Shown here: piece by piece, positions 1-64,000 of the stretch
How the letters are laid out: every line of letters begins with the position of its first letter
Position numbering within the stretch: the first letter of the stretch is position 1
Assembly (NCBI RefSeq): GCF_017916425.1
Contig: NZ_JAFMSX010000001.1
Coordinates: 248,001 to 312,000, forward strand
Source: Nocardioides sp. SYSU D00065
GTDB lineage: Bacteria > Actinomycetota > Actinomycetes > Propionibacteriales > Nocardioidaceae
Reading direction: 5' to 3'
DNA: 64,000 bases
Position numbers and translations under genes: made by a program
The notes under the pieces: generated by a model
Seen by the model: only the letters and a program-made list of their open reading frames with translations
What the model was told of the DNA's origin: nothing
The model's database searches: none

Positions 1-374
1 GCCTGACCGGGCCGCGGACGCGCGTCATGGGAGCCGGGCCGCTGCGGCAGCGGGCGTCGGCGCGGGTGCGCGGGCGGGTGCTGCTCGTCGGGGACGCCGC
101 CGGGTACGTCGACGCGCTCACCGGCGAGGGCATCGCGCTGGGCCTCGCCCAGGCCCGCGCAGCGGTCGCGTGCGTGGCCGCGGGCCGTCCCGAGCGCTAC
201 GACGCACTCGCGCGCCGCCTCGGGATGCGCCACGATCTGCTGACGCACCTGCTGCTGCGGGTGACCGCGCACCAGCCGGTGCGTCGTCGCCTGGTCCCGG
301 CCGCGACCCGACTGCCCTGGCTCTTCGGGGCCGCCGTCAACCAGCTCGCCCGACCCGTGGGGAGGCCCGCATGA
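1..374 (+). CDS. FAD-dependent oxidoreductase, C-terminal fragment
   Basis: The reading frame is open from the window edge to a TGA at 372-374, so only the last ~124 residues are visible. They carry the C-terminal FAD-contact motif of the geranylgeranyl-reductase / aromatic-hydroxylase-like flavoprotein class (LLVGDAAGYVDALTGEGIAL), in which the Asp contacts the FAD ribityl and the GEGI loop the pyrophosphate. Its stop overlaps the start of idi (ATGA), so the two are translationally coupled. Coupling to an isoprenoid gene suggests a polyprenyl or carotenoid-type reductase or oxidase. The substrate cannot be told from this fragment. Confidence 0.8.
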   Translation, partial: LTGPRTRVMGAGPLRQRASARVRGRVLLVGDAAGYVDALTGEGIALGLAQARAAVACVAAGRPERYDALARRLGMRHDLLTHLLLRVTAHQPVRRRLVPAATRLPWLFGAAVNQLARPVGRPA

Positions 375-976
375 CCGACACGACCACCGCTCCCGTCGAG
401 ACACCCGAGCTCGTGGTGCTCCTGGACGAGGACGGCCGAGCCGTCGGCACGGCCGAGAAGGCCGGCGTCCACCACGCCGACACGCCGCTGCACCTGGCGT
501 TCTCCTGCTACCTCTTCGACCGCGCGGGCAACGTCCTGATCACCCGTCGCGCGCTCGACAAGCGCACCTTCCCCGGCGTGTGGACCAACAGCTGCTGTGG
601 CCACCCCGCGCCCGGCGAGGACCTCGCCGACGCCGTCCGGCGCCGGGTCGGCCAGGAGCTCGGCACGACCGTGAGCGACCTCAAGCTGGTCCTGCCGCGC
701 TTCCGCTACCGCGCCGAGCAGGCGGGCGTCGTGGAGAACGAGATGTGCCCGGTCTTCGTCGCCGTGGCGGAGCGGCGGCTCAGCCCCGACCCGGCCGAGG
801 TCGCCGGCACCAGCTGGGAGCCCTGGGACGCCTTCCGCGCCGGCGTCCTGGCCGGGACCCGGCCGGTGTCGGTGTGGTGCCGCGAGCAGGTCGCGCAGCT
901 GCCACAGGACCCGCTCGCCGCACCCGCCGCACCGCTCGAGGACCTGCCCGCCGCGGTGCGCGTCCTGCCGGGGTGA
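371..976 (+). CDS. idi: Isopentenyl-diphosphate delta-isomerase, type I
   Basis: Interconverts isopentenyl diphosphate and dimethylallyl diphosphate in the cytoplasm, supplying the allylic primer for isoprenoid synthesis. The 201-residue product has the type I (Nudix-fold) signatures: the active-site Cys in NSCCGHP, the acidic catalytic segment ENEMCPVF, and metal-binding His residues near HLAFSCYLF. Length matches the bacterial enzymes (~180-200 aa). The ATG at 371 follows GGGGAGG with 5 nt spacing and overlaps the upstream stop, which settles the start. A longer open frame from 170 is not needed. It forms an operon with the upstream flavoprotein. Confidence 0.96.
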   Translation: MTDTTTAPVETPELVVLLDEDGRAVGTAEKAGVHHADTPLHLAFSCYLFDRAGNVLITRRALDKRTFPGVWTNSCCGHPAPGEDLADAVRRRVGQELGTTVSDLKLVLPRFRYRAEQAGVVENEMCPVFVAVAERRLSPDPAEVAGTSWEPWDAFRAGVLAGTRPVSVWCREQVAQLPQDPLAAPAAPLEDLPAAVRVLPG

Positions 977-1066
977 GCCTGTCGATTCGGCCGCGGCGTG
1001 ACCGCCCGTGTGACAGGCTGGGGCCGGTGCCTCGAGACGGTGGGGTGTTCGCGTCGCGCGCGGAGG

Positions 1067-3199
1067 ATGGACTCGTTGCCCCCAGGAGCTTTCGACCCGG
1101 CTGTCGGTGACCCGTCGGACCGTACGTCGGACACGGCGTCGATCCTCGGCGCGGCGTCCGACCGGATGGCCTGGCGCCTGGCTGTCGACGCGGCCGGCGT
1201 GGGCGCCTTCGTGTGGGACCTGGTCGCCGACGACCTGCGCTGGGACGGCCGGCTGATCGAGCTCTTCGGGCTCGACGAGGAGTCCTTCGGCGGCACGATC
1301 AAGGACTTCAACAGGCTCGTCCACCCCGACGACCTGGCACGGGTGAGCGACGCCCTCCAGCGCGCCATCGACACGTGCGGCGACTACCACGCCGAGTATC
1401 GGATCGTGCAGCCCAGCGGCCACGTGCGCTGGATCGAGGCCCGCGGCCGGGCGTACGGCGAGCACCCCGGCGGGCAGGCCGTCCGGCTCGTCGGGGCCGC
1501 CTACGACACCACCGCGGTCCGCGACGGCGAAGCCCGGATCGGGCGCGTGCTGGAGTCCATGTCCTCGGCGTTCTTCCAGCTGGACGAGGACTGGCGCTTC
1601 ACCTACGTCAACTCCGAGGCCGAGCGCCTCCTCGGCGCCGGCCGGGCCGATCTCTTCGGCCAGTCGATCTGGGAGGCCTTCCCCGCGGCGGTGGGAAGCC
1701 CCTTCGAGGAGCACTACCGCGGCGCCGCCGCGACCGGGCAGCCGGTGTCCTTCGAGGCGTTCTACCCGCCTCCGCTGGACGCGTGGTACGAGGTGCGGGC
1801 GTGGCCCTCCCCCGAGGGCCTGGCCGTCTACTTCGTCGACATCACCTCGCGGCGCGAGGCCCAGGACGCCCTGGACCGAGCGGCTCGCCGCCTCGCGCTG
1901 CTGGCCTCGGTGTCCGAGTCGCTCACCAGCACGCTGGACCCCACCGAGGGCGTGAGCCGCCTGGCCACCCACCTCGTCCCGGAGGTCGGCGACTGGTGCC
2001 TGGTCACCCTCGTCGAGGACCCGCACGCCTCGGACTGGCGGCGCGGGCTGCGCGACGTGGGCTGGTCGCACCGCGATCCCGCACTCGAGGAGACGCTGCG
2101 GCTCTACGCCGCCCAGCGGCTGCGCGCCATGACGGACGCCTCCTATCTCGCCCGCACGATCCGGGACATGACACCGGTGCTCATGGAGTCCGACGCCGCC
2201 GAGCAGGTCGCCGCGGTGCTCGTGCCGGGGCGGGCCCGCGAGCTGCTGAGCGAGCTCGACCCGGCCTCGGCCGTGATCGTGCCCCTGCGCGCGCGGGGGC
2301 GCACCGTGGGCGTTGTCAGCGTCTTCCGCGGCGCCGGGCGAGCTGCGTACACCCGCGACGACGTGGTGCTGCTCGAGGACATCGGCTCCCGCGCGGCGCT
2401 GGCGCTGGACAACGCCCGCCTCTACGCCTCCCAGCGCGACGTGTCGGAGGCCCTGCAGCGCAGCATGCTGACCGAGCCGCCCCACACCGACGAGCTCGAG
2501 ATCGTCACCCGCTACGCGCCCGCCGGCGAGGCGGCGCGCATCGGGGGCGACTGGTACGACGCGTTCCTGCAGCACCGCGGCCCCGCAGGCTCCTCCCCCG
2601 ACGTCGTGGTCGTCGTCGGGGACGTGGTCGGGCACGACGTCGAGGCCGCGGCGGCCATGGGCCAGGTCCGCGGACTGCTGCGCGGCATCGCGGTGCACAG
2701 CGGAGACGCACCGGCGGCGATCCTGTCCGGGGTCGACGCCGTGATGGAGTCGCTGCGGCTGGAGACGACCGCGACGGCCGTCGTGGCCCGCTTCGAGCAG
2801 GTCCCGGGCACGCGTGAGCGCGTGCTGGTCCGCTGGTCGCACGCCGGGCACCCGCCCGCTCTGCTCGTCAGCGCCGACGGCGAGGTGACCGCTCTGGCGG
2901 ACGTGACGGCCAACGACCTGCTGCTGGGCCTGGATCCCGCCACGCCTCGCGGCGAGCGGTCCACCCTCCTGGAGCCCGGGGCGACGCTGTTCCTCTACAC
3001 CGACGGGCTGGTCGAGCGCCGCGGCCGCGACATCGACGCCGGCGTGCGTGCCCTGGCCGCCCGGCTGCGCGAGATCGCCCCGGAGGCGCCGGAGCTCGAC
3101 GTCATGTGCGACCTGCTGCTCGAGGAGATGATCGGCGACAAGCCGGAGGACGACGTGGCGCTGCTCGCGGTGCGGCTGCGCGGGACTCAGGTGTTGTAG
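1067..3199 (+). CDS. PAS/PAS/GAF sensor with C-terminal SpoIIE-type PP2C phosphatase
   Basis: Soluble sensor phosphatase of the RsbU/RsbP class, expected to dephosphorylate anti-sigma-factor antagonists or related partner-switching proteins. In order: a first PAS fold (VGAFVWDL..., about residues 30-140), a second PAS (LESMSSAFFQLDEDWRFTYVN at about 165), a GAF domain (about 270-450) and a SpoIIE PP2C domain (about 470-705) with metal-binding acidic motifs in GGDWYDAF, VVGDVVGHD and the terminal EDDVALLAVR. There is no membrane segment and no RsbW kinase module. The start is uncertain: GGAGG directly abuts the ATG at 1067, so TTG 1076 is possible, and the frame stays open back to GTG 998. No partner anti-sigma gene lies nearby. 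Confidence 0.88.
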   Translation: MDSLPPGAFDPAVGDPSDRTSDTASILGAASDRMAWRLAVDAAGVGAFVWDLVADDLRWDGRLIELFGLDEESFGGTIKDFNRLVHPDDLARVSDALQRAIDTCGDYHAEYRIVQPSGHVRWIEARGRAYGEHPGGQAVRLVGAAYDTTAVRDGEARIGRVLESMSSAFFQLDEDWRFTYVNSEAERLLGAGRADLFGQSIWEAFPAAVGSPFEEHYRGAAATGQPVSFEAFYPPPLDAWYEVRAWPSPEGLAVYFVDITSRREAQDALDRAARRLALLASVSESLTSTLDPTEGVSRLATHLVPEVGDWCLVTLVEDPHASDWRRGLRDVGWSHRDPALEETLRLYAAQRLRAMTDASYLARTIRDMTPVLMESDAAEQVAAVLVPGRARELLSELDPASAVIVPLRARGRTVGVVSVFRGAGRAAYTRDDVVLLEDIGSRAALALDNARLYASQRDVSEALQRSMLTEPPHTDELEIVTRYAPAGEAARIGGDWYDAFLQHRGPAGSSPDVVVVVGDVVGHDVEAAAAMGQVRGLLRGIAVHSGDAPAAILSGVDAVMESLRLETTATAVVARFEQVPGTRERVLVRWSHAGHPPALLVSADGEVTALADVTANDLLLGLDPATPRGERSTLLEPGATLFLYTDGLVERRGRDIDAGVRALAARLREIAPEAPELDVMCDLLLEEMIGDKPEDDVALLAVRLRGTQVL

Positions 3200-3336
3200 C
3201 GCAGCAGCGAAATCACGCCGAAGATCAGCGCGATCAGCACGAAGAGCCCGATGACCGCGAGGACGGGGGTCACCTTCGGGCGCGGCCCCGGCGCGTTGAG
3301 AGGCTGGTTGGTCGTGGGTCGCTCACGCTCGTCCAT
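3187..3336 (-). CDS. Small single-pass membrane protein (49 aa)
   Basis: A 49-codon frame begins at ATG 3336 with a hydrophilic N-terminus (MDERERPTTNQPLNAPGPRP), followed by one clear membrane segment (TPVLAVIGLFVLIALIFGVI) and the tail SLLRYNT. Codon third positions are strongly G/C as in neighbouring genes. It lies 28 nt downstream of the FAD/TPR gene on the same strand and overlaps the 3' end of the convergent phosphatase gene by 13 nt. The upstream hexamer TACCGC sits 6 nt before the ATG, so it may be leaderless or co-transcribed. Orientation is likely N-in by charge. Function unknown. Confidence 0.6.
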   Translation of the reverse strand: MDERERPTTNQPLNAPGPRPKVTPVLAVIGLFVLIALIFGVISLLRYNT

Positions 3337-3364
3337 GCTGCGGCGGTACCCCCCAGGATGCGGC

Positions 3365-6184
3365 TCATGCGAGCCCCGGGGCGCCGACCGCGGCGCGGCC
3401 GAGCGAGGCGCGGCGCCGGCCGTCGAGGGGTGAGGGGCGGCGGTCCAGGCGGGCGTCGAGCAGGGCGGCGGCCCGCTCCGTCTCCCCCTCGTTGACCAGG
3501 CACAGCAGCAGCGTTTCCTCGACCACCTCGCGCTGCGCTGCCGAGCCCCCGACCCGCACGAGGACGGGCAGCAGCTCGGAGAGCAGCGCTGCCGCGTCGG
3601 CCCAACGGTCCTCGAGCACCGCCACCAGCGCGTCGCAGACGCCGGCCACGACCGTACGCATCGTGCTGTCGCCGGACCGGCGGCAGTGCCCGGCCAACCT
3701 CGCGACCCGGGTCGCGTCGCCGCTGCCCGCCAGGGCGAGGGCGGCGTGCAGGGCGACGAAGGGCGTCTGCGGCTCCTCCACGAGCGAGTGCTCGACCGCC
3801 GCCAGCACCGCCTCCATCGGGGGCGGGGGCGCCTCGGCGGGGACCGAGCCCGGTGGCACGGCTGCGGGCCAGTCGGTCGTCGTCATGCGCCAGCGCCACA
3901 GCAGCGACGCGGAGTCGACGAGGGTGCGGACCCCGGTGACCGTCGGCGGGGTGAGCTGGGAGTAGTAGCGGCGGCGTACGGCCTCGGTGTCGCCGAGGGA
4001 CAGCTCGTGCAGAGCGGCGTGCCACGAGAAGTGCGCGCGGTGGCTGGCCGAGCGTCCGCTCTCGGTGACCCAGTGGTCGAGCCACACGCGGCCGGTCTCG
4101 TGCTGGCCGGTCTCGTAGAGGACGTGCGTCTGGGCGTGCACGGCGTGGCCCGACGACGGCTGGCACGACAGCGCGCTCTCGGCGAGCAGACCTGCCTCCT
4201 CCCACCGTGACTGGTCCTGCCGGGTGAAGGCCAGCAGCGAGATGTACCACCAGTGGTCGCCGTAGGCCGGGGCGAGCCCCTCCACGAGGTCCCAGGCCTC
4301 GCGCTGCACGTCGGTGACACCCGAGAAGGCGATGGTCGGCACCGCGGCCGAGACGGCCAGCACGTCGCGAGGGTGCCTCGCGATGTGGCTCATCAGGGCC
4401 TGCGCCCCGCTGCGTCGCACGTCGGCGACGCGGCGGCCCACGACGTCGACGAGGCTGCGCTCGCGGTCGTCGCCACGCCGCCGCACGGCCTCGCGGGCCG
4501 CCTGCAGCGAGCCCGCCACGTCGGCCGCGGCACCGGCCTCGTGCCCCAGCATCGCCAGCGCCGCGTGGGCCAGGGCAAAGTCGGGGTCGAGGGTGGCCGC
4601 CTCCCGCAGCAGGTCCTCGGCGCCACCCTGCAGCAGCATCAGTCGCTCCAGCCCGGCGTTGTACGCCGTCGCGGCCTCCGCCGTCGTGGAGATCGGCAGT
4701 CCGAGCGGGTCGCGCGGACGGGCCACCGGGTGGTGTCCGCTGACCAGGCGGCCGTCGGCGAGGCGACGCGGTTGTGGGGCCAGTGCGTCGAGCACCGCGG
4801 TCGCCACGCCCAGCGCCTGCGCGCGGATCTCGGGGACGGCGGTCGACTCCCACAGCTCGCCGCGACGCAGGGCGCCGAGCGTCCACAGCGGCGCGTCGGT
4901 GCCCCCGGCGGCGTCCACGACCCGCCCGTCGACCGTGCGCACGCCCATGCCCGCCGTCGCCACGACGGCGAGCGCCGAGCCGCCTCGAGGACGGAGCAGG
5001 TCGTCGAGGAGCGGGTTCTGGAGCCGGCGCACGTCGGACTGCGGGCCGGTGCAGTTCACCACCCAGCCCACCTCGCGCACGGAGCCGTCGGTCAGCTCGA
5101 CCTCGAGTCCCCCGCGCGCGAGCGGCCGGGCGGCGACCACCGTGCCTGCCGAGACCCGCAGTCGGTCCTCGGCCTCCAGCGCGTCGAGACGCACGCGGCT
5201 CGAGGGAGCCATCCGGTGGCGGTGCAGGCCCCAGCGCGCGGCGTCGCGGGACAGGAACTCGGCCCGGTCGCTCTCGGACAGGCGCTGCCACAGCTCGCTG
5301 AGACGGAACCGCAGCCCGTCCACGGCCGGGCGCCAGTCGCCGGTGGCCGCACGGACGTCCGCGACGTGCCGCTCCGCCCGTGCCCGGACCTCGTCGAGCC
5401 GGCCGCCCCAGTCCGAGACGTCCGGAATGGCGGCGAGCCGCTGCTCGGGCGCGTGGGTGCGGGGCAGCAGGCCGCGGCGACTCACCGCGTGGATGACGCG
5501 GTCCGCGGGACCTGCGGCGGTGAGGGTCAAGGTGACGTCGACCATGGTGAGTCCGGTGCCCACCAGCAGGACGTCGCGCGGGCCGGTCCGGTCGCGCCGC
5601 ACGACGTCGAGGGCTCCGGACGCCCACGGGTCGGGGACGAAGAACGGCGAGGCGCGCAGCTCCTCGACCGCCCACTCCGTGCCCGCCTCGGGCAGACCGG
5701 TGGCGACGACGACGGCGTCGGCGTCGAGGGGACGTCGCGCCCGGACCGCGACCCGCAGCCCGCCGGCCGTACGCTCCACCCCGACCGCCGTGTCGCGGAC
5801 GTGCCGCAGCGACACGTCGCCGAGCGTCGTGCGCAGCGCCTCGGTGAGGCTGTCGTCGAGGTAGCGGGCGAACTGGGCTCGCGGGGCGAAGTCGTAGGGC
5901 AGGGACGGCCGGTCCGGCTCGTCGCGGGCACGCCAGGCGACGAAGTGACCGGGGTCCTCGGGCAGCACGCTCATCCCCGAGGCCGGAACGTTGAGCAGGT
6001 GCGAGGCGTCGTACGTCCCGAACGCGACGCCGCGCGCCAGCCGGTCAGCCGGGTCGACGACGGTGATGTCGAGGCCGGCGGCCCGGCGGCCGGCGACCCG
6101 GACGAGGTGCAGGGCGGTCAGGGAGCCTGCCGCCCCGCCGCCGACGATGACGACGGAGGGACGACGCTCTCGCGGTGTGCTCAT
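3365..6184 (-). CDS. FAD/NAD(P)-binding protein fused to a TTC38-like TPR domain
   Basis: One uninterrupted 939-aa frame with two family-sized halves. Residues ~1-475 are a flavoprotein: N-terminal Rossmann motif VVIVGGGAAGS, the FAD_NAD(P)-binding family motif HLLNVPASGMSVLP, a second dinucleotide site VLLVGTGLTMVDV, VVNCTGPQSDV, and the typical end GELWESTAVPEIRAQA. Residues ~485-939 resemble tetratricopeptide repeat protein 38: LPISTTAEAATAYNAGL at its start, VHAQTHVLYETGQ, HFSWHAALHELSLGD, and VRVGGSAAQREVV near the end. The ATG at 6184 is preceded by AGGAG with 8 nt spacing, so the in-frame Met 45 nt upstream is unlikely. It lies 105 nt downstream of cysA on the same strand, which hints at a sulfur-related role. 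No biochemical role is known to me for this pairing. Confidence 0.88.
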   Translation of the reverse strand: MSTPRERRPSVVIVGGGAAGSLTALHLVRVAGRRAAGLDITVVDPADRLARGVAFGTYDASHLLNVPASGMSVLPEDPGHFVAWRARDEPDRPSLPYDFAPRAQFARYLDDSLTEALRTTLGDVSLRHVRDTAVGVERTAGGLRVAVRARRPLDADAVVVATGLPEAGTEWAVEELRASPFFVPDPWASGALDVVRRDRTGPRDVLLVGTGLTMVDVTLTLTAAGPADRVIHAVSRRGLLPRTHAPEQRLAAIPDVSDWGGRLDEVRARAERHVADVRAATGDWRPAVDGLRFRLSELWQRLSESDRAEFLSRDAARWGLHRHRMAPSSRVRLDALEAEDRLRVSAGTVVAARPLARGGLEVELTDGSVREVGWVVNCTGPQSDVRRLQNPLLDDLLRPRGGSALAVVATAGMGVRTVDGRVVDAAGGTDAPLWTLGALRRGELWESTAVPEIRAQALGVATAVLDALAPQPRRLADGRLVSGHHPVARPRDPLGLPISTTAEAATAYNAGLERLMLLQGGAEDLLREAATLDPDFALAHAALAMLGHEAGAAADVAGSLQAAREAVRRRGDDRERSLVDVVGRRVADVRRSGAQALMSHIARHPRDVLAVSAAVPTIAFSGVTDVQREAWDLVEGLAPAYGDHWWYISLLAFTRQDQSRWEEAGLLAESALSCQPSSGHAVHAQTHVLYETGQHETGRVWLDHWVTESGRSASHRAHFSWHAALHELSLGDTEAVRRRYYSQLTPPTVTGVRTLVDSASLLWRWRMTTTDWPAAVPPGSVPAEAPPPPMEAVLAAVEHSLVEEPQTPFVALHAALALAGSGDATRVARLAGHCRRSGDSTMRTVVAGVCDALVAVLEDRWADAAALLSELLPVLVRVGGSAAQREVVEETLLLCLVNEGETERAAALLDARLDRRPSPLDGRRRASLGRAAVGAPGLA

Positions 6185-6289
6185 GTCTCGGGCTCCTGCT
6201 GAGGTGGGTGGGTGCCGGGGTGCTGGCACGGGTTGGTGCCGTGGTCGGTGGCGTGGGTGGTGGCGGGGTTGGCTGCGCCGCAGCGCGGC

Positions 6290-7276
6290 TCAGCCGGCGG
6301 TCAGCACGGCCGGCATGGCCGGCACGGTGGTCGCGCCGTCGGCGGCGGTGAGCCAGACGGCCATCCCCTCGGTGAGCTGGAGGCTGCGCGCGTGCGTACG
6401 GGTGACCTCGACGGTCACGACCTCGCCGTCGTCGGTCAGCACGGTGAGGCGGACCTCGAAGCCGATGCGCTGCACGCGCGAGATGCGGCCCTCGACGGAG
6501 CCGGCCAGGGTGGGACCGAGGCCGATCTCGATGTCGTGGGGACGGATGCGGCGACCCGCCAGCGTCGTGACGTCGCCGAGGAAGCCCATCACGAACTCGT
6601 TCGCCGGGGCGTCGTAGAGCTGGTCGGGGGTGCCGACCTGCTCGACGCGGCCCTCGTTGACCACGACGATCTCGTCGGCGACCTCGAGGGCCTCCTCCTG
6701 GTCGTGGGTCACGAAGACGGTCGTCACGTGCACCTCGTCGTGCAGCCGCCGCAACCAGTCGCGCAGCTCCTTGCGGACCTTGGCGTCGAGCGCGCCGAAC
6801 GGCTCGTCGAGCAGCAGGACGCGTGGCTCCACCGCGAGCGCGCGGGCGAGGGCCATCCGCTGGCGCTGGCCGCCTGAGAGCTGCGAGGGCAGCCGGTGCG
6901 AGAACTGCTGCAGGTGCACGAGCCGGAGCAGCTCGTCGACGCGCTCGGCGACCTCGGCCCTGGGCCGCTTGCGGATCTCCAGGCCGAAGGCGACGTTCTT
7001 GGCGACCGTCATGTGCTTGAAGACGGCGTAGTGCTGGAAGACGAAGCCGACGCCCCTCTTCTGCGCGGGGAGATCGGTGGCGTCCGTGCCGTCGATCTCG
7101 ATGCGCCCGGAGTCTGCGGTGTCGAGCCCGGCGATGATGCGCAGCAGGGTCGACTTGCCGCCGCCGGACGGGCCGAGCAGGGCGGTCAGCCCGCCCGCCG
7201 GGATGGACACGGAGACGTCGTCGAGGGCGACGAAGTCCCCGAACCTCTTGGTGACGTGGGAGATGTGGATGCTCAT
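6290..7276 (-). CDS. cysA: Sulfate/thiosulfate ABC transporter ATP-binding protein
   Basis: Cytoplasmic ATPase driving sulfate uptake with CysT/CysW. 328 residues: Walker [11 protein letters not shown]-loop [13 protein letters not shown], signature [15 protein letters not shown], Walker B VLLLDEP, switch His in [11 protein letters not shown], then a C-terminal TOBE-like regulatory domain (from about residue 235). QHYALF/KHMTV-type sequence and the permease context identify it as CysA rather than a sugar or molybdate importer ATPase. The ATG at 7276 overlaps the cysW stop (ATGA) and is preceded by GAGGAGG. Last transporter gene of sbp-cysT-cysW-cysA. Confidence 0.94.
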
Positions 7277-8109
7277 CGGGGCCTCCTCGGGGAGCCGGTG
7301 GGAGCGGAGTGCTGGGGACGGAGGAAGGCGACCACGACCAGGCAGGCGATGCTCACCAGGATCAGCAGGAACGACGTCGCGTAGGCGGTGTCCTGTTGGA
7401 AGTTCTGGTACTTCGCCTCCACGACGAGCGTCGCGGTCTGGGTGCGGCCGGTGATGTTGCCCGACACGATCTTGACGGCGCCGAACTCGCCGATCGAGCG
7501 GGCCAGGCTGAGCACCACGCCGTACACGACGGCCCACTTGATGCTGGGCAGGGTGATCCGCCACAGCGTCTGGGGCCCGCTGGCGCCGAGGCTGCGGGCC
7601 GCCTGCTCCTGGTCGTCGCCGATCTCGGTGAGCACGGGCACGACCTCGCGGATCACCAGGGGCAGGGCCACGAAGCAGGTCGCCATGATCATGCCGGGCG
7701 AGTCGAAGATCAGCTGCAGGCCGTTGGCCTCGAGCGTCGGCCCGAACCACCCGGTGCGCCCGTTGTAGGCCAGCAGGAGGGCCAGCCCGACCACCACCGG
7801 GGACACCGACAGGGGCAGGTCCACGAAGGCCGAGAGCACCCGCTTGCCCGGGAACTGGTGGCGCACGAGCAGGATCGAGATCGTCACGCCGAAGACCAGG
7901 TTGATCGCGACCGCCCACAGGGCGACCACCGCGGTCAGCTGGAGCGCTCCGGTCACCTGCTCGTCGGCCAGCGCGTCGGCGAGGGTCGCGAATCCCCCGG
8001 CGAAGGTGTTGCGCACCAGCAGCCCGACCGGCCAGGCCACCAGCAGGAACACGTAGCCGACCGCGACAATGCGCAGCAGCCAGCGCATGGCGGGAGGTGG
8101 GCTCACCAT
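7273..8109 (-). CDS. cysW: Sulfate ABC transporter permease CysW
   Basis: Inner-membrane subunit, 278 aa, with about six transmembrane helices and the cytoplasmic EAA coupling loop ([32 protein letters not shown] region, about residues 165-195). The motif [18 protein letters not shown] is typical of CysW. Its ATG overlaps the cysT stop by 7 nt and its stop overlaps the cysA start by 4 nt, so all are coupled. The start at 8109 gives [14 protein letters not shown]; an internal ATG (MRWLL) is an alternative six codons later. Confidence 0.93.
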
Positions 8110-8996
8110 CGTCGGGCCACCCGCCTCTGCACCACGTCGAGGGCGACGATGACCACCAAGGCCACCGCGAGCATCACCGACGCGAGGGCGGCGGCGGACG
8201 CGGTGTTGCCGTTCTCGATGAAGGTCAGCACGCGCACCGACACCACCTCCGTCTCGAAGGGCTTGTTGCCCGACAGCAGGACCAGGGAGCCGTACTCCGA
8301 GATCGCCCGGGCGAAGGACAGCGCGGCGCCCGCGGCGATCGCCGGGGTGAGCGCCGGCAGGATGATGCGGCGGAACACAGTCGCCGGGCGGGCGCCGAGG
8401 GAGGCGGCCGCCTCCTCGACGTCGCTCTCCAGCTCCTCGAGCACGGGCTGGACCGTGCGCACGATGAACGGCAGCGTCACGAAGGCGAGCGCGAGCGTCA
8501 CCGCCCGCTCGGTGAAGGCCCAGTGCACGCCCAGCGGGCTGTTGGGTCCGTAGAGCGCGAGCAGGACGAGACCGGCCACGATGGTGGGCAGGGCGAACGG
8601 GACGTCGATGACGACGTCGAGCAGGGAGCGGCCCCAGAAGCGGTCGCGCACCAGCACCCAGGCGATGACGGTGCCCACCACGACGTTGACGGCCGTCACG
8701 AGCAGCGACTGCCCGACGGTGAGGGACACCGCCGCCCAGGTCTGGTCGTTGGCGAGCACCGACAGGTAGCGGTCCCAGCCGCCCTCCGACGCCGCCGCGA
8801 CGACGGCGGCCAGTGGCAGCAGGACGAGGATGCTGAACCACGTCATGGCGATGCCGAGGGCGAGGCCGGAGCTGCGGGTGAGGGTGCTGCGCGGGGTCGT
8901 CCGCCGGCGTCGCCGCCCGGCCGGGGCGGGCGGGGAGGGCGGGTCGTCCGGCCCTCCGTCCCCGACCCCGCGCGTGGCGCTGAGGGTGGTCGACAC
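8103..8996 (-). CDS. cysT: Sulfate ABC transporter permease CysT
   Basis: Partner permease of CysW (also called CysU), 297 aa. A Pro/Arg-rich cytoplasmic N-terminus of ~40 residues precedes about six membrane helices. The EAA loop reads [21 protein letters not shown], and the family motif [18 protein letters not shown] is present. The GTG start at 8996 directly follows the sbp stop codon (TAG then GTG), with GAGGAG inside the end of sbp as ribosome binding site, indicating coupled translation of binding protein and permease. Confidence 0.93.
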
Positions 8997-10040
8997 CTAC
9001 TCCTCGCCCACCTTGCCGGTGCTCTGCTGCAGCTCGGTGATGATGCCGAGGGGATTGCCGTCCTCGCCGTCTCCGAAGAACTTGTCGGCGGCGACGTCCC
9101 AGCCCTCGAAGTCCTCCTCGATGGTGAACAGCTTCGCCGGGGTGGGGAACGGGTCGGCGGGGTCGTTGGCGCCCTCCACCTCCTCGATCTCCACGCCGTC
9201 CACGACGGGGCGGAAGCCCGACTGCGCGTAGTCGGCCTGTGCCTCGGGAGACGTCATGAACTCGAGGAACGCCGTGGCGGTCTCGTCCGCCTCGGTCGTC
9301 ACGGCGGCCGGGTTCTCGATGAGCAGGGTGTCCTCGGGGACGACGTAGTCGATGTCGGCGCCGCTCTGCTTGGCGAGGATCGCCTCGTTCTCGTAGGAGA
9401 GCAGCACGTCGCCGCTGCCGTCGGTGAAGGCGGTGGTCGCCTCGCGGCCCGAGCCGGGCAGCGCGATGGTGTTCTCGAGCAGGCCGGTGACGAAGTCGCG
9501 GGCCTCGTCCTCGGTGCCGCCGTTGCCGGTCACGTGGGCCCATGCGGCGAGGATGTTCCACCGCGCGGAGCCCGACGAGCCGGGGTTCGGGGTGATGATC
9601 TCGACGCCGGGCTCGACGAGGTCGTCCCAGCCCTCGATGCCCTCGGGGTTGCCCTTGCGCACGACGAAGACGACCACCGACGAGGTGGCGATGCCCTGCG
9701 TCTCGGTGTCCGCCCAGTCCTCGGCCACCAGACCGGCGTCGACCAGACGCGTCACGTCGGTCTCGAGCGAGTAGTGCACGACGTCGGCGTCGGCACCCGC
9801 CTCCACCGCACGGCTCTGGTCGCCCGAGGCGCCGTACGACGTCTGGAACTCGGCGCCGTCACCGTCCGGCGTCCCCTGGAAGTCCTCGAAGACCGGCTCG
9901 TTGGCCGCCTCCATGACCGAGAACGCGTTGATGCTGACCGCCTCGCCGCCCTCGGCCGAGTCTGCCCCGGCCGTCGAACCGCACGCGGTCAGGCCCAGGG
10001 CCGCGACCGCGAGGCCCACCAGGAGTGTGCTCTTCTTCAT
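8997..10040 (-). CDS. sbp: Sulfate-binding lipoprotein
   Basis: Extracytoplasmic receptor of the sulfate importer (SubI/Sbp family), 347 aa. A lipoprotein signal MKKSTLLVGLAVAALGLTAC has its lipobox Cys at residue 20, so it should be membrane-anchored. Family signatures include FQTSYGASGDQSRAVEAGADADVV, NPGSSGSARWNILAAWAH and the C-terminal GFRPV segment. It is first in the operon with cysT, cysW and cysA. The leader upstream holds a good -10 (TATAGT at 10102-10097) and an imperfect palindrome. Regulation by sulfur status is expected from the gene set, but the regulator cannot be named. Confidence 0.93.
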   Translation of the reverse strand: MKKSTLLVGLAVAALGLTACGSTAGADSAEGGEAVSINAFSVMEAANEPVFEDFQGTPDGDGAEFQTSYGASGDQSRAVEAGADADVVHYSLETDVTRLVDAGLVAEDWADTETQGIATSSVVVFVVRKGNPEGIEGWDDLVEPGVEIITPNPGSSGSARWNILAAWAHVTGNGGTEDEARDFVTGLLENTIALPGSGREATTAFTDGSGDVLLSYENEAILAKQSGADIDYVVPEDTLLIENPAAVTTEADETATAFLEFMTSPEAQADYAQSGFRPVVDGVEIEEVEGANDPADPFPTPAKLFTIEEDFEGWDVAADKFFGDGEDGNPLGIITELQQSTGKVGEE

Positions 10041-10061
10041 GATTGCCCCACATCTGCTCGA

Positions 10062-10102
10062 CCCGACCTAAGCCGGGTTATTCACTAATGTCGAGGACTA
10101 TA
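10062..10102 (-). promoter_or_regulatory. sbp promoter/leader with imperfect palindrome
   Basis: On the minus strand TATAGT (10102-10097) is a good -10 hexamer; no convincing -35 is seen. Between it and the sbp start lies the 16-nt imperfect palindrome CCCGGCTTAGGTCGGG (10077-10062), about 20 nt before the ATG, possibly an operator for a sulfur-responsive repressor. Motif-level evidence only. Confidence 0.35.
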
Positions 10103-10233
10103 GACGACTTTGACGCGGCGTGGATCCCGGGGCGCTCGGGCGTGTCGCCGCAAGCACGGCGGGCTCGCCGCGCGACCCGATGGAGGGCCGGTCGCGCGGC
10201 GCGCGAGAATGGGAGTGCGCACTGTCGCCGCGC

Positions 10234-10262
10234 TTGACTCGTTCGAACACGTGTTCGATCAT
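10234..10262 (+). promoter_or_regulatory. LexA (SOS) box and promoter of imuA'-imuB-dnaE2
   Basis: TCGAACACGTGTTCGA (10243-10258) is a perfect 16-nt palindrome matching the Gram-positive/actinobacterial LexA box (TCGAACRNRYGTTCGA). It sits between a -35-like TTGACT (10234-10239) and a weak -10 GATCAT (10257-10262) with 17 nt spacing, so bound LexA would block RNA polymerase. Six nt after the -10 comes the ATG of imuA' at 10269, so the transcript is predicted to be leaderless. Confidence 0.88.
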
Positions 10263-10268
10263 GGGAGC

Positions 10269-10934
10269 ATGTCCTCCGCCCGCTCCGTCGCTGCGCTCGA
10301 CCCCGGGCGTTCGGTGGTCGAGCAGCTGCGCGAGCGGGTCGCGGCCATGGAGCACAAGCCCGCCGCACAGGCCGTGCCCACCCTGCCCGGGCTCGCCGCC
10401 CTCGTGCCCCTGCACGCCGGTGCCACCTACGGGGTCGACTCCGCCTCGTTGGCGCTCGCCCTCGCGGCCGGCGCCTCACAGGCGGGCGAGTGGGTCGGCT
10501 TCGCGGGATGTGCCGACTTCGGGGTGGAGGCCGCGGCCGAGCTGGGCTTCGAGCTCTCCCGCACCGTGCTCGTGCCCGACCCCGGTGATCACTGGCTGGA
10601 GGTGGCGGCCGCGCTGGTGGACGTGCTGCGGGTCGTGGTCCTGCGACCGCCCGCGTCGGTCGACGCGCGGGCCGCGGGGGTCCTCGACTCGCGGTTGCGC
10701 ACGCGCTCGTCGGTGCTGGTGGTGCACGGCCACTGGCCGCGCGTCGCAGCCCGGTTGAGCGTCGAGGAGTCCTCCTGGACCGGTCCGACGTCCGGCGCCG
10801 GTCAGCTCCTCGAGCGTCGTGCCCGCGTCGTCGTGCACCGGGGAGCACGACCCCCGCAGCGCGCCGAGCTGACGTGGCCGGGAGTGCACCGGGCGGACCC
10901 GCAGGTCCACGAGCTCCGCCGGGCGTCGGGATGA
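10269..10934 (+). CDS. imuA': SOS mutasome accessory protein ImuA' (RecA-fold, degenerate P-loop)
   Basis: First gene of the SOS mutagenesis cassette; 221 aa. By analogy with mycobacteria it supports ImuB and DnaE2 in error-prone translesion synthesis. The RecA-like core is visible (GATYGVDSASLALALAAGAS, ...WVGFAGCADFGVEAAAELG), but the segment where a Walker A GKT/S should be reads GVDSAS, so ATP binding looks lost. I chose ATG 10269 because it lies directly after the SOS promoter; the longer open frame from 10110 would run through the LexA box. The stop at 10932-10934 overlaps an ATG that opens a 20-codon mini-frame ending at imuB. Confidence 0.85.
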   Translation: MSSARSVAALDPGRSVVEQLRERVAAMEHKPAAQAVPTLPGLAALVPLHAGATYGVDSASLALALAAGASQAGEWVGFAGCADFGVEAAAELGFELSRTVLVPDPGDHWLEVAAALVDVLRVVVLRPPASVDARAAGVLDSRLRTRSSVLVVHGHWPRVAARLSVEESSWTGPTSGAGQLLERRARVVVHRGARPPQRAELTWPGVHRADPQVHELRRASG

Positions 10935-10989
10935 GCGCCACCGGGCGCCAGGCTCGGGCTGGGGGGGACGAGGGCACGGTGAGCCGCCG

Positions 10990-12558
10990 GTGAGGGTCAT
11001 GGTGGTCTGGTGCCCGGACTGGTCGGTGGTCGCCGCCCTGGAGGAGGCCGAGGCGTCACCGCGCTCCCCCGCCGCGGTGCTCAGCGCCAACGTCGTCGAG
11101 GTCTGCAACGGCCCTGCCCGGTCCGAGGGCGTACGACGCGGACAGCGCCGCCGCGACGCCGAGGCGCGTTGCCCCGGCCTGCTGGTGCTGCCCACCAACC
11201 CGGACCGCGACGCCCGCGCCTTCGAGCCGGTGCTCGCCACCGTGGAGGACCTGCGCCCGGGCGTGGCGTCGTTGCGGCCCGGGCTGCTCGCCGTCCGGGC
11301 CCCGGGCAGCTGGTACGGCACCGAGGAGGAGGCCGCCGCGACGGTGTGCCAGGCCCTCGTCGAGACGGGCGTCTGGGACGTCCGGATCGGCATCGCCGAC
11401 GACCTGTTCACGGCCGAGCAGGCGGCCCGGACCGCGAAGGTGCAGTCGTGGGAGGTCGTCGCAGTCGGAGGGTCGGCGCCGTTCCTGCGCGGCCTGCCCG
11501 TGCACGTCCTCGAGGGCGACGGACCGCAGGGGCGCGAGCTGGTCAGCCTGCTGCAGCGGCTGGGCCTGCGCACCTTGGGCGACCTGGCCGACCTTCCGGG
11601 GGCGGCCGTCGAGCACCGGCTGGGGTTATACGGCGCCGAGGTCCGGCGACGCGCGCGCGGCGAGGACGCCGCGCTGTTCGGCGCGCGCACCCCGCCGCCG
11701 GAGCTCGATGCGGAGGTGGCGTTCGAGCCGCCGCTGGACTCCGTCGAGGCGATCACCTTCAGCGTGCGCACCACCGCGGAGCGGTTCGTCACGCAGCTGG
11801 CGCACCACCAGGTGGTGGCCACCGGGGTCCGCATCGAGGCCGAGGCCGAGGGCGCCGTCTGCTCGTCCCGGACCTGGCTGCATCCTCGGCACTTCTCCGC
11901 CCGTGACCTGGTCGACCGGGTGCACTGGCAGCTGCAGTCCTCGACCGTCGGCGGTTCGCTGCGCTCGGCCAAGGACTCCGGTGCGGTGCGCGCCCCGATC
12001 GACCGGGTGAGGTTCCTGCCCGAGGTGGTCGAGCCCGCGGCCGCTCACGGCGAAGCACTGTGGGGGGCGGCCTCCGACGACCTCGTCGAGCGCGGCGTCG
12101 CCCGGATCCAGGGCATGGTCGGGTTCGACGCCGTGCGCCGGCCGGTCCTGCAGGGCGGGCGCAGTCCCTCCGCCCGGCAGTCGCTGGTGCCGTGGGGCGA
12201 GCGCCCTGTCGACCTGCGCCCCCTCGACCGGCCCTGGCCGGGCCGGGTGCCGGGACCGGCCCCGGTGCGGGTGTTCGCGACGCCGCCGGCGGCCGAGGTC
12301 GTCGACGACGCCGGCCGCGAGGTCCGCGTCAGCGACCGCGGGGTGGTCACCGGCGAGCCCCGCCGCTTCCGGGTCGGGGGCGGGGTCCTGCCGTGGCAGC
12401 CGGTCACCGCTTGGGCGGGGCCGTGGCCCACTGACGAGGGCTGGTGGGCGGACGGGGTCGGCCTGAGCGCCCGCTTCCAGGTCGTCGGCGCCGACGGGCG
12501 AGCCTGGCTGCTGCTGCGCGCGCCGGACGGCTGGTCCCTGGAGGCCGGCTATGACTAG
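10990..12558 (+). CDS. imuB: ImuB, catalytically dead Y-family polymerase homologue
   Basis: 522-aa Y-family fold protein that in mycobacteria acts as an adaptor between the beta clamp, ImuA' and DnaE2. The polymerase carboxylates are missing: the first motif, normally FxDxD, reads VVWCPDW, and the SIDE motif reads SLRPG. The little-finger and long C-terminal regions are kept. Start: GTG 10990, overlapping the mini-frame stop (GTGA); ATG 10999 three codons later is an alternative. The C-terminal ~150 residues are specific to ImuB-type proteins. Confidence 0.92.
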   Translation: MRVMVVWCPDWSVVAALEEAEASPRSPAAVLSANVVEVCNGPARSEGVRRGQRRRDAEARCPGLLVLPTNPDRDARAFEPVLATVEDLRPGVASLRPGLLAVRAPGSWYGTEEEAAATVCQALVETGVWDVRIGIADDLFTAEQAARTAKVQSWEVVAVGGSAPFLRGLPVHVLEGDGPQGRELVSLLQRLGLRTLGDLADLPGAAVEHRLGLYGAEVRRRARGEDAALFGARTPPPELDAEVAFEPPLDSVEAITFSVRTTAERFVTQLAHHQVVATGVRIEAEAEGAVCSSRTWLHPRHFSARDLVDRVHWQLQSSTVGGSLRSAKDSGAVRAPIDRVRFLPEVVEPAAAHGEALWGAASDDLVERGVARIQGMVGFDAVRRPVLQGGRSPSARQSLVPWGERPVDLRPLDRPWPGRVPGPAPVRVFATPPAAEVVDDAGREVRVSDRGVVTGEPRRFRVGGGVLPWQPVTAWAGPWPTDEGWWADGVGLSARFQVVGADGRAWLLLRAPDGWSLEAGYD

Positions 12559-12588
12559 GCAGTCGGCGACGAGACCGGAGACCCGCTG

Positions 12589-15500
12589 ATGGGCTGGAAC
12601 AACCCCGCGATGCGGTGGAAGGAGCTCGAGCGCCGGCTGAGCGGCCTGCCCGGGGCCGACGACGCGCCGGTGTCGCGCCGCAAGCGGAGCGCCACCACGG
12701 CGCGACCGATCGCTCGCCCGGACGCGGTGACGCCGTACGCCGAGCTCCACGCCCACAGCCACTTCAGCTTCCTCGACGGGGCCAGCTCCCCTGCCGAGCT
12801 GGTCGAGGAAGCGGTGCGCCTGGGCCTGCACGCGCTCGCGGTCACCGACCACGACGGGTTCTACGGCGCCCCGATGCTGGCCGAGGCCGCGGCGGCCTAC
12901 GACCTGCCCACCGTCTTCGGCGCCGAGCTGTCCCTGGGGCTGACCGCGCCCCAGAACGGGGTGCCGGACCCGGAGGGAAGCCACCTGCTGGTGCTGGCGA
13001 GGGGCGTGGAGGGCTATCACCGGCTCGCCGCGGCGATGACCGATGCGCACCTCAGAGGGAACGAGAAGGGGCGTCCGGTCTACGACCTCGACGAGCTGGG
13101 TGAGCGCGGACGCGGTCACTGGGTGGTGCTCACGGGCTGTCGCAAGGGTGCGGTCCAGCAGGCGCTGGCCCGCGGAGGCCCGGGCGCGGCGAGCGAGGCA
13201 CTCGACCGGTTGACGTCGGTGTTCGGGCTCGAGCACGTCCTCGTCGAGCTGTCCCCGCGCCCCGGCGCCGACGCGACCAACGCCGCGCTGGCTCGACTCG
13301 CGGGCGACCACGACCTCGACGTGGTGGCGGCCGGCAACGTGCACCACGCCACCCCGCACGGACGCCGGCTCGCCTCGGCGATGGCTGCGGTGCGCGCGCG
13401 CCGCAGCCTCGCCGAGCTCGACGGCTGGCTCGACCTGTCGGGCTCGGCCCACCTGCGCAGCGGTGCGGAGACAGCCGCCGCGCTGGCGGCGTACCCCACG
13501 GCCGTCGCGCGCAGCGTCTCGCTGGCCGACGAGCTGGCCTTCGACCTGCGCAAGGCCTCGCCCGCACTGCCGAAGCAGCAGATCCCGGAGGGACACACCG
13601 CCGACTCGTGGCTGCGGGTGCTCGCCGAGCGCGGCTTCGAGGAACGCTACGGGGGCGTGCCGCACGAGCGTGAGGCGCGCGAGCGTCTCGAGCACGAGCT
13701 GCGCGTCATCGCCGAGAAGGACTTCGCCGGCTACTTCGTCATCGTCCACGACATCGTCGCCTTCGCGCGACGGAGCGGGATCCTGTGCCAGGGGCGCGGC
13801 TCGGCGGCCAGCTCGGCGGTCTGCTACGCCCTCGGCATCACCGCCGTCGACGCCGTCTTCTACCGGCTGCCGTTCGAGCGCTTCATCTCCGCCCACCGCG
13901 ACGAGGAGCCCGACATCGACGTCGACTTCGACTCCGACCGGCGTGAGGAGGTGATCCAGTGGGTCTACGACACCTACGGACGCCGCAACGCCGCCCAGGT
14001 GGCCAACGTCATCTCCTACCGGCCGCGGATGGCGGTGCGCGACGCCGCCAAGGCGCTCGGCTACTCCCCCGGGCAGCAGGACGCCTGGTCCAAGCAGATC
14101 GACGGCTGGACGTCCGTGGTGGCCGGCGACATGGGCGACGCGGCCGCCCACGACGTCCCCGCGCCGGTGGTGGCGCTGGCCGAAGAGCTGTTGGGGGCTC
14201 CCCGACACCTGGGCATCCACTCCGGCGGCATGGTCCTCACCGAGCGGCCGGTCGGTGAGGTCTGCCCCATCGAGCGGGCCCGGATGGACCAGCGCACCGT
14301 GCTGCAGTGGGACAAGGACGCCTGCGAGTCGATGGGGCTGGTCAAGTTCGACCTGCTCGGCCTCGGCATGCTCGGCGCGCTGGACCACATGATGCGGCTG
14401 GTCGACGACCACCTGGGCGAGCGGTGGGACCTCGCGACGATGCCCAAGGAGGAGCCGGCCGTCTACGACATGCTGTGCCGCGCCGACTCGATCGGGGTGT
14501 TCCAGGTCGAGAGCCGTGCCCAGATCGGCACCCTCCCGCGACTGCGACCGCGCGAGTTCTACGACCTGGCCATCGAGATCGCCCTCATCCGCCCAGGCCC
14601 GATCCAGGGCGGGGCCGTGCACCCCTACGTGCGTCGCGCCACCGGGCAGGAGCCGGTGACCTACGACCACCCGGAGCTGGTGCCGGTCCTGGAGCGCACC
14701 AAGGGGGTGCCGCTCTTCCAGGAGCAGCTGATGGCGATGGCCGTCACCCTGGGCGACTGCAGTCGCGACGACGCCGACCTGCTGCGCCGCGCGATGGGCT
14801 CCAAGCGCGGCGTCGAGCGCATCGAGTCGGTCAAGCAGAAGCTCTACGCCGGCATGCGACGACGGGGCATCACCGGCGAGCTGGCGGACTCGATCTACGT
14901 CAAGATCCTGTCCTTCGCCAACTTCGGCTTCGCCGAGTCGCACGCCCTCTCCTTCGCGCTGCTGGTCTACGCCTCCTCCTGGTTCAAGCTGCACTACCCG
15001 GCGGCGTTCCTGGCCGGGCTGCTGCGCAACCAGCCGATGGGGTTCTACTCACCGCAGTCGCTGGTCGGCGACGCGCGGCGCCACGGGGTCGACGTACGCC
15101 GTCCCGACGTCACCCGGTCCGCCGCGCAGGCCGAGCTGGAGGCGGTGGTGACCGGCCCCGTCGCGGCCACGGGACTGGACGCCTGCTGTCGGCCCCGGTT
15201 CGCCCGCACCGAGTGGGTGCCCGGGACACCCGACCCCGTCCCGGCACACCGGCGCGACGGGGCGCTCGCGGTCAGGCTCGGGCTCGACTCGGTGCGCGGC
15301 ATCGGCCTCGACGTGGCGCGCCGCATCGTCGCCGCCCGCGACGAGGCGCCGTTCACCGGGGTCACCGACCTGTCCCGCCGCGCCCGCCTGGTCCCGGCCC
15401 AGCTCGAGGCGCTGGCCACCGCCGGCGCGTTCGACGCGTGGGGGCTGGATCGCCGCGAGGCGCTGTGGGCGGCCGGCTTCGCGGAGAGCAGCGAGCACCT

Positions 15501-15984
15501 CCCCGGCACGACGCCGGCCCCGGCGGCGCCGCCGCTGCCCCGGATGAGCGAGCCGGAGGTCACACTTGCGGACCTCTGGTCGACGGGCGTCTCGCCGCAG
15601 CGGCATCCGCTCGAGCACCTGCGCGACGACCTGCGTCGCGCCGGAGTCCGCTCGGTCGCCGAGCTCGCGACCACCGACAGCGGCCGGCGCGTCCACGTCG
15701 GCGGGCTCGTCACCCACCGTCAGCGACCGGGGACCGCCGGCGGCGTCACCTTCCTCAACCTCGAGGACGAGACCGGCATGCTCAACGTGGTGTGCTCGGT
15801 CGGGGTGATGCGAGCCCACCGGCAGGCCGCCCGCAACCGCGTCGCCGTGGTGGTCCGCGGCAGGCTCGAGCGCAACGAGGGGGTCACCAACCTCGTCGCC
15901 GACCGCGTCGAGGGCCTCGACGTCGTCGTCCCCGGCGCGGGCGCGGTGCTGCAGGCGCACGCCTCGTCGCGCGACTTCCGGTGA
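12589..15984 (+). CDS. dnaE2: Error-prone DNA polymerase DnaE2
   Basis: C-family polymerase of the SOS mutasome, 1131 aa, cytoplasmic. Order: N-terminal PHP domain (LHAHSHFSFLDGAS at about 50), palm with the catalytic acidic motif EEPDIDVDFDSDRREEV (about 440), fingers including FQEQLMAMAVTLGDCSRDDADLLRRAMG, helix-hairpin-helix, and a C-terminal OB fold (VHVGGLVTHRQRP..., about 1030). It is shorter than the DnaE1 at 40.4-44 kb and ends soon after the OB fold, as DnaE2 proteins do. ATG 12589 has GGAG 8 nt upstream. Same strand as imuB, 30 nt gap, under the LexA box upstream of imuA'. Confidence 0.95.
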   Translation: MGWNNPAMRWKELERRLSGLPGADDAPVSRRKRSATTARPIARPDAVTPYAELHAHSHFSFLDGASSPAELVEEAVRLGLHALAVTDHDGFYGAPMLAEAAAAYDLPTVFGAELSLGLTAPQNGVPDPEGSHLLVLARGVEGYHRLAAAMTDAHLRGNEKGRPVYDLDELGERGRGHWVVLTGCRKGAVQQALARGGPGAASEALDRLTSVFGLEHVLVELSPRPGADATNAALARLAGDHDLDVVAAGNVHHATPHGRRLASAMAAVRARRSLAELDGWLDLSGSAHLRSGAETAAALAAYPTAVARSVSLADELAFDLRKASPALPKQQIPEGHTADSWLRVLAERGFEERYGGVPHEREARERLEHELRVIAEKDFAGYFVIVHDIVAFARRSGILCQGRGSAASSAVCYALGITAVDAVFYRLPFERFISAHRDEEPDIDVDFDSDRREEVIQWVYDTYGRRNAAQVANVISYRPRMAVRDAAKALGYSPGQQDAWSKQIDGWTSVVAGDMGDAAAHDVPAPVVALAEELLGAPRHLGIHSGGMVLTERPVGEVCPIERARMDQRTVLQWDKDACESMGLVKFDLLGLGMLGALDHMMRLVDDHLGERWDLATMPKEEPAVYDMLCRADSIGVFQVESRAQIGTLPRLRPREFYDLAIEIALIRPGPIQGGAVHPYVRRATGQEPVTYDHPELVPVLERTKGVPLFQEQLMAMAVTLGDCSRDDADLLRRAMGSKRGVERIESVKQKLYAGMRRRGITGELADSIYVKILSFANFGFAESHALSFALLVYASSWFKLHYPAAFLAGLLRNQPMGFYSPQSLVGDARRHGVDVRRPDVTRSAAQAELEAVVTGPVAATGLDACCRPRFARTEWVPGTPDPVPAHRRDGALAVRLGLDSVRGIGLDVARRIVAARDEAPFTGVTDLSRRARLVPAQLEALATAGAFDAWGLDRREALWAAGFAESSEHLPGTTPAPAAPPLPRMSEPEVTLADLWSTGVSPQRHPLEHLRDDLRRAGVRSVAELATTDSGRRVHVGGLVTHRQRPGTAGGVTFLNLEDETGMLNVVCSVGVMRAHRQAARNRVAVVVRGRLERNEGVTNLVADRVEGLDVVVPGAGAVLQAHASSRDFR

Positions 15985-16093
15985 GGCGCCGCTGCTCGGC
16001 CTGCGGAGACCGGCAAGCAGGTCGCAAGCCGCGGCCAAGGGCGCCCGCCCAGACTCCTCCTGCCCGGCCCGAGCCGGACACAGGAGGAGACAG

Positions 16094-18001
16094 ATGTACC
16101 TGAGAAGCCTGGCGAGACGAGCCGCGACGCTCGCCGCCGCGACCGTGACCGTGCTGGGTGTCACCAGCGTCGTCACCGCACCCGCCCACGCCGGCCAGGT
16201 CGGCGTCACCATCTCGATCACCGGCGCCGGCTCGGTGCGCGTCGTCGAGGGGACGGTCGCCGACGGCGCCTCCGACACGTGCGACGCGTCCGAGAACGTC
16301 GCCGACCCCGCCGCGACCAAGACCTGTTCGCGCATCCGCAGCGAGGCCGCCTTCGAGGCGTGGCTGTGGTTGCGACCCGTTCCGCACCGCGACGCGAGCG
16401 GCAGCTGGAGGATCTCCGGGAGCGGCTGGCAGGGCTGCGACGCGACGCGCGTCAACGCGCAGGTGACGGAGTGCGGCGTGCACTCCGGCGCCTTCAGCAG
16501 CGACGAGCGGTTCCCCTCGATCAAGTTCTACGACTCCATCGCGCCCTGGCTGCTGGGCTTCCACGCCGCCGCGTCCACCACCAAGGACCGGACGGCCGTC
16601 GTCGACTTCGTGGCCGACGAGCCGACGAACGCGTACTGCCGGTTCGACGGAGGGCAGTTCAACCCGTGCACGACGCCGTTCGAGCACACCTTCGCCACCG
16701 ACGGCGAGCACAAGATCGAGGTCCAGCCCGTCGACCTCTCCGGCAACGCGGGCCAGATCCACTCCCGGACGGTCACCCTCGCCGACGCCGTCATCGAGCA
16801 GGCTCCCCCGGCGGTCTCCAGCAGCAGCACCGCCACCTTCGCGTTCAGCACGCGCGGTGGCACCTCGTTCCAGTGTCGAGTCGACGACTCCCCGGCCACC
16901 CGCTGCGGCGACGGCCCCCGGGCGACCCACACGGTGACCGGCCTGCGCGACGGCACGCACACGCTCTCCGTCTGGGCCAACGGCGACCCCGTGCCGGCCG
17001 CTCACACGTGGACCGTCGACACCGTCGCACCCGACACCACCATTCTGAACGCGTTCACCCCGGGCAGGCGGGCGACCTTCGACGTCACCTCCCTGGGCTC
17101 GACGTCACTCGAGTGCCGGCTGACCAAGGACGGCGCAGCCGGCAGTTGGACGGCCTGCGCCGGACCGGTCGTCTTCCTCGACTTGGCCGACGGCACGTAC
17201 ACCGTCGAGATCCGCGGCAAGGACGCCGCCGGCAACGTCGACGCCACCCCGGCCTCCCACACCTGGACCGTCGACACGGTGCCCGACGAGCCCGGACCCC
17301 CCGGCCCGGACACCCCCGGCCCGGACACCCCCGGCCCGGACGCCCCCGGACCTTGGGACCCCCAGACCCCGACGCCCGGCCCCGCGCTCGACACCACGGC
17401 TCCGGACACCGTCCTGACCTCGGCCCCGGCCGAAGCAGCGTTCGTGCTCACCGACCGCACCGCCCTGGGCTGGTCCTCCAGCGAGCCCGCCGGATCCTGG
17501 TCCTGCACGCTCGACGGCGCACCGCACACCTGCTCCAGCGCCACGACCGAGCTCGTCGGGCTCACCCCCGGCACCCACCGGTTCACCGTCGCGGCCGTCG
17601 ACGCAGCCGGCAACCGCGACGCCACGCCGGCCGCCCGGTCCTGGACCGTGCCCTCGCCCAGCGCCGCGCTCAAGCACGGCAAGGGCTGGAAGCAGAAGCG
17701 CTCGACCAAGGCCTACGGCGGTTCGTACGCCGTCTCGTCCCGCCGCGGCTCCGTGCTGTCCACCCGGGTGCGCGGCGCCCGATCCATCGCGCTGGTCGCG
17801 ACGACCGCCCGCCGCCACGGCAGCGTCAAGGTCTACGTCGGCAAGAAGCTGCTCCGCACGGTGCGCCTCGCCGCCCGCAGGACCAGCACCCGGCAGATCC
17901 TGCCCGTCGCCACCCTGCCCGCACCGTGGACCGGGAAGATCCGCATCGTGGTCGCCGGCGCCGGCCAGGTCCGCATCGAGGGCCTGGGGGTCGCCAGCTG
18001 A
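16094..18001 (+). CDS. Secreted Ig-like-repeat protein with proline-rich linker
   Basis: 635 aa with a Sec signal peptide (Arg-rich N-region, hydrophobic core, cleavage after APAHA at about residue 33). The mature part has a Cys-containing N-terminal domain (about 35-165), then several ~90-residue beta-sandwich repeats whose units contain paired Cys (CRFDGGQFNPC, CRVDDSPATRC, CTLDGAPHTC) and end in HTWTVDT or RSWTVPS. A PGPDT-type linker (about 400-425) separates repeats. The last ~100 residues form a basic beta-rich domain (KGWKQKRSTKAYGGSY...). No LPXTG or transmembrane anchor. The ATG follows GGAGGAG with 4 nt spacing; a strong hairpin terminator follows. Likely an extracellular or wall-associated binding protein; ligand unknown. 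Confidence 0.8.
   Translation: MYLRSLARRAATLAAATVTVLGVTSVVTAPAHAGQVGVTISITGAGSVRVVEGTVADGASDTCDASENVADPAATKTCSRIRSEAAFEAWLWLRPVPHRDASGSWRISGSGWQGCDATRVNAQVTECGVHSGAFSSDERFPSIKFYDSIAPWLLGFHAAASTTKDRTAVVDFVADEPTNAYCRFDGGQFNPCTTPFEHTFATDGEHKIEVQPVDLSGNAGQIHSRTVTLADAVIEQAPPAVSSSSTATFAFSTRGGTSFQCRVDDSPATRCGDGPRATHTVTGLRDGTHTLSVWANGDPVPAAHTWTVDTVAPDTTILNAFTPGRRATFDVTSLGSTSLECRLTKDGAAGSWTACAGPVVFLDLADGTYTVEIRGKDAAGNVDATPASHTWTVDTVPDEPGPPGPDTPGPDTPGPDAPGPWDPQTPTPGPALDTTAPDTVLTSAPAEAAFVLTDRTALGWSSSEPAGSWSCTLDGAPHTCSSATTELVGLTPGTHRFTVAAVDAAGNRDATPAARSWTVPSPSAALKHGKGWKQKRSTKAYGGSYAVSSRRGSVLSTRVRGARSIALVATTARRHGSVKVYVGKKLLRTVRLAARRTSTRQILPVATLPAPWTGKIRIVVAGAGQVRIEGLGVAS
17301..17345 (+). repeat. 3 x 15-bp tandem repeat encoding the Pro-Gly-Pro-Asp linker
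   Basis: Three back-to-back copies of CCGGCCCGGACACCC (17301-17315, 17316-17330, and 17331-17345 with one A-to-G change) encode PGPDT/PGPDT/PGPDA in the secreted protein. The unit is a multiple of 3, so copy-number change would stay in frame and only lengthen or shorten the linker. Confidence 0.9.
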
Positions 18002-18024
18002 CGAGAGCCACCTCGGCGCGACAC

Positions 18025-18054
18025 GAGGCCCCCTCCCGACCGGGAGGGGGCCTC
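18025..18054 (+). terminator. Intrinsic terminator after the secreted-protein gene
   Basis: A perfect 13-bp stem (GAGGCCCCCTCCC / GGGAGGGGGCCTC) with a 4-nt loop begins 24 nt after the stop codon. There is no U-tract, as is common for actinobacterial terminators. Confidence 0.85.
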
Positions 18055-18073
18055 TGCCTGCCAGCGAGGATTG

Positions 18074-18094
18074 CATAGCGAGCGTTACGTTATG
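18074..18094 (+). promoter_or_regulatory. tetR promoter/operator (shared 21-bp element, copy 1)
   Basis: The element is a palindrome with arms CATAGCG and CGTTATG separated by 7 nt. It ends inside the predicted -10 hexamer TATGCT (18091-18096), which is 6 nt before the tetR ATG, so a bound repressor would occlude the promoter. 17 of 21 positions recur upstream of the SDR gene at 19491-19511. This implies autoregulation by the TetR protein; inference from sequence only. Confidence 0.6.
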
Positions 18095-18102
18095 CTGGCG
18101 AC

Positions 18103-18690
18103 ATGGCTGGCCGACCCCGGAGCTTCGATCGCGACGTCGCCCTCGCCACCGCTGTCGAGCAGTTCTGGCGCCACGGCTACGAGGAGACGTCCGTCGCGTC
18201 GCTGACCGCGGCGATGGGCGTGTCGCCCCCGAGCCTCTACGCCGCCTTCGGCGACAAGCACCGCCTGTTCGAGGAGGCCTCCGCGACGTACTTCCGCAGC
18301 ACGTGCGAGGCGGTCGACCGGGCGCTGGAGCTGCCGACGGCTCGCGACGCCGTCGCGCGCATCCTCGACGACGCTGCTCGCGCCCACACCCGCGCCGGCA
18401 CCCCCTCGGGCTGCCTGATGCTCACCGAGCCGCGGCTCGCCGCCCAGCGCGACGAGCTGCGTCGACGGATCCAGGACCGGCTCGAACGCGCCGTGGAGGA
18501 CGGCGACCTCCCGCCCGGCACCCGGACCGACCACCTGTCCGCCTTCCTCGTCGCCGTTCTGCGCGGCATGTCCGGCTGTGCGCGCGACGGCGGCAGCACC
18601 GAGGACGTCCTGGCGATCGCCCACACTGCGATGGCGGCACTCCCCTCCTCGCCCGGCGCGGAGTGCGACGACGCCTCCGCTCCCCGCTGA
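18103..18690 (+). CDS. TetR-family transcriptional repressor
   Basis: 195 aa. The N-terminal helix-turn-helix is clear (TSVASLTAAMGVSPPSLYAAFGDKHRLFEEA, about residues 27-56) in the AcrR-like subgroup that begins AGRPRSFDRDVALATAVEQFWRHGYEETS. The C-terminal ligand domain is of the TetR_C type with GCLMLTEPRL. A -10 hexamer lies 6 nt upstream of the ATG, suggesting a leaderless mRNA. It converges with the SDR gene, whose promoter carries the same operator-like element, so the SDR is its probable target. The inducer cannot be predicted. Confidence 0.92.
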   Translation: MAGRPRSFDRDVALATAVEQFWRHGYEETSVASLTAAMGVSPPSLYAAFGDKHRLFEEASATYFRSTCEAVDRALELPTARDAVARILDDAARAHTRAGTPSGCLMLTEPRLAAQRDELRRRIQDRLERAVEDGDLPPGTRTDHLSAFLVAVLRGMSGCARDGGSTEDVLAIAHTAMAALPSSPGAECDDASAPR

Positions 18691-18699
18691 GGGCCTCGC

Positions 18700-18716
18700 A
18701 GCAGGACTCCCCTGCT
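18700..18716. terminator. Possible bidirectional hairpin between tetR and SDR
   Basis: AGCAGG and CCTGCT form a 6-bp stem with a 5-nt loop in the 25-nt gap between the convergent stops, just touching the SDR stop codon. It is a weak stem, but in the right place for both genes. Confidence 0.35.
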
Positions 18717-19435
18717 CAGGCGGCGCCGAGGGCGGCGAAGAGGCGGTCGTACCGCTCCTTCGGGTCGAGCGAGAGCCCGGACTTCACGAGCCTCGCCCAC
18801 TCGTCGGCCAGCACCTCCTGCGCCCCCGACTCGATCGCATCGAGACCCGCACCGGCCAGGTCCGCCGGAGCGAGCTTCGGCGCCGCGAGGCCCTTGGCCA
18901 TGTCGGTGTCGACCAGGCCCATGTGCACGCCGACCACGTGGGTCCCCTGCGCGGCGAGCTCGAGACGGGTGCTGTCGGTCAACATCCACGCCGCCGCCTT
19001 CGACGCGGCGTAGGCGCCCGCGCCGGGGGTCGCGAACCAGGACAGCGCCGAGATGACGTTGAGGATGGCACCGCCACCGTTGGCGCGCAGCACGGGGGCG
19101 AACGCGCGGATCATCAGCAACGGCCCGTAGAAGTTCGTGTCCATCTCCTGCCGGATGGCCGCCTCGTCCCCGGTCACCAGGCCGCTGCCGGTGGAGATCC
19201 CGGCGTTGTTGATGAGCACCTGCACGTCGCCCGCGACGCGTGCCGCGGCCTCGACCTGCGCGGCATCGGTGACGTCGAGCTGGATCGGCTCGACGCCGTC
19301 GGCCTCGATCGAGCCGGCATCCCGGGCGGCTGCGTAGATCTTCGCCGCCCCTCGATCTGCGAGCAGCCTGACGAACTCCGCGCCGATGCCTCGGTTCGCC
19401 CCGGTCACGAGCACGACCGCACCCTTCAGCTCCAC
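18716..19435 (-). CDS. Short-chain dehydrogenase/reductase (classical SDR)
   Basis: NAD(P)-dependent oxidoreductase of 239 aa with all classical motifs: cofactor TGANRGIG at about 13-20, NNAG at about 89, catalytic Ser in VISALS (about 134) and YxxxK in YAASK (about 147-151). The GTG start at 19435 has GGAG 5 nt upstream. It converges with the TetR gene, and its upstream region carries two inverted TCACTA-type elements plus the 21-bp element found at tetR, so TetR control is likely. Substrate unknown; small-molecule detoxification would fit the pairing. Confidence 0.92.
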   Translation of the reverse strand: MELKGAVVLVTGANRGIGAEFVRLLADRGAAKIYAAARDAGSIEADGVEPIQLDVTDAAQVEAAARVAGDVQVLINNAGISTGSGLVTGDEAAIRQEMDTNFYGPLLMIRAFAPVLRANGGGAILNVISALSWFATPGAGAYAASKAAAWMLTDSTRLELAAQGTHVVGVHMGLVDTDMAKGLAAPKLAPADLAGAGLDAIESGAQEVLADEWARLVKSGLSLDPKERYDRLFAALGAA

Positions 19436-19457
19436 GATGACTCCAATCCGTAACGTT

Positions 19458-19511
19458 CACTATTGAATAGCTGGGACCGTACCACAATTCGTAGTGACCG
19501 CTACGTTATGT
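19458..19511 (-). promoter_or_regulatory. SDR upstream operator region (shared element copy 2 and inverted repeats)
   Basis: Positions 19491-19511 match the tetR promoter element at 17 of 21 positions, including the run CTACGTTATG versus TTACGTTATG. Two inverted near-copies of TCACTA-(n)-GAAT lie at 19458-19469 and, reversed, 19488-19498, and the palindrome CTATTGAATAG is at 19461-19471, about 26-36 nt upstream of the SDR GTG. Probable TetR-family operator(s). Confidence 0.5.
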
Positions 19512-19886
19512 GTCGGCTGCCTCCTGGGCCGTCACGAGCCGCAGCGCCGGTGTGGCATCCTCCAGCACCATGCAGCGGGAGGGCCTTCGTCGGCGCGTCC
19601 TCGCTCCTGCTCGTCCGTCGTCCCTCGTCGCGGCGGGCACGGCGCTGGGGGCGTGGTGGCACGCACGCGGGCCGGCCGTGCGAGACGCGGCCCTGGCGGG
19701 GTCGATGGCCGTCGTCGGCTCGAGATGTTCGTCGGTCTTCATGGCGCCCTCCGGGTGTCGTGGCGCCGCCGTGCGCGGGCGCTCATCGATCACGCTACGA
19801 ACGCGCGGCGCCGCGCGAATCACCATCGAGAGGACGATTCGCGGTAGTCCGCGCGGGGGATGCAGGTGCCGAGCTGGGGACGCGAA
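19512..19886. other. Intergenic region with no convincing gene
   Basis: About 375 nt between the SDR operator and the tRNA terminator. Open frames exist on both strands, but they have irregular third-position composition or run through the terminator and tRNA, and none has a recognisable domain. I see no repeat or structured RNA in it. Confidence 0.5.
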
Positions 19887-19924
19887 ACAGCCCCCGACTC
19901 GCATCTCTGCAGGTCAGGGGCTGT
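19887..19924 (-). terminator. Intrinsic terminator of tRNA-Val
   Basis: Read on the minus strand, ACAGCCCC at one end pairs with GGGGCTGT at the other. Pairing continues inward through GAC/GTC and GCA/TGC to a GAGA tetraloop, giving about 17 bp with one mismatch and a short TTT after the stem. It lies 8 nt beyond the 3' end of the tRNA. Confidence 0.8.
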
Positions 19925-19932
19925 GTCTCGGG

Positions 19933-20004
19933 TGGGCGATACTGGGTTCGAACCAGTGACCTCTTCGGTGTGAACGAAGCGCGCTACCACTGCGCCAATC
20001 GCCC
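19933..20004 (-). tRNA. tRNA-Val(CAC)
   Basis: The reverse complement folds as a 72-nt tRNA: acceptor GGGCGAT/ATCGCCC with discriminator A, D-arm GCGCAGTGGTAGCGC, anticodon arm CTTCG-TTCACAC-CGAAG (anticodon CAC, reading GUG) and T-arm CTGGTTCGAACCCAG. No CCA is encoded. The upstream PGPGW gene is on the same strand and ends about 60 nt away. Confidence 0.96.
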
Positions 20005-20064
20005 GGGCTCGTCAGAACGTTATCCCATCCGACGCCGCGAGCATGAATCGGGTCTCGTCCCCGA

Positions 20065-20547
20065 CTACCCGTCGCGGCCTGTGTCCGCCGAGTCGATGTC
20101 GCGGCGCAGGGCTGCGACGGCCTGCGGCTTGCCGTGGAAGCGCCGGTAGCTGTAGACGATCAGGGCGACCGCGATGAGCGCCGAGGCGATCTGGGTCACG
20201 CCCGTCCAGATGCCGCCTGGCAGCCACCACGTGTCGGACAACGGCCACCAGCCGGGGGCGGGTGGCTTGAGGATCCACAGCACGCCGCAGCCGGCGAGGA
20301 CCAGCGCCCCGAGGCAGGAGGCGATGATCCGCGGCCAGGTCTCGACACCTTCGGCCGCCCCGCGCAGCGCCCTGAGGCGGACCGGCTCGACGCGGCGCTC
20401 CGCCCAGTCGTACTGCTGCGACAGCAGCGCCAGACCGGCGAAGATCCCGAGCAGGCCCGGCCCCGGCAGGAAGATCGCGGCCAGCCCGAGGAGCAGCAGC
20501 AACCACCCCAGACCCTCGAGCACGATGCGCTTGGCTGCCCCCGTCAT
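20065..20547 (-). CDS. PGPGW-family (TIGR02611-type) membrane protein
   Basis: 160-aa membrane protein with about three helices: GLGWLLLLLGLAAIFLPGPG (residues ~12-42, containing the PGPG motif of the family), IASCLGALVLAGCGVLWIL (~75-95) and QIASALIAVALIVYSY (~118-135). The middle is basic and cytoplasmic. The family is of unknown function. The start is ATG 20547; TAGGTT lies 6 nt upstream and no Shine-Dalgarno is evident, so a leaderless mRNA is predicted. tRNA-Val follows on the same strand. Confidence 0.85.
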   Translation of the reverse strand: MTGAAKRIVLEGLGWLLLLLGLAAIFLPGPGLLGIFAGLALLSQQYDWAERRVEPVRLRALRGAAEGVETWPRIIASCLGALVLAGCGVLWILKPPAPGWWPLSDTWWLPGGIWTGVTQIASALIAVALIVYSYRRFHGKPQAVAALRRDIDSADTGRDG

Positions 20548-20553
20548 GGGGAG

Positions 20554-20559
20554 AACCTA
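20554..20559 (-). promoter_or_regulatory. -10 element for a leaderless PGPGW transcript
   Basis: On the minus strand TAGGTT is followed by CTCCCC and the ATG at 20547, placing the expected start of transcription at the start codon. No clear -35. Confidence 0.5.
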
Positions 20560-20713
20560 GCGGGGCCACCACAACGCAGCGCGCAGGAACGGCGGCATTA
20601 CCGTCAAGTACGTCAGGAGTCACACTCAAGGCGCGGTCTGGACCGCTGACAGTGTTCTTTCGCCGTTTCGCATCATGAAGGGCTCCCGATGGCGTCTCAT
20701 GAACAACTGCAGC

Positions 20714-20731
20714 CCCGGGGGACCCCCCGGG
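20714..20731 (+). promoter_or_regulatory. GC-only hairpin in the leader of the SsgA-like gene
   Basis: CCCGGGG and CCCCGGG form a 7-bp all-GC stem with a 4-nt loop, ending about 8 nt before AAGGAG and 19 nt before the ATG. It could limit ribosome access or act as a weak attenuator. No alternative pairing was worked out. Confidence 0.4.
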
Positions 20732-20750
20732 AGACCTCAAGGAGTCCTCG

Positions 20751-21185
20751 ATGAACACGTCCGGTAGCGGGCACACCCTGTCCGACGTCGCGTTGGACAT
20801 CACCGTCGAGTGCATGGACGAGCGCGGCATCCGCCACGAGATCGACTGCGTCCTGGGTTATCGCAGCTCCGACCCGTTCGCCGTGGCGATGACCTTCATC
20901 ACCGGCGACGGCAACCTGGTGTGGACCTTCGGCCGCGACCTGCTGGCGCGCGGCGCCGAGGTGCCGACGGGCGAGGGCGACGTGCATGTCTCGCCCGCGA
21001 TCGGCCTCAGCGGCCGCGCCATGGTGAGCATCGAGCTCAGCTCCCCCGACGGCCACCTGGTGCTGCTGGCACGTGCGTGCGACGTCGACGCCTTCATCGC
21101 CCGTACGCTCGCGCTGGTCCCGTCCGGCAGGGAGTCCGACTTCTTCGACGCCGACCTGCTCATCAGCCAGGTCCTCGCGTCCTGA
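20751..21185 (+). CDS. SsgA-like (SsgB-type) cell-division/sporulation regulator
   Basis: 144 aa, matching the SALP family over its full length: YRSSDPFAVAMTFITGDGNLVWTFGRDLLARG, PTGEGDVHVSP, MVSIELSSPDGHLVLLARACDVDAFIARTLALVPSGRE and the C-terminal acidic DADLLISQVL. SsgB recruits FtsZ to future septa in Streptomyces; in actinobacteria that do not make sporulation septa the role is unclear. RBS AAGGAG lies 6 nt before the ATG, with a GC-rich hairpin just upstream. It is divergent from the PGPGW gene and convergent with the ABC exporter; the ftsZ cluster is 30 kb away. Confidence 0.92.
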   Translation: MNTSGSGHTLSDVALDITVECMDERGIRHEIDCVLGYRSSDPFAVAMTFITGDGNLVWTFGRDLLARGAEVPTGEGDVHVSPAIGLSGRAMVSIELSSPDGHLVLLARACDVDAFIARTLALVPSGRESDFFDADLLISQVLAS

Positions 21186-21221
21186 GCCGCTCGACCGACA
21201 GCGAGATGGACGGGGCGCGGC

Positions 21222-23039
21222 TCAGCTGTGGGAGTGCTGGGCCACCCAGCTGGCGTGCAGGCCGGCGTAGACGCTGCCGGGCTGGCTGACGAGCTCGGCG
21301 TGCGGTCCGCGCTGCACGACCCGGCCCTTGTCGACCACGATGACCTCGTCGGCACTCTCGGCCGTGGACAGCCGGTGGGCGATCGTCACCGAGGTGCGGG
21401 ACTGCATGAGCCGCTCGAGCGCCCGACCGATCTGCATCTCCAGGGCGGGGTCGACCGCGCTGGTGGCCTCGTCGAGGACCAGCAGGTCGGGATCGGCCAG
21501 GTGGGCGCGCAGCAGCGCCACCAGCTGGCGCTCGCCCGCTGACAGCGACTCGCCGCGCTGACCGACCTCGGTGTGCAGGCCCCGCGGCAGCCCGTCGAGC
21601 CAGTCGTCGATCCCGAGCTGGGCCGCGGACTCCCGGATCTCGTCCTCGGTCGCGTCGAGCTTGCCGTAGCGCACGTTCGCGGCGATCGTGTCGTCGAAGA
21701 GGAAGCCCTCCTGCGGCACCAGCACGACGCTGCGCCGCAGCGAGCGCGCGTCGATGCGGCGCACGTCGACGCCGTCGAGCAGCACCGCACCCTCGACGGG
21801 GTCCATCAGGCGGGTGAGGAGCTTGGCGAAGGTGGACTTGCCCGACCCCGTCTCCCCCACGATCGCGACGCGCGTGCCGGCGGCGATCGCCAGGTCCACG
21901 TCGCGCAGGACCGGCGGGCCGTCGGGGTAGGCGAAGGTGACGCCGGCGAAGCGCACGTCGATGGGGCCGCGGGGCAGCTGCTCGCCCTCGGGACCCGGGT
22001 CGACGAGGTCGGCCGGCGTCTCCAGGATGCCCAGCACCCGCCGCCAGCTGGCGATGGCGTTCTGGGCGTCGGTGAGGATCTGCGTGCCCATCTGCACCGG
22101 GCCGACGAACAGGGTGACGAGGAAGGCGAACGCGAGCACCTTGCCCGGCGTCATGTCCCCGGTGAATCCCAGCAGCACGCCGACGACGATCACCCCGGCG
22201 TTGGCCAGGCCGGCGGAGATGCCACCGAGGGAGAACGAGGTCACGGTGTAGGTCTGGGCGTGCGTGTAGGCGTTCTGCCAGTCCTGGATGGCGGTGTCGA
22301 TGCGCGCCTGGGTCCGGTCCTCCACGCCGTACGAGCGCACCACCGCGGCACCGACGACCGGCTCGGAGATCGCGCCGAGGAGCACCCCCACCTGGTGGCG
22401 GACGACGGTGTAGGCGGCGGAGAGCTTCTTCTGGAACCAGCGGATGGACAAGAAGAGGGGCGCGAAGCACAGCCACACCACGGCGGCCAGCTGCCAGCTG
22501 TAGACGAGCATGACGATCGTGGCGACCAGCACCTGGCCGACACTGACCACGAAGATCAGGCCACCGAAGACGAGGAACTGGCTGACCTGGTCGACGTCGC
22601 TCGTCACGCGCGAGACGAGCGCGCCGCGACGCTCGGTGTTCTGGGTGAGCAGCGGCAGGTCGTGGACGTGGCGGAAGGCCTTGGTGCGCAGCGTCGCGAG
22701 ACCCCGCTCGGAGGTGGCGAAGAGCCGACTGGTCATCGCGTAAGAGGCCAGGCTGGTCACGGCGATCGCCACGGCCGCCAGCACGCCCATCCAGGCCACG
22801 AAGTCCAGGCGCGGGCCGCCGGGGGCCGCGAGGCCCCGGTCGAGGGTCTGCTGGACGGCGATCGGCACCACGATCTGCCCGCAGGAGGCGAGGACTGCCA
22901 GGAGCAGGGTCACCCGGAAGCCCTCGCGCAGCTCGGGTGAGTACTTCATCCCCAGACGCAGCGTGGCGAGGGCACCGATGTCCTCGCCCGTGTCCATCCG
23001 GGTCCCGGATGCGGCGGTGGACTCCGTGGTCGTGCTCAT
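21222..23039 (-). CDS. Heterodimeric ABC exporter, canonical-Walker-B subunit
   Basis: 605-aa exporter half: membrane domain (six helices, about 1-350) plus nucleotide-binding domain with Walker A GETGSGKST, non-canonical signature SLSAGERQ, catalytic Glu in LLVLDEATSAVD and switch His in IAHRLST. The ATG at 23039 overlaps the upstream subunit's stop by 4 nt. With the partner it should form a heterodimer with one consensus and one degenerate ATP site (TM287/288, Rv1272c/Rv1273c type). The substrate is unknown; lipid or drug export is typical for the class. Confidence 0.92.
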   Translation of the reverse strand: MSTTTESTAASGTRMDTGEDIGALATLRLGMKYSPELREGFRVTLLLAVLASCGQIVVPIAVQQTLDRGLAAPGGPRLDFVAWMGVLAAVAIAVTSLASYAMTSRLFATSERGLATLRTKAFRHVHDLPLLTQNTERRGALVSRVTSDVDQVSQFLVFGGLIFVVSVGQVLVATIVMLVYSWQLAAVVWLCFAPLFLSIRWFQKKLSAAYTVVRHQVGVLLGAISEPVVGAAVVRSYGVEDRTQARIDTAIQDWQNAYTHAQTYTVTSFSLGGISAGLANAGVIVVGVLLGFTGDMTPGKVLAFAFLVTLFVGPVQMGTQILTDAQNAIASWRRVLGILETPADLVDPGPEGEQLPRGPIDVRFAGVTFAYPDGPPVLRDVDLAIAAGTRVAIVGETGSGKSTFAKLLTRLMDPVEGAVLLDGVDVRRIDARSLRRSVVLVPQEGFLFDDTIAANVRYGKLDATEDEIRESAAQLGIDDWLDGLPRGLHTEVGQRGESLSAGERQLVALLRAHLADPDLLVLDEATSAVDPALEMQIGRALERLMQSRTSVTIAHRLSTAESADEVIVVDKGRVVQRGPHAELVSQPGSVYAGLHASWVAQHSHS

Positions 23040-24895
23040 TCGCGGCTCCCGGCCGGGTCGGCCGCCGGGCTCGCGGGCGGGGCGGCCTCGGCTTCGTAGG
23101 CGTTGACCAGCTGGGCGTAGGCCGGGCTGGAGTCGAGGAGCTCGGCGTGGGTGCCGCGCCCCACGATGCGGCCGCCGTCGAGGTGCACGACCTCGTCGGC
23201 CAGGGAGATGGTGGCCTTGCGGTAGGCGACGACGACCAGCGAGGCGGCACCGTCCCCGCTTGCGTCCTCGCTCCCGTCCTGGTGACCGCCGTCCCTGCGG
23301 TCGTCGCGCAGCGAGGCGAGGATGCGCGCCTCCACCTCCGGGTCGACCGCAGATGTGGCGTCGTCGAGGATCAGCAGGCGCGGGCGCCGTACGAGCGCGC
23401 GGGCCAGGGACAGCCGCTGGCGCTGCCCGCCGGACAGCGACGTGCCCCGCTCCCCCAGCCGCGTGTCGAGACCTTCGGGAAGCGCCGCGACGAACCCGTC
23501 CGCCTGCGCGGTGCGCAGCGCCGCCCAGACCTCCTCGTCGGGCACGTCGTCGCCGAGGGTGACGTTGCCACGCACCGTGTCGTCGAACATGAACGCCGTC
23601 TGCGGCACCAGGGCGACCGAGGTCGGCAGCTCGCCCTTGCGCAGGCCCCGGAGGTCGCGGCCGTCGATGCGGACCGCGCCGGCATCCGGATCGACCAACC
23701 GGGTCATCAGGCTGGTGAGGGTGCTCTTGCCGGACGCGGTCGGGCCCACCAGAGCGACCGTCCGGCCGGGGCGGACGTCGAAGTCGACGCCGCGCAGCAG
23801 GGGCGTGTCCGCGTCGTAGGAGTAGTGCAGGTCGTCGACCTGGAGCAGCGCCCCGGTGGTCGTCCGGGGCAGCTCGTCGTCGCCGTAGGACATGGTGCCC
23901 TGGGCGTCGAGCACGGCCTTGGCGCGGCGGTAGCCGACGACCGAGCGCGGGAACTCGCCGAGCAGCCAGCCGATGGCGCGGATCGGGAACGACACGATGG
24001 TGAGGAGGTAGGCGACGGTGACCACGTCGCCCGCCTCGGTCGCGCCGCTCGTCACCCGCGAGACGCCGACGGCCAGGACCACGAGGACGCCGAGGTTGGG
24101 CAGGCTGGCGAGTGCCGGGTCGAAGATCGCCCGGAACCGGCCGGCGCGGATGTTGACGTCCCGCAGCTCGCGCGCCTTGGCGCCGAACCGCTCGGTCTCC
24201 TCGACCTCGCGGCCGAGGGTCTTGACGACCATCGCGCCGTCGAAGGACTCGTGGGCGATCTCGCTGACCTCGGCCCGCAGGCCCTGGGCCCGCGTCATCA
24301 GGGGCGAGGAGTAGTGCTGGTAGAGCAGGTTGGCGACCACGACGGCGGGGAAGACCAGCAGGCCGACCAGGGCCATCACGACGTCCGCCACGAACATCTG
24401 GACGACGGCGATCACCATCATCACCACCGTGCCGAGCGCCATGGGCAGCGGCATGATGGGCGCCCAGGCCGCCTCGACGTCGGAGTAGGCGTTGGAGAGC
24501 AGCTGACCGGTCGGGTGCCGCTGGTGCCACTCCATGGGCAGGGAGAGGTATTGGCGGGTGACGCCGCGCCGCGTGTGCGACTGCATGCGGTAGTACATGA
24601 TGCCGCCACCGAGGCGCCGGGCCACGATGCCGACGGCCCTCAGGATGGCCACGCCCAGGAAGAGGGCGACCACCCACACCAGCAGCCCGGCGCTGATCTC
24701 CCCCTCGTCGAAGGCCGGGATCAGCACGTGCTGCGTGGACCATCCCAGCACCCACGCGTCGGCCACGGTGAGCACGCCGAACAGCACCGCGCCGAGGGTG
24801 GCCACGATGAACACGCGCGGCTCGCGACGTACGCCGACCCAGAGGACCCGGAAGCCGTCGAGCGTGGTGCCTCGCTGCTCCGCGTCCTCAGTCAC
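23036..24895 (-). CDS. Heterodimeric ABC exporter, degenerate-site subunit
   Basis: 619-aa exporter half with six helices and an NBD carrying Walker A GPTASGKST and the consensus signature [11 protein letters not shown]. The catalytic Glu is replaced by Asp (LLILDDATSA, codon at 23362-23360) and the switch His by Tyr (VAYRKAT, codon at 23224-23222). An acidic/Gly-rich insertion of ~20 residues (DRRDGGHQDGSEDASGDG) lies between Walker B and the H-loop. These changes mark the non-hydrolytic site of asymmetric exporters. GTG start at 24895; no strong RBS, so the start could shift a few codons. Confidence 0.92.
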   Translation of the reverse strand: MTEDAEQRGTTLDGFRVLWVGVRREPRVFIVATLGAVLFGVLTVADAWVLGWSTQHVLIPAFDEGEISAGLLVWVVALFLGVAILRAVGIVARRLGGGIMYYRMQSHTRRGVTRQYLSLPMEWHQRHPTGQLLSNAYSDVEAAWAPIMPLPMALGTVVMMVIAVVQMFVADVVMALVGLLVFPAVVVANLLYQHYSSPLMTRAQGLRAEVSEIAHESFDGAMVVKTLGREVEETERFGAKARELRDVNIRAGRFRAIFDPALASLPNLGVLVVLAVGVSRVTSGATEAGDVVTVAYLLTIVSFPIRAIGWLLGEFPRSVVGYRRAKAVLDAQGTMSYGDDELPRTTTGALLQVDDLHYSYDADTPLLRGVDFDVRPGRTVALVGPTASGKSTLTSLMTRLVDPDAGAVRIDGRDLRGLRKGELPTSVALVPQTAFMFDDTVRGNVTLGDDVPDEEVWAALRTAQADGFVAALPEGLDTRLGERGTSLSGGQRQRLSLARALVRRPRLLILDDATSAVDPEVEARILASLRDDRRDGGHQDGSEDASGDGAASLVVVAYRKATISLADEVVHLDGGRIVGRGTHAELLDSSPAYAQLVNAYEAEAAPPASPAADPAGSRE

Positions 24896-25019
24896 CGGTG
24901 TCGCCCGCCTCCTCGTCGTCCGCCGTCAGTCGTCGGTTGCCGAGAGCAACCGACCAGCCTGCTCAGGCTATTCCTCGCCACCGACGCCGGACGAATCCGC
25001 CTCGTCGCCGCAGGGATGC

Positions 25020-25750
<731 letters not shown>

Positions 25751-25754
<4 letters not shown>

Positions 25755-26626
25755 AGATGGCCTCCAGCCCCGTGGTAGCCCTTCTTGCGGGCGTAGCGGT
25801 CGGTCAGCCGCGCCATCGGGATGGTGAGGCAGCAGAACAACACGCCCGCGACGACGTAGGGCGTGTAGTTGAAGTCGAGCGCCGTCTCGATCTGGGCCTT
25901 GCGGATCGCGTCGGTGACGCCGAGCACGGCGATGAGACCGGAGTCCTTCTGCAGCGAGACCAGGTCGTTCATCAGCGGCGGGATCACCCGCCGCCAGGCC
26001 TGCGGCAGGACGACGTGGCGCAGCGTCTGGCCGTAGGACAGTCCCAGCGCCCGGCCGGCCAGGCGTTGGCTCGGGTGGATGGACTCGATCCCGGCGCGGA
26101 AGACCTCGGCGACGTAGGCCGAGTACGACAGCACCAGCGCCGCGCCACCCCAGAACAGCGGCGACGTCGGCAGGCCCTGCAGGCTCAGCGCCGGGCCGCC
26201 GAAGCCGAGCAGGAAGATCACCAGCAGCAGCGGCAGGCCGCGGAACACGTCGACGTACGCCGTCCCGAGCAGACGCAGCGGGAAGGCGACCGGTCCCCGG
26301 AGGGTGCGGACGATGGCGACCGTGAGGCTGAGCACGAGGATCAGCACCCAGCAGACCAGCATCACCCGGATGTTGAGCCAGAGCCCGTCGAGTACCGCCG
26401 GGAAGGACGAGACGGCCTTGTCCCAGTCGAAGTAGGTCTCGCGCACCCGCTGCCAGCCCGGCGAGCTGACGACCGCGCCGCCGATCGCGCCCAGGAGCAG
26501 CAGCGTGCTGATCGCCGCGATCGCAGCGCTGCGGAGCGTGCGGCGGCGCCGCCACTCGTCGCGCTCGCGCTGGGCCGCGGAGGGCTCCCAGTGCTCAGGC
26601 GCCGGGGCGGACACCCGGTCGGTCAT
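25751..26626 (-). CDS. Polar amino-acid ABC importer, permease
   Basis: 291-aa HisM/GlnP-type permease. A long charged cytoplasmic N-terminus (~35 residues) is followed by about six helices. The family signature is present: TAYVDVFRGLPLLLVIFLLGFG, SAYVAEVFRAGIESI, and the coupling loop GRALGLSYGQTLRHVVLPQAWRRVIPP. ATG 26626 overlaps the SBP stop by one base (TGATG). Only one permease gene is present, so a homodimer is expected. Confidence 0.93.
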
Positions 26627-27531
26627 CAGGACAGCTCGGGCGCGCCCTGCTGGGCCAGCCACTCCTGGCTGATCTGGTCGAGGACGCCGTCCTCGCGCAG
26701 GGTGTCCACGGCGTTGGACACGCAGCCGGTGAGCGGGCTGTCCTTGGCGAGCACGGCGCCGAACTGCTCGGGCTCGCCCTCGGGCAGCGGCAGCTGCCCG
26801 ACGATCACGCCGTCGTCGAGCTGCACGGCGGTCATGAAGTACGCCGTGGGCAGGTCGACGACGATGCCGTCGATCTGGCCGTTCTTGAGCGCCTGGACGG
26901 CTTGGTCGTTGGTGTCGTAGACGGCCGGCTCCTGCGAGGGCTGGATCTGCTCGGTGATCGCGGTGTAGCTCGTCGTGCCGACCTGGGCGCCGAGCTTGGC
27001 ATCGGCGAGGTCGGCGATGCTGGTGGCGCCGTCGACGGCGCTGCCCTCGTTGGTGATGACGGTCTGGACGACGTCGTAGTAGCCGGAGGAGAAGTCGACG
27101 GCCTTGCGCCGGGCCTCGGTGATGGAGACCTGGTTGACGTCGAAGTCGAACTCCTTGGGGCCGGGCTGGACGACCTTGTTGAACGGGACCTTCACCCAGG
27201 TGACCTGCTCCTCGGTGTAGCCCAGCTCCTCGGCGATGGCGTACGCCACCGCTGACTCGTAGCCCCGACCGTTGGTGGGGTCGTTGTCGACGAACCACGG
27301 CTCGTAGGCCGGGTCGTCCGTGGCGATGGTCAGGGTGCCGTCGGTGACGGTCTCCAAGGCGTCGGGCGTGCACTCCTCGGCCGCCGGCGACCCGGACCCC
27401 GACGCCGAGCTGGTGTCGCTGCCGCTGTCGGCCTCGTCGGTGGGCGCGCAGGCCGAGAGGGCGATCGTGGCGGTCGCCAGCGCGGCGACGGCGAGGTGGC
27501 GCGCAGCGCGCGGCCGGGAGGTCGTCAGCAT
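26626..27531 (-). CDS. Polar amino-acid-binding lipoprotein
   Basis: 301-aa receptor of the importer (SBP_bac_3 family). The signal peptide has its lipobox at IALSAC (Cys about residue 28), followed by a Ser/Gly/Asp linker. The mature domain shows DGTLTIATDDPAYEPWFV, GYESAVAYAIAEELGY, FDFDVNQVSITEARRKAVDFSSGYYDV and IDGIVVDLPTAYF, typical of this class. It lies 9 nt after hisF. TAGGAT, whose first three bases are the hisF stop codon, lies 6 nt before its ATG, so it may also be transcribed separately as a leaderless mRNA. Confidence 0.92.
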   Translation of the reverse strand: MLTTSRPRAARHLAVAALATATIALSACAPTDEADSGSDTSSASGSGSPAAEECTPDALETVTDGTLTIATDDPAYEPWFVDNDPTNGRGYESAVAYAIAEELGYTEEQVTWVKVPFNKVVQPGPKEFDFDVNQVSITEARRKAVDFSSGYYDVVQTVITNEGSAVDGATSIADLADAKLGAQVGTTSYTAITEQIQPSQEPAVYDTNDQAVQALKNGQIDGIVVDLPTAYFMTAVQLDDGVIVGQLPLPEGEPEQFGAVLAKDSPLTGCVSNAVDTLREDGVLDQISQEWLAQQGAPELS

Positions 27532-27537
27532 GGGCGA

Positions 27538-27543
27538 ATCCTA
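27538..27543 (-). promoter_or_regulatory. -10 element for the amino-acid importer operon
   Basis: TAGGAT on the minus strand, 6 nt (TCGCCC) before the SBP ATG. The TAG is at the same time the hisF stop codon. Confidence 0.5.
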
Positions 27544-28317
27544 CGGCGCCGCGACGCCCGTCCGGACCGGATGACCGGCCGTGGACAGGCCCGCCTTCAC
27601 CTCGCCGACGCTGAGCGTGCCGAAGTGGAAGACCGTGGCGGCCAGCACCGCGTCGGCGCCGGCGTCCACGGCCGGCGGGAAGTGCTCGACGGCACCCGCT
27701 CCCCCGCTCGCGATCACCGGCACGCGCACCTCGCGGCGTACGGCGCGGATCAGCTCGAGGTCGAACCCGTCGGTCGTGCCGTCGGCGTCCATCGCGTTGA
27801 GCAGGATTTCGCCGGCGCCGAGCTCGGCGGCGCGCGCGGCCCACTCGACGGCGTCGAGGCCCGCGCTCCGGCGGCCGCCGTGGGTGGTGACCTCGAACCC
27901 GCTCGGGGTGTCCGCGCGACGCGCGTCGACGCTGAGGACGAGCACCTGGTTGCCGAAGCGGTCGGCGATCTCGGCCACCAGCTCGGGCCGGCGGATGGCT
28001 GCGGTGTTGACGGCCACCTTGTCGGCACCGGCGCGCAGGAGGCGGTCGACGTCCTCGACGCTGCCGATGCCGCCGCCGACCGTGAGCGGGATGAAGACCT
28101 CCTCGGCGCAGCGGCTGACCACGTCCATGGTCGTCGCGCGGCCCTGGTGCGAGGCGGAGATGTCGAGGAAGGTCAGCTCGTCGGCGCCCTCGGCGTCGTA
28201 GAGCCGCGCCAGCTCGACGGGGTCCCCGGCATCGCGCAGCTCGGTGAAGTTGACGCCCTTCACCACCCGTCCGCCGTCGACGTCGAGGCACGGGATGACG
28301 CGGATCGCGAGGCTCAC
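27541..28317 (-). CDS. hisF: Imidazole glycerol phosphate synthase, cyclase subunit
   Basis: 258-aa (beta/alpha)8 barrel making imidazole glycerol phosphate and AICAR from PRFAR with ammonia from HisH. N-terminal catalytic Asp in [19 protein letters not shown] (about residue 12), second catalytic Asp in LSVDARR (about 130), phosphate loops VGGGIGS and [15 protein letters not shown] 28317 overlaps the Nudix stop (GTGA). Its partner hisH lies 5 kb upstream in the other his block. Confidence 0.96.
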
Positions 28318-28769
28318 GTCCGCACCTCCCGAGCGGCGCGGGCCGCGAGGGCGACGTCGACGATGTGGGAACGGGGTTGGCCCTCGAGCTCATTCAACGG
28401 CACCCACTCGGCGCGGTCCGTCGAGCCGTCGACCTCCGTGGTGCCCAGCTGCCCACCCGTGATCGTCGCGTCGAAGACGAACCGCTGCGAGCGGAACCAG
28501 CCGTCGAAGGTCCGTCCCCGACCGGTGAAGAAGTCCTCGGCGAGGAGGCCACCGGGCTCGACGTGGTAGCCGGTCTCCTCGAAGACCTCGCGCACCAGTC
28601 CGTCGTGCACGGACTCGTCGAAGTCGATGCCGCCACCCGGGAGCGACCACGCCGGGTCGCTGTGCCCTTCGCCGTTCCACCAAGCCAGCAGCACGCACTC
28701 ATGCCCGTCGACCTCGTCGAAGAGGAGGACGTACGCCGCCAGGCGGACGTGGTAGTCGGTGAACTCCAT
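28314..28769 (-). CDS. Nudix hydrolase between hisA and hisF
   Basis: 151-aa Nudix-fold protein with a perfect Nudix box (G-x5-E-x7-REVFEETGY, about residues 46-68), so it should hydrolyse a nucleoside diphosphate linked to some moiety using a divalent metal. ATG 28769 is preceded by AAGGG at ~9 nt; GTG 28775, overlapping the hisA stop (GTGA), is an alternative. The stop overlaps the hisF start. It is thus locked inside a his operon between two consecutive pathway enzymes. Whether it serves histidine synthesis, for example on phosphoribosyl nucleotide by-products, or is a passenger is unknown. Confidence 0.9.
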
Positions 28770-28771
28770 GC

Positions 28772-29518
28772 TCACGCGCCCTTCGTCAGGGCGAGCGCGT
28801 CCTCGAGCGTGAAGCGGCCCTCGTACAGCGCGGTGCCGGCGATGGCGCCCTCGACGCCCTCGCCGACCAGGCCCATGAGGGCGCGGATGTCGTCGAGGGT
28901 GGTCACGCCGCCGCTGGCGACGACGGGCCGGTCGGTGGCCGCGCAGACGTCGCGGAGCAGCTGGAGGTTCGGGCCCTCGAGCATGCCGTCCTTGTTGACG
29001 TCGGTGACGACGTAGCGGGCGCACCCCTCGGAGTCGAGGCGGGCGAGCGTCTCGTAGAGGTCGCCACCGTCGCGCGTCCAGCCACGAGCGGCGAGCGTCG
29101 TCCCGCGCACGTCGAGCCCGACGGCCACCCGGTCGCCGTACGTCGCGATGGCCCGGGCACACCACTCCGGCTGCTCGAGGGCTGCGGTGCCGATGTTGAC
29201 CCGGCGGCAGCCGGTGGCCATCGCCGCCTCCAGCGACTCGTCGTCACGGATGCCGCCGCTCATCTCCACCTTGATGTCGAGCGCCCCGACGATGCGCGCC
29301 TGCAGCTCGCGGTTGTGTCCGTGCCCGAAGGCCGCGTCGAGGTCGACGAGGTGGATCCACTCCGCGCCCGCCTCCTGCCAGCGCAGTGCCGCCTCGACCG
29401 GGTCGCCGAAGCGCTTCTCCGAGCCGTCCACGCCCTGCACCAGCTGGACGGCCTGGCCGCCCTTGATGTCGACGGCAGGCAGGAGCTCGAGGTACGGCTG
29501 CTCGGGAGTGCTGGGCAT
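28772..29518 (-). CDS. hisA: Phosphoribosyl isomerase A (PriA-type HisA)
   Basis: 248-aa barrel isomerising ProFAR to PRFAR; actinobacterial PriA also does the TrpF step. It matches mycobacterial PriA closely: LLPAVDI...[58 protein letters not shown] (the R-G-W loop used for dual specificity) and [15 protein letters not shown]. The trp genes are not in the window, so bifunctionality is inferred. TAGGAT 6 nt upstream of the ATG suggests a leaderless mRNA starting a new transcription unit here. Confidence 0.95.
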
Positions 29519-29524
29519 GGGTCG

Positions 29525-29530
29525 ATCCTA
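29525..29530 (-). promoter_or_regulatory. -10 element for a leaderless hisA transcript
   Basis: TAGGAT on the minus strand followed by CGACCC and the hisA ATG at 29518. No clear -35. Confidence 0.5.
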
Positions 29531-29618
29531 GGAGCGACGGTGTGTCAGGCCCCGCGGGCGGGGGTACGGCGAGACGACGCGCCCGGGCCGGCCTCGTGCC
29601 GGGCGTCGCTCGGGCACG

Positions 29619-30047
29619 TCACGACTGGGAACGGTCGAACCAGTCGGCAACGTCCGAGAACGCGCCCGTGCCCAGGGCCGGTGCGAGCAGCACCGGCAGG
29701 GCCAGCACGAGGACGACGAAAGCCGTCAGGCCCAGCCACGGCCGACCCTTCAGCCCGTGCAGCGCCGCGCCCGCAGCGGCGGCGGGCCCCACGAACGGCA
29801 GCGATGCCGGGAGCTGCCAGCCGCACCACCCCACGACCGCGGCGTAGAGCGCCAACCCCAGCACCCTCGCGAACAGGCGCCGCACCAGCGACCGTCCCCG
29901 GCCGCTGGCCCTCCCAGTGGTGCCGTGGCGCCGCACCTGCGCGATGGGAAGGTTGCAGCCGCGGCACGAGGCAGCGGAAGCCGGGACCCTCGCGCCGCAC
30001 AGCGGACAGTCCAGCGTGACGTCGGATAGGGGCGATGTCTCAGGCAC
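29619..30047 (-). CDS. Zinc-ribbon membrane protein, unknown function
   Basis: 142 aa from the GTG at 30047. The N-terminus has two CxxC pairs (CPLCG...CRGC, about residues 12-29) forming a probable zinc ribbon. A basic stretch (HGTTGRASGRGRSLVRR) and two hydrophobic segments follow (LGLALYAAVVGWCGWQLPA... and LGLTAFVVLVLALPVLLAPA). The start is uncertain, since the frame stays open upstream to 30257 with less gene-like composition. It sits in the island between hisH and hisA. The 255 nt upstream (30048-30302) hold no recognisable gene. No function assigned. Confidence 0.6.
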   Translation of the reverse strand: MPETSPLSDVTLDCPLCGARVPASAASCRGCNLPIAQVRRHGTTGRASGRGRSLVRRLFARVLGLALYAAVVGWCGWQLPASLPFVGPAAAAGAALHGLKGRPWLGLTAFVVLVLALPVLLAPALGTGAFSDVADWFDRSQS

Positions 30048-30302
30048 GCAGGAACGGTAGGCGTGCTCCTGCGAACGCGAGGGCGGAACGGCGAAGTCGA
30101 CCGCGTCCGTTCGGGTGCGTGCGGGTGCGGGTGCATTGCACGGGTCGGGACCTCGACGACACCGGGTAAGCCGATCCACGGGTGGTGGCGAGCGAGTGGC
30201 GGTCGGCCCGGAGCAACTGGCGGCGGCTGACCAGCTTCCGGCTGAGGCCCAGCGCATGCCTGTGACCCCGTCGTCATCGGACCGGCGGGGTGCGGGGCGG
30301 GG

Positions 30303-31703
30303 TCATCGTCGGCGCGGGTGCGGCACGGGTGGTGGGTCATCGAGTGCGGTCGTGCCGGTCTGGTCGCGTCGGTAGCGGTGGCCGTGGGGGCTGGTCCACT
30401 CGAACGCACCCGGCGCGACGACGGTGTAGCGCCAGGCGGAGTGCGTCTTCAGCCGGTGATGCCTGCGGCAGAGCGCGGCGAGGTTGGACGTGGTGGTGGG
30501 GCCAGGTTGTGGCCGGCCTTCCGCGTCGGCGTTCGGGTCGAACGGGATGACGTGGTCGATGTCGCACCCACGGGCGGGCCTGCTGCACCAGGGGAACACG
30601 CAGGTGCGGTCGCGCAGGGCGACCTGCTCGCGGATCCGGTCGGGGACCGCGTAGCCGGGTGAGGTGTGCTCGGCGGTGAGGTCGATGACGGGCTTGATGG
30701 TGACCTTGGTCCGCGTGTCGGCGCACCAGGCGCGGACCTGGTCCAGCAGCAGGAGCCGCTGGCCCTCCTCCATGCGACCGGTGGCGCCGAACACCGTCTG
30801 CTCACCGACCGTCGAGGCGTCGAAGTGGGCGTGGAGGACGACCTCCCGCGCGACGGGCAGCCCGTCCTGCGCCCGCGCGTCGGTGACACCTTGGGCGTGG
30901 AGGTCGAGGGCGGTCTGCGTGCGAGCCAAATCCCCGAGCGCCTTGGCGCGCCGAGCGTCCAACGGCTCGGCGGACCCAAGCGCTGCCAGGGTCGCGGCGC
31001 CGTGGGCCAGCGCCCGGTCGAGGTCGAGGGCGTCGGCGAGATCGAGCTCCGCCTCGAGACGCATGGTGCCCGCGTAGTGCACGTCCTGCGTGTCTATGGT
31101 GACGTGCCGTGGATCCACGGCGAGATAGCCGTCCTCGGGGTCAGCAGCCGGGTCCGGAAGCGCGAGGTCGTAACGCTTGATCGTCTCAGCGGCCAGCCTG
31201 TCCAGTTGCGCCGGCCTCACCCGCCCGGCCACCGCAGCCACCTGGCTGTCCACCCAGCCCGCCGCCTCGCGGGTCAGCGCAGGGGTGGCATGGATCGTCG
31301 CCTCGGCGACCGACCGCGCCCGCCACGCCGGCACCAGTCCTGACTGGACCTGCGCCCACAACCGCGGCAGCCGGTGGCGCAGCTCGAGCGCGTGCCCGAT
31401 GAGTCGCTTCGCCGACGTCGTCGAGATCCCCAGCACGGCGCCGAGCTCAGCGACACAGAACTCCGCCACCAACGGCGCACCCTCGCCGGCGATCGGCTCC
31501 TCGTGCTCCCACCCCGGCACGGGGAACGACGCAGCAGCGTGGATCGACTCCGGCGGGTGCAGGTCCGCCCACCGGGCAGCGAGGTCGAGCTGGTCCGCTG
31601 CCGCTCGGTCTTCGGCGGCCTTCCGCTCCTTGATCGCAGCCAGCAGCGCGCTGACGGAGTCGTCGCCCCTTGCGCCTCGTCGTGCCGCCAGCGTCTCGAT
31701 CAT
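30303..31703 (-). CDS. DUF222/13E12-family HNH endonuclease-domain protein
   Basis: 466 aa: N-terminal DUF222 region (helical, about 1-300) and a C-terminal HNH motif (CVFPWCSRPARGCDIDHVIPFD...NLAALCRRHHRLKTH, about 365-425) with two Cys plus the H-N-H residues intact. This is the 13E12 family, abundant and variable in actinobacteria; some members belong to the mycobacterial LexA regulon. I chose ATG 31703 because a LexA-like box and a TAGAAT -10 abut it. An in-frame ATG at 31733 would add ten residues but lies upstream of that -10. Role unknown; probably a nuclease acting on DNA. Confidence 0.88.
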   Translation of the reverse strand: MIETLAARRGARGDDSVSALLAAIKERKAAEDRAAADQLDLAARWADLHPPESIHAAASFPVPGWEHEEPIAGEGAPLVAEFCVAELGAVLGISTTSAKRLIGHALELRHRLPRLWAQVQSGLVPAWRARSVAEATIHATPALTREAAGWVDSQVAAVAGRVRPAQLDRLAAETIKRYDLALPDPAADPEDGYLAVDPRHVTIDTQDVHYAGTMRLEAELDLADALDLDRALAHGAATLAALGSAEPLDARRAKALGDLARTQTALDLHAQGVTDARAQDGLPVAREVVLHAHFDASTVGEQTVFGATGRMEEGQRLLLLDQVRAWCADTRTKVTIKPVIDLTAEHTSPGYAVPDRIREQVALRDRTCVFPWCSRPARGCDIDHVIPFDPNADAEGRPQPGPTTTSNLAALCRRHHRLKTHSAWRYTVVAPGAFEWTSPHGHRYRRDQTGTTALDDPPPVPHPRRR

Positions 31704-31716
31704 GTGTTCGATTCTA
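31696..31716 (-). promoter_or_regulatory. Probable LexA box and -10 of the DUF222-HNH gene
   Basis: On the minus strand TAGAAT (31716-31711) is a -10 hexamer overlapping TCGAACACATGATCGA (31711-31696). The latter matches the LexA consensus at 15 of 16 positions (A for T at position 12). The ATG at 31703 lies inside the box, 7 nt after the -10, so a leaderless, SOS-repressed transcript is predicted. Confidence 0.6.
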
Positions 31717-31923
31717 CTCTCGACCACTGACATCGAGAAGGGGGCGAACTCAAATTGGGGAGACGTTCGTGTCGTACGTGTCTCTGCTGCGCAGCCGGCT
31801 GCTCGAGTCCCTGCGATGGTCCCTGGTGCCGCTCACACCGAAACCGTCCGGCGTCTCTCGCCGCCTGCCGAGCAAGCATCGCGGCGCGCCGACGCGCTCA
31901 CCCCGACCAGTACCGTCGAGCCC

Positions 31924-32430
31924 GTGATCGGTGACCGGTGGGGCGTCACGGACGAGGAGACCCGGCAGCGCTACGGGTGCGACGAGCTCGTCGCGCGACC
32001 GAGCCTCGAGGCATGGCGCGGCGTCACGGTGCACACCGGACCGGACGCCGTCTGGGCGCGGCTGCGGCAGCTGCGGCTCGGGCCGTACTCCTACGACCTC
32101 ATCGACAACCTCGGACGCCGGTCGCCGCGCGAGCTCCGGGACCTGCCCGAGCCGATGGTCGGGGACCCGTTCACGCACGCCCTCGGGAGGGCGCGGGGTC
32201 GTGTCCTCGCGGTCCGGCCGGGGCACGAGCTGACCGCGACGATCATGGGCGCGCACCTGTCGTACGCCGTGGTCCCGGGCGCGTCCGGCACGCGCCTGCT
32301 GCTCAAGGTGGTCGCCGAGGGCCCACTGTGGCTGGTGCAGGCGCTCTGCCTCGGCGACCTGGTGATGGCCCGCAAGCAGCTGCTCACCCTCAAGGCACTC
32401 GCCGAGCGCGACGCTGACCGGCGGTCCTAG
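31924..32430 (+). CDS. SRPBCC-like lipid/ligand-binding-fold protein
   Basis: 168 aa read from GTG 31924. It has the SRPBCC/polyketide-cyclase pattern: GVTVHTGPDAVWARLRQLRLGPYSYDLIDNLGRRSPRELRDLPEPMVGDPF, then LAVRPGHELTATIMGAHLSYAVVP, GTRLLLKVVAEGP and a long C-terminal helix. It probably binds a hydrophobic ligand; no catalytic residue is evident. The frame is open far upstream, so the start could be an ATG at 31815. It ends 10 nt from the convergent hemerythrin gene. Part of the non-his island. Confidence 0.7.
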   Translation: MIGDRWGVTDEETRQRYGCDELVARPSLEAWRGVTVHTGPDAVWARLRQLRLGPYSYDLIDNLGRRSPRELRDLPEPMVGDPFTHALGRARGRVLAVRPGHELTATIMGAHLSYAVVPGASGTRLLLKVVAEGPLWLVQALCLGDLVMARKQLLTLKALAERDADRRS

Positions 32431-32440
32431 CCGGGTACAC

Positions 32441-33073
32441 CTAGCGCCAGACCGGGGCGACCTCGCGCCGGTAGCGCCGCGCGAGCACCAGCGTCAGCGC
32501 CGTGACCACCGGGCCCGGGATCGCGGCACGCAGCGAGGACCGCTCCCGCTCCCCCGCCCCGTCCTGCATCCACGCGAGCGCGTCGGCGGCGTCCACGATG
32601 CTCGCCGGGCGCAACCTCTTGGTCATCGCCTTCCACTCCGGGTCGTCCTCGAGGGCGCGAGCGATCGGCTCCACGTCGCGCTCCTCGTGCTCGAGGTGCG
32701 TCTCGACCACTTCGGCGCACGCGCGGACGGCGTCTGCCGCTGCGCGCGCCCGGTCCGGCGTCGGCGACGCCACCACCTCGTCGAGCGCAGCCGACACCGA
32801 GGCGAGGGCCTGCTTCATCGCCACGTGCTCGGACTCCATCGCCGCGAGCAACGAGGGGTCGAAGCCGCGCTTCTCGAGGAACGGCCAGATGTTGTCGTCC
32901 TCGGCCTCGTGGTGGTGGGTCAGCTCGCGCACGAGGTTGCGCCACGCCACCCGCACCTGACGCGCCCGGGCGGCGTCACCGGCGCCGAGCGAGCGCAACG
33001 CCCGCTCCGTGCGGGCGATGTCGCGACGCACGGCGGCGTGGATGATCTGGTTCATGCTGAGCAGCTCGGCCAT
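32441..33073 (-). CDS. Hemerythrin-domain protein with hydrophobic C-terminus
   Basis: 210 aa. The hemerythrin/HHE four-helix core (residues ~5-150) has the di-iron ligands IIHAAVRRD, THHHEAEDDNIWPFL, ESEHVAMK and THLEHEERDVEP, so it can probably bind O2, NO or peroxide. The C-terminal ~35 residues (AAIPGPVVTALTLVLARRYRREVAPVWR) are hydrophobic and basic and may associate with the membrane. TAGCGT 6 nt before the ATG suggests a leaderless mRNA. Stand-alone gene in the island downstream of hisH. Confidence 0.88.
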   Translation of the reverse strand: MAELLSMNQIIHAAVRRDIARTERALRSLGAGDAARARQVRVAWRNLVRELTHHHEAEDDNIWPFLEKRGFDPSLLAAMESEHVAMKQALASVSAALDEVVASPTPDRARAAADAVRACAEVVETHLEHEERDVEPIARALEDDPEWKAMTKRLRPASIVDAADALAWMQDGAGERERSSLRAAIPGPVVTALTLVLARRYRREVAPVWR

Positions 33074-33079
33074 GGTCGG

Positions 33080-33085
33080 ACGCTA
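33080..33085 (-). promoter_or_regulatory. -10 element for a leaderless hemerythrin transcript
   Basis: TAGCGT on the minus strand, then CCGACC and the ATG at 33073. Confidence 0.45.
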
Positions 33086-33182
33086 GACCTGCTCGAGCCG
33101 CCCGGCGACCTCAATTCTCATGAAGTCTCGGCCAGGCACGGACGGTTCGCGCGACACGAGCCGCCGCCTGTCGGGACGAGCC

Positions 33183-33815
33183 CTAGAGCGACTCCACCCA
33201 GTTCCGCAGCAGCGCAGCGCCGGCGTCGCCGGACTTCTCGGGGTGGAACTGCGTGGCCCAGAGCGGACCGTTCTCCACCGCGGCGACGAAGCGGTCGCCC
33301 CCGTGGTCGGCCCAGGTCACGAGCGGCGCGGCGGTGCGGTCGTTGGTCACCAGGTCCCACGACCGAGCCGCGTAGGAGTGGACGAAGTAGAACCGCTCGT
33401 CCTCCAGGCCGGCGAACATCCGGGACCCCTCGGGCACCTCCACGGTGTTCCAGCCCATGTGGGGCACGACGTCGGCCTGCAACCGGTCCACGGTGCCCGG
33501 CCACTCGTCGCAGCCCTCGGTCTCCACGCCGTGCTCGACACCTCGGGCGAAGAGGATCTGCATGCCCACGCAGATGCCGAGGACCGGCCGGCCACCGGCG
33601 AGCCGCCGGCCGATGATGCGCTCGCCCTTGATCGCGCGCAGGCCCGCCATGCAGGACGCGAACGCGCCGACGCCCGGCACCAGGAGCCCGTCGGCCGCGA
33701 GCGCGGTGTCGAAGTCGCTGGTCAGCGTCACCGACGCGCCGGTGCGCTCGACGGCGCGCACCGCGGAGCGCAGGTTGCCCGACCCGTAGTCGAGGACGAC
33801 GACCTCGGCGCTCAC
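33183..33815 (-). CDS. hisH: Imidazole glycerol phosphate synthase, glutaminase subunit
   Basis: 210-aa class I glutamine amidotransferase feeding ammonia to HisF. Nucleophile Cys in [11 protein letters not shown] (about residue 81), catalytic His/Glu in TQFHPEKSG (about 191-195), oxyanion region PGVGAF. GTG 33815 overlaps the hisB stop (GTGA). Last gene of hisD-hisC-hisB-hisH; the expected next genes (hisA, hisF) are displaced by the island at 29.6-33.1 kb. Confidence 0.96.
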
Positions 33816-34426
33816 AGCGCCCCCTTCGTGGACGGTACGCCGGTCTCGCGGGGGTCGAACGCGACGGCGTCGCGGAAGGCGCGCGCGAACGCCTTGAACT
33901 GCGTCTCCACGACGTGGTGCGGGTCGCGGCCGGCGAGCACGCGGACGTGCAGGCCGAAGTGGCCGTGGTGGGCGATGGACTCGAACACGTGCTGGGTCAG
34001 CGACCCCTGGTAGGCCACCCCACCCGCGCCGCCTCCGATGCGGACGTAGACCTGCCCGTCGGGCTCACCGGTGTGGACGCAGTAGGGCCGGCCGGAGACG
34101 TCGACGACGGCCTGCACCAGCGCCTCGTCGAGCGGCACCGTGGCGTCGCCGAAGCGGCGGATCCCGGACTTGTCGCCGAGCGCCTCGCGCAGCGCCTGGC
34201 CGAGCACGATCGCGGTGTCCTCCACCGAGTGGTGGGCGTCGATGTGGGTGTCGCCGGTGGTCCGCACGGTGAGGTCGACGAGCGAGTGCCGGGCGAAGGC
34301 GTCGAGCATGTGGTCGTAGAAGCCGACGCCCGTGGACACCTCCGAGCGCCCCGTGCCGTCGAGGTCGACCTCGACCGAGACCGTGGACTCCTGGGTGCTG
34401 CGCTCGATCCTCGCGGTGCGGCTCAT
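33812..34426 (-). CDS. hisB: Imidazoleglycerol-phosphate dehydratase
   Basis: 204-aa monofunctional IGP dehydratase (no phosphatase domain). The two metal-binding repeats are clear: [50 protein letters not shown] and [19 protein letters not shown] 34426 overlaps the hisC stop by 4 nt. Manganese-dependent dehydration of IGP to imidazole acetol phosphate is the family reaction. Confidence 0.96.
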
Positions 34427-35604
34427 GCCCGCTGCCTCTCCGTCGTGTCCTGCTGCGTCGTGTCCTGCTGCGTCGTGTCCTGCTGCGTCGTGTCCTGCTG
34501 GACCGTCTCCAGCAGGGCCTTCTTGAATGCTGCCATCTCCTCGGGCGTGCCGATCGACACCCGCAGCCACCCGTCGGGGCCGGTCTCGCGGATCAGCACG
34601 CCGCGGTCGACGAGCCCCTGCCACACCGCGTGCCGGTCGGCGAACCGGCCGAACAGCGCGAAGTTGGCGTCGGAGTCGGCGACCTCGAACCCCTGCTCGC
34701 GCAGCCACGTCACGGTGGCGTCGCGCTCCACCCGCAGGTCGTCGACGCGCCCCAGCAGCTCCGGCGCGTGCCGCAGCGCAGCGAGCGCCGTCGCCTGGGT
34801 GACCGCGGAGAGGTGGTAGGGCAGCCGGACCACGCGGATCGCATCGCAGATCGTCGGGTCGGCGGCGAGGTAGCCCACCCGCGCCCCCGCCAGCGCGAAG
34901 GCCTTGCTCATCGTGCGGGTCACGACCAGGTTGCGGTGCCGCTCGAGCAGGGCCAGGGCGCTCGGCGTGCCGGTGCGGCGGAACTCACCGTACGCCTCGT
35001 CGACCACGACGAGGCCGCCCGGCTCGTACGACGCCGCCGCCTCGCAGAGCATCGTGACCGCCTCGGGAGGCAGCGCCGTACCGGTCGGGTTGTTGGGGCT
35101 CGGCAGCAGCACGACCGCGGGGCGGAGCTCCTCGACGAGGCGCCGAGCCGCGTCGAGGTCGAGCGAGAAGTCCTCGGCCCGGTGCCCGGCGTGCCACTCG
35201 GTCAGGGTGTCGCGGGCGTACTCCGGGTACATCGAGTACGTCGGCGCGAACGACAGGGCCACCCGGCCGGGACCGCCGAACGCCTGCAGCAGGTGCAGCA
35301 TGATCTCGTTGGACCCGTTGGCAGCCCACACCATCTCGGGCGTGATGCCGGAGCCGCCGGAGGAGTTGAGGTACGCCGCCAGCGCGGCGCGCAGCTCGAC
35401 GAACTCGCGGTCGGGGTAGCGGTTGAGCCCGGCCGCGGCCTCGCCCACCGCTTGCGCGATGTCGGCCGCGGCCTCGGGCGAGGGACCGTAGGGGTTCTCG
35501 TTGACGTTGAGCTGCACCGGCGCCTGCGCGCGCGAGAGCTGCGGCGCGCCATAGGGCTCGATTCCCCGCAGCTCCTCGCGCAGGGGTGGGAACGCCCCGC
35601 TCAT
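34423..35604 (-). CDS. hisC: Histidinol-phosphate aminotransferase with repetitive C-terminal tail
   Basis: 393-aa PLP-dependent class I/II aminotransferase. Family motifs: [44 protein letters not shown] and the PLP Lys in [18 protein letters not shown]. The fold ends near FKKALLETV; after that comes a hydrophilic tail of four QQDTT repeats encoded by a perfect 4 x 15-bp tandem repeat, not part of the family. ATG 35604 overlaps the hisD stop (ATGA). The tail is probably disordered and should not affect activity. Confidence 0.95.
34441..34500 (-). repeat. Perfect 4 x 15-bp tandem repeat in the hisC 3' end
   Basis: Plus-strand unit CGTCGTGTCCTGCTG occurs four times with no mismatch (34441-34455, 34456-34470, 34471-34485, 34486-34500), encoding (QQDTT)4 on the minus strand. 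A multiple of 3, so slippage keeps hisC in frame. It ends 15 nt before the hisB start. Confidence 0.97.
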
Positions 35605-36908
35605 CGCTCGAACCGGACCGCGACGGCCTGCCCGTGACCGGGCAGGTCCTCGGCCTCGGCGAGCGTCACGACGTGCTCGGCTACCTCGGCCAGGGCGGCA
35701 CGCGAGTAGTCGACGACGTGCACCGACTTCGTGAACGCCCGCACCGAGAGCCCGCTGCTGTGGCACGCGCAACCGGCGGTGGGCAGCACGTGGTTGGACC
35801 CCGCGCAGTAGTCGCCGAGCGAGACCGGGGCCCACGGGCCGATGAAGACGGCCCCCGCGTTGCGCACGCGTGCCGCGTGCGCCGCGGCGTCCCGGGTCTG
35901 GATCTCCAGGTGCTCGGCGGCGTAGGCGTCGACCACCTCGAGCCCCTGGTCCATGTCGTCGACCAGCACGAGGGCGGACTGCCGGCCACCCAGCGCCGTG
36001 CTGATCCGCTCGCTGTGGCGGGTGGCGGGGACCTGCTTGTCGAGCTCGACCTCGACCGCGTCGGCGAGCTCGACCGAGTCGGTCACCAGGACCGCGGCCG
36101 CCATCGGGTCGTGCTCGGCCTGGCTGACCATGTCGGCGGCCACGAAGGCCGCCTCGGCGCTGTCGTCGGCGAGGATCGCGATCTCGGTCGGCCCCGCCTC
36201 CGAGTCGATGCCGACCACCCCGCGCAGGAGGCGCTTGGCCGCCGCGACGTAGATGTTGCCGGGCCCGGTGACCAGGTCGACGCGTCGGCACGGGCCGGCG
36301 CCGTGGGCGAACATCGCGATCGCCTGGGCCCCGCCGACCGCGTAGACCTCGTCGACGCCCAGCAGGGCACACGCCGCGAGGATGGTCGGTTCGGGCAGCC
36401 CGCCACGGTCCTTCTGCGGCGGGCTCGCGAGCGCGATCGAGCGCACGCCGGCCACCTGGGCGGGCACGACGTTCATGACGACGCTGCTGACCAGCGGCGC
36501 CAGGCCGCCGGGGACGTAGAGGCCGACCCGGTCGATCGGGACCTTGCGGTGGGTCACGGTGGCGCCGTCGCCGAGGCTGGTCGTCACGTCGTGCTCGAGC
36601 TCGGCCTCACACGTCGCGCGCAGCCGGCGGATCGACTCCTCGAGCCCGGCCCGCACGGCCGGGTCGAGGTCGGCGAGCGCCGCCTCGAGCGCCTCACGCG
36701 GCACCGCGATCTCGTCGGGCGCCACGCCGTCGAATCGCTCCGAGAGCTCGGCGATGGCCTCGACACCGCGGGCCCGGACCGCGTCGATGATCGGCTGGAC
36801 CTGATGCGTCGCGGCCTCGACGTCGAACTCGGCGCGAGGCACGCTCGCGCGGTAGTCGACGGACGCCGGGTCGGCGCCCCTCAGGTCGATGCGACGGATC
36901 ACGGACAT
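35601..36908 (-). CDS. hisD: Histidinol dehydrogenase
   Basis: 435-aa NAD- and zinc-dependent enzyme oxidising histidinol to histidine in two steps. Motifs: [78 protein letters not shown], Zn-ligand region [10 protein letters not shown] and [16 protein letters not shown]. First gene of hisD-C-B-H. TAGACT lies 6 nt before the ATG, predicting a leaderless mRNA. Divergent from the LON-domain gene 76 nt away. Confidence 0.96.
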
Positions 36909-36914
36909 GCCTGA

Positions 36915-36920
36915 AGTCTA
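36915..36920 (-). promoter_or_regulatory. -10 element for a leaderless hisD transcript
   Basis: TAGACT on the minus strand, then TCAGGC and the hisD ATG at 36908. Confidence 0.5.
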
Positions 36921-36972
36921 GGTTCCTCGGCGATTCGTCCTCCGCTCGCCCGCTCAGCGTGGACACCGCGGA

Positions 36973-36978
36973 TAGGTT
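36973..36978 (+). promoter_or_regulatory. -10 element for a leaderless LON-domain transcript
   Basis: TAGGTT, then GGTGCC and the GTG start at 36985. Confidence 0.5.
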
Positions 36979-36984
36979 GGTGCC

Positions 36985-37650
36985 GTGAGCGAGCCACTGC
37001 CGATGTTCCCGCTGAACACCGTGGTGTTCCCGGGGATGAGCGTGCCGCTCCACGTCTTCGAGGATCGCTACCGGATGCTCGTGCGGCACCTGCTCACCGT
37101 CGAGGACCCGGCCGCCCGGGTGTTCGGCACGGTCGCGATCCGCGAGGGCTACGAGGTCGGCGACCACGGCGCCCAGTCGGTCTACCGCGTCGGGTGCGTC
37201 CTGCAGCTCACCGAGGTCGACCGGCGCGAGGACGGCACCTTCGACATCGTCGCGGTGGCCCGCGAGCGGCTGGTGCTCGAGGAGATGAAGCGCGGCGAGG
37301 AGTTCCCGCAGGGACTCGCCGAGGTGCTGGTCGAGCCGGAGGTCGACGTGCCAGCGGAGGTGCTCGACCGTGCCCGCGCGACCTTCACCGCGTTCCGCGC
37401 GGCGATGACCGAGCTGCAGGGCGACCCGTTCAGCGGCTCGCTGCCGCGCGACCCCGACTACCTCGCCTGGACGCTGTCCGCCCTCGCGCCGCTGCCCATG
37501 GCCGAGCGCCAGTCGCTGCTCGAGGCGAGCGACGCCGCCGAGCGGCTCGTCCTGGTCACCCGACTCCTCACCGAGGAGCTGCGGGCCATCAACGTGATCC
37601 CGTCGTTGCCCGCCACCCAGGTGGCCCGCACGGCGTGGTCGCCCAACTGA
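36985..37650 (+). CDS. LON N-terminal (substrate-binding) domain protein
   Basis: 221 aa equivalent to the N-terminal domain of Lon protease alone: PMFPLNTVVFPGMSVPLHVFEDRYRMLVRHLL at the start, VGCVLQLTEVDRREDGTFDIVAVARERL in the middle and a helical second half. There is no AAA+ or protease domain, so it is not a peptidase; the family is thought to bind unfolded or specific protein ligands. GTG start supported by a -10 six nt upstream. The ybaK-type gene follows 10 nt later on the same strand. Confidence 0.92.
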   Translation: MSEPLPMFPLNTVVFPGMSVPLHVFEDRYRMLVRHLLTVEDPAARVFGTVAIREGYEVGDHGAQSVYRVGCVLQLTEVDRREDGTFDIVAVARERLVLEEMKRGEEFPQGLAEVLVEPEVDVPAEVLDRARATFTAFRAAMTELQGDPFSGSLPRDPDYLAWTLSALAPLPMAERQSLLEASDAAERLVLVTRLLTEELRAINVIPSLPATQVARTAWSPN

Positions 37651-37660
37651 GGCACCCGTC

Positions 37661-38158
37661 GTGGCGAAGCGGACGCGCACGAGCGGTGGTACGCCGGCGA
37701 CGGTCGCCCTGACCGCGGCCGGGATCGCGTTCGAGGTGCGCCCCTACGAGCACGACCCGCGCGCCACGTCGTACGGCATGGAGGCGGCCGAGGCCCTCGG
37801 CGCGGATCCGGCTCGGGTGTTCAAGACGCTGCTGGCCTCCCTCGACGGGAGGCTGGTGGTCGGCATCGTCCCGGTGTCGGGACAGCTCGACCTCAAGGCA
37901 CTGGCCCGGGCCCTGGGCGGGAGCAAGGCCGTGATGGCCGACGTCGCCGCGGCCGAGCGGGCCACCGGCTACGTCGCCGGCGGCATCTCGCCGGTCGGGC
38001 AGAAGCGTGCCCATCCGACCGTGCTCGACGACTCCGCGCTCGAGCACGAGACGATCCTGGTCTCGGGCGGGCGGCGCGGCTTCGACGTCGAGCTCGCTCC
38101 CCGCGACCTGGTGGCGGTCACCGCAGCGGTGACCGCCACCATCGCGCGTCGCGACTGA
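37661..38158 (+). CDS. ybaK: Cys-tRNA(Pro)/aminoacyl-tRNA deacylase (YbaK family)
   Basis: 165-aa trans-editing deacylase that clears Cys from mischarged tRNA-Pro. Family residues: YEHDPRATSYGMEAAEALG, VFKTLLASLDG, the conserved Lys in LDLKALARALGGSKAVMAD, and GYVAGGISPVGQKRAHPTVLDDSAL. The GTG at 37661 has GAGG about 9 nt upstream. Likely co-transcribed with the LON-domain gene; convergent with the DUF3352 gene. Confidence 0.94.
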   Translation: MAKRTRTSGGTPATVALTAAGIAFEVRPYEHDPRATSYGMEAAEALGADPARVFKTLLASLDGRLVVGIVPVSGQLDLKALARALGGSKAVMADVAAAERATGYVAGGISPVGQKRAHPTVLDDSALEHETILVSGGRRGFDVELAPRDLVAVTAAVTATIARRD

Positions 38159-38168
38159 GCGGTCGGTC

Positions 38169-39809
38169 TCAGTCCGTGGTGACCTTGAACAGACCGTGGA
38201 CGACGTCGCCCTCGATCCAGCCGCTGACCCCCAGCGCCGAGAGCGGCGCGAGGTTCTCGCTGACCTCGGGCATGTCCTGGGTGAGCCGGACCAGCCAGTC
38301 CTCGTCGGCGTCGAAGTCGACGAACAGGGCGGCCTGCGCGTCATCCTGCTCGACGACCTCCTCGAAGGCCTCCGTGGTGCCCAGCGACCCGCCCGACTCG
38401 AGCTTGCTGCGGTAGTCGTCCTGGAGCGCCAGCACGGCGTAGCCGTCGCCCTCGGTCACCTCGAGGTACTCCGCCGCCTCGGGGCCGGCCAGGGCGCTGA
38501 TCTTGTCGAGCACGTCCTGGATCTCTGCGGCGTCGCCCTTGATGGTGACGCCGAAGGGCACCTCGCCGGGCCCGCCGTTGGCGATGGCGTCCGGGTCGAT
38601 CCCGGGACCGACCGACATGGTGACGCCCTCACCGAGCAGGGTCTCGACGTCCTCGGGGAAGGCCAGCCCGGTCTCGGCCTCGAGCTGGGCGAGCATCTCG
38701 TCCACGTCGCCGGCCTGGGAGCCCATCGTCTGCTCGACGTAGTCGAGCATCGCCTGCGCCCATCCCTCCTCGAGGGAGAAGCCCAGCGCTGCGACGGTGT
38801 CGTCGGGCAGGTCGGCGGCCATCGTGATGCCGGCGTCGCCGTCGACGTACTTGGTCACGTCGGGCTGGTAGTTGCTCATGGCGTACTCGACCTCGACCGC
38901 GCCGTCGTCGAAGCGGACGGTGGCGGCCATGCCGTCGAAGTCGTCGATCATCTGCTGGAGCTCCTCGGGGACCTCCTGCTCCGACATCGCCGACGGGTCC
39001 TCGCTCGTGTAGTCCTCGGGAGTGGGCACATCCCCGAGCATGGAGCCGAAGCCGGCGGCGTCGTCGAGGTACTGGGCGGCGGCCTTGGCGACGTAGAGCG
39101 ACATGAAGCCGTCGTCGCCGGCCTCGCCGGTCCACTGCTCGAACGAGGCGTCGCCGGCGAGGGTGCCGCCGTCAGCCGCGTCGACGACCTGCTCGGCGAT
39201 CTCCTCCGTCTCGGCCATCACCATCCAGTCGCCGTCGACGACCCAGCCCCCGGTGCTGCCCTCGGTGCCCTCGGAGCCGCCGCCGCAGGTCTCGACCAGC
39301 GTGCGCATGCCCTCGTCGGCGGCGTCGGCGTCGCTCACCTGCACGACGCCGACCGCTGCCGGCTCCTCCTCGCCCAGGTCCACCGCGGCCATGGCGGCGC
39401 GCGAGCCGAGCCACGGCTCGACGTCCTGGGCGTAGTCGAGGCCCTCGCACTCACCCGAGCTGGCGATCTCCTCGAAGAGGCGCTCGCGAAGGTCGTCGTC
39501 GGTCTCGAGGTCGACGTTGTCGGTGAACCCGGGGAACTTCCGCAGCGTCTTGATGGCCTCGATCTTCTGACCACCGCTGGGGTCGATGTCGATGCTGACG
39601 TAGCCGATCGTGGAGTCCGGCAGCGCCTCGGCCGGCTGCGCGCCGGTGGCGAAGAAGCTCGTCGCCGCCCAGGCACCGCCGGCGACGACGGCGCCTCCCG
39701 CGACGAGCGCACCGAGCGCGATGAGGCGCTTGCGGTTGTCGTTGTCAGGCGCGGTCTCGACCGGGCCCGACGCGTCCAGGTACTCCGGGCCGCCCGGTGT
39801 CATGCTCAT
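38169..39809 (-). CDS. DUF3352 membrane-anchored protein
   Basis: 546 aa. A short cytoplasmic N-terminus is followed by one membrane helix (LIALGALVAGGAVVAGGAWAATSFF, about residues 29-53) and a large acidic extracytoplasmic part with the DUF3352 pattern (LPDSTIGYVSIDIDPSGGQKIEAIKTLRKFP...). The ectodomain is poor in Cys and very rich in Asp/Glu. Function unknown. ATG 39809 has GGAG/AGGAT upstream; a TAGGCT -10 formed by the stop codon of the upstream membrane gene could start its own mRNA. Confidence 0.86.
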   Translation of the reverse strand: MSMTPGGPEYLDASGPVETAPDNDNRKRLIALGALVAGGAVVAGGAWAATSFFATGAQPAEALPDSTIGYVSIDIDPSGGQKIEAIKTLRKFPGFTDNVDLETDDDLRERLFEEIASSGECEGLDYAQDVEPWLGSRAAMAAVDLGEEEPAAVGVVQVSDADAADEGMRTLVETCGGGSEGTEGSTGGWVVDGDWMVMAETEEIAEQVVDAADGGTLAGDASFEQWTGEAGDDGFMSLYVAKAAAQYLDDAAGFGSMLGDVPTPEDYTSEDPSAMSEQEVPEELQQMIDDFDGMAATVRFDDGAVEVEYAMSNYQPDVTKYVDGDAGITMAADLPDDTVAALGFSLEEGWAQAMLDYVEQTMGSQAGDVDEMLAQLEAETGLAFPEDVETLLGEGVTMSVGPGIDPDAIANGGPGEVPFGVTIKGDAAEIQDVLDKISALAGPEAAEYLEVTEGDGYAVLALQDDYRSKLESGGSLGTTEAFEEVVEQDDAQAALFVDFDADEDWLVRLTQDMPEVSENLAPLSALGVSGWIEGDVVHGLFKVTTD

Positions 39810-39875
39810 GGATCCTGCTCCCCCGTTGCACGGGTCCCGACGGTCGGGACCGGTCAGTCTGTGGTCGCGGTCAGC

Positions 39876-40442
39876 CTACCCACGAGGACGGGCCGCGAAC
39901 CTCCGAGTTATCAACAGATAGCTGATCACCAGTCCCGTCATCGCCCCGGCGGGGAACGCGAGCAGGGCGGTGGAGTGCCAGCCGACCCGCTCCGGGTCGG
40001 GGGCGGTGAGTCCCAGCTCCCCGGAGATCGGCGTGTAGTCCGGCTCACCGGCCGCGAGCGCCTGCGGGTCGCCGGGCCCGAGCGCCCTGCCGACGGCGTA
40101 CATGACGACGGCGGCCACGACGGCGGCGAGCAGTACGGCGACGACCGTGGCGAGCTCGTCGCCCCGCCTGGTGCCCGCGGCGAGCGCCAGGCCCAGGCCC
40201 AGCGGGAAGGCGATGACCACGAACAGGGCGATGCTCGCGAAGGAGACGTCAGGCCCGGCCGGCTCGAGGAACCAACGGCCCTGGTAGGTCAGTCCGGCCG
40301 GCGGCTCCCACAGCCGCTCCCAGAGCACGCCGGCGCCGGCGCCGGCGACGAGGTAGGCGGCGAGGACCACGCCCAGCCGGACGAGCAGCGGCCTGTCGCC
40401 GCGGGCGTGGTCTGCACCGGGCGTCTGCGTCAGCGTGCTCAT
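39876..40442 (-). CDS. Four-helix membrane protein downstream of dnaE1
   Basis: 188 aa from ATG 40442, which overlaps the dnaE1 stop (ATGA). About four hydrophobic segments: LGVVLAAYLVAGAGAGVLW, FASIALFVVIAFPLGLGLALA, LATVVAVLLAAVVAAVVMYAVG and TALLAFPAGAMTGLVISYLLI. A soluble loop with PDYTPISGELGLTAPDPERVG precedes the last helix. The layout recalls small actinobacterial DUF2567-type proteins, but I cannot confirm the family. Coupling to dnaE1 may be positional only. Confidence 0.75.
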   Translation of the reverse strand: MSTLTQTPGADHARGDRPLLVRLGVVLAAYLVAGAGAGVLWERLWEPPAGLTYQGRWFLEPAGPDVSFASIALFVVIAFPLGLGLALAAGTRRGDELATVVAVLLAAVVAAVVMYAVGRALGPGDPQALAAGEPDYTPISGELGLTAPDPERVGWHSTALLAFPAGAMTGLVISYLLITRRFAARPRG

Positions 40443-43400
40443 CCGGCCAGGCACCCGGGACCGAGCAGCTGCTTGAGGTCGGCGAACAGGGCGGGGCTCG
40501 GGCTCACCCGGAGGTTGTCGTCGAGGCGCAGCACCTTCGTCGAGCTGCGGGTCAGCAGCCGCAGCTGGACCTCGGTCATGCCGGGGTGGGTGCCCAGCAC
40601 GTCGCGCAACTGTGCCACCACGGGCGGCGTGCAGCGCGTCGACGGGAGACTGATGACGACCGGGCCCGTCGGTCCCTGGGTGAGGTCGGGCGCGGTGACC
40701 TCCTGCGCCCGCAGCTCGGGCTGGTCCTTGTCACGCGAGAGCTGGCCCTTGATCCGCACGATCTGGTCCTCGACCAACAGCGTCGAGGCGAGCGTGTAGG
40801 AGCTGGGGAACAGCAGCACGTCGATCGCGCCGTCGAGGTCCTCGAGCGTGATCGTGGCCCACGGGTCGCCCCGCTTGGTGATCTTGCGCTGCACCGAGGT
40901 GATGAGCCCGCTCACGGTGAGGGTGGAACCGTGGGCCCGCTCCTCGTCGAGCATCAGCTGGCCGATGGTGCAGTCGGTCCCCTGGGACAGCACGTGCTCG
41001 AGGCCGAGCAGCGGATGGTCGGAGACGTAGAGTCCGAGCATCTCGCGCTCGTGGCCGAGCAGGGTGAGCTTGTCCCAGTCGTCGATGTCGGGGATGCTCA
41101 CGCTCACGCCGAAGCCGGCGTCGTCGTCGCCGAGACCGCCGAACAGCGAGTCCTGACCGATCGCCTCGTTCTTCTTGAGGTCGACGAACTGGTCGACGGC
41201 GGTCTCGTGCACCGCGACGAGGGCGCGCCGCTTGTGCTTCATGTCGTCGAAGGCGCCGGCCTTGATCAGCGACTCCACCACGCGCTTGTTGCACACCAGC
41301 GCCGGGACCTTCTCCATGAAGTCGTTGAAGTCGGCGTAGCGCCCCTTCTCCTCCCGGGCCGCGACGATGCCGTCGACGACGTTGCTGCCGACGTTGCGCA
41401 CGGCGGTGAGGCCGAAGCGGATGTCGTTGCCCACGGGGGTGAAGTCGGCGTGGGACTCGTTGACGTCGGGCGGCAGCACCTGGATCTTCATGCGGCGACA
41501 CTCGTTGAGGTAGATCGCCATCTTGTCCTTGTCGTCCTTCACCGACGTCAGGAGCGCGGCCATGTACTCGGTGGGGTAGTTGGCCTTGAGGTAGGCCGTC
41601 CAGTAGGTGATGACGCCGTAGGCGGCCGAGTGCGACTTGTTGAAGGCGTAGTCGGAGAAGGGCAGCAGGATCTGCCAGAGCGTGTCGATGGCCTGCTGCG
41701 GGAAGCCGCGCTCGAGCATGCCGGACTGGAAGCCGGCGTACTGCTTGTCGAGCTCCTCCTTCTTCTTCTTGCCCATCGCGCGGCGCAGGTTGTCGGCGGC
41801 ACCCAGGGTGAAGCCGGCCAGCACCTGGGCGATGGCCATCACTTGCTCCTGGTAGACGATGAGGCCGTAGGTCTCCCCCAGCACCGGCTCGAGGGCCTCG
41901 GCGAGCGCCGGGTGGATCGGCTCGATCGGCTCGCGGCCGTTCTTGCGGCGGGCGTACTTGTTGTGGGAGTCGGCGCCCATGGGGCCCGGGCGGTAGAGCG
42001 CACTGACGGCGGTGATGTCCGCGAACTGGTCGGGCTGCATCGAGCGCAGCAGCGCACGCATGCCCGAGCCGTCGAGCTGGAAGACGCCGAGCGTGTCGCC
42101 GCGCCCCATCAGCTCGTAGGTGGGGCGGTCGTCGAACGGCAGCTCCTCCAGGACGACGGTCTCGTCCCGGTTGACCTTGATGTTGGCCAGCGCGTCCTCC
42201 AGGATGCGCAGGTTGGACAGGCCGAGGAAGTCCATCTTGACGAGCCCGAGCGACTCGCACATCGGGTAGTCGAACTGCGTGATGACGGCGCCGTCCTGGG
42301 GGCGCGCCATGATCGGGACGATGTCGATCAGCGGCTCGCTGGACATGATCACGCCGGCGGCGTGGACGCCCCAGTTGCGGATCTGGCCCTCGAGGCCGAG
42401 GGCCGTCTCGTAGATCGTGCGGACGTCGGCGTCCTGCTCGTGCAGCGCGCGGAACTCGCCGCCGTCGTTGTAGCGCTTGTGCTGGGGGTTGAAGATCTCC
42501 TTGAGCGGGACGCCCTTGCCCATCACGTCGGCCGGCAGCGCCTTCGTGATCCGGTCGGAGATCGCGAAGCCGTGATCGAGCACGCGCGCGGCGTCCTTGA
42601 TCGCGGCCTTGGCCTTGAGCCGCCCGAACGTCGCGATCTGGGCGACGCGCTCGGCGCCGTACTTCTGGCTGACGTAGGTGATGACCTCGCCGCGGCGGGC
42701 GTCGTCGAAGTCGATGTCGAAGTCGGGCATCGAGGGGCGCTCGGGGTTGAGGAACCGCTCGAAGAACAGCCCGTGCTCCAGCGGGCACAAGTCGGTGATG
42801 CGGAGCGCGTAGGCGGCGATCGAGCCGGCGCCCGAACCGCGGCCGGGGCCGACGCGGATGCCGTTGTCCTTGGCCCAGTTGATGAAGTCGGCGACCACGA
42901 GGTAGTAGCCGCAGTAGCCCTTCTGCGAGATGACCTCGAGCTCCATCTCGACGCGGTCGCGCACCTGCTGGTCGAGCCGCTCGCCGGGATAGCGCGCCTC
43001 GATGCCGCGCCACACCTCCTTGCGGAACCAGGACTCCTCGCTCTCACCCGCGGGCACGTCCGCGCGGGCCATGTAGCCGCCGGTGGACTCGGTGAACTCG
43101 ACCTCGCAGCGCTCGGCGATGGCGAGGGTGTTGTCGCAGGCCTCGGGCATGCCGAAGCGATCGGCCCACAGCTCGCGCATCTCGGCGGCGGACTTGATGT
43201 AGTAGCCGCCGCCGTCGAACTTCAGCCGGTTGGTGTCGGAGAGCCGCTTGCCCGAGGCGACGCAGATCAGGGCGTCGTGCGCCGCGGCGTCCTCGGGGTT
43301 GTTGTAGTGCGAGTCGTTGGTGGCGATCGGCGCGATGCCGAGCTCCCTGCCGAGGCGGAGCAGGTCGTCGCGCACCCGCTTCTCGATGTCGATGCCGTGG

Positions 43401-44008
43401 TCCATGAGCTCGAGGAACACGTTGTCGCGACCGAAGATGTCCTGCAGCTCGCCGGCCTCACGGACCGCTTCGTCGTACTGTCCGAGGCGCAGGCGGGTCT
43501 GGATCGCGCCGCTGGGGCAGCCGGTGCTGACGATGAGGCCCTTGCTGTGCTCGGCGAGGATCTCCTTGTCCATGCGGGGCTTGTAGAAGTAGCCCTCCAG
43601 GCTCGAGCGCGAGGACAGCCGGAACAGGTTGTGCATGCCCTCGGTGCTCTCGGCCCACATGGTCATGTGGGTGTAGGCGCCGCCGCCGGCGACGTCGTTG
43701 CCGCCTTCCTCGGCGAGGTCTCCCTGGCCCCAGCGCACCCGACGGCGCTCACCGCGCGCGGTGCCGGGCGTGAGGTAGGCCTCGATGCCGATGATCGGCT
43801 TGACGCCGTGCTGGCGGGCCTTGCGGTAGAAGTCGTAGGCGCCGTGCAGGTTGCCGTGGTCGGTCATCGCGATGGCCGGCATGCCGAGCTGGCTGGTGCG
43901 CTCGAAGAGACCGTCGAGCAGCGAGGCCCCGTCGAGCATGGAGTACTCGGTGTGGACGTGCAGGTGCACGAAGTTGCCCGCTGAGTTGACTGTGGAGCCG
44001 GCCGACAT
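40439..44008 (-). CDS. dnaE1: DNA polymerase III alpha subunit (replicative DnaE1)
   Basis: 1189-aa C-family replicase: N-terminal PHP domain (HLHVHTEYSMLDGA at about 16; DHGNLHGAYDFYR), catalytic acidic motif MPDFDIDFDDARRGEV (about 420), fingers VYQEQVMAIAQVLAGFTLGAADNLRRAMGKKK (about 720), C-terminal OB fold (LTVSGLITSVQRKITKRGDPWATITLEDLDG, about 1030) and tail. The PHP metal ligands look intact, as in actinobacterial DnaE1 where the PHP domain proofreads. RBS GGAAG about 8 nt before the ATG. Distinguished from the DnaE2 at 12.6 kb by length and the intact C-terminal region. Confidence 0.97.
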   Translation of the reverse strand: MSAGSTVNSAGNFVHLHVHTEYSMLDGASLLDGLFERTSQLGMPAIAMTDHGNLHGAYDFYRKARQHGVKPIIGIEAYLTPGTARGERRRVRWGQGDLAEEGGNDVAGGGAYTHMTMWAESTEGMHNLFRLSSRSSLEGYFYKPRMDKEILAEHSKGLIVSTGCPSGAIQTRLRLGQYDEAVREAGELQDIFGRDNVFLELMDHGIDIEKRVRDDLLRLGRELGIAPIATNDSHYNNPEDAAAHDALICVASGKRLSDTNRLKFDGGGYYIKSAAEMRELWADRFGMPEACDNTLAIAERCEVEFTESTGGYMARADVPAGESEESWFRKEVWRGIEARYPGERLDQQVRDRVEMELEVISQKGYCGYYLVVADFINWAKDNGIRVGPGRGSGAGSIAAYALRITDLCPLEHGLFFERFLNPERPSMPDFDIDFDDARRGEVITYVSQKYGAERVAQIATFGRLKAKAAIKDAARVLDHGFAISDRITKALPADVMGKGVPLKEIFNPQHKRYNDGGEFRALHEQDADVRTIYETALGLEGQIRNWGVHAAGVIMSSEPLIDIVPIMARPQDGAVITQFDYPMCESLGLVKMDFLGLSNLRILEDALANIKVNRDETVVLEELPFDDRPTYELMGRGDTLGVFQLDGSGMRALLRSMQPDQFADITAVSALYRPGPMGADSHNKYARRKNGREPIEPIHPALAEALEPVLGETYGLIVYQEQVMAIAQVLAGFTLGAADNLRRAMGKKKKEELDKQYAGFQSGMLERGFPQQAIDTLWQILLPFSDYAFNKSHSAAYGVITYWTAYLKANYPTEYMAALLTSVKDDKDKMAIYLNECRRMKIQVLPPDVNESHADFTPVGNDIRFGLTAVRNVGSNVVDGIVAAREEKGRYADFNDFMEKVPALVCNKRVVESLIKAGAFDDMKHKRRALVAVHETAVDQFVDLKKNEAIGQDSLFGGLGDDDAGFGVSVSIPDIDDWDKLTLLGHEREMLGLYVSDHPLLGLEHVLSQGTDCTIGQLMLDEERAHGSTLTVSGLITSVQRKITKRGDPWATITLEDLDGAIDVLLFPSSYTLASTLLVEDQIVRIKGQLSRDKDQPELRAQEVTAPDLTQGPTGPVVISLPSTRCTPPVVAQLRDVLGTHPGMTEVQLRLLTRSSTKVLRLDDNLRVSPSPALFADLKQLLGPGCLAG

Positions 44009-44037
44009 GGAGAAGACTTCCGCACCTTTCGGGGGTC

Positions 44038-44125
44038 GCTGACGGGTTCACTCGTGGGGCGTTGCTGACGGGTCAGCAGTGCCGCAGCGGGCACCTGGAA
44101 GGGGAAGGACGTCAGCCTACGTCAG
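44038..44125 (-). promoter_or_regulatory. dnaE1 leader with repeated CTGACG/CGTCAG elements
   Basis: In the 151-nt gap upstream of dnaE1, GCTGACGGGT occurs twice in one orientation (44038-44047, 44064-44073) and ACGTCAG twice in the other (44109-44115, 44119-44125). A -10-like TAGGCT (minus strand, 44119-44114) lies within the last pair. This could be a regulatory cluster; motif-level only. Confidence 0.4.
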
Positions 44126-44159
44126 TGTGCCGGGCCCCACCGACAAGACGCGCCACTGC

Positions 44160-45125
44160 TCAGGGCAGCCAGTCGATCGCGTGCCCGTGGCCGTGGCTGA
44201 GTGCCACCGGCACGCCGTCCAGGGCGGTCACGAACCGGCCCGGCGGGACGCGCAGGTCCGCGGTCACCCGGGGCAGGACCCGTGGCCCCTCGTTGGCGAT
44301 CCACCGGCACCGTCCGGCCGCGACGAGCTCGCTCATCAGGTCGTGGAACCGGCGGCGGTCATCGTCCTCGAGGTAGGCGACGACCGCGGAGTGGAAGACC
44401 AGCGGGGTGCCGTGGCGCGACGCCTCGGCGAGCAGGCCGGGCAGGTGCTCGAAGAGGTCGCCGCGCCGCAGCTCGGGCGGTTCGCGGCGCGCCACCTCGA
44501 GCGCCCGACGGAGGCGCTCGCGCCGCTCGTCCTGCTCGGGCCACACGAGGTTCTCCAGCCACGCGGTCGCGTCGGCGTCGGCGACGTCGAGCGGGTTGAG
44601 GTCGACTCCCCCGCGCCACGCGACGTGCGGGTGCGCGGCCGGCACGGGCAGCGGCCCGGTGGCCGTGGCGCTGAGCAGCGGTCCTCCGCTCCCCCTCAGC
44701 GCGCCCGCCGGCGGCCATGCGTAGTCGTAGCGGTCCGGGTAGAGGCACAGTCCGGCGCTCGCACCGACCTCGACCAGCGCCACCGGGCCCTCGACCAGCG
44801 CCATGACCGGCGCGAGGGTGGCGAGCCTGCCGACCTCGTTGGTCTGGGTGGCCCGGGCCATGATCGTGGCCCGCACGTCAGCCTCACGCTCGATCAGCAC
44901 GCGGCGCAGACCGGCGTACGGGCCGGGTGCCACGGCGCCGTGCCACCGCGCCGCGGCGAGGACGAGGTTGGGCTGGCGCTTGACAGGTGGCAGCGTGGAC
45001 AGCCACTCGAGCACCTCCGGGTCCTCGGCCATGGCGAGGGACCACTCCTCGAAGCACGGCGAGTCGTCGGCCGCGTAGGAGGCGAAGTCGCGGTAGACCT
45101 CGATCACGTCACCGTAGAGCTCCAT
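44160..45125 (-). CDS. DUF2332-family protein
   Basis: 321 aa matching the DUF2332 family over its length: EWSLAMAEDPEVLEWLSTLP, KRQPNLVLAAARWHG, EVGASAGLCLYPDRYDY (Rossmann-like loop resembling a methyltransferase), GVDLNPLDVADADATAWLENLVWPEQDERRERLRRAL, TPLVFHSAVVAYLEDDDRRRF. The fold looks SAM-methyltransferase-like, but activity is not established. Start ATG 45125; CAGGAT 6 nt upstream may be a -10. It lies 45 nt downstream of the GNAT fusion gene. Confidence 0.88.
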   Translation of the reverse strand: MELYGDVIEVYRDFASYAADDSPCFEEWSLAMAEDPEVLEWLSTLPPVKRQPNLVLAAARWHGAVAPGPYAGLRRVLIEREADVRATIMARATQTNEVGRLATLAPVMALVEGPVALVEVGASAGLCLYPDRYDYAWPPAGALRGSGGPLLSATATGPLPVPAAHPHVAWRGGVDLNPLDVADADATAWLENLVWPEQDERRERLRRALEVARREPPELRRGDLFEHLPGLLAEASRHGTPLVFHSAVVAYLEDDDRRRFHDLMSELVAAGRCRWIANEGPRVLPRVTADLRVPPGRFVTALDGVPVALSHGHGHAIDWLP

Positions 45126-45170
45126 GCCCGCATCCTGCCGGACCGCGACTGCGGGGCGAGCCAACCCCAC

Positions 45171-45932
45171 CTACGGGCGGCGGACTCCACCATCGCTGTC
45201 GGCCGGGCCGGCGGGCGCGGCGTCGCGTGCCGCCGCCAACGACTCGGTGATGATCACGTCGACGATCCGGGCCACGCGCTCCTCCTCCAGCTCGGGGACC
45301 ACCGCGGCGATGCGGCGCGCGACCTCCGCCTCCCGGCGAGGGTCCCGCTCGCGCGAGGGCTTCACCGCCTGCACCGCCCGCGTCAGTGCCGTGCGCCGCG
45401 CCAGCACGTCGCCGAGCACCAGGTCGACCTCGTCGATCATCGCGCGGAAGCACGCCAGCGGGTCGTCGCCGGGCCACACCAGCCTGATGTCCGGCGCGCG
45501 CTCCTCGTTGGCGGAGCCGTCGGTGCGCTCGAGCTCGACGAAGCCGTGCCGGGCGTAGAACCGCCGGGCCGGCAGGTTGGACTCGAAGACCCAGAGGCCG
45601 ACGCCGTCACGATGCCGCGCGAGCACCCGGCGCAGGAGCGCGGTGCCCACTCCTCGGCCCTGGGCGTCGGGTGCGACGTAGAGGTCGTCCAGCCAGGTCG
45701 AGGTGGCGCGGGTGTAGCCGACGACGCGGCCGCCGAGCCGCGCCACCCACACGTCGTAGGTCGACAGGTCCCAGCCGGCCACCCAGGATCGCGCCTCGTC
45801 GGGAGTGTGGACGCTCGGCGGGAACGAGCTGCCCGCGGCGGCCCGGGCAGCGAGGTGCACCTCCGCGATGGCGCGCAGGTCGGCGACGGAGGCCGGCAGC
45901 AGCTCCAGGTCGGTGCTCGGATGGCGCGACAT
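45171..45932 (-). CDS. GNAT N-acetyltransferase fused to a chorismate-mutase-like (AroQ) domain
   Basis: 253 aa. The N-terminal GNAT domain (about 8-155) has the acetyl-CoA motif LDDLYVAPDAQGRGVGTALLRRV and NLPARRFYARHGF. After a linker, residues ~160-235 (45227-45455) resemble an AroQ helical chorismate mutase: FRAMIDEVDLVLGDVLARR, then AVKPSRERDPRREAEVARRI and VDVIITESLAAA, keeping Arg/Arg/Lys/Arg/Glu-type active-site positions, while the usual C-terminal Gln position is not evident. The tail is Ala/Pro-rich. ATG 45932 has GGGGAG close upstream. It lies between rluD and the DUF2332 gene. The acetyl acceptor and mutase activity are unknown. Confidence 0.85.
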   Translation of the reverse strand: MSRHPSTDLELLPASVADLRAIAEVHLAARAAAGSSFPPSVHTPDEARSWVAGWDLSTYDVWVARLGGRVVGYTRATSTWLDDLYVAPDAQGRGVGTALLRRVLARHRDGVGLWVFESNLPARRFYARHGFVELERTDGSANEERAPDIRLVWPGDDPLACFRAMIDEVDLVLGDVLARRTALTRAVQAVKPSRERDPRREAEVARRIAAVVPELEEERVARIVDVIITESLAAARDAAPAGPADSDGGVRRP

Positions 45933-45947
45933 CAACTCCCCTGCCGC

Positions 45948-46886
45948 TCAGGATCCGTCCCGGACGACCTCGAGCGCGTGGGCGAGGTCGTCGGGGTAGG
46001 TGGACTCGTAGGTGACGTAGTCACCGCTCTCGGGGTGCTCGAAGCCCAGCCGCATGGCGTGCAGCCACTGGCGCTCCAGCCCGAGGCGCCGCGCCAGGGT
46101 CGGGTCGGCGCCGTAGGTGAGGTCGCCCACGCAGGGGTGCTTGAGCGCGCTCATGTGGACGCGGATCTGGTGGGTGCGCCCGGTCTCGAGGTGGACCTCG
46201 AGCAGGCTGGCGAACCGGTGTGCCTCGAGCGTCTCGTAGTGGGTGACGCTGTGGCGCCCGTCGGCCATGACCGCGAACTTGTAGTCGTGGTGCGGGTGGC
46301 GGCCGATCGGCGCGTCGACCGTGCCGGACAGCGGGTCGGGGTGGCCCTGCACGAGGGCGTGATAGGTCTTGTCGACCGTGCGGTGCCGGAAGGCGTTCTT
46401 GAGGACCGAGTAGGCGCGCTCGGACTTGCAGATCACCATCACGCCGCTGGTGCCGACGTCGAGGCGCTGCACGATGCCCTGTCGCTCGCTGGCTCCGCTG
46501 GTCGAGATGCGGAACCCGGCACCGGCCAGGTGTCCGACGACGGTCGGGCCGGTCCAGCCCGGCGAGGGGTGCACGGCGACGCCCACCGGCTTGTCGATCA
46601 CGACGATCGCGTCGTCGTCGTGGATGATCCGGATTCCCTCCACGATCTCGGGGACGACCTCGAGCGGGTCGGTCTCCGCTGGGATGGTGACGTCGAGCAT
46701 GGCACCGGCGTCGACGCGGTCGCTCTTGCCGACCGCGGAGCCGTCGACCTGAACCAGTCCCTGGGAGATGAGGTCCGCGGCGCGGGTGCGCGAGAGTCCG
46801 AACATCCGCGCCATGGCCGCATCGACGCGCTCGCCGGCCAGGCCGTCGGGGACGAGGACGGTGCGCTGCTCGGCGTGGGCGCTCAC
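45948..46886 (-). CDS. rluD: RluA-family 23S rRNA pseudouridine synthase
   Basis: 312 aa: N-terminal S4 RNA-binding domain ([31 protein letters not shown]) and the RluA catalytic domain with the active Asp in [14 protein letters not shown], plus [42 protein letters not shown] and [17 protein letters not shown] 46886 overlaps the lspA stop (GTGA). The lspA-rluD pairing is conserved in actinobacteria. RluD is the closest match, though the exact uridines cannot be read from sequence. Confidence 0.93.
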
Positions 46887-47443
46887 GTGTCCGTCTCCCG
46901 CGAGCCGTCGAGGGCGACGCCGCGGAAGGTCTGCAGGATGATCAGTCCCGCTGCGATGTTGATGCAGACGTCGGCGAGATTGAACACGGGCCAGTTGGGC
47001 AGCATGAGGAAGTCGACGACGTGCCCGTGCAGCGGCTCGGGCTGGCGCACGATGCGGTCGGTCAGGTTGCCGCTGACGCCGCCGAGCAGGATGCCGAGGG
47101 CCAGCGCCCAGCCGGTGCTCCCGAGCCTCCGGCTCAACCACAGCACGACGACGACGGCCACCATCGCCAGGCACGTGAAGACGATCGTGAACTCGGTGCC
47201 CGTGCTGAAGGCCGCGCCCGGGTTGAAGGTCAGGTGCAGGGTCAGCCAGTCGCCGAGGACGGGGACGTCACGGTCGGCGAGCTCGGCCAGGGCCCACTGC
47301 TTGGAGGCCAGGTCGAGCGCGTAGGCCACCAGCGCCACCGCGGCGAAGAGCACCCGCGGGTGGAGCCGTCGACGGGCCGGCAGGTCGTCGGCCCGGTCGG
47401 GCTGGTCGCTGGGGTTCAGCGACGCTCCTCGCGCTGCTTGCAT
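46883..47443 (-). CDS. lspA: Lipoprotein signal peptidase
   Basis: 186-aa membrane aspartic peptidase cleaving prolipoprotein signal peptides. Four helices and the two catalytic Asp motifs GNLTDRI (about residue 115) and [11 protein letters not shown] (about 150), with FNPGAAFS in the first loop. An extra basic N-terminal segment (~35 residues) is common in actinobacteria. ATG 47443 lies 28 nt inside the traR-like gene; the ORF stays open upstream to 47506. Substrates in this window include the Sbp and amino-acid-binding lipoproteins. Confidence 0.95.
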
Positions 47444-47955
47444 GACATGCACAGTGTGGCATGGGGCACCGCCATCAACCGATTCTTGCCGATGGCGTTG
47501 CCGCACGACTCGCAGACGCCGTAGGACCCGTCGTCGATGTGCGAGAGCGCGCGCTCGATCTGCGAGAGAGCCTCGCGCTCGCGCGTCAGCACGGTGAGCT
47601 CGTGGTCGCGCTCGAAGCTCGTCGCGCCCACGTCCGCCTGGTCGAGCCCGGCGCCGTCGCCGGCGTCGCGCATCAGCCTCGCCAGCTCCTCCTCGGACTG
47701 GCCCACGATCACCGAGAGCCGCTCCTGGTGCTCCTGCAGCTCCCGGACGACCTCGTCGAGCTCACCTCGGGTCCACGGGTCCTCGCCGTCGAGCACCACG
47801 AGCGAGCTGGGGGTGGCCTTGCGGGGCTTCTTGCCCGCGGCCTTGGTGGCGGCGGACTTCTCGGCAGGGGCGGCCTGGGTCACGGGCGCAACCTTCTTGC
47901 TAGCAGGGGACTTGTGAGAGGCGGTCTCCTCGGACCTGCGCGTCGTGCCAGCCAT
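47416..47955 (-). CDS. TraR/DksA-type zinc-finger regulator
   Basis: 179 aa. C-terminal DksA/TraR C4 zinc finger ([30 protein letters not shown], about 145-175) preceded by a coiled-coil region (WTRGELDEVVRELQEHQERLSVIVGQSEEELARL). The first ~50 residues are Lys/Ala/Pro-rich and disordered. DksA-like proteins bind the RNA polymerase secondary channel, but whether this one does is unproved. Its own promoter (-35 TTGGTC, -10 TACTGT) lies upstream, with an inverted repeat GTGTGGT/ACCACAC (47984-48001) in the leader. The stop lies inside lspA. Confidence 0.9.
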   Translation of the reverse strand: MAGTTRRSEETASHKSPASKKVAPVTQAAPAEKSAATKAAGKKPRKATPSSLVVLDGEDPWTRGELDEVVRELQEHQERLSVIVGQSEEELARLMRDAGDGAGLDQADVGATSFERDHELTVLTREREALSQIERALSHIDDGSYGVCESCGNAIGKNRLMAVPHATLCMSCKQREERR

Positions 47956-48010
47956 CTGTGAATGCCCTCCACGCGTGCCTCGGGTGTGGTGGCAACCACA
48001 CGGTGCTGGG

Positions 48011-48040
48011 ACAGTAGCCGGTGAGATCTGACCAGACCAA
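48011..48040 (-). promoter_or_regulatory. Promoter of the traR-lspA-rluD group
   Basis: On the minus strand TTGGTC (48040-48035) and TACTGT (48016-48011) are separated by 18 nt. Transcription would start near 48004, giving a ~50-nt leader before the TraR/DksA gene. Confidence 0.5.
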
Positions 48041-48057
48041 CATCACCTCGCCGAAAT

Positions 48058-48093
48058 GCGAGAACGACCACCCCTCGGGGCGGTCGTTCTCGC
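48058..48093 (-). terminator. Intrinsic terminator after wag31
   Basis: GCGAGAACGACC and GGTCGTTCTCGC form a 12-bp stem, continued by an inner CCCC/GGGG pairing. It lies 20 nt past the wag31 stop and just before the TraR-group promoter, marking the end of the division cluster. A short ATTTC follows on the minus strand. Confidence 0.88.
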
Positions 48094-48112
48094 AGAGCAG
48101 GAGACGTGGCGC

Positions 48113-48865
48113 TCAGGCCTCGTCGTCACCCAGGACGGAGCGCAGGCGCTTGGGCGCGCTGCCGCTGTCGACGGGAGCCTGGCTCTCGGCGCCGGTGTTG
48201 AGCGCCTCGAGCTGCTGGGTGAAGTACGTCTTGAGGCGGGAGCGGTACTCGCGCTCGAACTGACGCAGCGTCTCCACGTCGCTGTTGAGCTTGTCGCGCT
48301 CCTTCTCGAGGTCGCCGAACATCTGCTGGCGGCGCTCAGCGGTCTCGGAGTCGAGCATCTGCGAGCGCTGCCGGGCGTCGGCCTCCATGCGGTCGGCCTT
48401 GGCCTTCGACTCCGCCTCGAGGCGCTCGGCCTTGGTCCGGGCGGCACCGACGATCCGGTCCGCCTCGTTCTTGGCGTCCTCGACGAGCTCGTCGGCGTTG
48501 CGCGTCGCGATCTCCAGCAGGCGCGCGGCCGCGTTGGAGGCGTCGGCGATGGTCTCGACCCGCATCGTCTGCACGGGCGCGGCGGCGGCCACGGGAGCCG
48601 GCGCGGGCGTCGGCTCCGGCTCGGGCTCGGGCTCCGGCTCCGGAGCAGCGGGCGCAAAGGACACCGGAGCAGGAGCAGGCGCGGAGGAGCCACCCGCCTG
48701 TGCTGCGGACAGCTTGGCCCGCAGGTCGTCGTTCTCCTTGGTGAGCCGCGCGAGCTCGGCCTCGACCTCGTCCAGGAACTGGTCCACCTCGCCCATGTCG
48801 TAGCCCTCGCGGAGGCGGACAGGTGTAAAGCGCTTGTTGCTCACGTCCTCAGGCGTCAGCGGCAT
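48113..48865 (-). CDS. wag31: Polar-growth scaffold Wag31/DivIVA
   Basis: 250-aa cytoplasmic coiled-coil protein marking poles and septa and directing tip growth. N-terminal DivIVA membrane-binding motif (MPLTPEDVSNKRFTPVRLREGYDMGEVDQFLDEVEAELARL), then a Pro/Glu/Ala-rich linker with an EP repeat (about 75-95), then a long C-terminal coiled coil (ADELVEDAKNEADRI... to about 215). ATG 48865 was chosen; the frame reaches TTG 48877. Last gene of the dcw cluster, followed by a strong terminator. Confidence 0.95.
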   Translation of the reverse strand: MPLTPEDVSNKRFTPVRLREGYDMGEVDQFLDEVEAELARLTKENDDLRAKLSAAQAGGSSAPAPAPVSFAPAAPEPEPEPEPEPTPAPAPVAAAAPVQTMRVETIADASNAAARLLEIATRNADELVEDAKNEADRIVGAARTKAERLEAESKAKADRMEADARQRSQMLDSETAERRQQMFGDLEKERDKLNSDVETLRQFEREYRSRLKTYFTQQLEALNTGAESQAPVDSGSAPKRLRSVLGDDEA

Positions 48866-48973
48866 GACCTCACCCAAACTTTCACGATCGGTATCACGGT
48901 GGCTCTGCTGTCAGGAGACAATAGCGCCCGGAGTCGCGCGGGGCACAGTGACCCGTGTGACGGATGGTTCAGA

Positions 48974-49270
48974 CTACGGCGTCAAGAAGACCGTCTCGAC
49001 CACGTTGAGCAGCAGCCACGCGGTCACCATCACCAGCAGGAAGCTGAGGTCGAGGGCGACCTGGCCGATCCGCAGCGGCGGGACGACGCGGCGCAGCGCG
49101 ACGATCGGCGGGTCCGTGGCCGAGTACACGCCCTCGAGCGCGACCAGCAACGGGCCCCGCGGCTCCCAGCGGCGTGCGAAGACCTGCACCCAGTCGACGA
49201 CGAACCGGATCCAGAGCAGTCCGATGAAGACGAACAGGATGTACCAGAGGACCGAACCGAAGATCTCCAC
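48974..49270 (-). CDS. yggT: YggT-family membrane protein
   Basis: 98 aa with two hydrophobic segments (VLWYILFVFIGLLWIRFVVDWV and IGQVALDLSFLLVMVTAWLLLNVV) and the YggT central motif YSATDPPIVALRRVVPPLRIG. It sits between sepF and wag31 as in other actinobacteria. Role in division or envelope is presumed only from context. GTG start at 49270; CATACT 6 nt upstream could allow a leaderless mRNA. Confidence 0.92.
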   Translation of the reverse strand: MEIFGSVLWYILFVFIGLLWIRFVVDWVQVFARRWEPRGPLLVALEGVYSATDPPIVALRRVVPPLRIGQVALDLSFLLVMVTAWLLLNVVETVFLTP

Positions 49271-49284
49271 GAGTCGAGTATGGG

Positions 49285-49770
49285 TCAGCTCTGGTTGAAG
49301 AAGCCGTCCTCGGCGATCCGCTCCTTGTCCTCGGCCGCGACCGTGACGTTGGGCGGCGAGAGGAGGAACACCTTGTTGGTCACCCGCTCGATCGAGCCGC
49401 GCGTGGCGAAGATCAGTCCGGCGGCGAAGTCGACGAGACGCTTGGCGTCGTTGTCGTCCATCTCGCTGAGGTTCATGATGACGGGCGTGCCGTCGCGGTA
49501 GTTCTCCCCCACCAGGCGCGCCTCGTTGTAGTTGCGCGGGTGCAGGGTGGTGATGCGGCTCAACTCGGCCACGACTCCTGTCTGGACCGGGGCCGGACGA
49601 CGGCGCTCGGCGAGGTCGGACACAGGGGCAGGGCGACGCTCGCGGGTGACCGGGCGCTGCTCGACGGCCTCGTGGGTGGTGGTCTCGCTGTCACCGTCGT
49701 GCTCGTCGTAGTGGCCGGTGTCCTCGAGCAGGCCGAGGTACTCGCCGATCCTGCGCATCGCGCCGCTCAT
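49285..49770 (-). CDS. sepF: Cell division protein SepF
   Basis: 161 aa. N-terminal amphipathic membrane-targeting helix ([17 protein letters not shown]), an acidic/basic disordered linker (about 20-75), and the C-terminal SepF core ([67 protein letters not shown]). SepF anchors FtsZ to the membrane; actinobacteria lack FtsA, so this is the likely FtsZ tether. RBS GGAGG upstream of ATG 49770. Confidence 0.96.
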
Positions 49771-49831
49771 GAGACAGATCCTCCGCTAGACCCGACACCC
49801 GGGACCGGGCGCCTGTGAACTGATGTGGACA

Positions 49832-50545
49832 TTACTGGACCGCAGGCCTCGGACCGAGGACCGCGGAGCCGACACGCACGTGTGTCGCACCGTGCGCGAC
49901 GGCTGCCTCGAGGTCGCCGCTCATGCCTGCCGACAGCACGGTGGCGCGAGGGTGCTCGCGCACGAAGTCCTCGCGGATCGCGGCGAGCCTGGCGAAGGCG
50001 GCGGCGGGGTCCTCCCCCAGCGGCGCGACGGCCATCAGGCCGCGCAGCCGGAGGGTCTCGGACTCCTCCACGCGCTGTGCCAACGGGTCGAGCTCGGCAG
50101 GCGCGGCCCCGGACCGGTGGCCGGTGCCGGGCGGGTCGAGGCTGACCTGGAGCAGCACGTCGACCCCGGCCGCGACACCGGTCGCGTCCGTCCGCGCCTG
50201 GGCGCCTCGCGACAGCGGGCCGACCAGCTTGGCGCGGTCGAGCGACTCCACGACGTCGGCGTACGACGCCACAGCCGCCGCCTTGTTGGACTGCAGTCCT
50301 CCGATGAAGTGCCAGCGCAGCCCGAGGTCGGCGCACTCGGCCGCCTTGGCCTCGGCCTCCTGGTGCCGGTTCTCGCCCACGTCGGTGACGCCGAGGTCGG
50401 CGAGGAGACGAACGTCAGAGGCTGGGAAGAACTTGGTCACGACCACGAGGGACACCTCCCCGGGGTCGCGCCCGGCGCTCTCGCACGCGACCTCGATGCG
50501 GCGGCGTACCGCGGCGAGGTTGGCCGCAAGCTCGTCCGCGCGCAT
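49832..50545 (-). CDS. yggS: PLP homeostasis protein, YggS/PLPBP family
   Basis: 237-aa pyridoxal-phosphate-binding barrel. PLP Lys in SLVVVTKFFPASDV (about residue 38), GENRHQEA, LRWHFIGGLQSNKAA, LRGLMAVAPL, LSAGMSGDLEAAVAHGATHVRVGSAVLG. ATG 50545 overlaps the pgeF stop by one base (TGATG). Conserved neighbour of pgeF and sepF. Confidence 0.95.
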   Translation of the reverse strand: MRADELAANLAAVRRRIEVACESAGRDPGEVSLVVVTKFFPASDVRLLADLGVTDVGENRHQEAEAKAAECADLGLRWHFIGGLQSNKAAAVASYADVVESLDRAKLVGPLSRGAQARTDATGVAAGVDVLLQVSLDPPGTGHRSGAAPAELDPLAQRVEESETLRLRGLMAVAPLGEDPAAAFARLAAIREDFVREHPRATVLSAGMSGDLEAAVAHGATHVRVGSAVLGPRPAVQ

Positions 50546-51234
50546 CACGAGAGCCACACCAGCCCACCGTGGCGTCCAGCGGCCTTCCCGTCGCGACGGT
50601 AGGAGTGAAGGTTCGCGTCCTCGAGGGTGCACCGTGCGACGTCGACGACGTCAACGCCGGCGCGCTCGAGCTGGGCGCGCACGCCCGCACCGATGTCGAG
50701 GGCGGGGGTCCCCCACGACGTCTCGGCCCACGCCTCCGGGACCACAGCACTGACGTCCGCGCGCATCTGCTCCGGCACCTCGTAGCAGGAGCCGCACACC
50801 CGGGGTCCCAGCCAGGCGCTGATCGTGGTCGCACCCTGCTCCCGCATCACTGCGACCGCACGCGAGGCGATGCCGAGCGCCATCCCGGGTCGGCCGGCGT
50901 GCACCGCCCCGATCACTCCGGCCTCCGGGTCGGCGAGCAGGAGCGGCACGCAGTCCGCGGCGCGCACCATGAGACCCAGACCGCGCGTGGTGGTGACGAG
51001 CCCGTCGGCGAAGGGCACCTCGCCCAGCGCCATGGGCGCATCGACGACGAGCACGTCGGCGCCGTGCACCTGGGAGAGCCGGGCGAGCGGGACGCCGACG
51101 ACCTCCTCGAGCCGCGCGAGCCCTTCGGGGAAGTCGTCGCGAAGGCCCTGGAGGTCGAGGGACGAGTCAGTGAAGGCGACGTCCACCCGGAGCCGGGAGA
51201 CGTCGCCGTCACGAGAGTCGCGGAGCGCGAACAC
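50545..51234 (-). CDS. pgeF: Peptidoglycan editing factor PgeF (laccase-domain, YfiH family)
   Basis: 229 aa with the zinc-binding multicopper-like fold: QVHGADVLVV, MVRAADCVPLLLADPEAGVIGAVHAGRPGMALG, LGPRVCGSCYEVPEQM and the C-terminal DANLHSYRRDG. In E. coli the homologue removes L-Ser misincorporated into peptidoglycan precursors, which fits its place here; other homologues act on nucleosides. GTG 51234 begins 3 nt after the ftsZ stop. Confidence 0.93.
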   Translation of the reverse strand: MFALRDSRDGDVSRLRVDVAFTDSSLDLQGLRDDFPEGLARLEEVVGVPLARLSQVHGADVLVVDAPMALGEVPFADGLVTTTRGLGLMVRAADCVPLLLADPEAGVIGAVHAGRPGMALGIASRAVAVMREQGATTISAWLGPRVCGSCYEVPEQMRADVSAVVPEAWAETSWGTPALDIGAGVRAQLERAGVDVVDVARCTLEDANLHSYRRDGKAAGRHGGLVWLS

Positions 51235-51237
51235 GTG

Positions 51238-52470
51238 CTACTTCAGGAAGTCGGGGACGTCGAGGTCGTCGTCGTCGAACTGGACCTGCCGGGCGGGGCG
51301 CGGCGGCGCCGACGGGGTGGACTGGCCCGCGGGTGCCGGCGCAGGGGGCGTCGCCGGAGCGCTGGGTGCGATGCCGCTGGGTGCGCCACTGGGGGCGACG
51401 CCGCTGGGCTTCTGCGGCGCCGCGACCTGGGTCGCCGGCTGCTGTGCGGCTCCCCTCGCCTGCTCCTGGGCCGGGGTCGGCTGGCTCGGGCGCAGGACGT
51501 TGCCCTCGGGGCGGCGCTTGGGCATGCCGCCGTCGAAGCCGGCGGCGATGACGGTGACGCGGACCTCGTCGCCGAGCGCGTCGTCGATGGTCGCGCCGAA
51601 GATGATGTTGGCCTCGGCGTGCGCGGACTGCGACACCAGCGCGGCGGCCTCGTTGATCTCGAACAGGCCGAGGTCGGAGCCACCGGCGATGGAGAGCAGC
51701 ACGCCGTGCGCGCCCTCGATGCTCGCCTCGAGCAGGGGGCTGGACACGGCCATCTCGGCGGCGGCGACCGCGCGGTCCTCGCCGCGGGCGGACCCGATGC
51801 CCATCAGGGCCGAGCCGGCGTTGGCCATCACCGACTTGACGTCGGCGAAGTCGAGGTTGATCAGGCCGGGGGTGGTGATCAGGTCGGTGATGCCGGAGAC
51901 ACCCTGGAGCAGCACCTGGTCGGCCTGCTTGAAGGCGTCGAGGATCGACACGTTGCGGTCGGTGATCGACAGCAGCCGGTCGTTGGGGATCACGATGAGC
52001 GTGTCGACCTCCTCGCGGAGCTGGCTGATGCCCTCCTCCGCGGAGTTCGCGCGCCGGCGACCCTCGAAGGCGAACGGCCGCGTCACGACGCCGATGGTCA
52101 GGGCACCGAGCGAGCGGGCGATGCGTGCCACGACGGGCGCGCCGCCCGTGCCGGTGCCGCCGCCCTCGCCGGCGGTCACGAACACCATGTCGGCGCCCTT
52201 GATGACCTCCTCGATCTCGTCGGCGTGGTCCTCGGCGGCCTTCGCGCCGACCTCGGGGTTGGCGCCGGCGCCGAGGCCGCGGGTGAGCTCGCGGCCGATG
52301 TCGAGCTTGACGTCGGCGTCGCTCATGAGGAGTGCCTGGGCGTCGGTGTTGATCGCGATGAACTCGACGCCCTTGAGGCCGACCTCGATCATCCGGTTGA
52401 CGGCGTTGACGCCACCGCCGCCGATGCCCACGACCTTGATGATCGCCAGGTAGTTCTGCGCTGCTGCCAC
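51238..52470 (-). CDS. ftsZ: Cell division GTPase FtsZ
   Basis: 410-aa tubulin homologue forming the Z-ring. GTP-binding loops [16 protein letters not shown] and the tubulin signature [13 protein letters not shown], synergy-loop region [11 protein letters not shown], a Pro/Ala/Gln-rich variable linker (about 325-395) and a conserved C-terminal peptide [11 protein letters not shown] that binds SepF or FtsW. GTG start at 52470 with GGAG close upstream. A long leader with a hairpin and inverted repeats separates it from ftsQ, so it probably has its own promoter. Confidence 0.97.
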
Positions 52471-52553
52471 GGCTCCGGGGCCTTTCGTCGAGAGGGGTGC
52501 GAGTACTGGGGGGACGAGGAGGACTAGAAGGACTGCTTCCCTCGGGATCGCGG

Positions 52554-52591
52554 AACCCTAACCGTGAACCTGAGGGTTATAGTTATGTCAA
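52554..52591 (-). promoter_or_regulatory. ftsZ promoter region with AACCCT/AGGGTT inverted repeat
   Basis: On the minus strand a -35-like TTGACA (52591-52586) runs into ATAACTATAAC, containing a -10-like TATAAC (52581-52576). AACCCT then lies inverted to AGGGTT with 13 nt between (52578-52554). Which hexamers form the promoter is unclear, since the spacing is not classical. The AT-rich stretch is striking in this GC-rich DNA. Confidence 0.5.
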
Positions 52592-52613
52592 CCTCGTCTT
52601 TCGCACGACCATA

Positions 52614-52637
52614 GGCAGCGCGGCTGGCCGCGCTGCC
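52614..52637 (-). terminator. Hairpin between ftsQ and ftsZ
   Basis: GGCAGCGCGGC and GCCGCGCTGCC are perfect complements (11 bp, 2 nt between; in practice a ~10-bp stem with a 4-nt loop). It lies about 70 nt after the ftsQ stop and just upstream of the ftsZ promoter-like sequence. It probably terminates or attenuates mur/fts read-through so that ftsZ dosage is set by its own promoter. Confidence 0.65.
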
Positions 52638-52703
52638 CGCGACACGCCGGACCGGCGCGGGTCGTACGGATTTCGACCGGGACGCGCCCGGCGGGGCCCG
52701 CAC

Positions 52704-53450
52704 TCAGCCGACCGGCTCGCGCACCGTCGGGTTGCCGGGGACGCTGACGTCGTAGACGCGCGCCTGCTGCGCGGTCATGAGCGCGTCGATGACCTGGGCC
52801 TTGAGCTCGGACTCCTCCGCGCTCCCCCACAGCACCTGCCGCTGGTCGCGCATGACCAGCGTGATCTGGTCGACCGTGGCGACCTCCACGTGGTCCACCC
52901 TCGTGGCGAGGTCCTCCGGGAGCGCCGACACCACGGTGGCAGCCTCCCTCAACGCGTCGGTGCCCGCGGCGGCGCCCGACCGGATGAGAGGCATCCCCTG
53001 CGGCACCGAGCGGTAGTCGCGGAACACCACGCCGTCTGCGTCGAGACCGCGTAGGCGGCCGTCGAGCTCCACCACGGCGACCGCCGTGCGCTCGACGACC
53101 TCGATGCGGACGCCGTCGGGCCAGGTCCGCGTCACGTCGACCGACGCCACCTCCGCGAGCGCGCCCACGCGCGCGTCGGCGCGTGCCAGGTCCACGAGGG
53201 CGAGCTGCTCACCGAGGGGCACGTCGGCGATCCGGCGCACCTTCGCGTCGCTGAGCAGCTCGTTGCCGGCGACCGCCACCTTGCGGACCTGGAGGGTGGT
53301 CGAGAAGAAGACCAGGTAGACGGACGTCGCGAGGACGGCGAGCAGGGCGAGCGCGGCGACCGCGTAGCGCAGCGACATCCAGCGTCGTGCCCACTGGCGC
53401 CGCGCGAACCGGCGGCGGGTGCGCAGAGCCGTACGCTCGTCCTGCTCCAC
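52704..53450 (-). CDS. ftsQ: Cell division protein FtsQ/DivIB
   Basis: 248-aa bitopic division protein. Basic cytoplasmic N-terminus, one membrane helix (YAVAALALLAVLATSVYLVFF, about 29-49), POTRA domain (LQVRKVAVAGNELLSDAKVRRIADVPLGEQLALVDLARADARVGAL...) and the FtsQ beta domain (VRIEVVERTAVAVVELDGRLRGLDADGVVFRDY). The GTG start directly follows the murC stop codon. No murB gene lies between murC and ftsQ, unlike in some actinobacteria. Confidence 0.94.
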   Translation of the reverse strand: MEQDERTALRTRRRFARRQWARRWMSLRYAVAALALLAVLATSVYLVFFSTTLQVRKVAVAGNELLSDAKVRRIADVPLGEQLALVDLARADARVGALAEVASVDVTRTWPDGVRIEVVERTAVAVVELDGRLRGLDADGVVFRDYRSVPQGMPLIRSGAAAGTDALREAATVVSALPEDLATRVDHVEVATVDQITLVMRDQRQVLWGSAEESELKAQVIDALMTAQQARVYDVSVPGNPTVREPVG

Positions 53451-54863
53451 TCAGCGACCCCCGAGCAGGTCGAGCACCCGGGGTCCGACGTTCGTGATGT
53501 CGCCCGCGCCCAGCGTGATGACGAGGTCACCGGCTCGCGCGCGCGCGACCAGTGCCTGGGCGGCGGCGTCCAGCCCGTCGGCGTAGGCGACGTGCTCGGC
53601 GGGCAGCGGTACGGCGTCGGCGACGAGCCGCCCGGTGACGTCGGGGTCCGGCTCCTCCCGGGCGACGTAGACGTCGAGCACGACGACCTCGTCGGCGGCA
53701 CCCAGGGCGACTCCCATGGCCTCGCCGAAGATCCGGGTGCGCGAGACGAGGTGGGGCTGGAAGGCGGCCACCACGCGGCCCGGGCCGGCGAGGGCGCGGG
53801 CTGCCTCGAGGTCCCCGCGGATCTCGACGGGGTGGTGGGCGTAGGAGTCGTAGACGCGCACGCCGGCCACCTCGCCCTTGAGCTCCATCCGCCGGCCCGT
53901 GCCGGTGAACGAGCCCAGGCCGTCGGCCAGCGCGGCGAAGTCGCAGCCGAGGCGCAGGCCCATCGCGAGCGCCGCCACCGCGTCGAGGACGTAGTGGCGC
54001 CCGGGGATCCGCAGCCGCAGCTCGCCGAGATCGGTGCCGGCACGGGACACCCGGCACGTCGAGGTGGACCCCGCGAGCACCAGGTCGTGGATGCGCAGGT
54101 CCGCGTCGGGCGACTCCCCCACCGTCACGACCTCGAGGCCCTGCTCGCGGGCATGGTCGGCCAGCCGGGCGGCACCGGGATCGTCCACCACGCAGACCAG
54201 GAAGCCGGAGCGGTCGACCGTGCCGGCGAACTCCTCGAACGCGCGGTGGTAAGCCTGCTCGGTGCCCCAGTTGTCGAGGTGGTCCGCCTCCACGTTGGTC
54301 ACGATCGCCGCGTGCGGCCGGTAGACGAGGAACGCGCCGTCGCTCTCGTCGGCCTCCGCGACGAAGAGGTCGTCGGTCCCCGCGTCGGCGTTGCGGCCGG
54401 TGGCGGTGAGCACGCCCCCGACGGCGTACGAGGGGTCCAGGCCCGCCGCGAGCAGGGCGGAGGTCAGCAGCCCGGTGGTGGTCGTCTTGCCGTGCGTGCC
54501 GGCGACCGCGAGCACGCGCGAGCCCACCATCACCGCGGCCAGGCCCGCGGACCGCGGCAGGACCCGCAGGCCGCGCCGCCGTGCCTCGAGCACCTCGGGG
54601 TTGTCCTCGCGCGCCGCGGTGGTCACGACGAGGGTGTCGGCGTCGCCGACGTGCGCGGCGTCGTAGCCCAGGTGGCAGGTGACGCCGAGCTCGCGCAGGG
54701 CCGGCAGGAACGGCGTGTCGTGGTCGTCGCTGCCGGAGACGGCGAGCCCGCGAGCGGCCAGGATGCGGGCGATCGCCGAGATGCCCGCGCCGCCGATGCC
54801 GACGCAGTGGACCCGGCCGAGCTCGGAGGCGGGAAGGATCTCGTCGGGGACCGGGATCCTCAC
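53451..54863 (-). CDS. murC: UDP-N-acetylmuramate-L-alanine ligase
   Basis: 470-aa Mur ligase adding L-Ala to UDP-MurNAc. Rossmann N-terminus VHCVGIGGAGISAIARILA, ATP loop VLAVAGTHGKTTTTGLL, central EADESDGAFL and NVEADHLDNWGT, C-terminal DSYAHHPVEI and VVAAFQPHLVSRT. GTG 54863 overlaps the murG stop (GTGA). Confidence 0.96.
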   Translation of the reverse strand: MRIPVPDEILPASELGRVHCVGIGGAGISAIARILAARGLAVSGSDDHDTPFLPALRELGVTCHLGYDAAHVGDADTLVVTTAAREDNPEVLEARRRGLRVLPRSAGLAAVMVGSRVLAVAGTHGKTTTTGLLTSALLAAGLDPSYAVGGVLTATGRNADAGTDDLFVAEADESDGAFLVYRPHAAIVTNVEADHLDNWGTEQAYHRAFEEFAGTVDRSGFLVCVVDDPGAARLADHAREQGLEVVTVGESPDADLRIHDLVLAGSTSTCRVSRAGTDLGELRLRIPGRHYVLDAVAALAMGLRLGCDFAALADGLGSFTGTGRRMELKGEVAGVRVYDSYAHHPVEIRGDLEAARALAGPGRVVAAFQPHLVSRTRIFGEAMGVALGAADEVVVLDVYVAREEPDPDVTGRLVADAVPLPAEHVAYADGLDAAAQALVARARAGDLVITLGAGDITNVGPRVLDLLGGR

Positions 54864-55945
54864 CGCGAGCCTCCGTCAGCGGCGGCCGCCAGGACGATGC
54901 GGGCGAGCTTCTCGTCGCCGTCGAGGGGCACCACCCCGCGAGCCGCCGCGCCCATCTGCGCGAGTCGCGGGCGGTCGGTCAGCAGGGCGGGGACGCTGGC
55001 GGTGACCCACTCGGGGGTGAGCGCACCGTCGGCGACCAGCAGCCCGCCCCCCGCATCGATGACCGGTCGGGCGTTGAGCGACTGCTCGCCGTTGCCGATC
55101 GGGAGGGGCACGTAGATCGCGGGCAGGCCGACCCCGGAGACCTCGGTGACGGTGTTGCTGCCCGAGCGGCACAGCACGGCGTCGGCGGCGGCGTAGGCCA
55201 GGTCCATCCGGTCGACGTAGTTGAGCACGACGTAGGGGACCTCGCCCGCGGGCACGGCCAGCTCGTGCTTGGGACCCACCACGTGCAGCACCTGCACCCC
55301 GGCGGCGGCAAGCGCGGCCGCGGCACCGGAGACCGCCGCGTTGATCCGGGCGGCGCCCTGCGAGCCGCCGGTCACGAGCAGCGTGGGCAGGTCGGCGCGC
55401 AGGCCGAACGTCGCCAGCGCCTCGGCGCGCAGCGCGTCGCGGTCCATGGTGGAGATCAGCCGCCGGATCGGCAGCCCGGTGCAGACGGCGTGCGGGAGCG
55501 CGGTGTCGGGGAAGCTGGTCGCGACGTGGGTGGTCATCCGGGCGCCCAGCCGGTTGGCGACGCCGGGGATCGCGTTGCCCTCGTGGACCACGAGCGGCAG
55601 TCCGCGCTTGCGTGCGGCGAGGTAGGCCGGGACCGAGACGTAGCCGCCGAACCCGACGATCACGTCGGGGCGCACCCGGTCGACCACCTCGAGGGCGGCG
55701 GCGCGAGCGGCGCGCAGCCGGGTCGGCGTACGCAGCAGGTCGGGGCCGGGCCTGCGGGGCAGCGGCACCCGAGGCACCACCTCCAGCGGCAGCCCGGCCT
55801 CCGGGACCAGCCGGGCCTCCAGCCCCTCGCGCGTGCCGAGACAGGTGACCTCCGTCGCGGGGTCGAGCCGACGCAGGGCGTCGGCAGTGGCGAGCAGGGG
55901 CGAGGTGTGGCCGGCGGAGCCGCCGCCGGCGAGGAGTACGCGCAT
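54860..55945 (-). CDS. murG: UDP-GlcNAc transferase MurG (lipid II synthesis)
   Basis: 361-aa GT28 glycosyltransferase making lipid II from lipid I at the inner membrane face. G-loops MRVLLAGGGSAGHTSPLLA and VIVGFGGYVSVPAYLAA, the HEGNAIPGVANR loop, C-domain LLVTGGSQGAARIN and donor-binding LCRSGSNTVTEVSGVGLPAIYVPLPIGNGEQSLNA. ATG 55945 is the conserved start; the upstream Met at 56008 would overlap ftsW. Confidence 0.96.
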   Translation of the reverse strand: MRVLLAGGGSAGHTSPLLATADALRRLDPATEVTCLGTREGLEARLVPEAGLPLEVVPRVPLPRRPGPDLLRTPTRLRAARAAALEVVDRVRPDVIVGFGGYVSVPAYLAARKRGLPLVVHEGNAIPGVANRLGARMTTHVATSFPDTALPHAVCTGLPIRRLISTMDRDALRAEALATFGLRADLPTLLVTGGSQGAARINAAVSGAAAALAAAGVQVLHVVGPKHELAVPAGEVPYVVLNYVDRMDLAYAAADAVLCRSGSNTVTEVSGVGLPAIYVPLPIGNGEQSLNARPVIDAGGGLLVADGALTPEWVTASVPALLTDRPRLAQMGAAARGVVPLDGDEKLARIVLAAAADGGSR

Positions 55946-55955
55946 CAGCCCAAAT

Positions 55956-57233
55956 CTAGCGAGGGAGGTCGGAGCGGGTCGCTGCCGACAGGCCGGCGGA
56001 GCGGTCACGTCGGCGTGCCGCCAGCGCGGCCGCCGCCTCGGGCTCGCGGCGGGCGAACCCGATGACCAGCCCCAGCGCGACGAGTGACGGCAGCAGCGCC
56101 GACCCGCCGTAGGAGACGATGGGCAGCGGGATGCCGATCACGGGCAGCACCGCGAGCACCATGCCGACGTTGATCATCATCTGGCCGAGCAGCCACACGA
56201 CGATGCCGAACGTGGCGTAGCGGACGAAGGGGTCCTCCGTGCTCAGGGCCACGCGGATGGCGGCGTAGGCGATGGTGAAGAACAGCCCGACCACGAGCAG
56301 GGTGCCCGCCAGGCCGAGCTCCTCGCCGAGCACGGCGAAGATGAAGTCGGTGTGGGCCTCGGGCAGGTCGCCCCACTTCTGGGTGGAGGCACCGATGCCC
56401 TCGCCGAGCCACTTGCCGTTGGACAGGGCGTAGAGGCCGTGCGCGGGTTGCCACCCGGCGTTGGTGTAGTCCTTGAACGGGTCGGTGAAGTGGGTGATCC
56501 GCTGGAGCCGTTCGGGATCGGTGGCCGCGAGCGCGACGGCGGCGACACCCAGCACCGACAGGCTGAGGCCGAAGAGCCTCAGCGGCGCGCCGACGACCCA
56601 CAGCATCCCGAGCAGGATCGCCGCGAGCACCATGGCGGTGCCGAGGTCGCGACCCACGAGCACCAGCGCGATGACGGCGAACAGGCCCGGCACCACGGGC
56701 ACCAGCAGGTGGTGGAGCTCGCCGAGGCGCCGCTCCTTGTGGGCGTAGATGTTGGCCGCCCACAGCACGATCGCCAGCTTGGCCACCTCGGCCGGCTGCA
56801 TGGTGAACGGTCCGATGGCCAGCCAGTTCTTGTTGCCGTTGATGAGCACGCCGAAGCGCGCGACCAGTGCCAGCAGCACGAGGGTGAGCACGAAGCCCGG
56901 GTAGGCGAGCCGACGTACGTGCTTGACCGGCATCCGCGAGGCCACCCAGGCGCAGGGCAGCCCGACCACGACCCACAGCAGCTGGCGCTTCACGACCGCG
57001 TAGGAGTCGTCGTAGGTGAGGTAGGACCGCACGCTGGAGGCGCTGAGCACCATGATGAGACCGATGACGAGCAGCAGCGCGGACGCACCCAGGAGCAGGT
57101 AGTAGGACGCGAGCGGCTTGTCCAGCGCCTCGCGCAGCGAGCGCCGGCCGGCGGCCAGGCCCGCGCCGAGCGGCGCGCGCACCTGCGTCGACGCCGCGTC
57201 GGCGGAGACGTCCTCGGGGTTCGCCGTGGTCAT
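55956..57233 (-). CDS. ftsW: Septal peptidoglycan polymerase FtsW (SEDS)
   Basis: 425-aa SEDS glycosyltransferase with about ten helices, partner of FtsI. N-terminal cytoplasmic ~40 residues. Motifs: IGLIMVLSASSVRSYL, NGNKNWLAIGPFTMQPAEVAKLAIVLW, the catalytic-region loop FTDPFKDYTNAGWQPAHGLYALSNG, and PVIGIPLPIVSYGGSALLPSL. It starts 48 nt after the murD stop; that gap holds a GC-rich hairpin. murG follows after 10 nt. Confidence 0.95.
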   Translation of the reverse strand: MTTANPEDVSADAASTQVRAPLGAGLAAGRRSLREALDKPLASYYLLLGASALLLVIGLIMVLSASSVRSYLTYDDSYAVVKRQLLWVVVGLPCAWVASRMPVKHVRRLAYPGFVLTLVLLALVARFGVLINGNKNWLAIGPFTMQPAEVAKLAIVLWAANIYAHKERRLGELHHLLVPVVPGLFAVIALVLVGRDLGTAMVLAAILLGMLWVVGAPLRLFGLSLSVLGVAAVALAATDPERLQRITHFTDPFKDYTNAGWQPAHGLYALSNGKWLGEGIGASTQKWGDLPEAHTDFIFAVLGEELGLAGTLLVVGLFFTIAYAAIRVALSTEDPFVRYATFGIVVWLLGQMMINVGMVLAVLPVIGIPLPIVSYGGSALLPSLVALGLVIGFARREPEAAAALAARRRDRSAGLSAATRSDLPR

Positions 57234-57243
57234 CTGCGCTCCC

Positions 57244-57268
57244 CTCGTCGCGGGCCCGGGCCGACGAG
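57244..57268 (-). other. GC-rich hairpin between murD and ftsW
   Basis: CTCGTCG and CGACGAG form a 7-bp stem around a GC-only loop that can itself pair (GGGCCCGGGCC). It is the only gap longer than about 10 nt between ftsI and murC. It could be a processing or stabilising structure or a leaky terminator. Confidence 0.3.
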
Positions 57269-57281
57269 TGGTCGGCCGGTG

Positions 57282-58811
57282 TCAGTCGGTGGTGTCGATC
57301 CTGCGGTGCACCGCGGCGGCGAACGCGTCGCCGCGGGCGCCGTAGTCGGTGAACATGTCCATGGAGGCGCAGCCCGGCGCCAGCAGCACCGTGTCGCCGG
57401 GCCTGGCGAGCCCGGCGGCCGCGTCGACCACGCGCCCCATCGGATCCCCAGTCTCGTCGTCACCCACATCGATGACCGGCACATCGGGCGCGTGTCGCGA
57501 AAGAGCGTCGGCGATGACGTGGCGGTCCCGCCCGAGCAGCACGACGCCGCGCAGCCGATCGCGCGTGGCCAGGACCAGGTCGTCGAAGCGGGCGCCCTTG
57601 GCGAGGCCGCCGGCGACCCACACGACGTGCTCGTACGCGCGCAACGAGGACTGGGCGGCATGCGGGTTCGTCGCCTTGGAGTCGTCGACCCAGCTCACAC
57701 CGCCGGCCTCGCCCACGCGGGCGATGCGGTGGCCGTCGGGGCGGAACGCGCGCAGGCCGTCGCGCACCGCCTGCTGGCTCACGCCGTGGGCGCGGGCCAG
57801 CGCGGCGGCCGCCAGGGCGTTGGCGACGAAGTGTGGAGCCGGCGAGGCGAGGTCGGCCAGCGTGCAGAGCTCGGCGGCGCTGGTGGCCCGCTCCTCGATG
57901 AAGGCCCGGTCGACGAGCAGGTCGTCGACCACCCCCACGTCACCGGCGGCCGGCGTGCCGAGGGTGAAGCCGACGGCGCGGGCGCCCTCGACCACGTCGG
58001 CCTCGCGGACCATGTCCTCGGTGGCCGCGTCGGCGAGGTTGTAGACGCAGGCACGCTGCACCCGCTCGTAGATCCGTGCCTTGTCGGCGGCATAGGCCTC
58101 CATGCCGCCGATGCCCCCCGCCTCGTCGTCGTACCAGTCGAGGTGGTCCTCGGCGAGGTTGAGCACGGCGGCCGACTCCGCCGACATCGAGTGGGTGTAG
58201 TGCAGCTGGAAGCTCGACAGCTCCACGGCGAGGACGTCGTAGGGCTCGGGGTCCATCACCGCCTCCACGATGGGCATGCCGACGTTGCCGACCGCGGCGA
58301 CGCGCAGGCCCGCTGCGGTCAGGATCGACCGGAGCATCTGCACGGTCGTGGTCTTGCCGTTGGTGCCGGTGACCGCCAGCCACGGCGCGGGAGCGACCGG
58401 GTCGCGCAGCCGCCAGGCCAGCTCGACCTCGCCCCACACGGGCACGCCGCGCTCGGCGGCCTGCGCCAGCAGCGGTGCGGTGGGACGCCAGCCCGGCGAG
58501 GTGACGACGAGGTCGACGCCGTCGGGCAGGACCGCCGTGGCCCCCGGCTCGAGCCGGATCGTGGCACCGAGCGTCTCGAGCAGCCGGGCTTTCTCGGCCT
58601 TCTCCGCGCTGGTGGCCTCGTCGAGCGCGGTCACCTCGGCCCCGAGGAACAGCAGGTTGTCGGCGGCGGCGAAGCCGGAGACGCCGAAGCCGGCGACCAC
58701 GACCCGGACACCGGACCAGTCGCTGGCGCGCCCGAGCGCGTCGACGTCCACCCGGCGACGCTCGGCCGAGGAGCCGGCGTCGTCCGGGCCGAGGGGCGGG
58801 GTGCTAGCCAA
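57282..58811 (-). CDS. murD: UDP-N-acetylmuramoyl-L-alanine-D-glutamate ligase
   Basis: 509-aa Mur ligase adding D-Glu. N-terminal [32 protein letters not shown] loop [17 protein letters not shown], central [10 protein letters not shown] and [11 protein letters not shown]-terminal [32 protein letters not shown] and [26 protein letters not shown]. The start at TTG 58811 overlaps the mraY stop region by 8 nt. It is a rare start codon without a strong RBS, so a downstream GTG (about residue 22) is possible. Slightly longer than usual because of the N-terminal extension. Confidence 0.94.
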
Positions 58812-59916
58812 CGCCGGCGACCCACTCGGCGTAGAAGATCCCGATCCCCGTGGCCACGGCGAGGCCGGTGATGATCCAGAACCGGATCACGATCGTGACC
58901 TGCTCCCAGCCGAGCATCTCGAAGTGGTGGTGCAGGGGCGTCATCCGGAACACCCGGTGACCGGGCTGGATCTTGAAGATCGACCGCACCAGCCCGCTGG
59001 CGCGGCTGAGCTTGAACACGGAGACCTGGATGATGACCGACAGGGTGATGACCACGAAGAGCCCGCCGATGATCAGCAGCAGCAGCTCTGTGCGGGTCAT
59101 GATCGCGAAGCCGGCCATCGCCCCGCCCAGGGCGAGCGAGCCGGTGTCACCCATGATGATCTGCGCCGGCGAGGCGTTCCACCACAGGAAGCCGAAGCAG
59201 GCCCCGGTCAGCGCCGCGGCCACCACGGCGAGGTCGAGCGGGTCGCGCACCTCGTAGCACTTGGGTCCGGCCTCGAGGGCGCAGGACTGGCTGTTCTGCC
59301 AGATGTTGACCAGCGTGTAGGCGGCGAAGATCAGGATCGACGCACCCGTCGCAAGGCCGTCGAGGCCGTCGGCGAGGTTCACCGCGTTGCTGGTGCCCGT
59401 CACGATGACCCAGATGAGCAGGATCGCCACGATGGTCGGCAGCGTCAGCCGCTCGTAGTCGCGGATGAACGACAGGTGGTCCGAGGCGGGCCGCCAGCCG
59501 CGCTCGTCCTCCAGCACGGGCGAGAGGGCCAGGAAGCCGAACACCACGGCCACCACGGTCTGCCCGATCATCTTGGCGCGGCTGCGCAGGCCGAGGTTGT
59601 GCTGCCGGCTGACCTTGAGGAAGTCGTCGAGGAAGCCGACCGCGCCGAGCCCGACCAGCAGGAACAGCAGCAGCATCGCCGAGGCGCTCGGCGCGGTGCC
59701 GGTGATCAGCTTCGCGGCCAGGTAGCCCACCACGGTCGCCAGCACGATCACCGCGCCGCCCATCGTCGGCGTTCCGCGCTTGACGTGGTGGGTGGTGGGG
59801 CCGTCGTCACGGATCGGCTGCCCGAATCCCTGCCGCGTGAAGAAGCGGATCGCGTAGCGCGTGCCGAGGAGGGAGATCAGCAGCGAGAGTCCTCCTCCGA
59901 ACAGGATGGCTCTCAT
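58804..59916 (-). CDS. mraY: Phospho-N-acetylmuramoyl-pentapeptide transferase
   Basis: 370-aa integral membrane enzyme making lipid I on undecaprenyl phosphate, about ten helices. Family motifs: [81 protein letters not shown] and [16 protein letters not shown] 59916 overlaps the murF stop (ATGA). Confidence 0.97.
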
Positions 59917-61295
59917 GTGGTGCTACTCCCTTGCTCGATGAGGACGTCGGCGATCAGTTCCAGCGCCGCCCCCCGTGACGCCTTCACCAGGACGACATCA
60001 GCAGCCGAGACATTGTGCCGCAGCCAGTCGACGGCAGCGTCACGCCCCGCCGTGGGGATCGTCACGCCGCCGGTCGCGACCGACTCGTAGCCCTCCCCCA
60101 TGACGCCTGCGGCGGCTCCCACGGTGAGCAGCACGTCGACGCCCGCCTCGGCGGCGTACACGCCGACGTCGCGGTGCGCGTCGACCGCGCCGGCGCCGAG
60201 CTCGAACATCTCGCCCAGCACCGCGACCGTACGCCGCCCGCTGCGGCTGCCCATGCCGGCGAGCGTGTCCAGTGCGGCGCGCATCGACTCGGGGTTGGCG
60301 TTGTAGGCGTCGTTGACGACGACCAGCCCGTCGGGGCGCTCGGTGACCTCCATCCGCCACCGGCTGGCCGGCCGCGCGTCGCCCAGCGCGTCGGCCACCG
60401 TGTCGAGGTCGAGGCCGGCGGCCAGCGCCATGGCGGCAGCGGCGGCCGCGTTGCGCCACTGGAAGGCCCCGACCTGCGCGAGGTGCACGGTGGCCCCCGA
60501 GCCGCGGTGGACGATCTCGAAGGACTGTCGGCCCAGGTCGTCGGTGCTGACCTCGCTGACCGCCACGTCGGCCTCGCCGCTGCCGAAGGTGGTCACGGCC
60601 GCCTCCGTGCGGGCTGCCATCGCCGCGACCAGTGCGTCGTCGGCGTTGAGCACGGCCGTGCCGTCGGCGGGCAGCGCCTCCACGATCTCGCCCTTGGCCT
60701 GCGCGATCGCCTCGCGGTCGCCGAACTCGCCGATGTGAGCCGTCCCGACGTTGAGCACCGCAGCGACTCGCGGCGGGGCGATCTCGCACAGCCGGGCGAT
60801 GTGCCCCACGCCGCGCGCCCCCATCTCGACGACGAGGTAGCGGGTGTCGGGCGCGGCGCGCAGGACCGTCAGCGGCACGCCGAGCTCGTTGTTGAAGTTG
60901 CCGCGCGTGGCGACCGTCGCCCCGGTCTCGCCCAGCACGTGCGCGAGGTAGTCCTTGGTGCCGGTCTTGCCCTGCGAGCCGGTCATCGCCAGGACGACCA
61001 CGTCCGGGAGCCGGTCCACGACGTGCCGCGCGAGCACGCCCAGTGCACTCGTGACGTCGTCGACGACCACCGTGGGCAGCTCCGTCGGCCGGCTGCCGAG
61101 GGCCGCGACGGCGCCGGCGTCGCCGGCCGCCGCGGCGAAGTCGTGCCCGTCCACCCGCTCGCCGGCGATCGCCACGAACAGTCCGCCGGGCTCCGGGGTG
61201 CGCGTGTCGAGGAAGGCGCCGCCGGTCACGACCGCTTCGCCGTGGGCCACTCCCCCGACCACCTCGGCGATCTCGCCGAGCGTCATCTCGATCAT
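59913..61295 (-). CDS. murF: UDP-MurNAc-tripeptide D-alanyl-D-alanine ligase
   Basis: 460-aa Mur ligase adding D-Ala-D-Ala. N-terminal [36 protein letters not shown] loop [82 protein letters not shown] and C-terminal [16 protein letters not shown] 61295 overlaps the murE stop. Confidence 0.96.
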
Positions 61296-62881
61296 CGCTC
61301 GTCCGCCTCCCCGCCGGACCGGTTCGTCACAGCGGCGACCTCCTCGGCCGCGACCACCCGGTCGTCGAAGGGATGCACCACGCCGTCGACCTCCTGGCCG
61401 GTCTCGTGACCCTTGCCGGCGACGAGGACGACGTCGCCGGGGCGGGCGGAGCGGACGGCCTCACGGATCGCGAGCCGGCGGTCGCCCACCTCGCGCACCT
61501 CGGCGCGCCCACCGCGCGCACCTGCCAGCACGGCGGCGCGGATCGCGGCCGGGTCCTCGCTGCGGGGGTTGTCGTCGGTGACGACCACCAGGTCGGCCAG
61601 GGCGGCCGCGATCTGGCCCATCACCGGGCGCTTGACCGTGTCGCGGTCGCCGCCTGCTCCCACCACCACGAGCAGCCGGCCCTGCGTGAGCGGACGCAAG
61701 GTGGCGAGGACCGCCTCGAGGGCGTCGGGCTTGTGGGCGTAGTCGACGACCAGGGTGAAGTCCTGTCCCGCCGCGACCTGCTCGAGGCGACCCGGTACGC
61801 CGCCCACCTCGGCGATCCCGTCGGCGACGGCTGCAGCGTCGATCCCGGCGAGTGCAGCGGACGCGATGGCCGCGAGCGCGTTGGACACGTTGAAGCCGCC
61901 GGGCAGGTTGACCGCCGCGGGCACCTCGACGCCGGGCCCCAGGACCGTGAACGTCGCCCCGGCCGCGGTCAGCTCGACGTCCACGGCGCGCCAGTCGGCG
62001 TCGGCCCCGTGCACGGAGAACGTCGACATCGGCACGGTGGCCACCTCGAGCAGTCGCCGCCCGAAGTCGTCGTCGACGTTGGTGAGGCCGAGCCGGGCGC
62101 GCTCAGGGGTGAACAGGCTCGCCTTGGCGGCGAAGTAGTCGTCGAGGTCGGCGTGGAAGTCGAGGTGGTCGCGGCCGAGGTTGAGGAACGTCGCGACGTC
62201 GAACACCACGCCGTCGACGCGACCCAGCACGAGAGCGTGGCTCGAGACCTCCATCGCGCAGGTGTCCACGCCCCGCTCGCGCATCACCGCGAACAGGCCG
62301 TGCAGGTCCGGTGCCTCCGGTGTCGTGAGCTGGGTCCGAACGTCCGCGCCGGCGATGCGGGTGCCGACAGTGCCCACGACCGCCGAGGGCACGCCCGAGG
62401 CGGTCAGGCCCTGCTCGAGCAGCCGGGTGGTGGTGGTCTTGCCCTGGGTGCCCGTGACGCCCACGACGCGCAGGTCCGCGGCGGGGTCGCCGTAGACCCG
62501 CGAGGCCAGACGCCCGAGGACGCTGCGCGGCTCCGCGACGACGATCGCGGGCGTGCCCGGCGGCAGCCGGTCAGCGCCCGCCGGGTCGGTCACCACGGCC
62601 ACCGCGCCCGAGGCGAGGGCCTGGGCGGCGAAGTCCGCGCCGTGGGCGCGGGCGCCCGGGAGGGCGGCGTACAGGTCCCCGGGACGCACGCGGGCGGTGC
62701 TGAGGGAGATGCCCGAGACGGCCGCGCCGAGGTCGCCGTGCACGGTCACGTCGGTCAGTGCCGTCAGCCAGCCGGCCAGCTCGGCGACCGGGGTCGCGGG
62801 CACCTGCCGGGGACGCGCGGGGTCGACCGCCCGGTGGCTCGGGTCCGCTGGCTGATCCACCGACCGAGCGTAGCGACTCAC
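61292..62881 (-). CDS. murE: UDP-MurNAc-L-Ala-D-Glu:diaminopimelate ligase
   Basis: 529-aa Mur ligase adding the third-position diamino acid. ATP loop VVGVTGTQGKTTTTRLLEQ, TTPEAPDLHGLFAVM, NLGRDHLDFHADLDDYFAAKASLF, YAHKPDALEAVLATLRPL and the diaminopimelate-selecting DNPRSEDP motif, so DAP rather than Lys is added (LL-DAP would be expected in Nocardioidaceae). Start uncertain: GTG 62881 overlaps the ftsI stop (GTGA); GTG 62860 is the alternative. Confidence 0.95.
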   Translation of the reverse strand: MSRYARSVDQPADPSHRAVDPARPRQVPATPVAELAGWLTALTDVTVHGDLGAAVSGISLSTARVRPGDLYAALPGARAHGADFAAQALASGAVAVVTDPAGADRLPPGTPAIVVAEPRSVLGRLASRVYGDPAADLRVVGVTGTQGKTTTTRLLEQGLTASGVPSAVVGTVGTRIAGADVRTQLTTPEAPDLHGLFAVMRERGVDTCAMEVSSHALVLGRVDGVVFDVATFLNLGRDHLDFHADLDDYFAAKASLFTPERARLGLTNVDDDFGRRLLEVATVPMSTFSVHGADADWRAVDVELTAAGATFTVLGPGVEVPAAVNLPGGFNVSNALAAIASAALAGIDAAAVADGIAEVGGVPGRLEQVAAGQDFTLVVDYAHKPDALEAVLATLRPLTQGRLLVVVGAGGDRDTVKRPVMGQIAAALADLVVVTDDNPRSEDPAAIRAAVLAGARGGRAEVREVGDRRLAIREAVRSARPGDVVLVAGKGHETGQEVDGVVHPFDDRVVAAEEVAAVTNRSGGEADER

Positions 62882-64000
62882 CACTCGACGGGCAGACGCG
62901 ACGGCTTGCCGTTGGTCGGCTCGACGCCGTAGCGGCCCAGCACGTAGCCCATGATCCGCGAGAACACGGGGCCGGTGATCGAGCCACCGCCGCCGTCGAC
63001 CCGCGGGGCGTGGACGACGACGTAGACGGTGAAGCGCGGGTCGTCGGCGGGCGCGAAGCCGCCGAAGGACACCGACGTGCTGCCGTCGTAGCCGGTGCCG
63101 TCGGGCGCGACCCGCTGGGCGGTGCCGGTCTTGCCGGCGACGAGGTAGCCGGGCACCTGGGCACCCGGCGCGACGCCGTCCTCGGGGTCGACGACCTTCT
63201 CCATCATCTTGGCGGTCGCGCGGGCGGCGCGCTTGCTGACGACCCGGGTCCGGGTGGCCACGTCGGTGCCGACGGTGACGCCGTCGTCGGTGACCGCGGA
63301 GCCGGCGATGAGGCTCGGGGAGACGCGGACGCCGCCGTTGGCGATCGTGTTCACCGCGGCCGCCATCTGCGCGACGTTGACCGAGAGCGACTGGCCGAAG
63401 GCGACGCGGTCCTTGGTCTGCGACGTCATCGCCTCGCCCGGGGTCAGGATGCCCGGGGTCTCCCCGCGCACGCCGATGTCGGTGCGCTGGCCGAGACCGA
63501 AGCGCTGGAGGTAGTCGACGAGCTGCACCGGGGTGAAGGCGTCGGCTGCCAGCACCGTGCCGATGTTGGAGGACTGGGCGATGATCCCCGCGAGGGTCAG
63601 CCGGATCGTGCCGTGGTCGAACCAGTCGCCGATGACGCGGTCCTGGCGCGCGAGGTTGGGCGGCACCCGGAACCGCTGCCGCGGGAAGGCCTTGCCGGCG
63701 TCGATGAGCGCGGCGGCGGTGAGCACCTTGGCCACCGAGCCCGGCTCGTAGGTCTCGCTCATCGAGCGGGCGCCGAGGTCGCCCTCGTCGGCGACCTCCG
63801 CGGGCTCGTTGGCGTCGAAGGTGGGCACGTCGGCGAGCGCCAGGATCTCCCCGGTGCGGGTGTCCATCACGACCGCTGCGCCGCTCTCGGCGCGGTACTG
63901 CTGGACCGCCTCGGCGAGGACCTTCTGCGTGAACCACTGCAGGTCGCGGTCGATGGTCGTGCGTAGCGGCGCGCCGTCCTTCGCAGCCGTCAGGGTGCTC
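62878..64000 (-). CDS. ftsI: Septal transpeptidase FtsI/PBP2b, C-terminal part
   Basis: Open to the window edge, so the N-terminus is missing; ~373 residues are visible. All three class B penicillin-binding motifs are present: SVAK (catalytic Ser, in YEPGSVAKVLTAAALID), SSN (in IAQSSNIGTVLA) and KTG (in VAGKTGTAQRV), preceded by LRTTIDRDLQWF and VVMDTRTGEILALADVPTFDAN. It cross-links septal peptidoglycan with FtsW. No PASTA domains follow the transpeptidase domain. The stop overlaps murE. Confidence 0.96.
   Translation of the reverse strand, partial: STLTAAKDGAPLRTTIDRDLQWFTQKVLAEAVQQYRAESGAAVVMDTRTGEILALADVPTFDANEPAEVADEGDLGARSMSETYEPGSVAKVLTAAALIDAGKAFPRQRFRVPPNLARQDRVIGDWFDHGTIRLTLAGIIAQSSNIGTVLAADAFTPVQLVDYLQRFGLGQRTDIGVRGETPGILTPGEAMTSQTKDRVAFGQSLSVNVAQMAAAVNTIANGGVRVSPSLIAGSAVTDDGVTVGTDVATRTRVVSKRAARATAKMMEKVVDPEDGVAPGAQVPGYLVAGKTGTAQRVAPDGTGYDGSTSVSFGGFAPADDPRFTVYVVVHAPRVDGGGGSITGPVFSRIMGYVLGRYGVEPTNGKPSRLPVEW

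Follow-up and report, generated by a model that had tools for sequence, protein, structure and literature searches.

Is the 939-residue frame on the minus strand of the window (the whole stretch of 64,000 nucleotides analyzed here) a genuine fusion of a flavoprotein with a TPR-type protein, and what might the two halves do on one chain? The gene and its parts are arranged as follows:

3365..6184 (-), fusion gene of 939 amino acids (ORF P0001), ATG at 6184, stop at 3365-3367
6193..6197 (-), Shine-Dalgarno-like AGGAG ahead of the fusion gene start
4775..6184 (-), N-terminal half, residues 1-470, FzmM-like FAD/NADPH monooxygenase fold (Pfam, PDB profile, AF2 model)
4715..4774 (-), linker, approximately residues 471-490, of lower confidence (pLDDT ~64)
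3368..4714 (-), C-terminal half, residues 491-939, TPR-type superhelix, the TTC38-like domain of the preliminary description (AF2 model, TPR matches in relatives)

Integrity and phylogenetic distribution of the fusion

Translation of positions 3365-6184 (minus strand) runs from ATG to TGA with zero internal stops. The third-position GC content is 0.91-0.95 in all nine 100-codon blocks, and because it is even across them, no frame change is visible in the gene. The earlier claim that the sole start backed by a ribosome-binding site lies at the N-terminus is nearly exact: AGGAG is found there, but among the in-frame starts at residues 440-520 ATG516, and it alone, has an SD-like GGAG as well; in the AF2 model it sits within helix 502-517 of the C-terminal half.

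The best 80 of 264 relatives were kept, corresponding to 77 loci, and addition of genome stretches brought the collection to 127 loci (L-numbers below). Automatic gene calling found the target in 120 of them (all except L037, L042, L047, L052, L058, L104 and L105), and 109 were left after removal of 11 near-copies. Among these 109 loci one-frame fusions form two subfamilies, I with 46 members (identity 63-73%) and II with 10 (47-50%). The 46 include L032 despite its broken frame; the frame is also broken in L039, while L031 and L034 are contigs of N. jensenii that terminate within the gene. L037 and L038 possess the N-half only, and in the N-half tree (trees were calculated leaving out L027, L031, L032, L034 and L039) the N-half-only sequences L038 and L108/L109 branch within fusion subfamily I or next to it.

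The survey of Nocardioidaceae called for in the preliminary description revealed both halves at most 200 bp apart in 61 of 245 genomes. All 28 strong C-half places in Streptomyces (E below 1e-140; 26 of 199 genomes) adjoin an N-half, and a further 36 weaker places are without an adjacent N-half. Beyond the Nocardioidaceae and Streptomyces groups the C-half is rare (found in 6 of the 346 genomes sampled across the phylum). As to unfused halves, each can occur alone: the C-half only is present in 19 genomes and the N-half only in 18, with both in 33 and neither in 114 (odds ratio 11, naive p 6e-11 in a test that ignores shared ancestry).

For an artefact of assembly or frameshift there is nothing beyond the caution in the preliminary description and the existence of single frame-broken copies (L032, L039). 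The same fusion recurs in the assembled genomes of 61 Nocardioidaceae and 26 Streptomyces species, and two RefSeq Streptomyces plasmids annotate it as one protein. Its conservation in other genomes rules out such an artefact, the probability of which is practically negligible. The fusion is neither chance nor frameshift, and its joint is real and widespread; the single frame without a stop, as first described, is matched by the same architecture elsewhere. Most plasmid relatives are annotated as "FAD/NAD(P)-binding protein", as "FAD-dependent oxidoreductase" or as "tetratricopeptide repeat protein". Within a literature search that most subscription papers fall outside, the fusion is described nowhere among the matches listed for TTC38 and CreE-type enzymes, and COG4529 and PF13454 returned no matches.

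The N-terminal half resembles an N-hydroxylating flavin monooxygenase

5990..5992 (-), Asn65, aligned with the flavin-facing Asn62 of FzmM (profile alignment, position counted by hand)
5213..5335 (-), helical substrate-domain block W284-R324 (invariant residues in 70/70 rows)

The Pfam scan assigns residues 12-163 to PF13454 (E 6.4e-35), the family proposed initially, and a profile search of the PDB with the N-half gives 8cp2/8cp5 (FzmM) as the best match (E 5.8e-14). FzmM itself is presumably a PF13454 member. A whole-length structural alignment of the N-half model with FzmM has Z 29.3 and rmsd 2.6 over 445 residues, with the 8cp5 alignment spanning model residues 8-469, and FzmM leads the next different protein by about 3 Z. 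Scores of Z 24-26 are also reached by flavin monooxygenases and thioredoxin-reductase-like proteins, therefore the fold alone is no proof of N-oxygenation.

Conservation was counted over 70 N-half rows and 98 C-half rows; the window gene was entered twice (as WIN and L078), so these represent 69 and 97 loci. The FAD fingerprint GxGxxG is retained (G15 and G17 in 70/70 rows, G20 in 69/70), as is the NADPH Rossmann motif G209-x-G211-L212-T213 (69-70 of 70 rows), which in the model falls on a second Rossmann unit of strand 205-209 followed by helix 212-223. Between the two nucleotide domains the model has a helical substrate domain (helices 263-338), whose block W284-R324 includes W284, R285, D289, R292, W299, F310, W318, R322 and H323, each in 70/70 rows.

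FzmM (8CP2/8CP5), which has CreE and PcxL as relatives, is described as an enzyme of Streptomyces sp. V2 that N-hydroxylates L-aspartate; its catalytic Asn62 lies over flavin C4a, Trp51 stacks on the flavin and Arg13 holds aspartate. Like FzmM, the N-half has a helical domain set between its FAD and NADP Rossmann domains and keeps the catalytic Asn (Asn65, 70/70 rows by the hand-counted position), but it is only ~22% identical and the window gene has Ala19 in place of the aspartate-holding Arg13. Across the alignment position 19 is Ala in 48, Ser in 12 and Gly in 10 of 70 rows, i.e. the Arg is absent there in 70/70 (the other aspartate-binding Arg lies outside the printed alignment). At position 55, which aligns with Trp51, 52 of the 70 rows have Phe, 18 have Tyr and none has Trp. 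As Arg13 is lost and the catalytic Asn is kept, the substrate is likely to differ from aspartate. The N-half is probably an oxygenase that adds oxygen to a nitrogen compound; the label "redox partner" given to it earlier falls short, its closest solved relative being the class B N-hydroxylating monooxygenase FzmM.

The C-terminal half carries an invariant set of His, Trp, Asp and Arg residues

4112..4138 (-), H683-x3-H687-x3-E691 in helix 679-691 (H683 and H687 98/98 rows, E691 97/98)
4019..4033 (-), H718-x2-W721-H722 in helix 716-729 (each 98/98 rows)
3893..3916 (-), D757 and R764 in helix 752-770 (each 98/98 rows)

The window's own C-half has no Pfam match; the TPR-type assignment made at the outset is borne out by TPR_19 matches in 26 of 45 members of alignment A1 and by the AF2 model, a TPR-like superhelix. 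Eighteen positions, among them R574 and E575 together with H683, H687, H718, W721, H722, D757 and R764, are invariant in 98/98 rows, including L132 at ~28% identity, where E691 is replaced by Met. In the model, helices 679-691, 716-729 and 752-770 alternate with other helices. Because H683, H687, H718, W721, H722, D757 and R764 are invariant throughout, the set suggests an active site rather than a scaffold, to judge from conservation, and this half may bind a metal.

Genomic neighborhood

6290..7333 (-), CysA-type sulfate ABC ATPase, exact start uncertain (TIGR00968 above cut-off)
7273..8106 (-), CysW-type permease, start approximate (frame, and homologs beside cysA/cysT in L001, L002 and L009)
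8103..8996 (-), CysT-type permease (TIGR02139 above cut-off)
8997..10040 (-), sulfate-binding protein (TIGR00971 above cut-off)

As initially reported, the fusion gene is immediately preceded by a sulfate-uptake operon in the same orientation, for which the CysA-subfamily, CysT and sulfate-binding-protein models all score above cut-off; the gap of 105 nt between operon and fusion gene contains no terminator-like site. The suggested co-occurrence with cysA is partial: in addition to the window, cysATW genes are near three of 35 long subfamily I loci but are absent near most. L009 alone has them upstream on the same strand, as in the window, and in two of the three loci they are four genes off on the opposite strand.

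Around other subfamily I-type loci we found an SsuABC-like transporter, SsuD-like or NtaA/DmoA monooxygenases and flavin reductases; since organosulfur-type genes occur near further loci, the sulfur hint is better than cysA alone suggests. Of 43 loci, made up of subfamily I and the N-only relatives closest to it, 10 have sulfur genes nearby, versus 0 of 63 control stretches, in a count made after looking and with several query proteins drawn from the counted loci; when five sulfur-positive loci (query suppliers or near-copies) are dropped, 5/38 versus 0/63 remain (p 0.006). In this count subfamily I loci below 13 kb, including the window's own L078, were omitted (35 of 46 counted), L037, L104 and L105 were added back by hand, three distant N-only loci (0/3 positive) were in neither arm, and the random controls were the first 40 of 44 drawn positions, with L171 and L172 overlapping. 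No sulfur genes are near the 13 fusion-II-type loci, three of them from Streptomyces, or near the 23 Streptomyces loci, which share these three. The hint at sulfur chemistry is confined to a part of the subfamily I-type loci and does not reach subfamily II or Streptomyces. In Streptomyces the neighbors are cell-wall, sugar, AraC and Rrf2 genes with no common pathway among the loci. The two-component systems SsuABC/SsuD and NtaA/DmoA, which share neighborhoods with the fusion in some Nocardioidaceae, belong to a different enzyme class (FMN, with a separate reductase) and are absent at most fusion loci counted.

A possible two-step enzyme

We tentatively propose, as a reading whose probability falls somewhat short of even, that the protein is a two-step enzyme on one chain, an N-oxygenase with a product-processing domain. 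Going by fold and conserved residues, the N-half would bind FAD and NADPH, form a flavin hydroperoxide and oxygenate a small amine, probably an anionic one, at its nitrogen, in parallel to FzmM on aspartate and PcxL on 2-aminoethylphosphonate, with a different substrate here. More weakly, the invariant His, Asp and Arg residues may form a catalytic site in the C-half, probably with a metal, on alternate, probably inner, helices of the superhelix, and this site would process the unstable N-oxygenated product, the role of the separate lyase in hydroxylase/lyase pairs. FzmM and CreE are described as acting with a partner lyase (PMC10404684). The lyase of FzmM is a separate protein, unlike the C-half on the same chain, and the aligned FzmM chain, 600 residues long, contributes nothing of TPR type to the match. 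For some members of subfamily I, sulfur assimilation or organosulfur breakdown may take up the product. The analysis establishes the fusion and its conservation, the invariant residues and, by model, the fold relation of the N-half, as well as the joint occurrence of separate halves in genomes and sulfur genes at a part of the loci; if the two steps indeed take place, this would be a new type of partner for bacterial hydroxylase/lyase pairs that make reactive nitrogen species.

Alternatively, only the N-half is catalytic, and the C-half serves as a plain TPR scaffold for docking or positioning a partner protein. Its sequence and fold matches, among those listed, are TPR proteins: in Foldseek and VIA-align searches with the C-half alone, TPR-containing proteins make up the best 50 of each, some of them (OGT, SPINDLY) enzymes bearing a TPR array, and none of these best 50 per method points to the proposed catalysis. 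N-half-only relatives in or beside subfamily I (L038, L108/L109) also fit a scaffold, but 18 invariant positions (with four His, Trp, Asp, Glu and Arg) over 98 rows down to ~28% identity speak against it. Such full invariance would generally be unusual for a scaffold, and we regard this alternative as rather unlikely.

Similarly doubtful is that the N-half has a sulfur compound in place of an amine as its substrate, which it would oxygenate or reduce, and that the protein serves in sulfonate/sulfone or sulfite handling with SsuD- or NtaA-type enzymes. This would agree with the sulfate uptake or Ssu-like/LLM genes at 10/43 loci and at 0/40 random stretches (same thresholds), with the LLM proteins of L015 and L037, which pass the NtaA/DmoA model, with two scores below cut-off (470 bits for the LLM protein of L008 against the alkanesulfonate monooxygenase model, cut-off 510, and 81 bits for the binding protein of L037 against SsuA_fam, cut-off 163.5), and with an N-half relative in Azospirillum that adjoins an ABC transporter and a TauD/TfdA operon. 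However, such genes are absent at 33/43, 13/13 fusion-II-type and 23/23 Streptomyces loci, and FzmM, to which the N-half is closest among solved proteins, has an amine as substrate. That the sulfate operon is a chance neighbor and the protein unconnected with sulfur is quite possible but less likely than not: the scarcity of cysATW and its distant, opposite-strand position in two of three loci argue for chance, whereas the absence of any sulfur gene from the 63 controls at the same thresholds (a post hoc test) argues against it.

Relationship to TTC38 and stand-alone homologs

Like TTC38/StaR-like proteins, a label taken over from the preliminary description and from general background, the C-half is a TPR-type superhelix; TTC38/StaR-like proteins are not known to be other than stand-alone, unlike the fusion. 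Their family model in CDD is cd05804, and no such family name appears among the Pfam and NCBIfam matches of the fusion protein and its relatives. TTC38 has HxxxH and HxxWH motifs, and the four His and the Trp of the C-half (98/98 rows) are candidate counterparts. To our knowledge, and among the matches listed, TTC38-like proteins have no assigned function; TTC38 is in none of the literature matches listed for a metalloenzyme role. The conserved N-hydroxylase-type fusion, the co-occurrence of unfused halves and the invariant His set provide a bench-testable enzyme pair for these proteins. A more far-reaching idea, which we consider unlikely, is that TTC38-like TPR proteins are a family of metal-dependent enzymes with N-O compounds (hydroxylamines, oximes, hydroxamates) as substrates, the substrate being made here by the fused N-oxygenase. 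If this were true and human TTC38 belonged to the same family, it would explain two reported observations: panobinostat, a hydroxamate drug, stabilizes TTC38, and people with TTC38 variants have raised levels of metabolite X-22162.

The same 18 invariant residues are present in bacterial proteins related to the C-half that stand alone. A link of the C-half to 2-aminoethylphosphonate was set aside, as a single Pseudomonas locus (L042) points to it; there, phosphonatase, phnS2 and HpnW models are above cut-off and PhnT2 is just below. In Bradyrhizobium, most stand-alone C-halves have an aldo/keto reductase and a thioesterase nearby, and only that of L041 adjoins an SsuB-like/NMT1 transporter.

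Sequence features of the fusion gene and its surroundings

The following features of the window are referred to in the text:

3365-6184 (-): fusion gene (N-half, residues 1-470; C-half, residues 491-939)
998-3196, convergent to the fusion gene: PAS-PAS-GAF-SpoIIE phosphatase, a likely regulator
10110-15981: three consecutive frames, one of 274 aa without a Pfam match, one for a Y-family polymerase (IMS family) and one for a polymerase of the DnaE type, which we take to be probably an imuA'-imuB-dnaE2 mutagenesis cassette

Translation of 3365-6184 (-) yields a single open frame of 939 residues, with an AGGAG site 5' of its ATG at 6184 and a third-position GC of 0.91-0.95 throughout. The one-frame fusion claimed in the preliminary description is confirmed, and it is conserved in other genomes; it represents a new combination of a known kind of enzyme with an orphan domain, undescribed in the literature searched. 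The sulfate-uptake operon (ABC type) placed before it on the same strand is also borne out: its last gene, of the CysA type, is separated from the fusion gene by 105 nt, and the CysA subfamily, CysT and sulfate-binding protein match NCBIfam models above the cut-off. A search of 3150-6450 gave no terminator-like site.

The N-half is related to N-hydroxylating flavoproteins

Pfam assigns the N-half to PF13454, in agreement with its earlier reading as a flavoprotein, and when a profile built from 38 N-halves is compared with PDB sequences, the top match is 8cp2/8cp5 (E 5.8e-14). These entries represent the L-aspartate N-hydroxylase FzmM (PMC10404684). With an AF2 model of the full-length protein (mean pLDDT 91.6, pTM 0.87), VIA-align likewise ranks 8cp5 first (Z 29.3, rmsd 2.6, 445 residues), followed at Z 26.4 and lower by other flavoproteins, which include ornithine N-hydroxylases but also flavin monooxygenases and thioredoxin-reductase-like folds. 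In the profile alignment, Asn62 of FzmM, reported to sit over flavin C4a (PMC10404684), corresponds to Asn65 of the window's protein, a residue kept in 70/70 N-half rows; Trp51 aligns with Phe or Tyr, and the aspartate-holding Arg13 is replaced by Ala, Ser or Gly. Given the retained Asn65 and the structural match, the N-half by its anatomy probably functions like an N-hydroxylating class B monooxygenase, but, judged by the Arg13 position, is predicted not to be an aspartate N-hydroxylase. Among stand-alone relatives, that of Azospirillum (L136) lies by an ABC transporter and a TauD/TfdA dioxygenase, and that of Gluconobacter (L135) near a TDT-family transporter.

The C-half is a TPR-like domain with invariant polar residues

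The window's own C-half has no Pfam family match; TPR_19 was matched in 26 of 45 relatives. A model of the C-half alone (pLDDT 93.1, pTM 0.90) matches TPR proteins among the matches listed (best Z 16.1). In 98 aligned rows from 97 loci, the most distant of which (L132) is about 28% identical, 18 positions are invariant: D492, A504, R574, E575, P605, D607, G622, H683, H687, H718, W721, H722, A724, L725, L728, D757, R764 and S881. E691 differs in one row and H600 in two. In the AF2 model, helices 679-691 (H683, H687, E691), 716-729 (H718, W721, H722) and 752-770 (D757, R764) are alternate helices, like the inner helices of TPR units. The invariant His, Trp, Asp and Arg residues may converge on one putative site, which could bind a metal.

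The product of FzmM and CreE is reported to be unstable nitrosuccinate, consumed by a separate lyase (PMC10404684), and a fused domain that would process the product of the N-half offers a simple reason for the architecture. Its invariant polar residues mark the C-half as a candidate processing domain. The scheme of an N-oxygenase with a processing domain is our best estimate, held tentatively and at somewhat less than even confidence. Panobinostat is a hydroxamate. Human TTC38 is reportedly targeted or stabilised by it (PMC6885700, PMC9118197, PMC7666118), and higher X-22162 has been linked to TTC38 variants (PMC5780481, PMC7878905); these reports are relevant here only if the fusion protein belongs to the TTC38 family.

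Phylogenetic distribution of the fused and separate halves

The preliminary description had proposed surveying Nocardioidaceae for fused versus separate genes. Among 245 genomes sampled within the family, the C-half (E up to 1e-30) is matched in 113 and the N-half (E up to 1e-40) in 112, and in 61 the two lie at most 200 bp apart on one contig. The fusions form two subfamilies, with 63-73% (I) and 47-50% (II) identity to the window's protein. Streptomyces has 64 C-half places across 59 of 199 genomes. All 28 strong ones (E <1e-140; 26 genomes) adjoin an N-half, and both halves share one open frame in 23/23 loci examined (20 newly taken plus L128-L130). The 36 weaker places (E ~1e-37 to 1e-56), none of which adjoins an N-half, make up another TTC38-like group, only distantly related; in the single copy that was read (L132, 6080-7867) the histidines are conserved. 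Kineosporia has three fused loci (L018, L020, L024), and a phylum sample gave a C-half match in only 6 of 346 genomes.

Trees were calculated for both halves by a quick search with no bootstrap. For the C-half, subfamily I comes out as a single clade (SH-aLRT 98) and clusters with II (support 88). For the N-half, L038 is nested in subfamily I, L108/L109 branch in the same clade (support 96), and L110-L113 are sister to that clade; these placings suggest that the C-half may have been lost in some lines. Five C-half queries detected no remnants in 12 N-only loci at E 0.01. In two genomes (G191, G085) a whole-protein match crosses a stop and reaches query residue 529, possibly a C-half remnant. 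The C-half of L075, recorded as Frankia sp. RB7, groups among Bradyrhizobium, possibly through mislabelling or transfer.

The 184 fusion-less Nocardioidaceae genomes comprise 33 with both halves apart, 19 with the C-half only, 18 with the N-half only and 114 with neither. Either half can thus occur alone (37 genomes), and the co-occurrence of unfused halves (odds ratio 11, Fisher p 6e-11, uncorrected for ancestry) supports a common task. The 33 include G160, where contig ends split what is in fact a fused gene; p is 1.4e-10 without it. Unfused halves sharing a contig (11 genomes) are 0.37-2.1 Mb apart, those of the remaining genomes being on different contigs. An additional N-half is present in 1, and an additional C-half in 6, of the 61 fused genomes.

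Genomic neighborhood

Sulfur genes (sulfate-transport, SsuABC-like or SsuD/NtaA-type) were counted at fixed identity thresholds in whole stretches of about 13-16 kb. Of the 35 long fusion-I loci 7 carry such genes, as do 3 of the 8 closely related loci with the N-half only. The controls, all without them, were 40 stretches drawn at random from ten genomes that have the fusion, 13 loci of the fusion-II type (ten from Nocardioidaceae and three from Streptomyces) and 10 stand-alone C-half loci. In this test, designed after the genes had been seen, p is 0.001 against the random stretches and 6e-5 against all 63 controls; five of the ten positive loci gave query proteins or are near-copies of a locus that did, and without them the counts are 5/38 versus 0/63 (p 0.006). 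The NtaA/DmoA model is passed by the LLM neighbours in L015 and L037. For the one in L008, the score against the alkanesulfonate monooxygenase model is 470 bits, below the cut-off of 510. Since sulfur genes accompany only some fusion-I-type loci, and neither the fusion-II-type loci nor any of the 23 Streptomyces fusions, the earlier hint at sulfur chemistry holds for part of one subfamily.

In 5 of the 23 Streptomyces loci the fusion gene has a divergently oriented Rrf2-family regulator gene beside it (e.g. L192, 6912-7376). Stand-alone C-halves have neighbors of other kinds. In eight Nocardioidaceae loci (L098-L103, L106, L107) their place, close to uvrA and uvrC, is always the same. In Pseudomonas oryzihabitans (L042, 1-7305) a relative lies directly 3' of a 2-aminoethylphosphonate cluster (PhnT2-like ATPase, phosphonatase, phnS2, HpnW oxidoreductase). 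In Bradyrhizobium (e.g. L045, L053, L061; up to 16 loci) the C-half is part of a conserved gene order that also includes a 4HBT thioesterase, an aldo/keto reductase and a 242-aa protein lacking a Pfam match.
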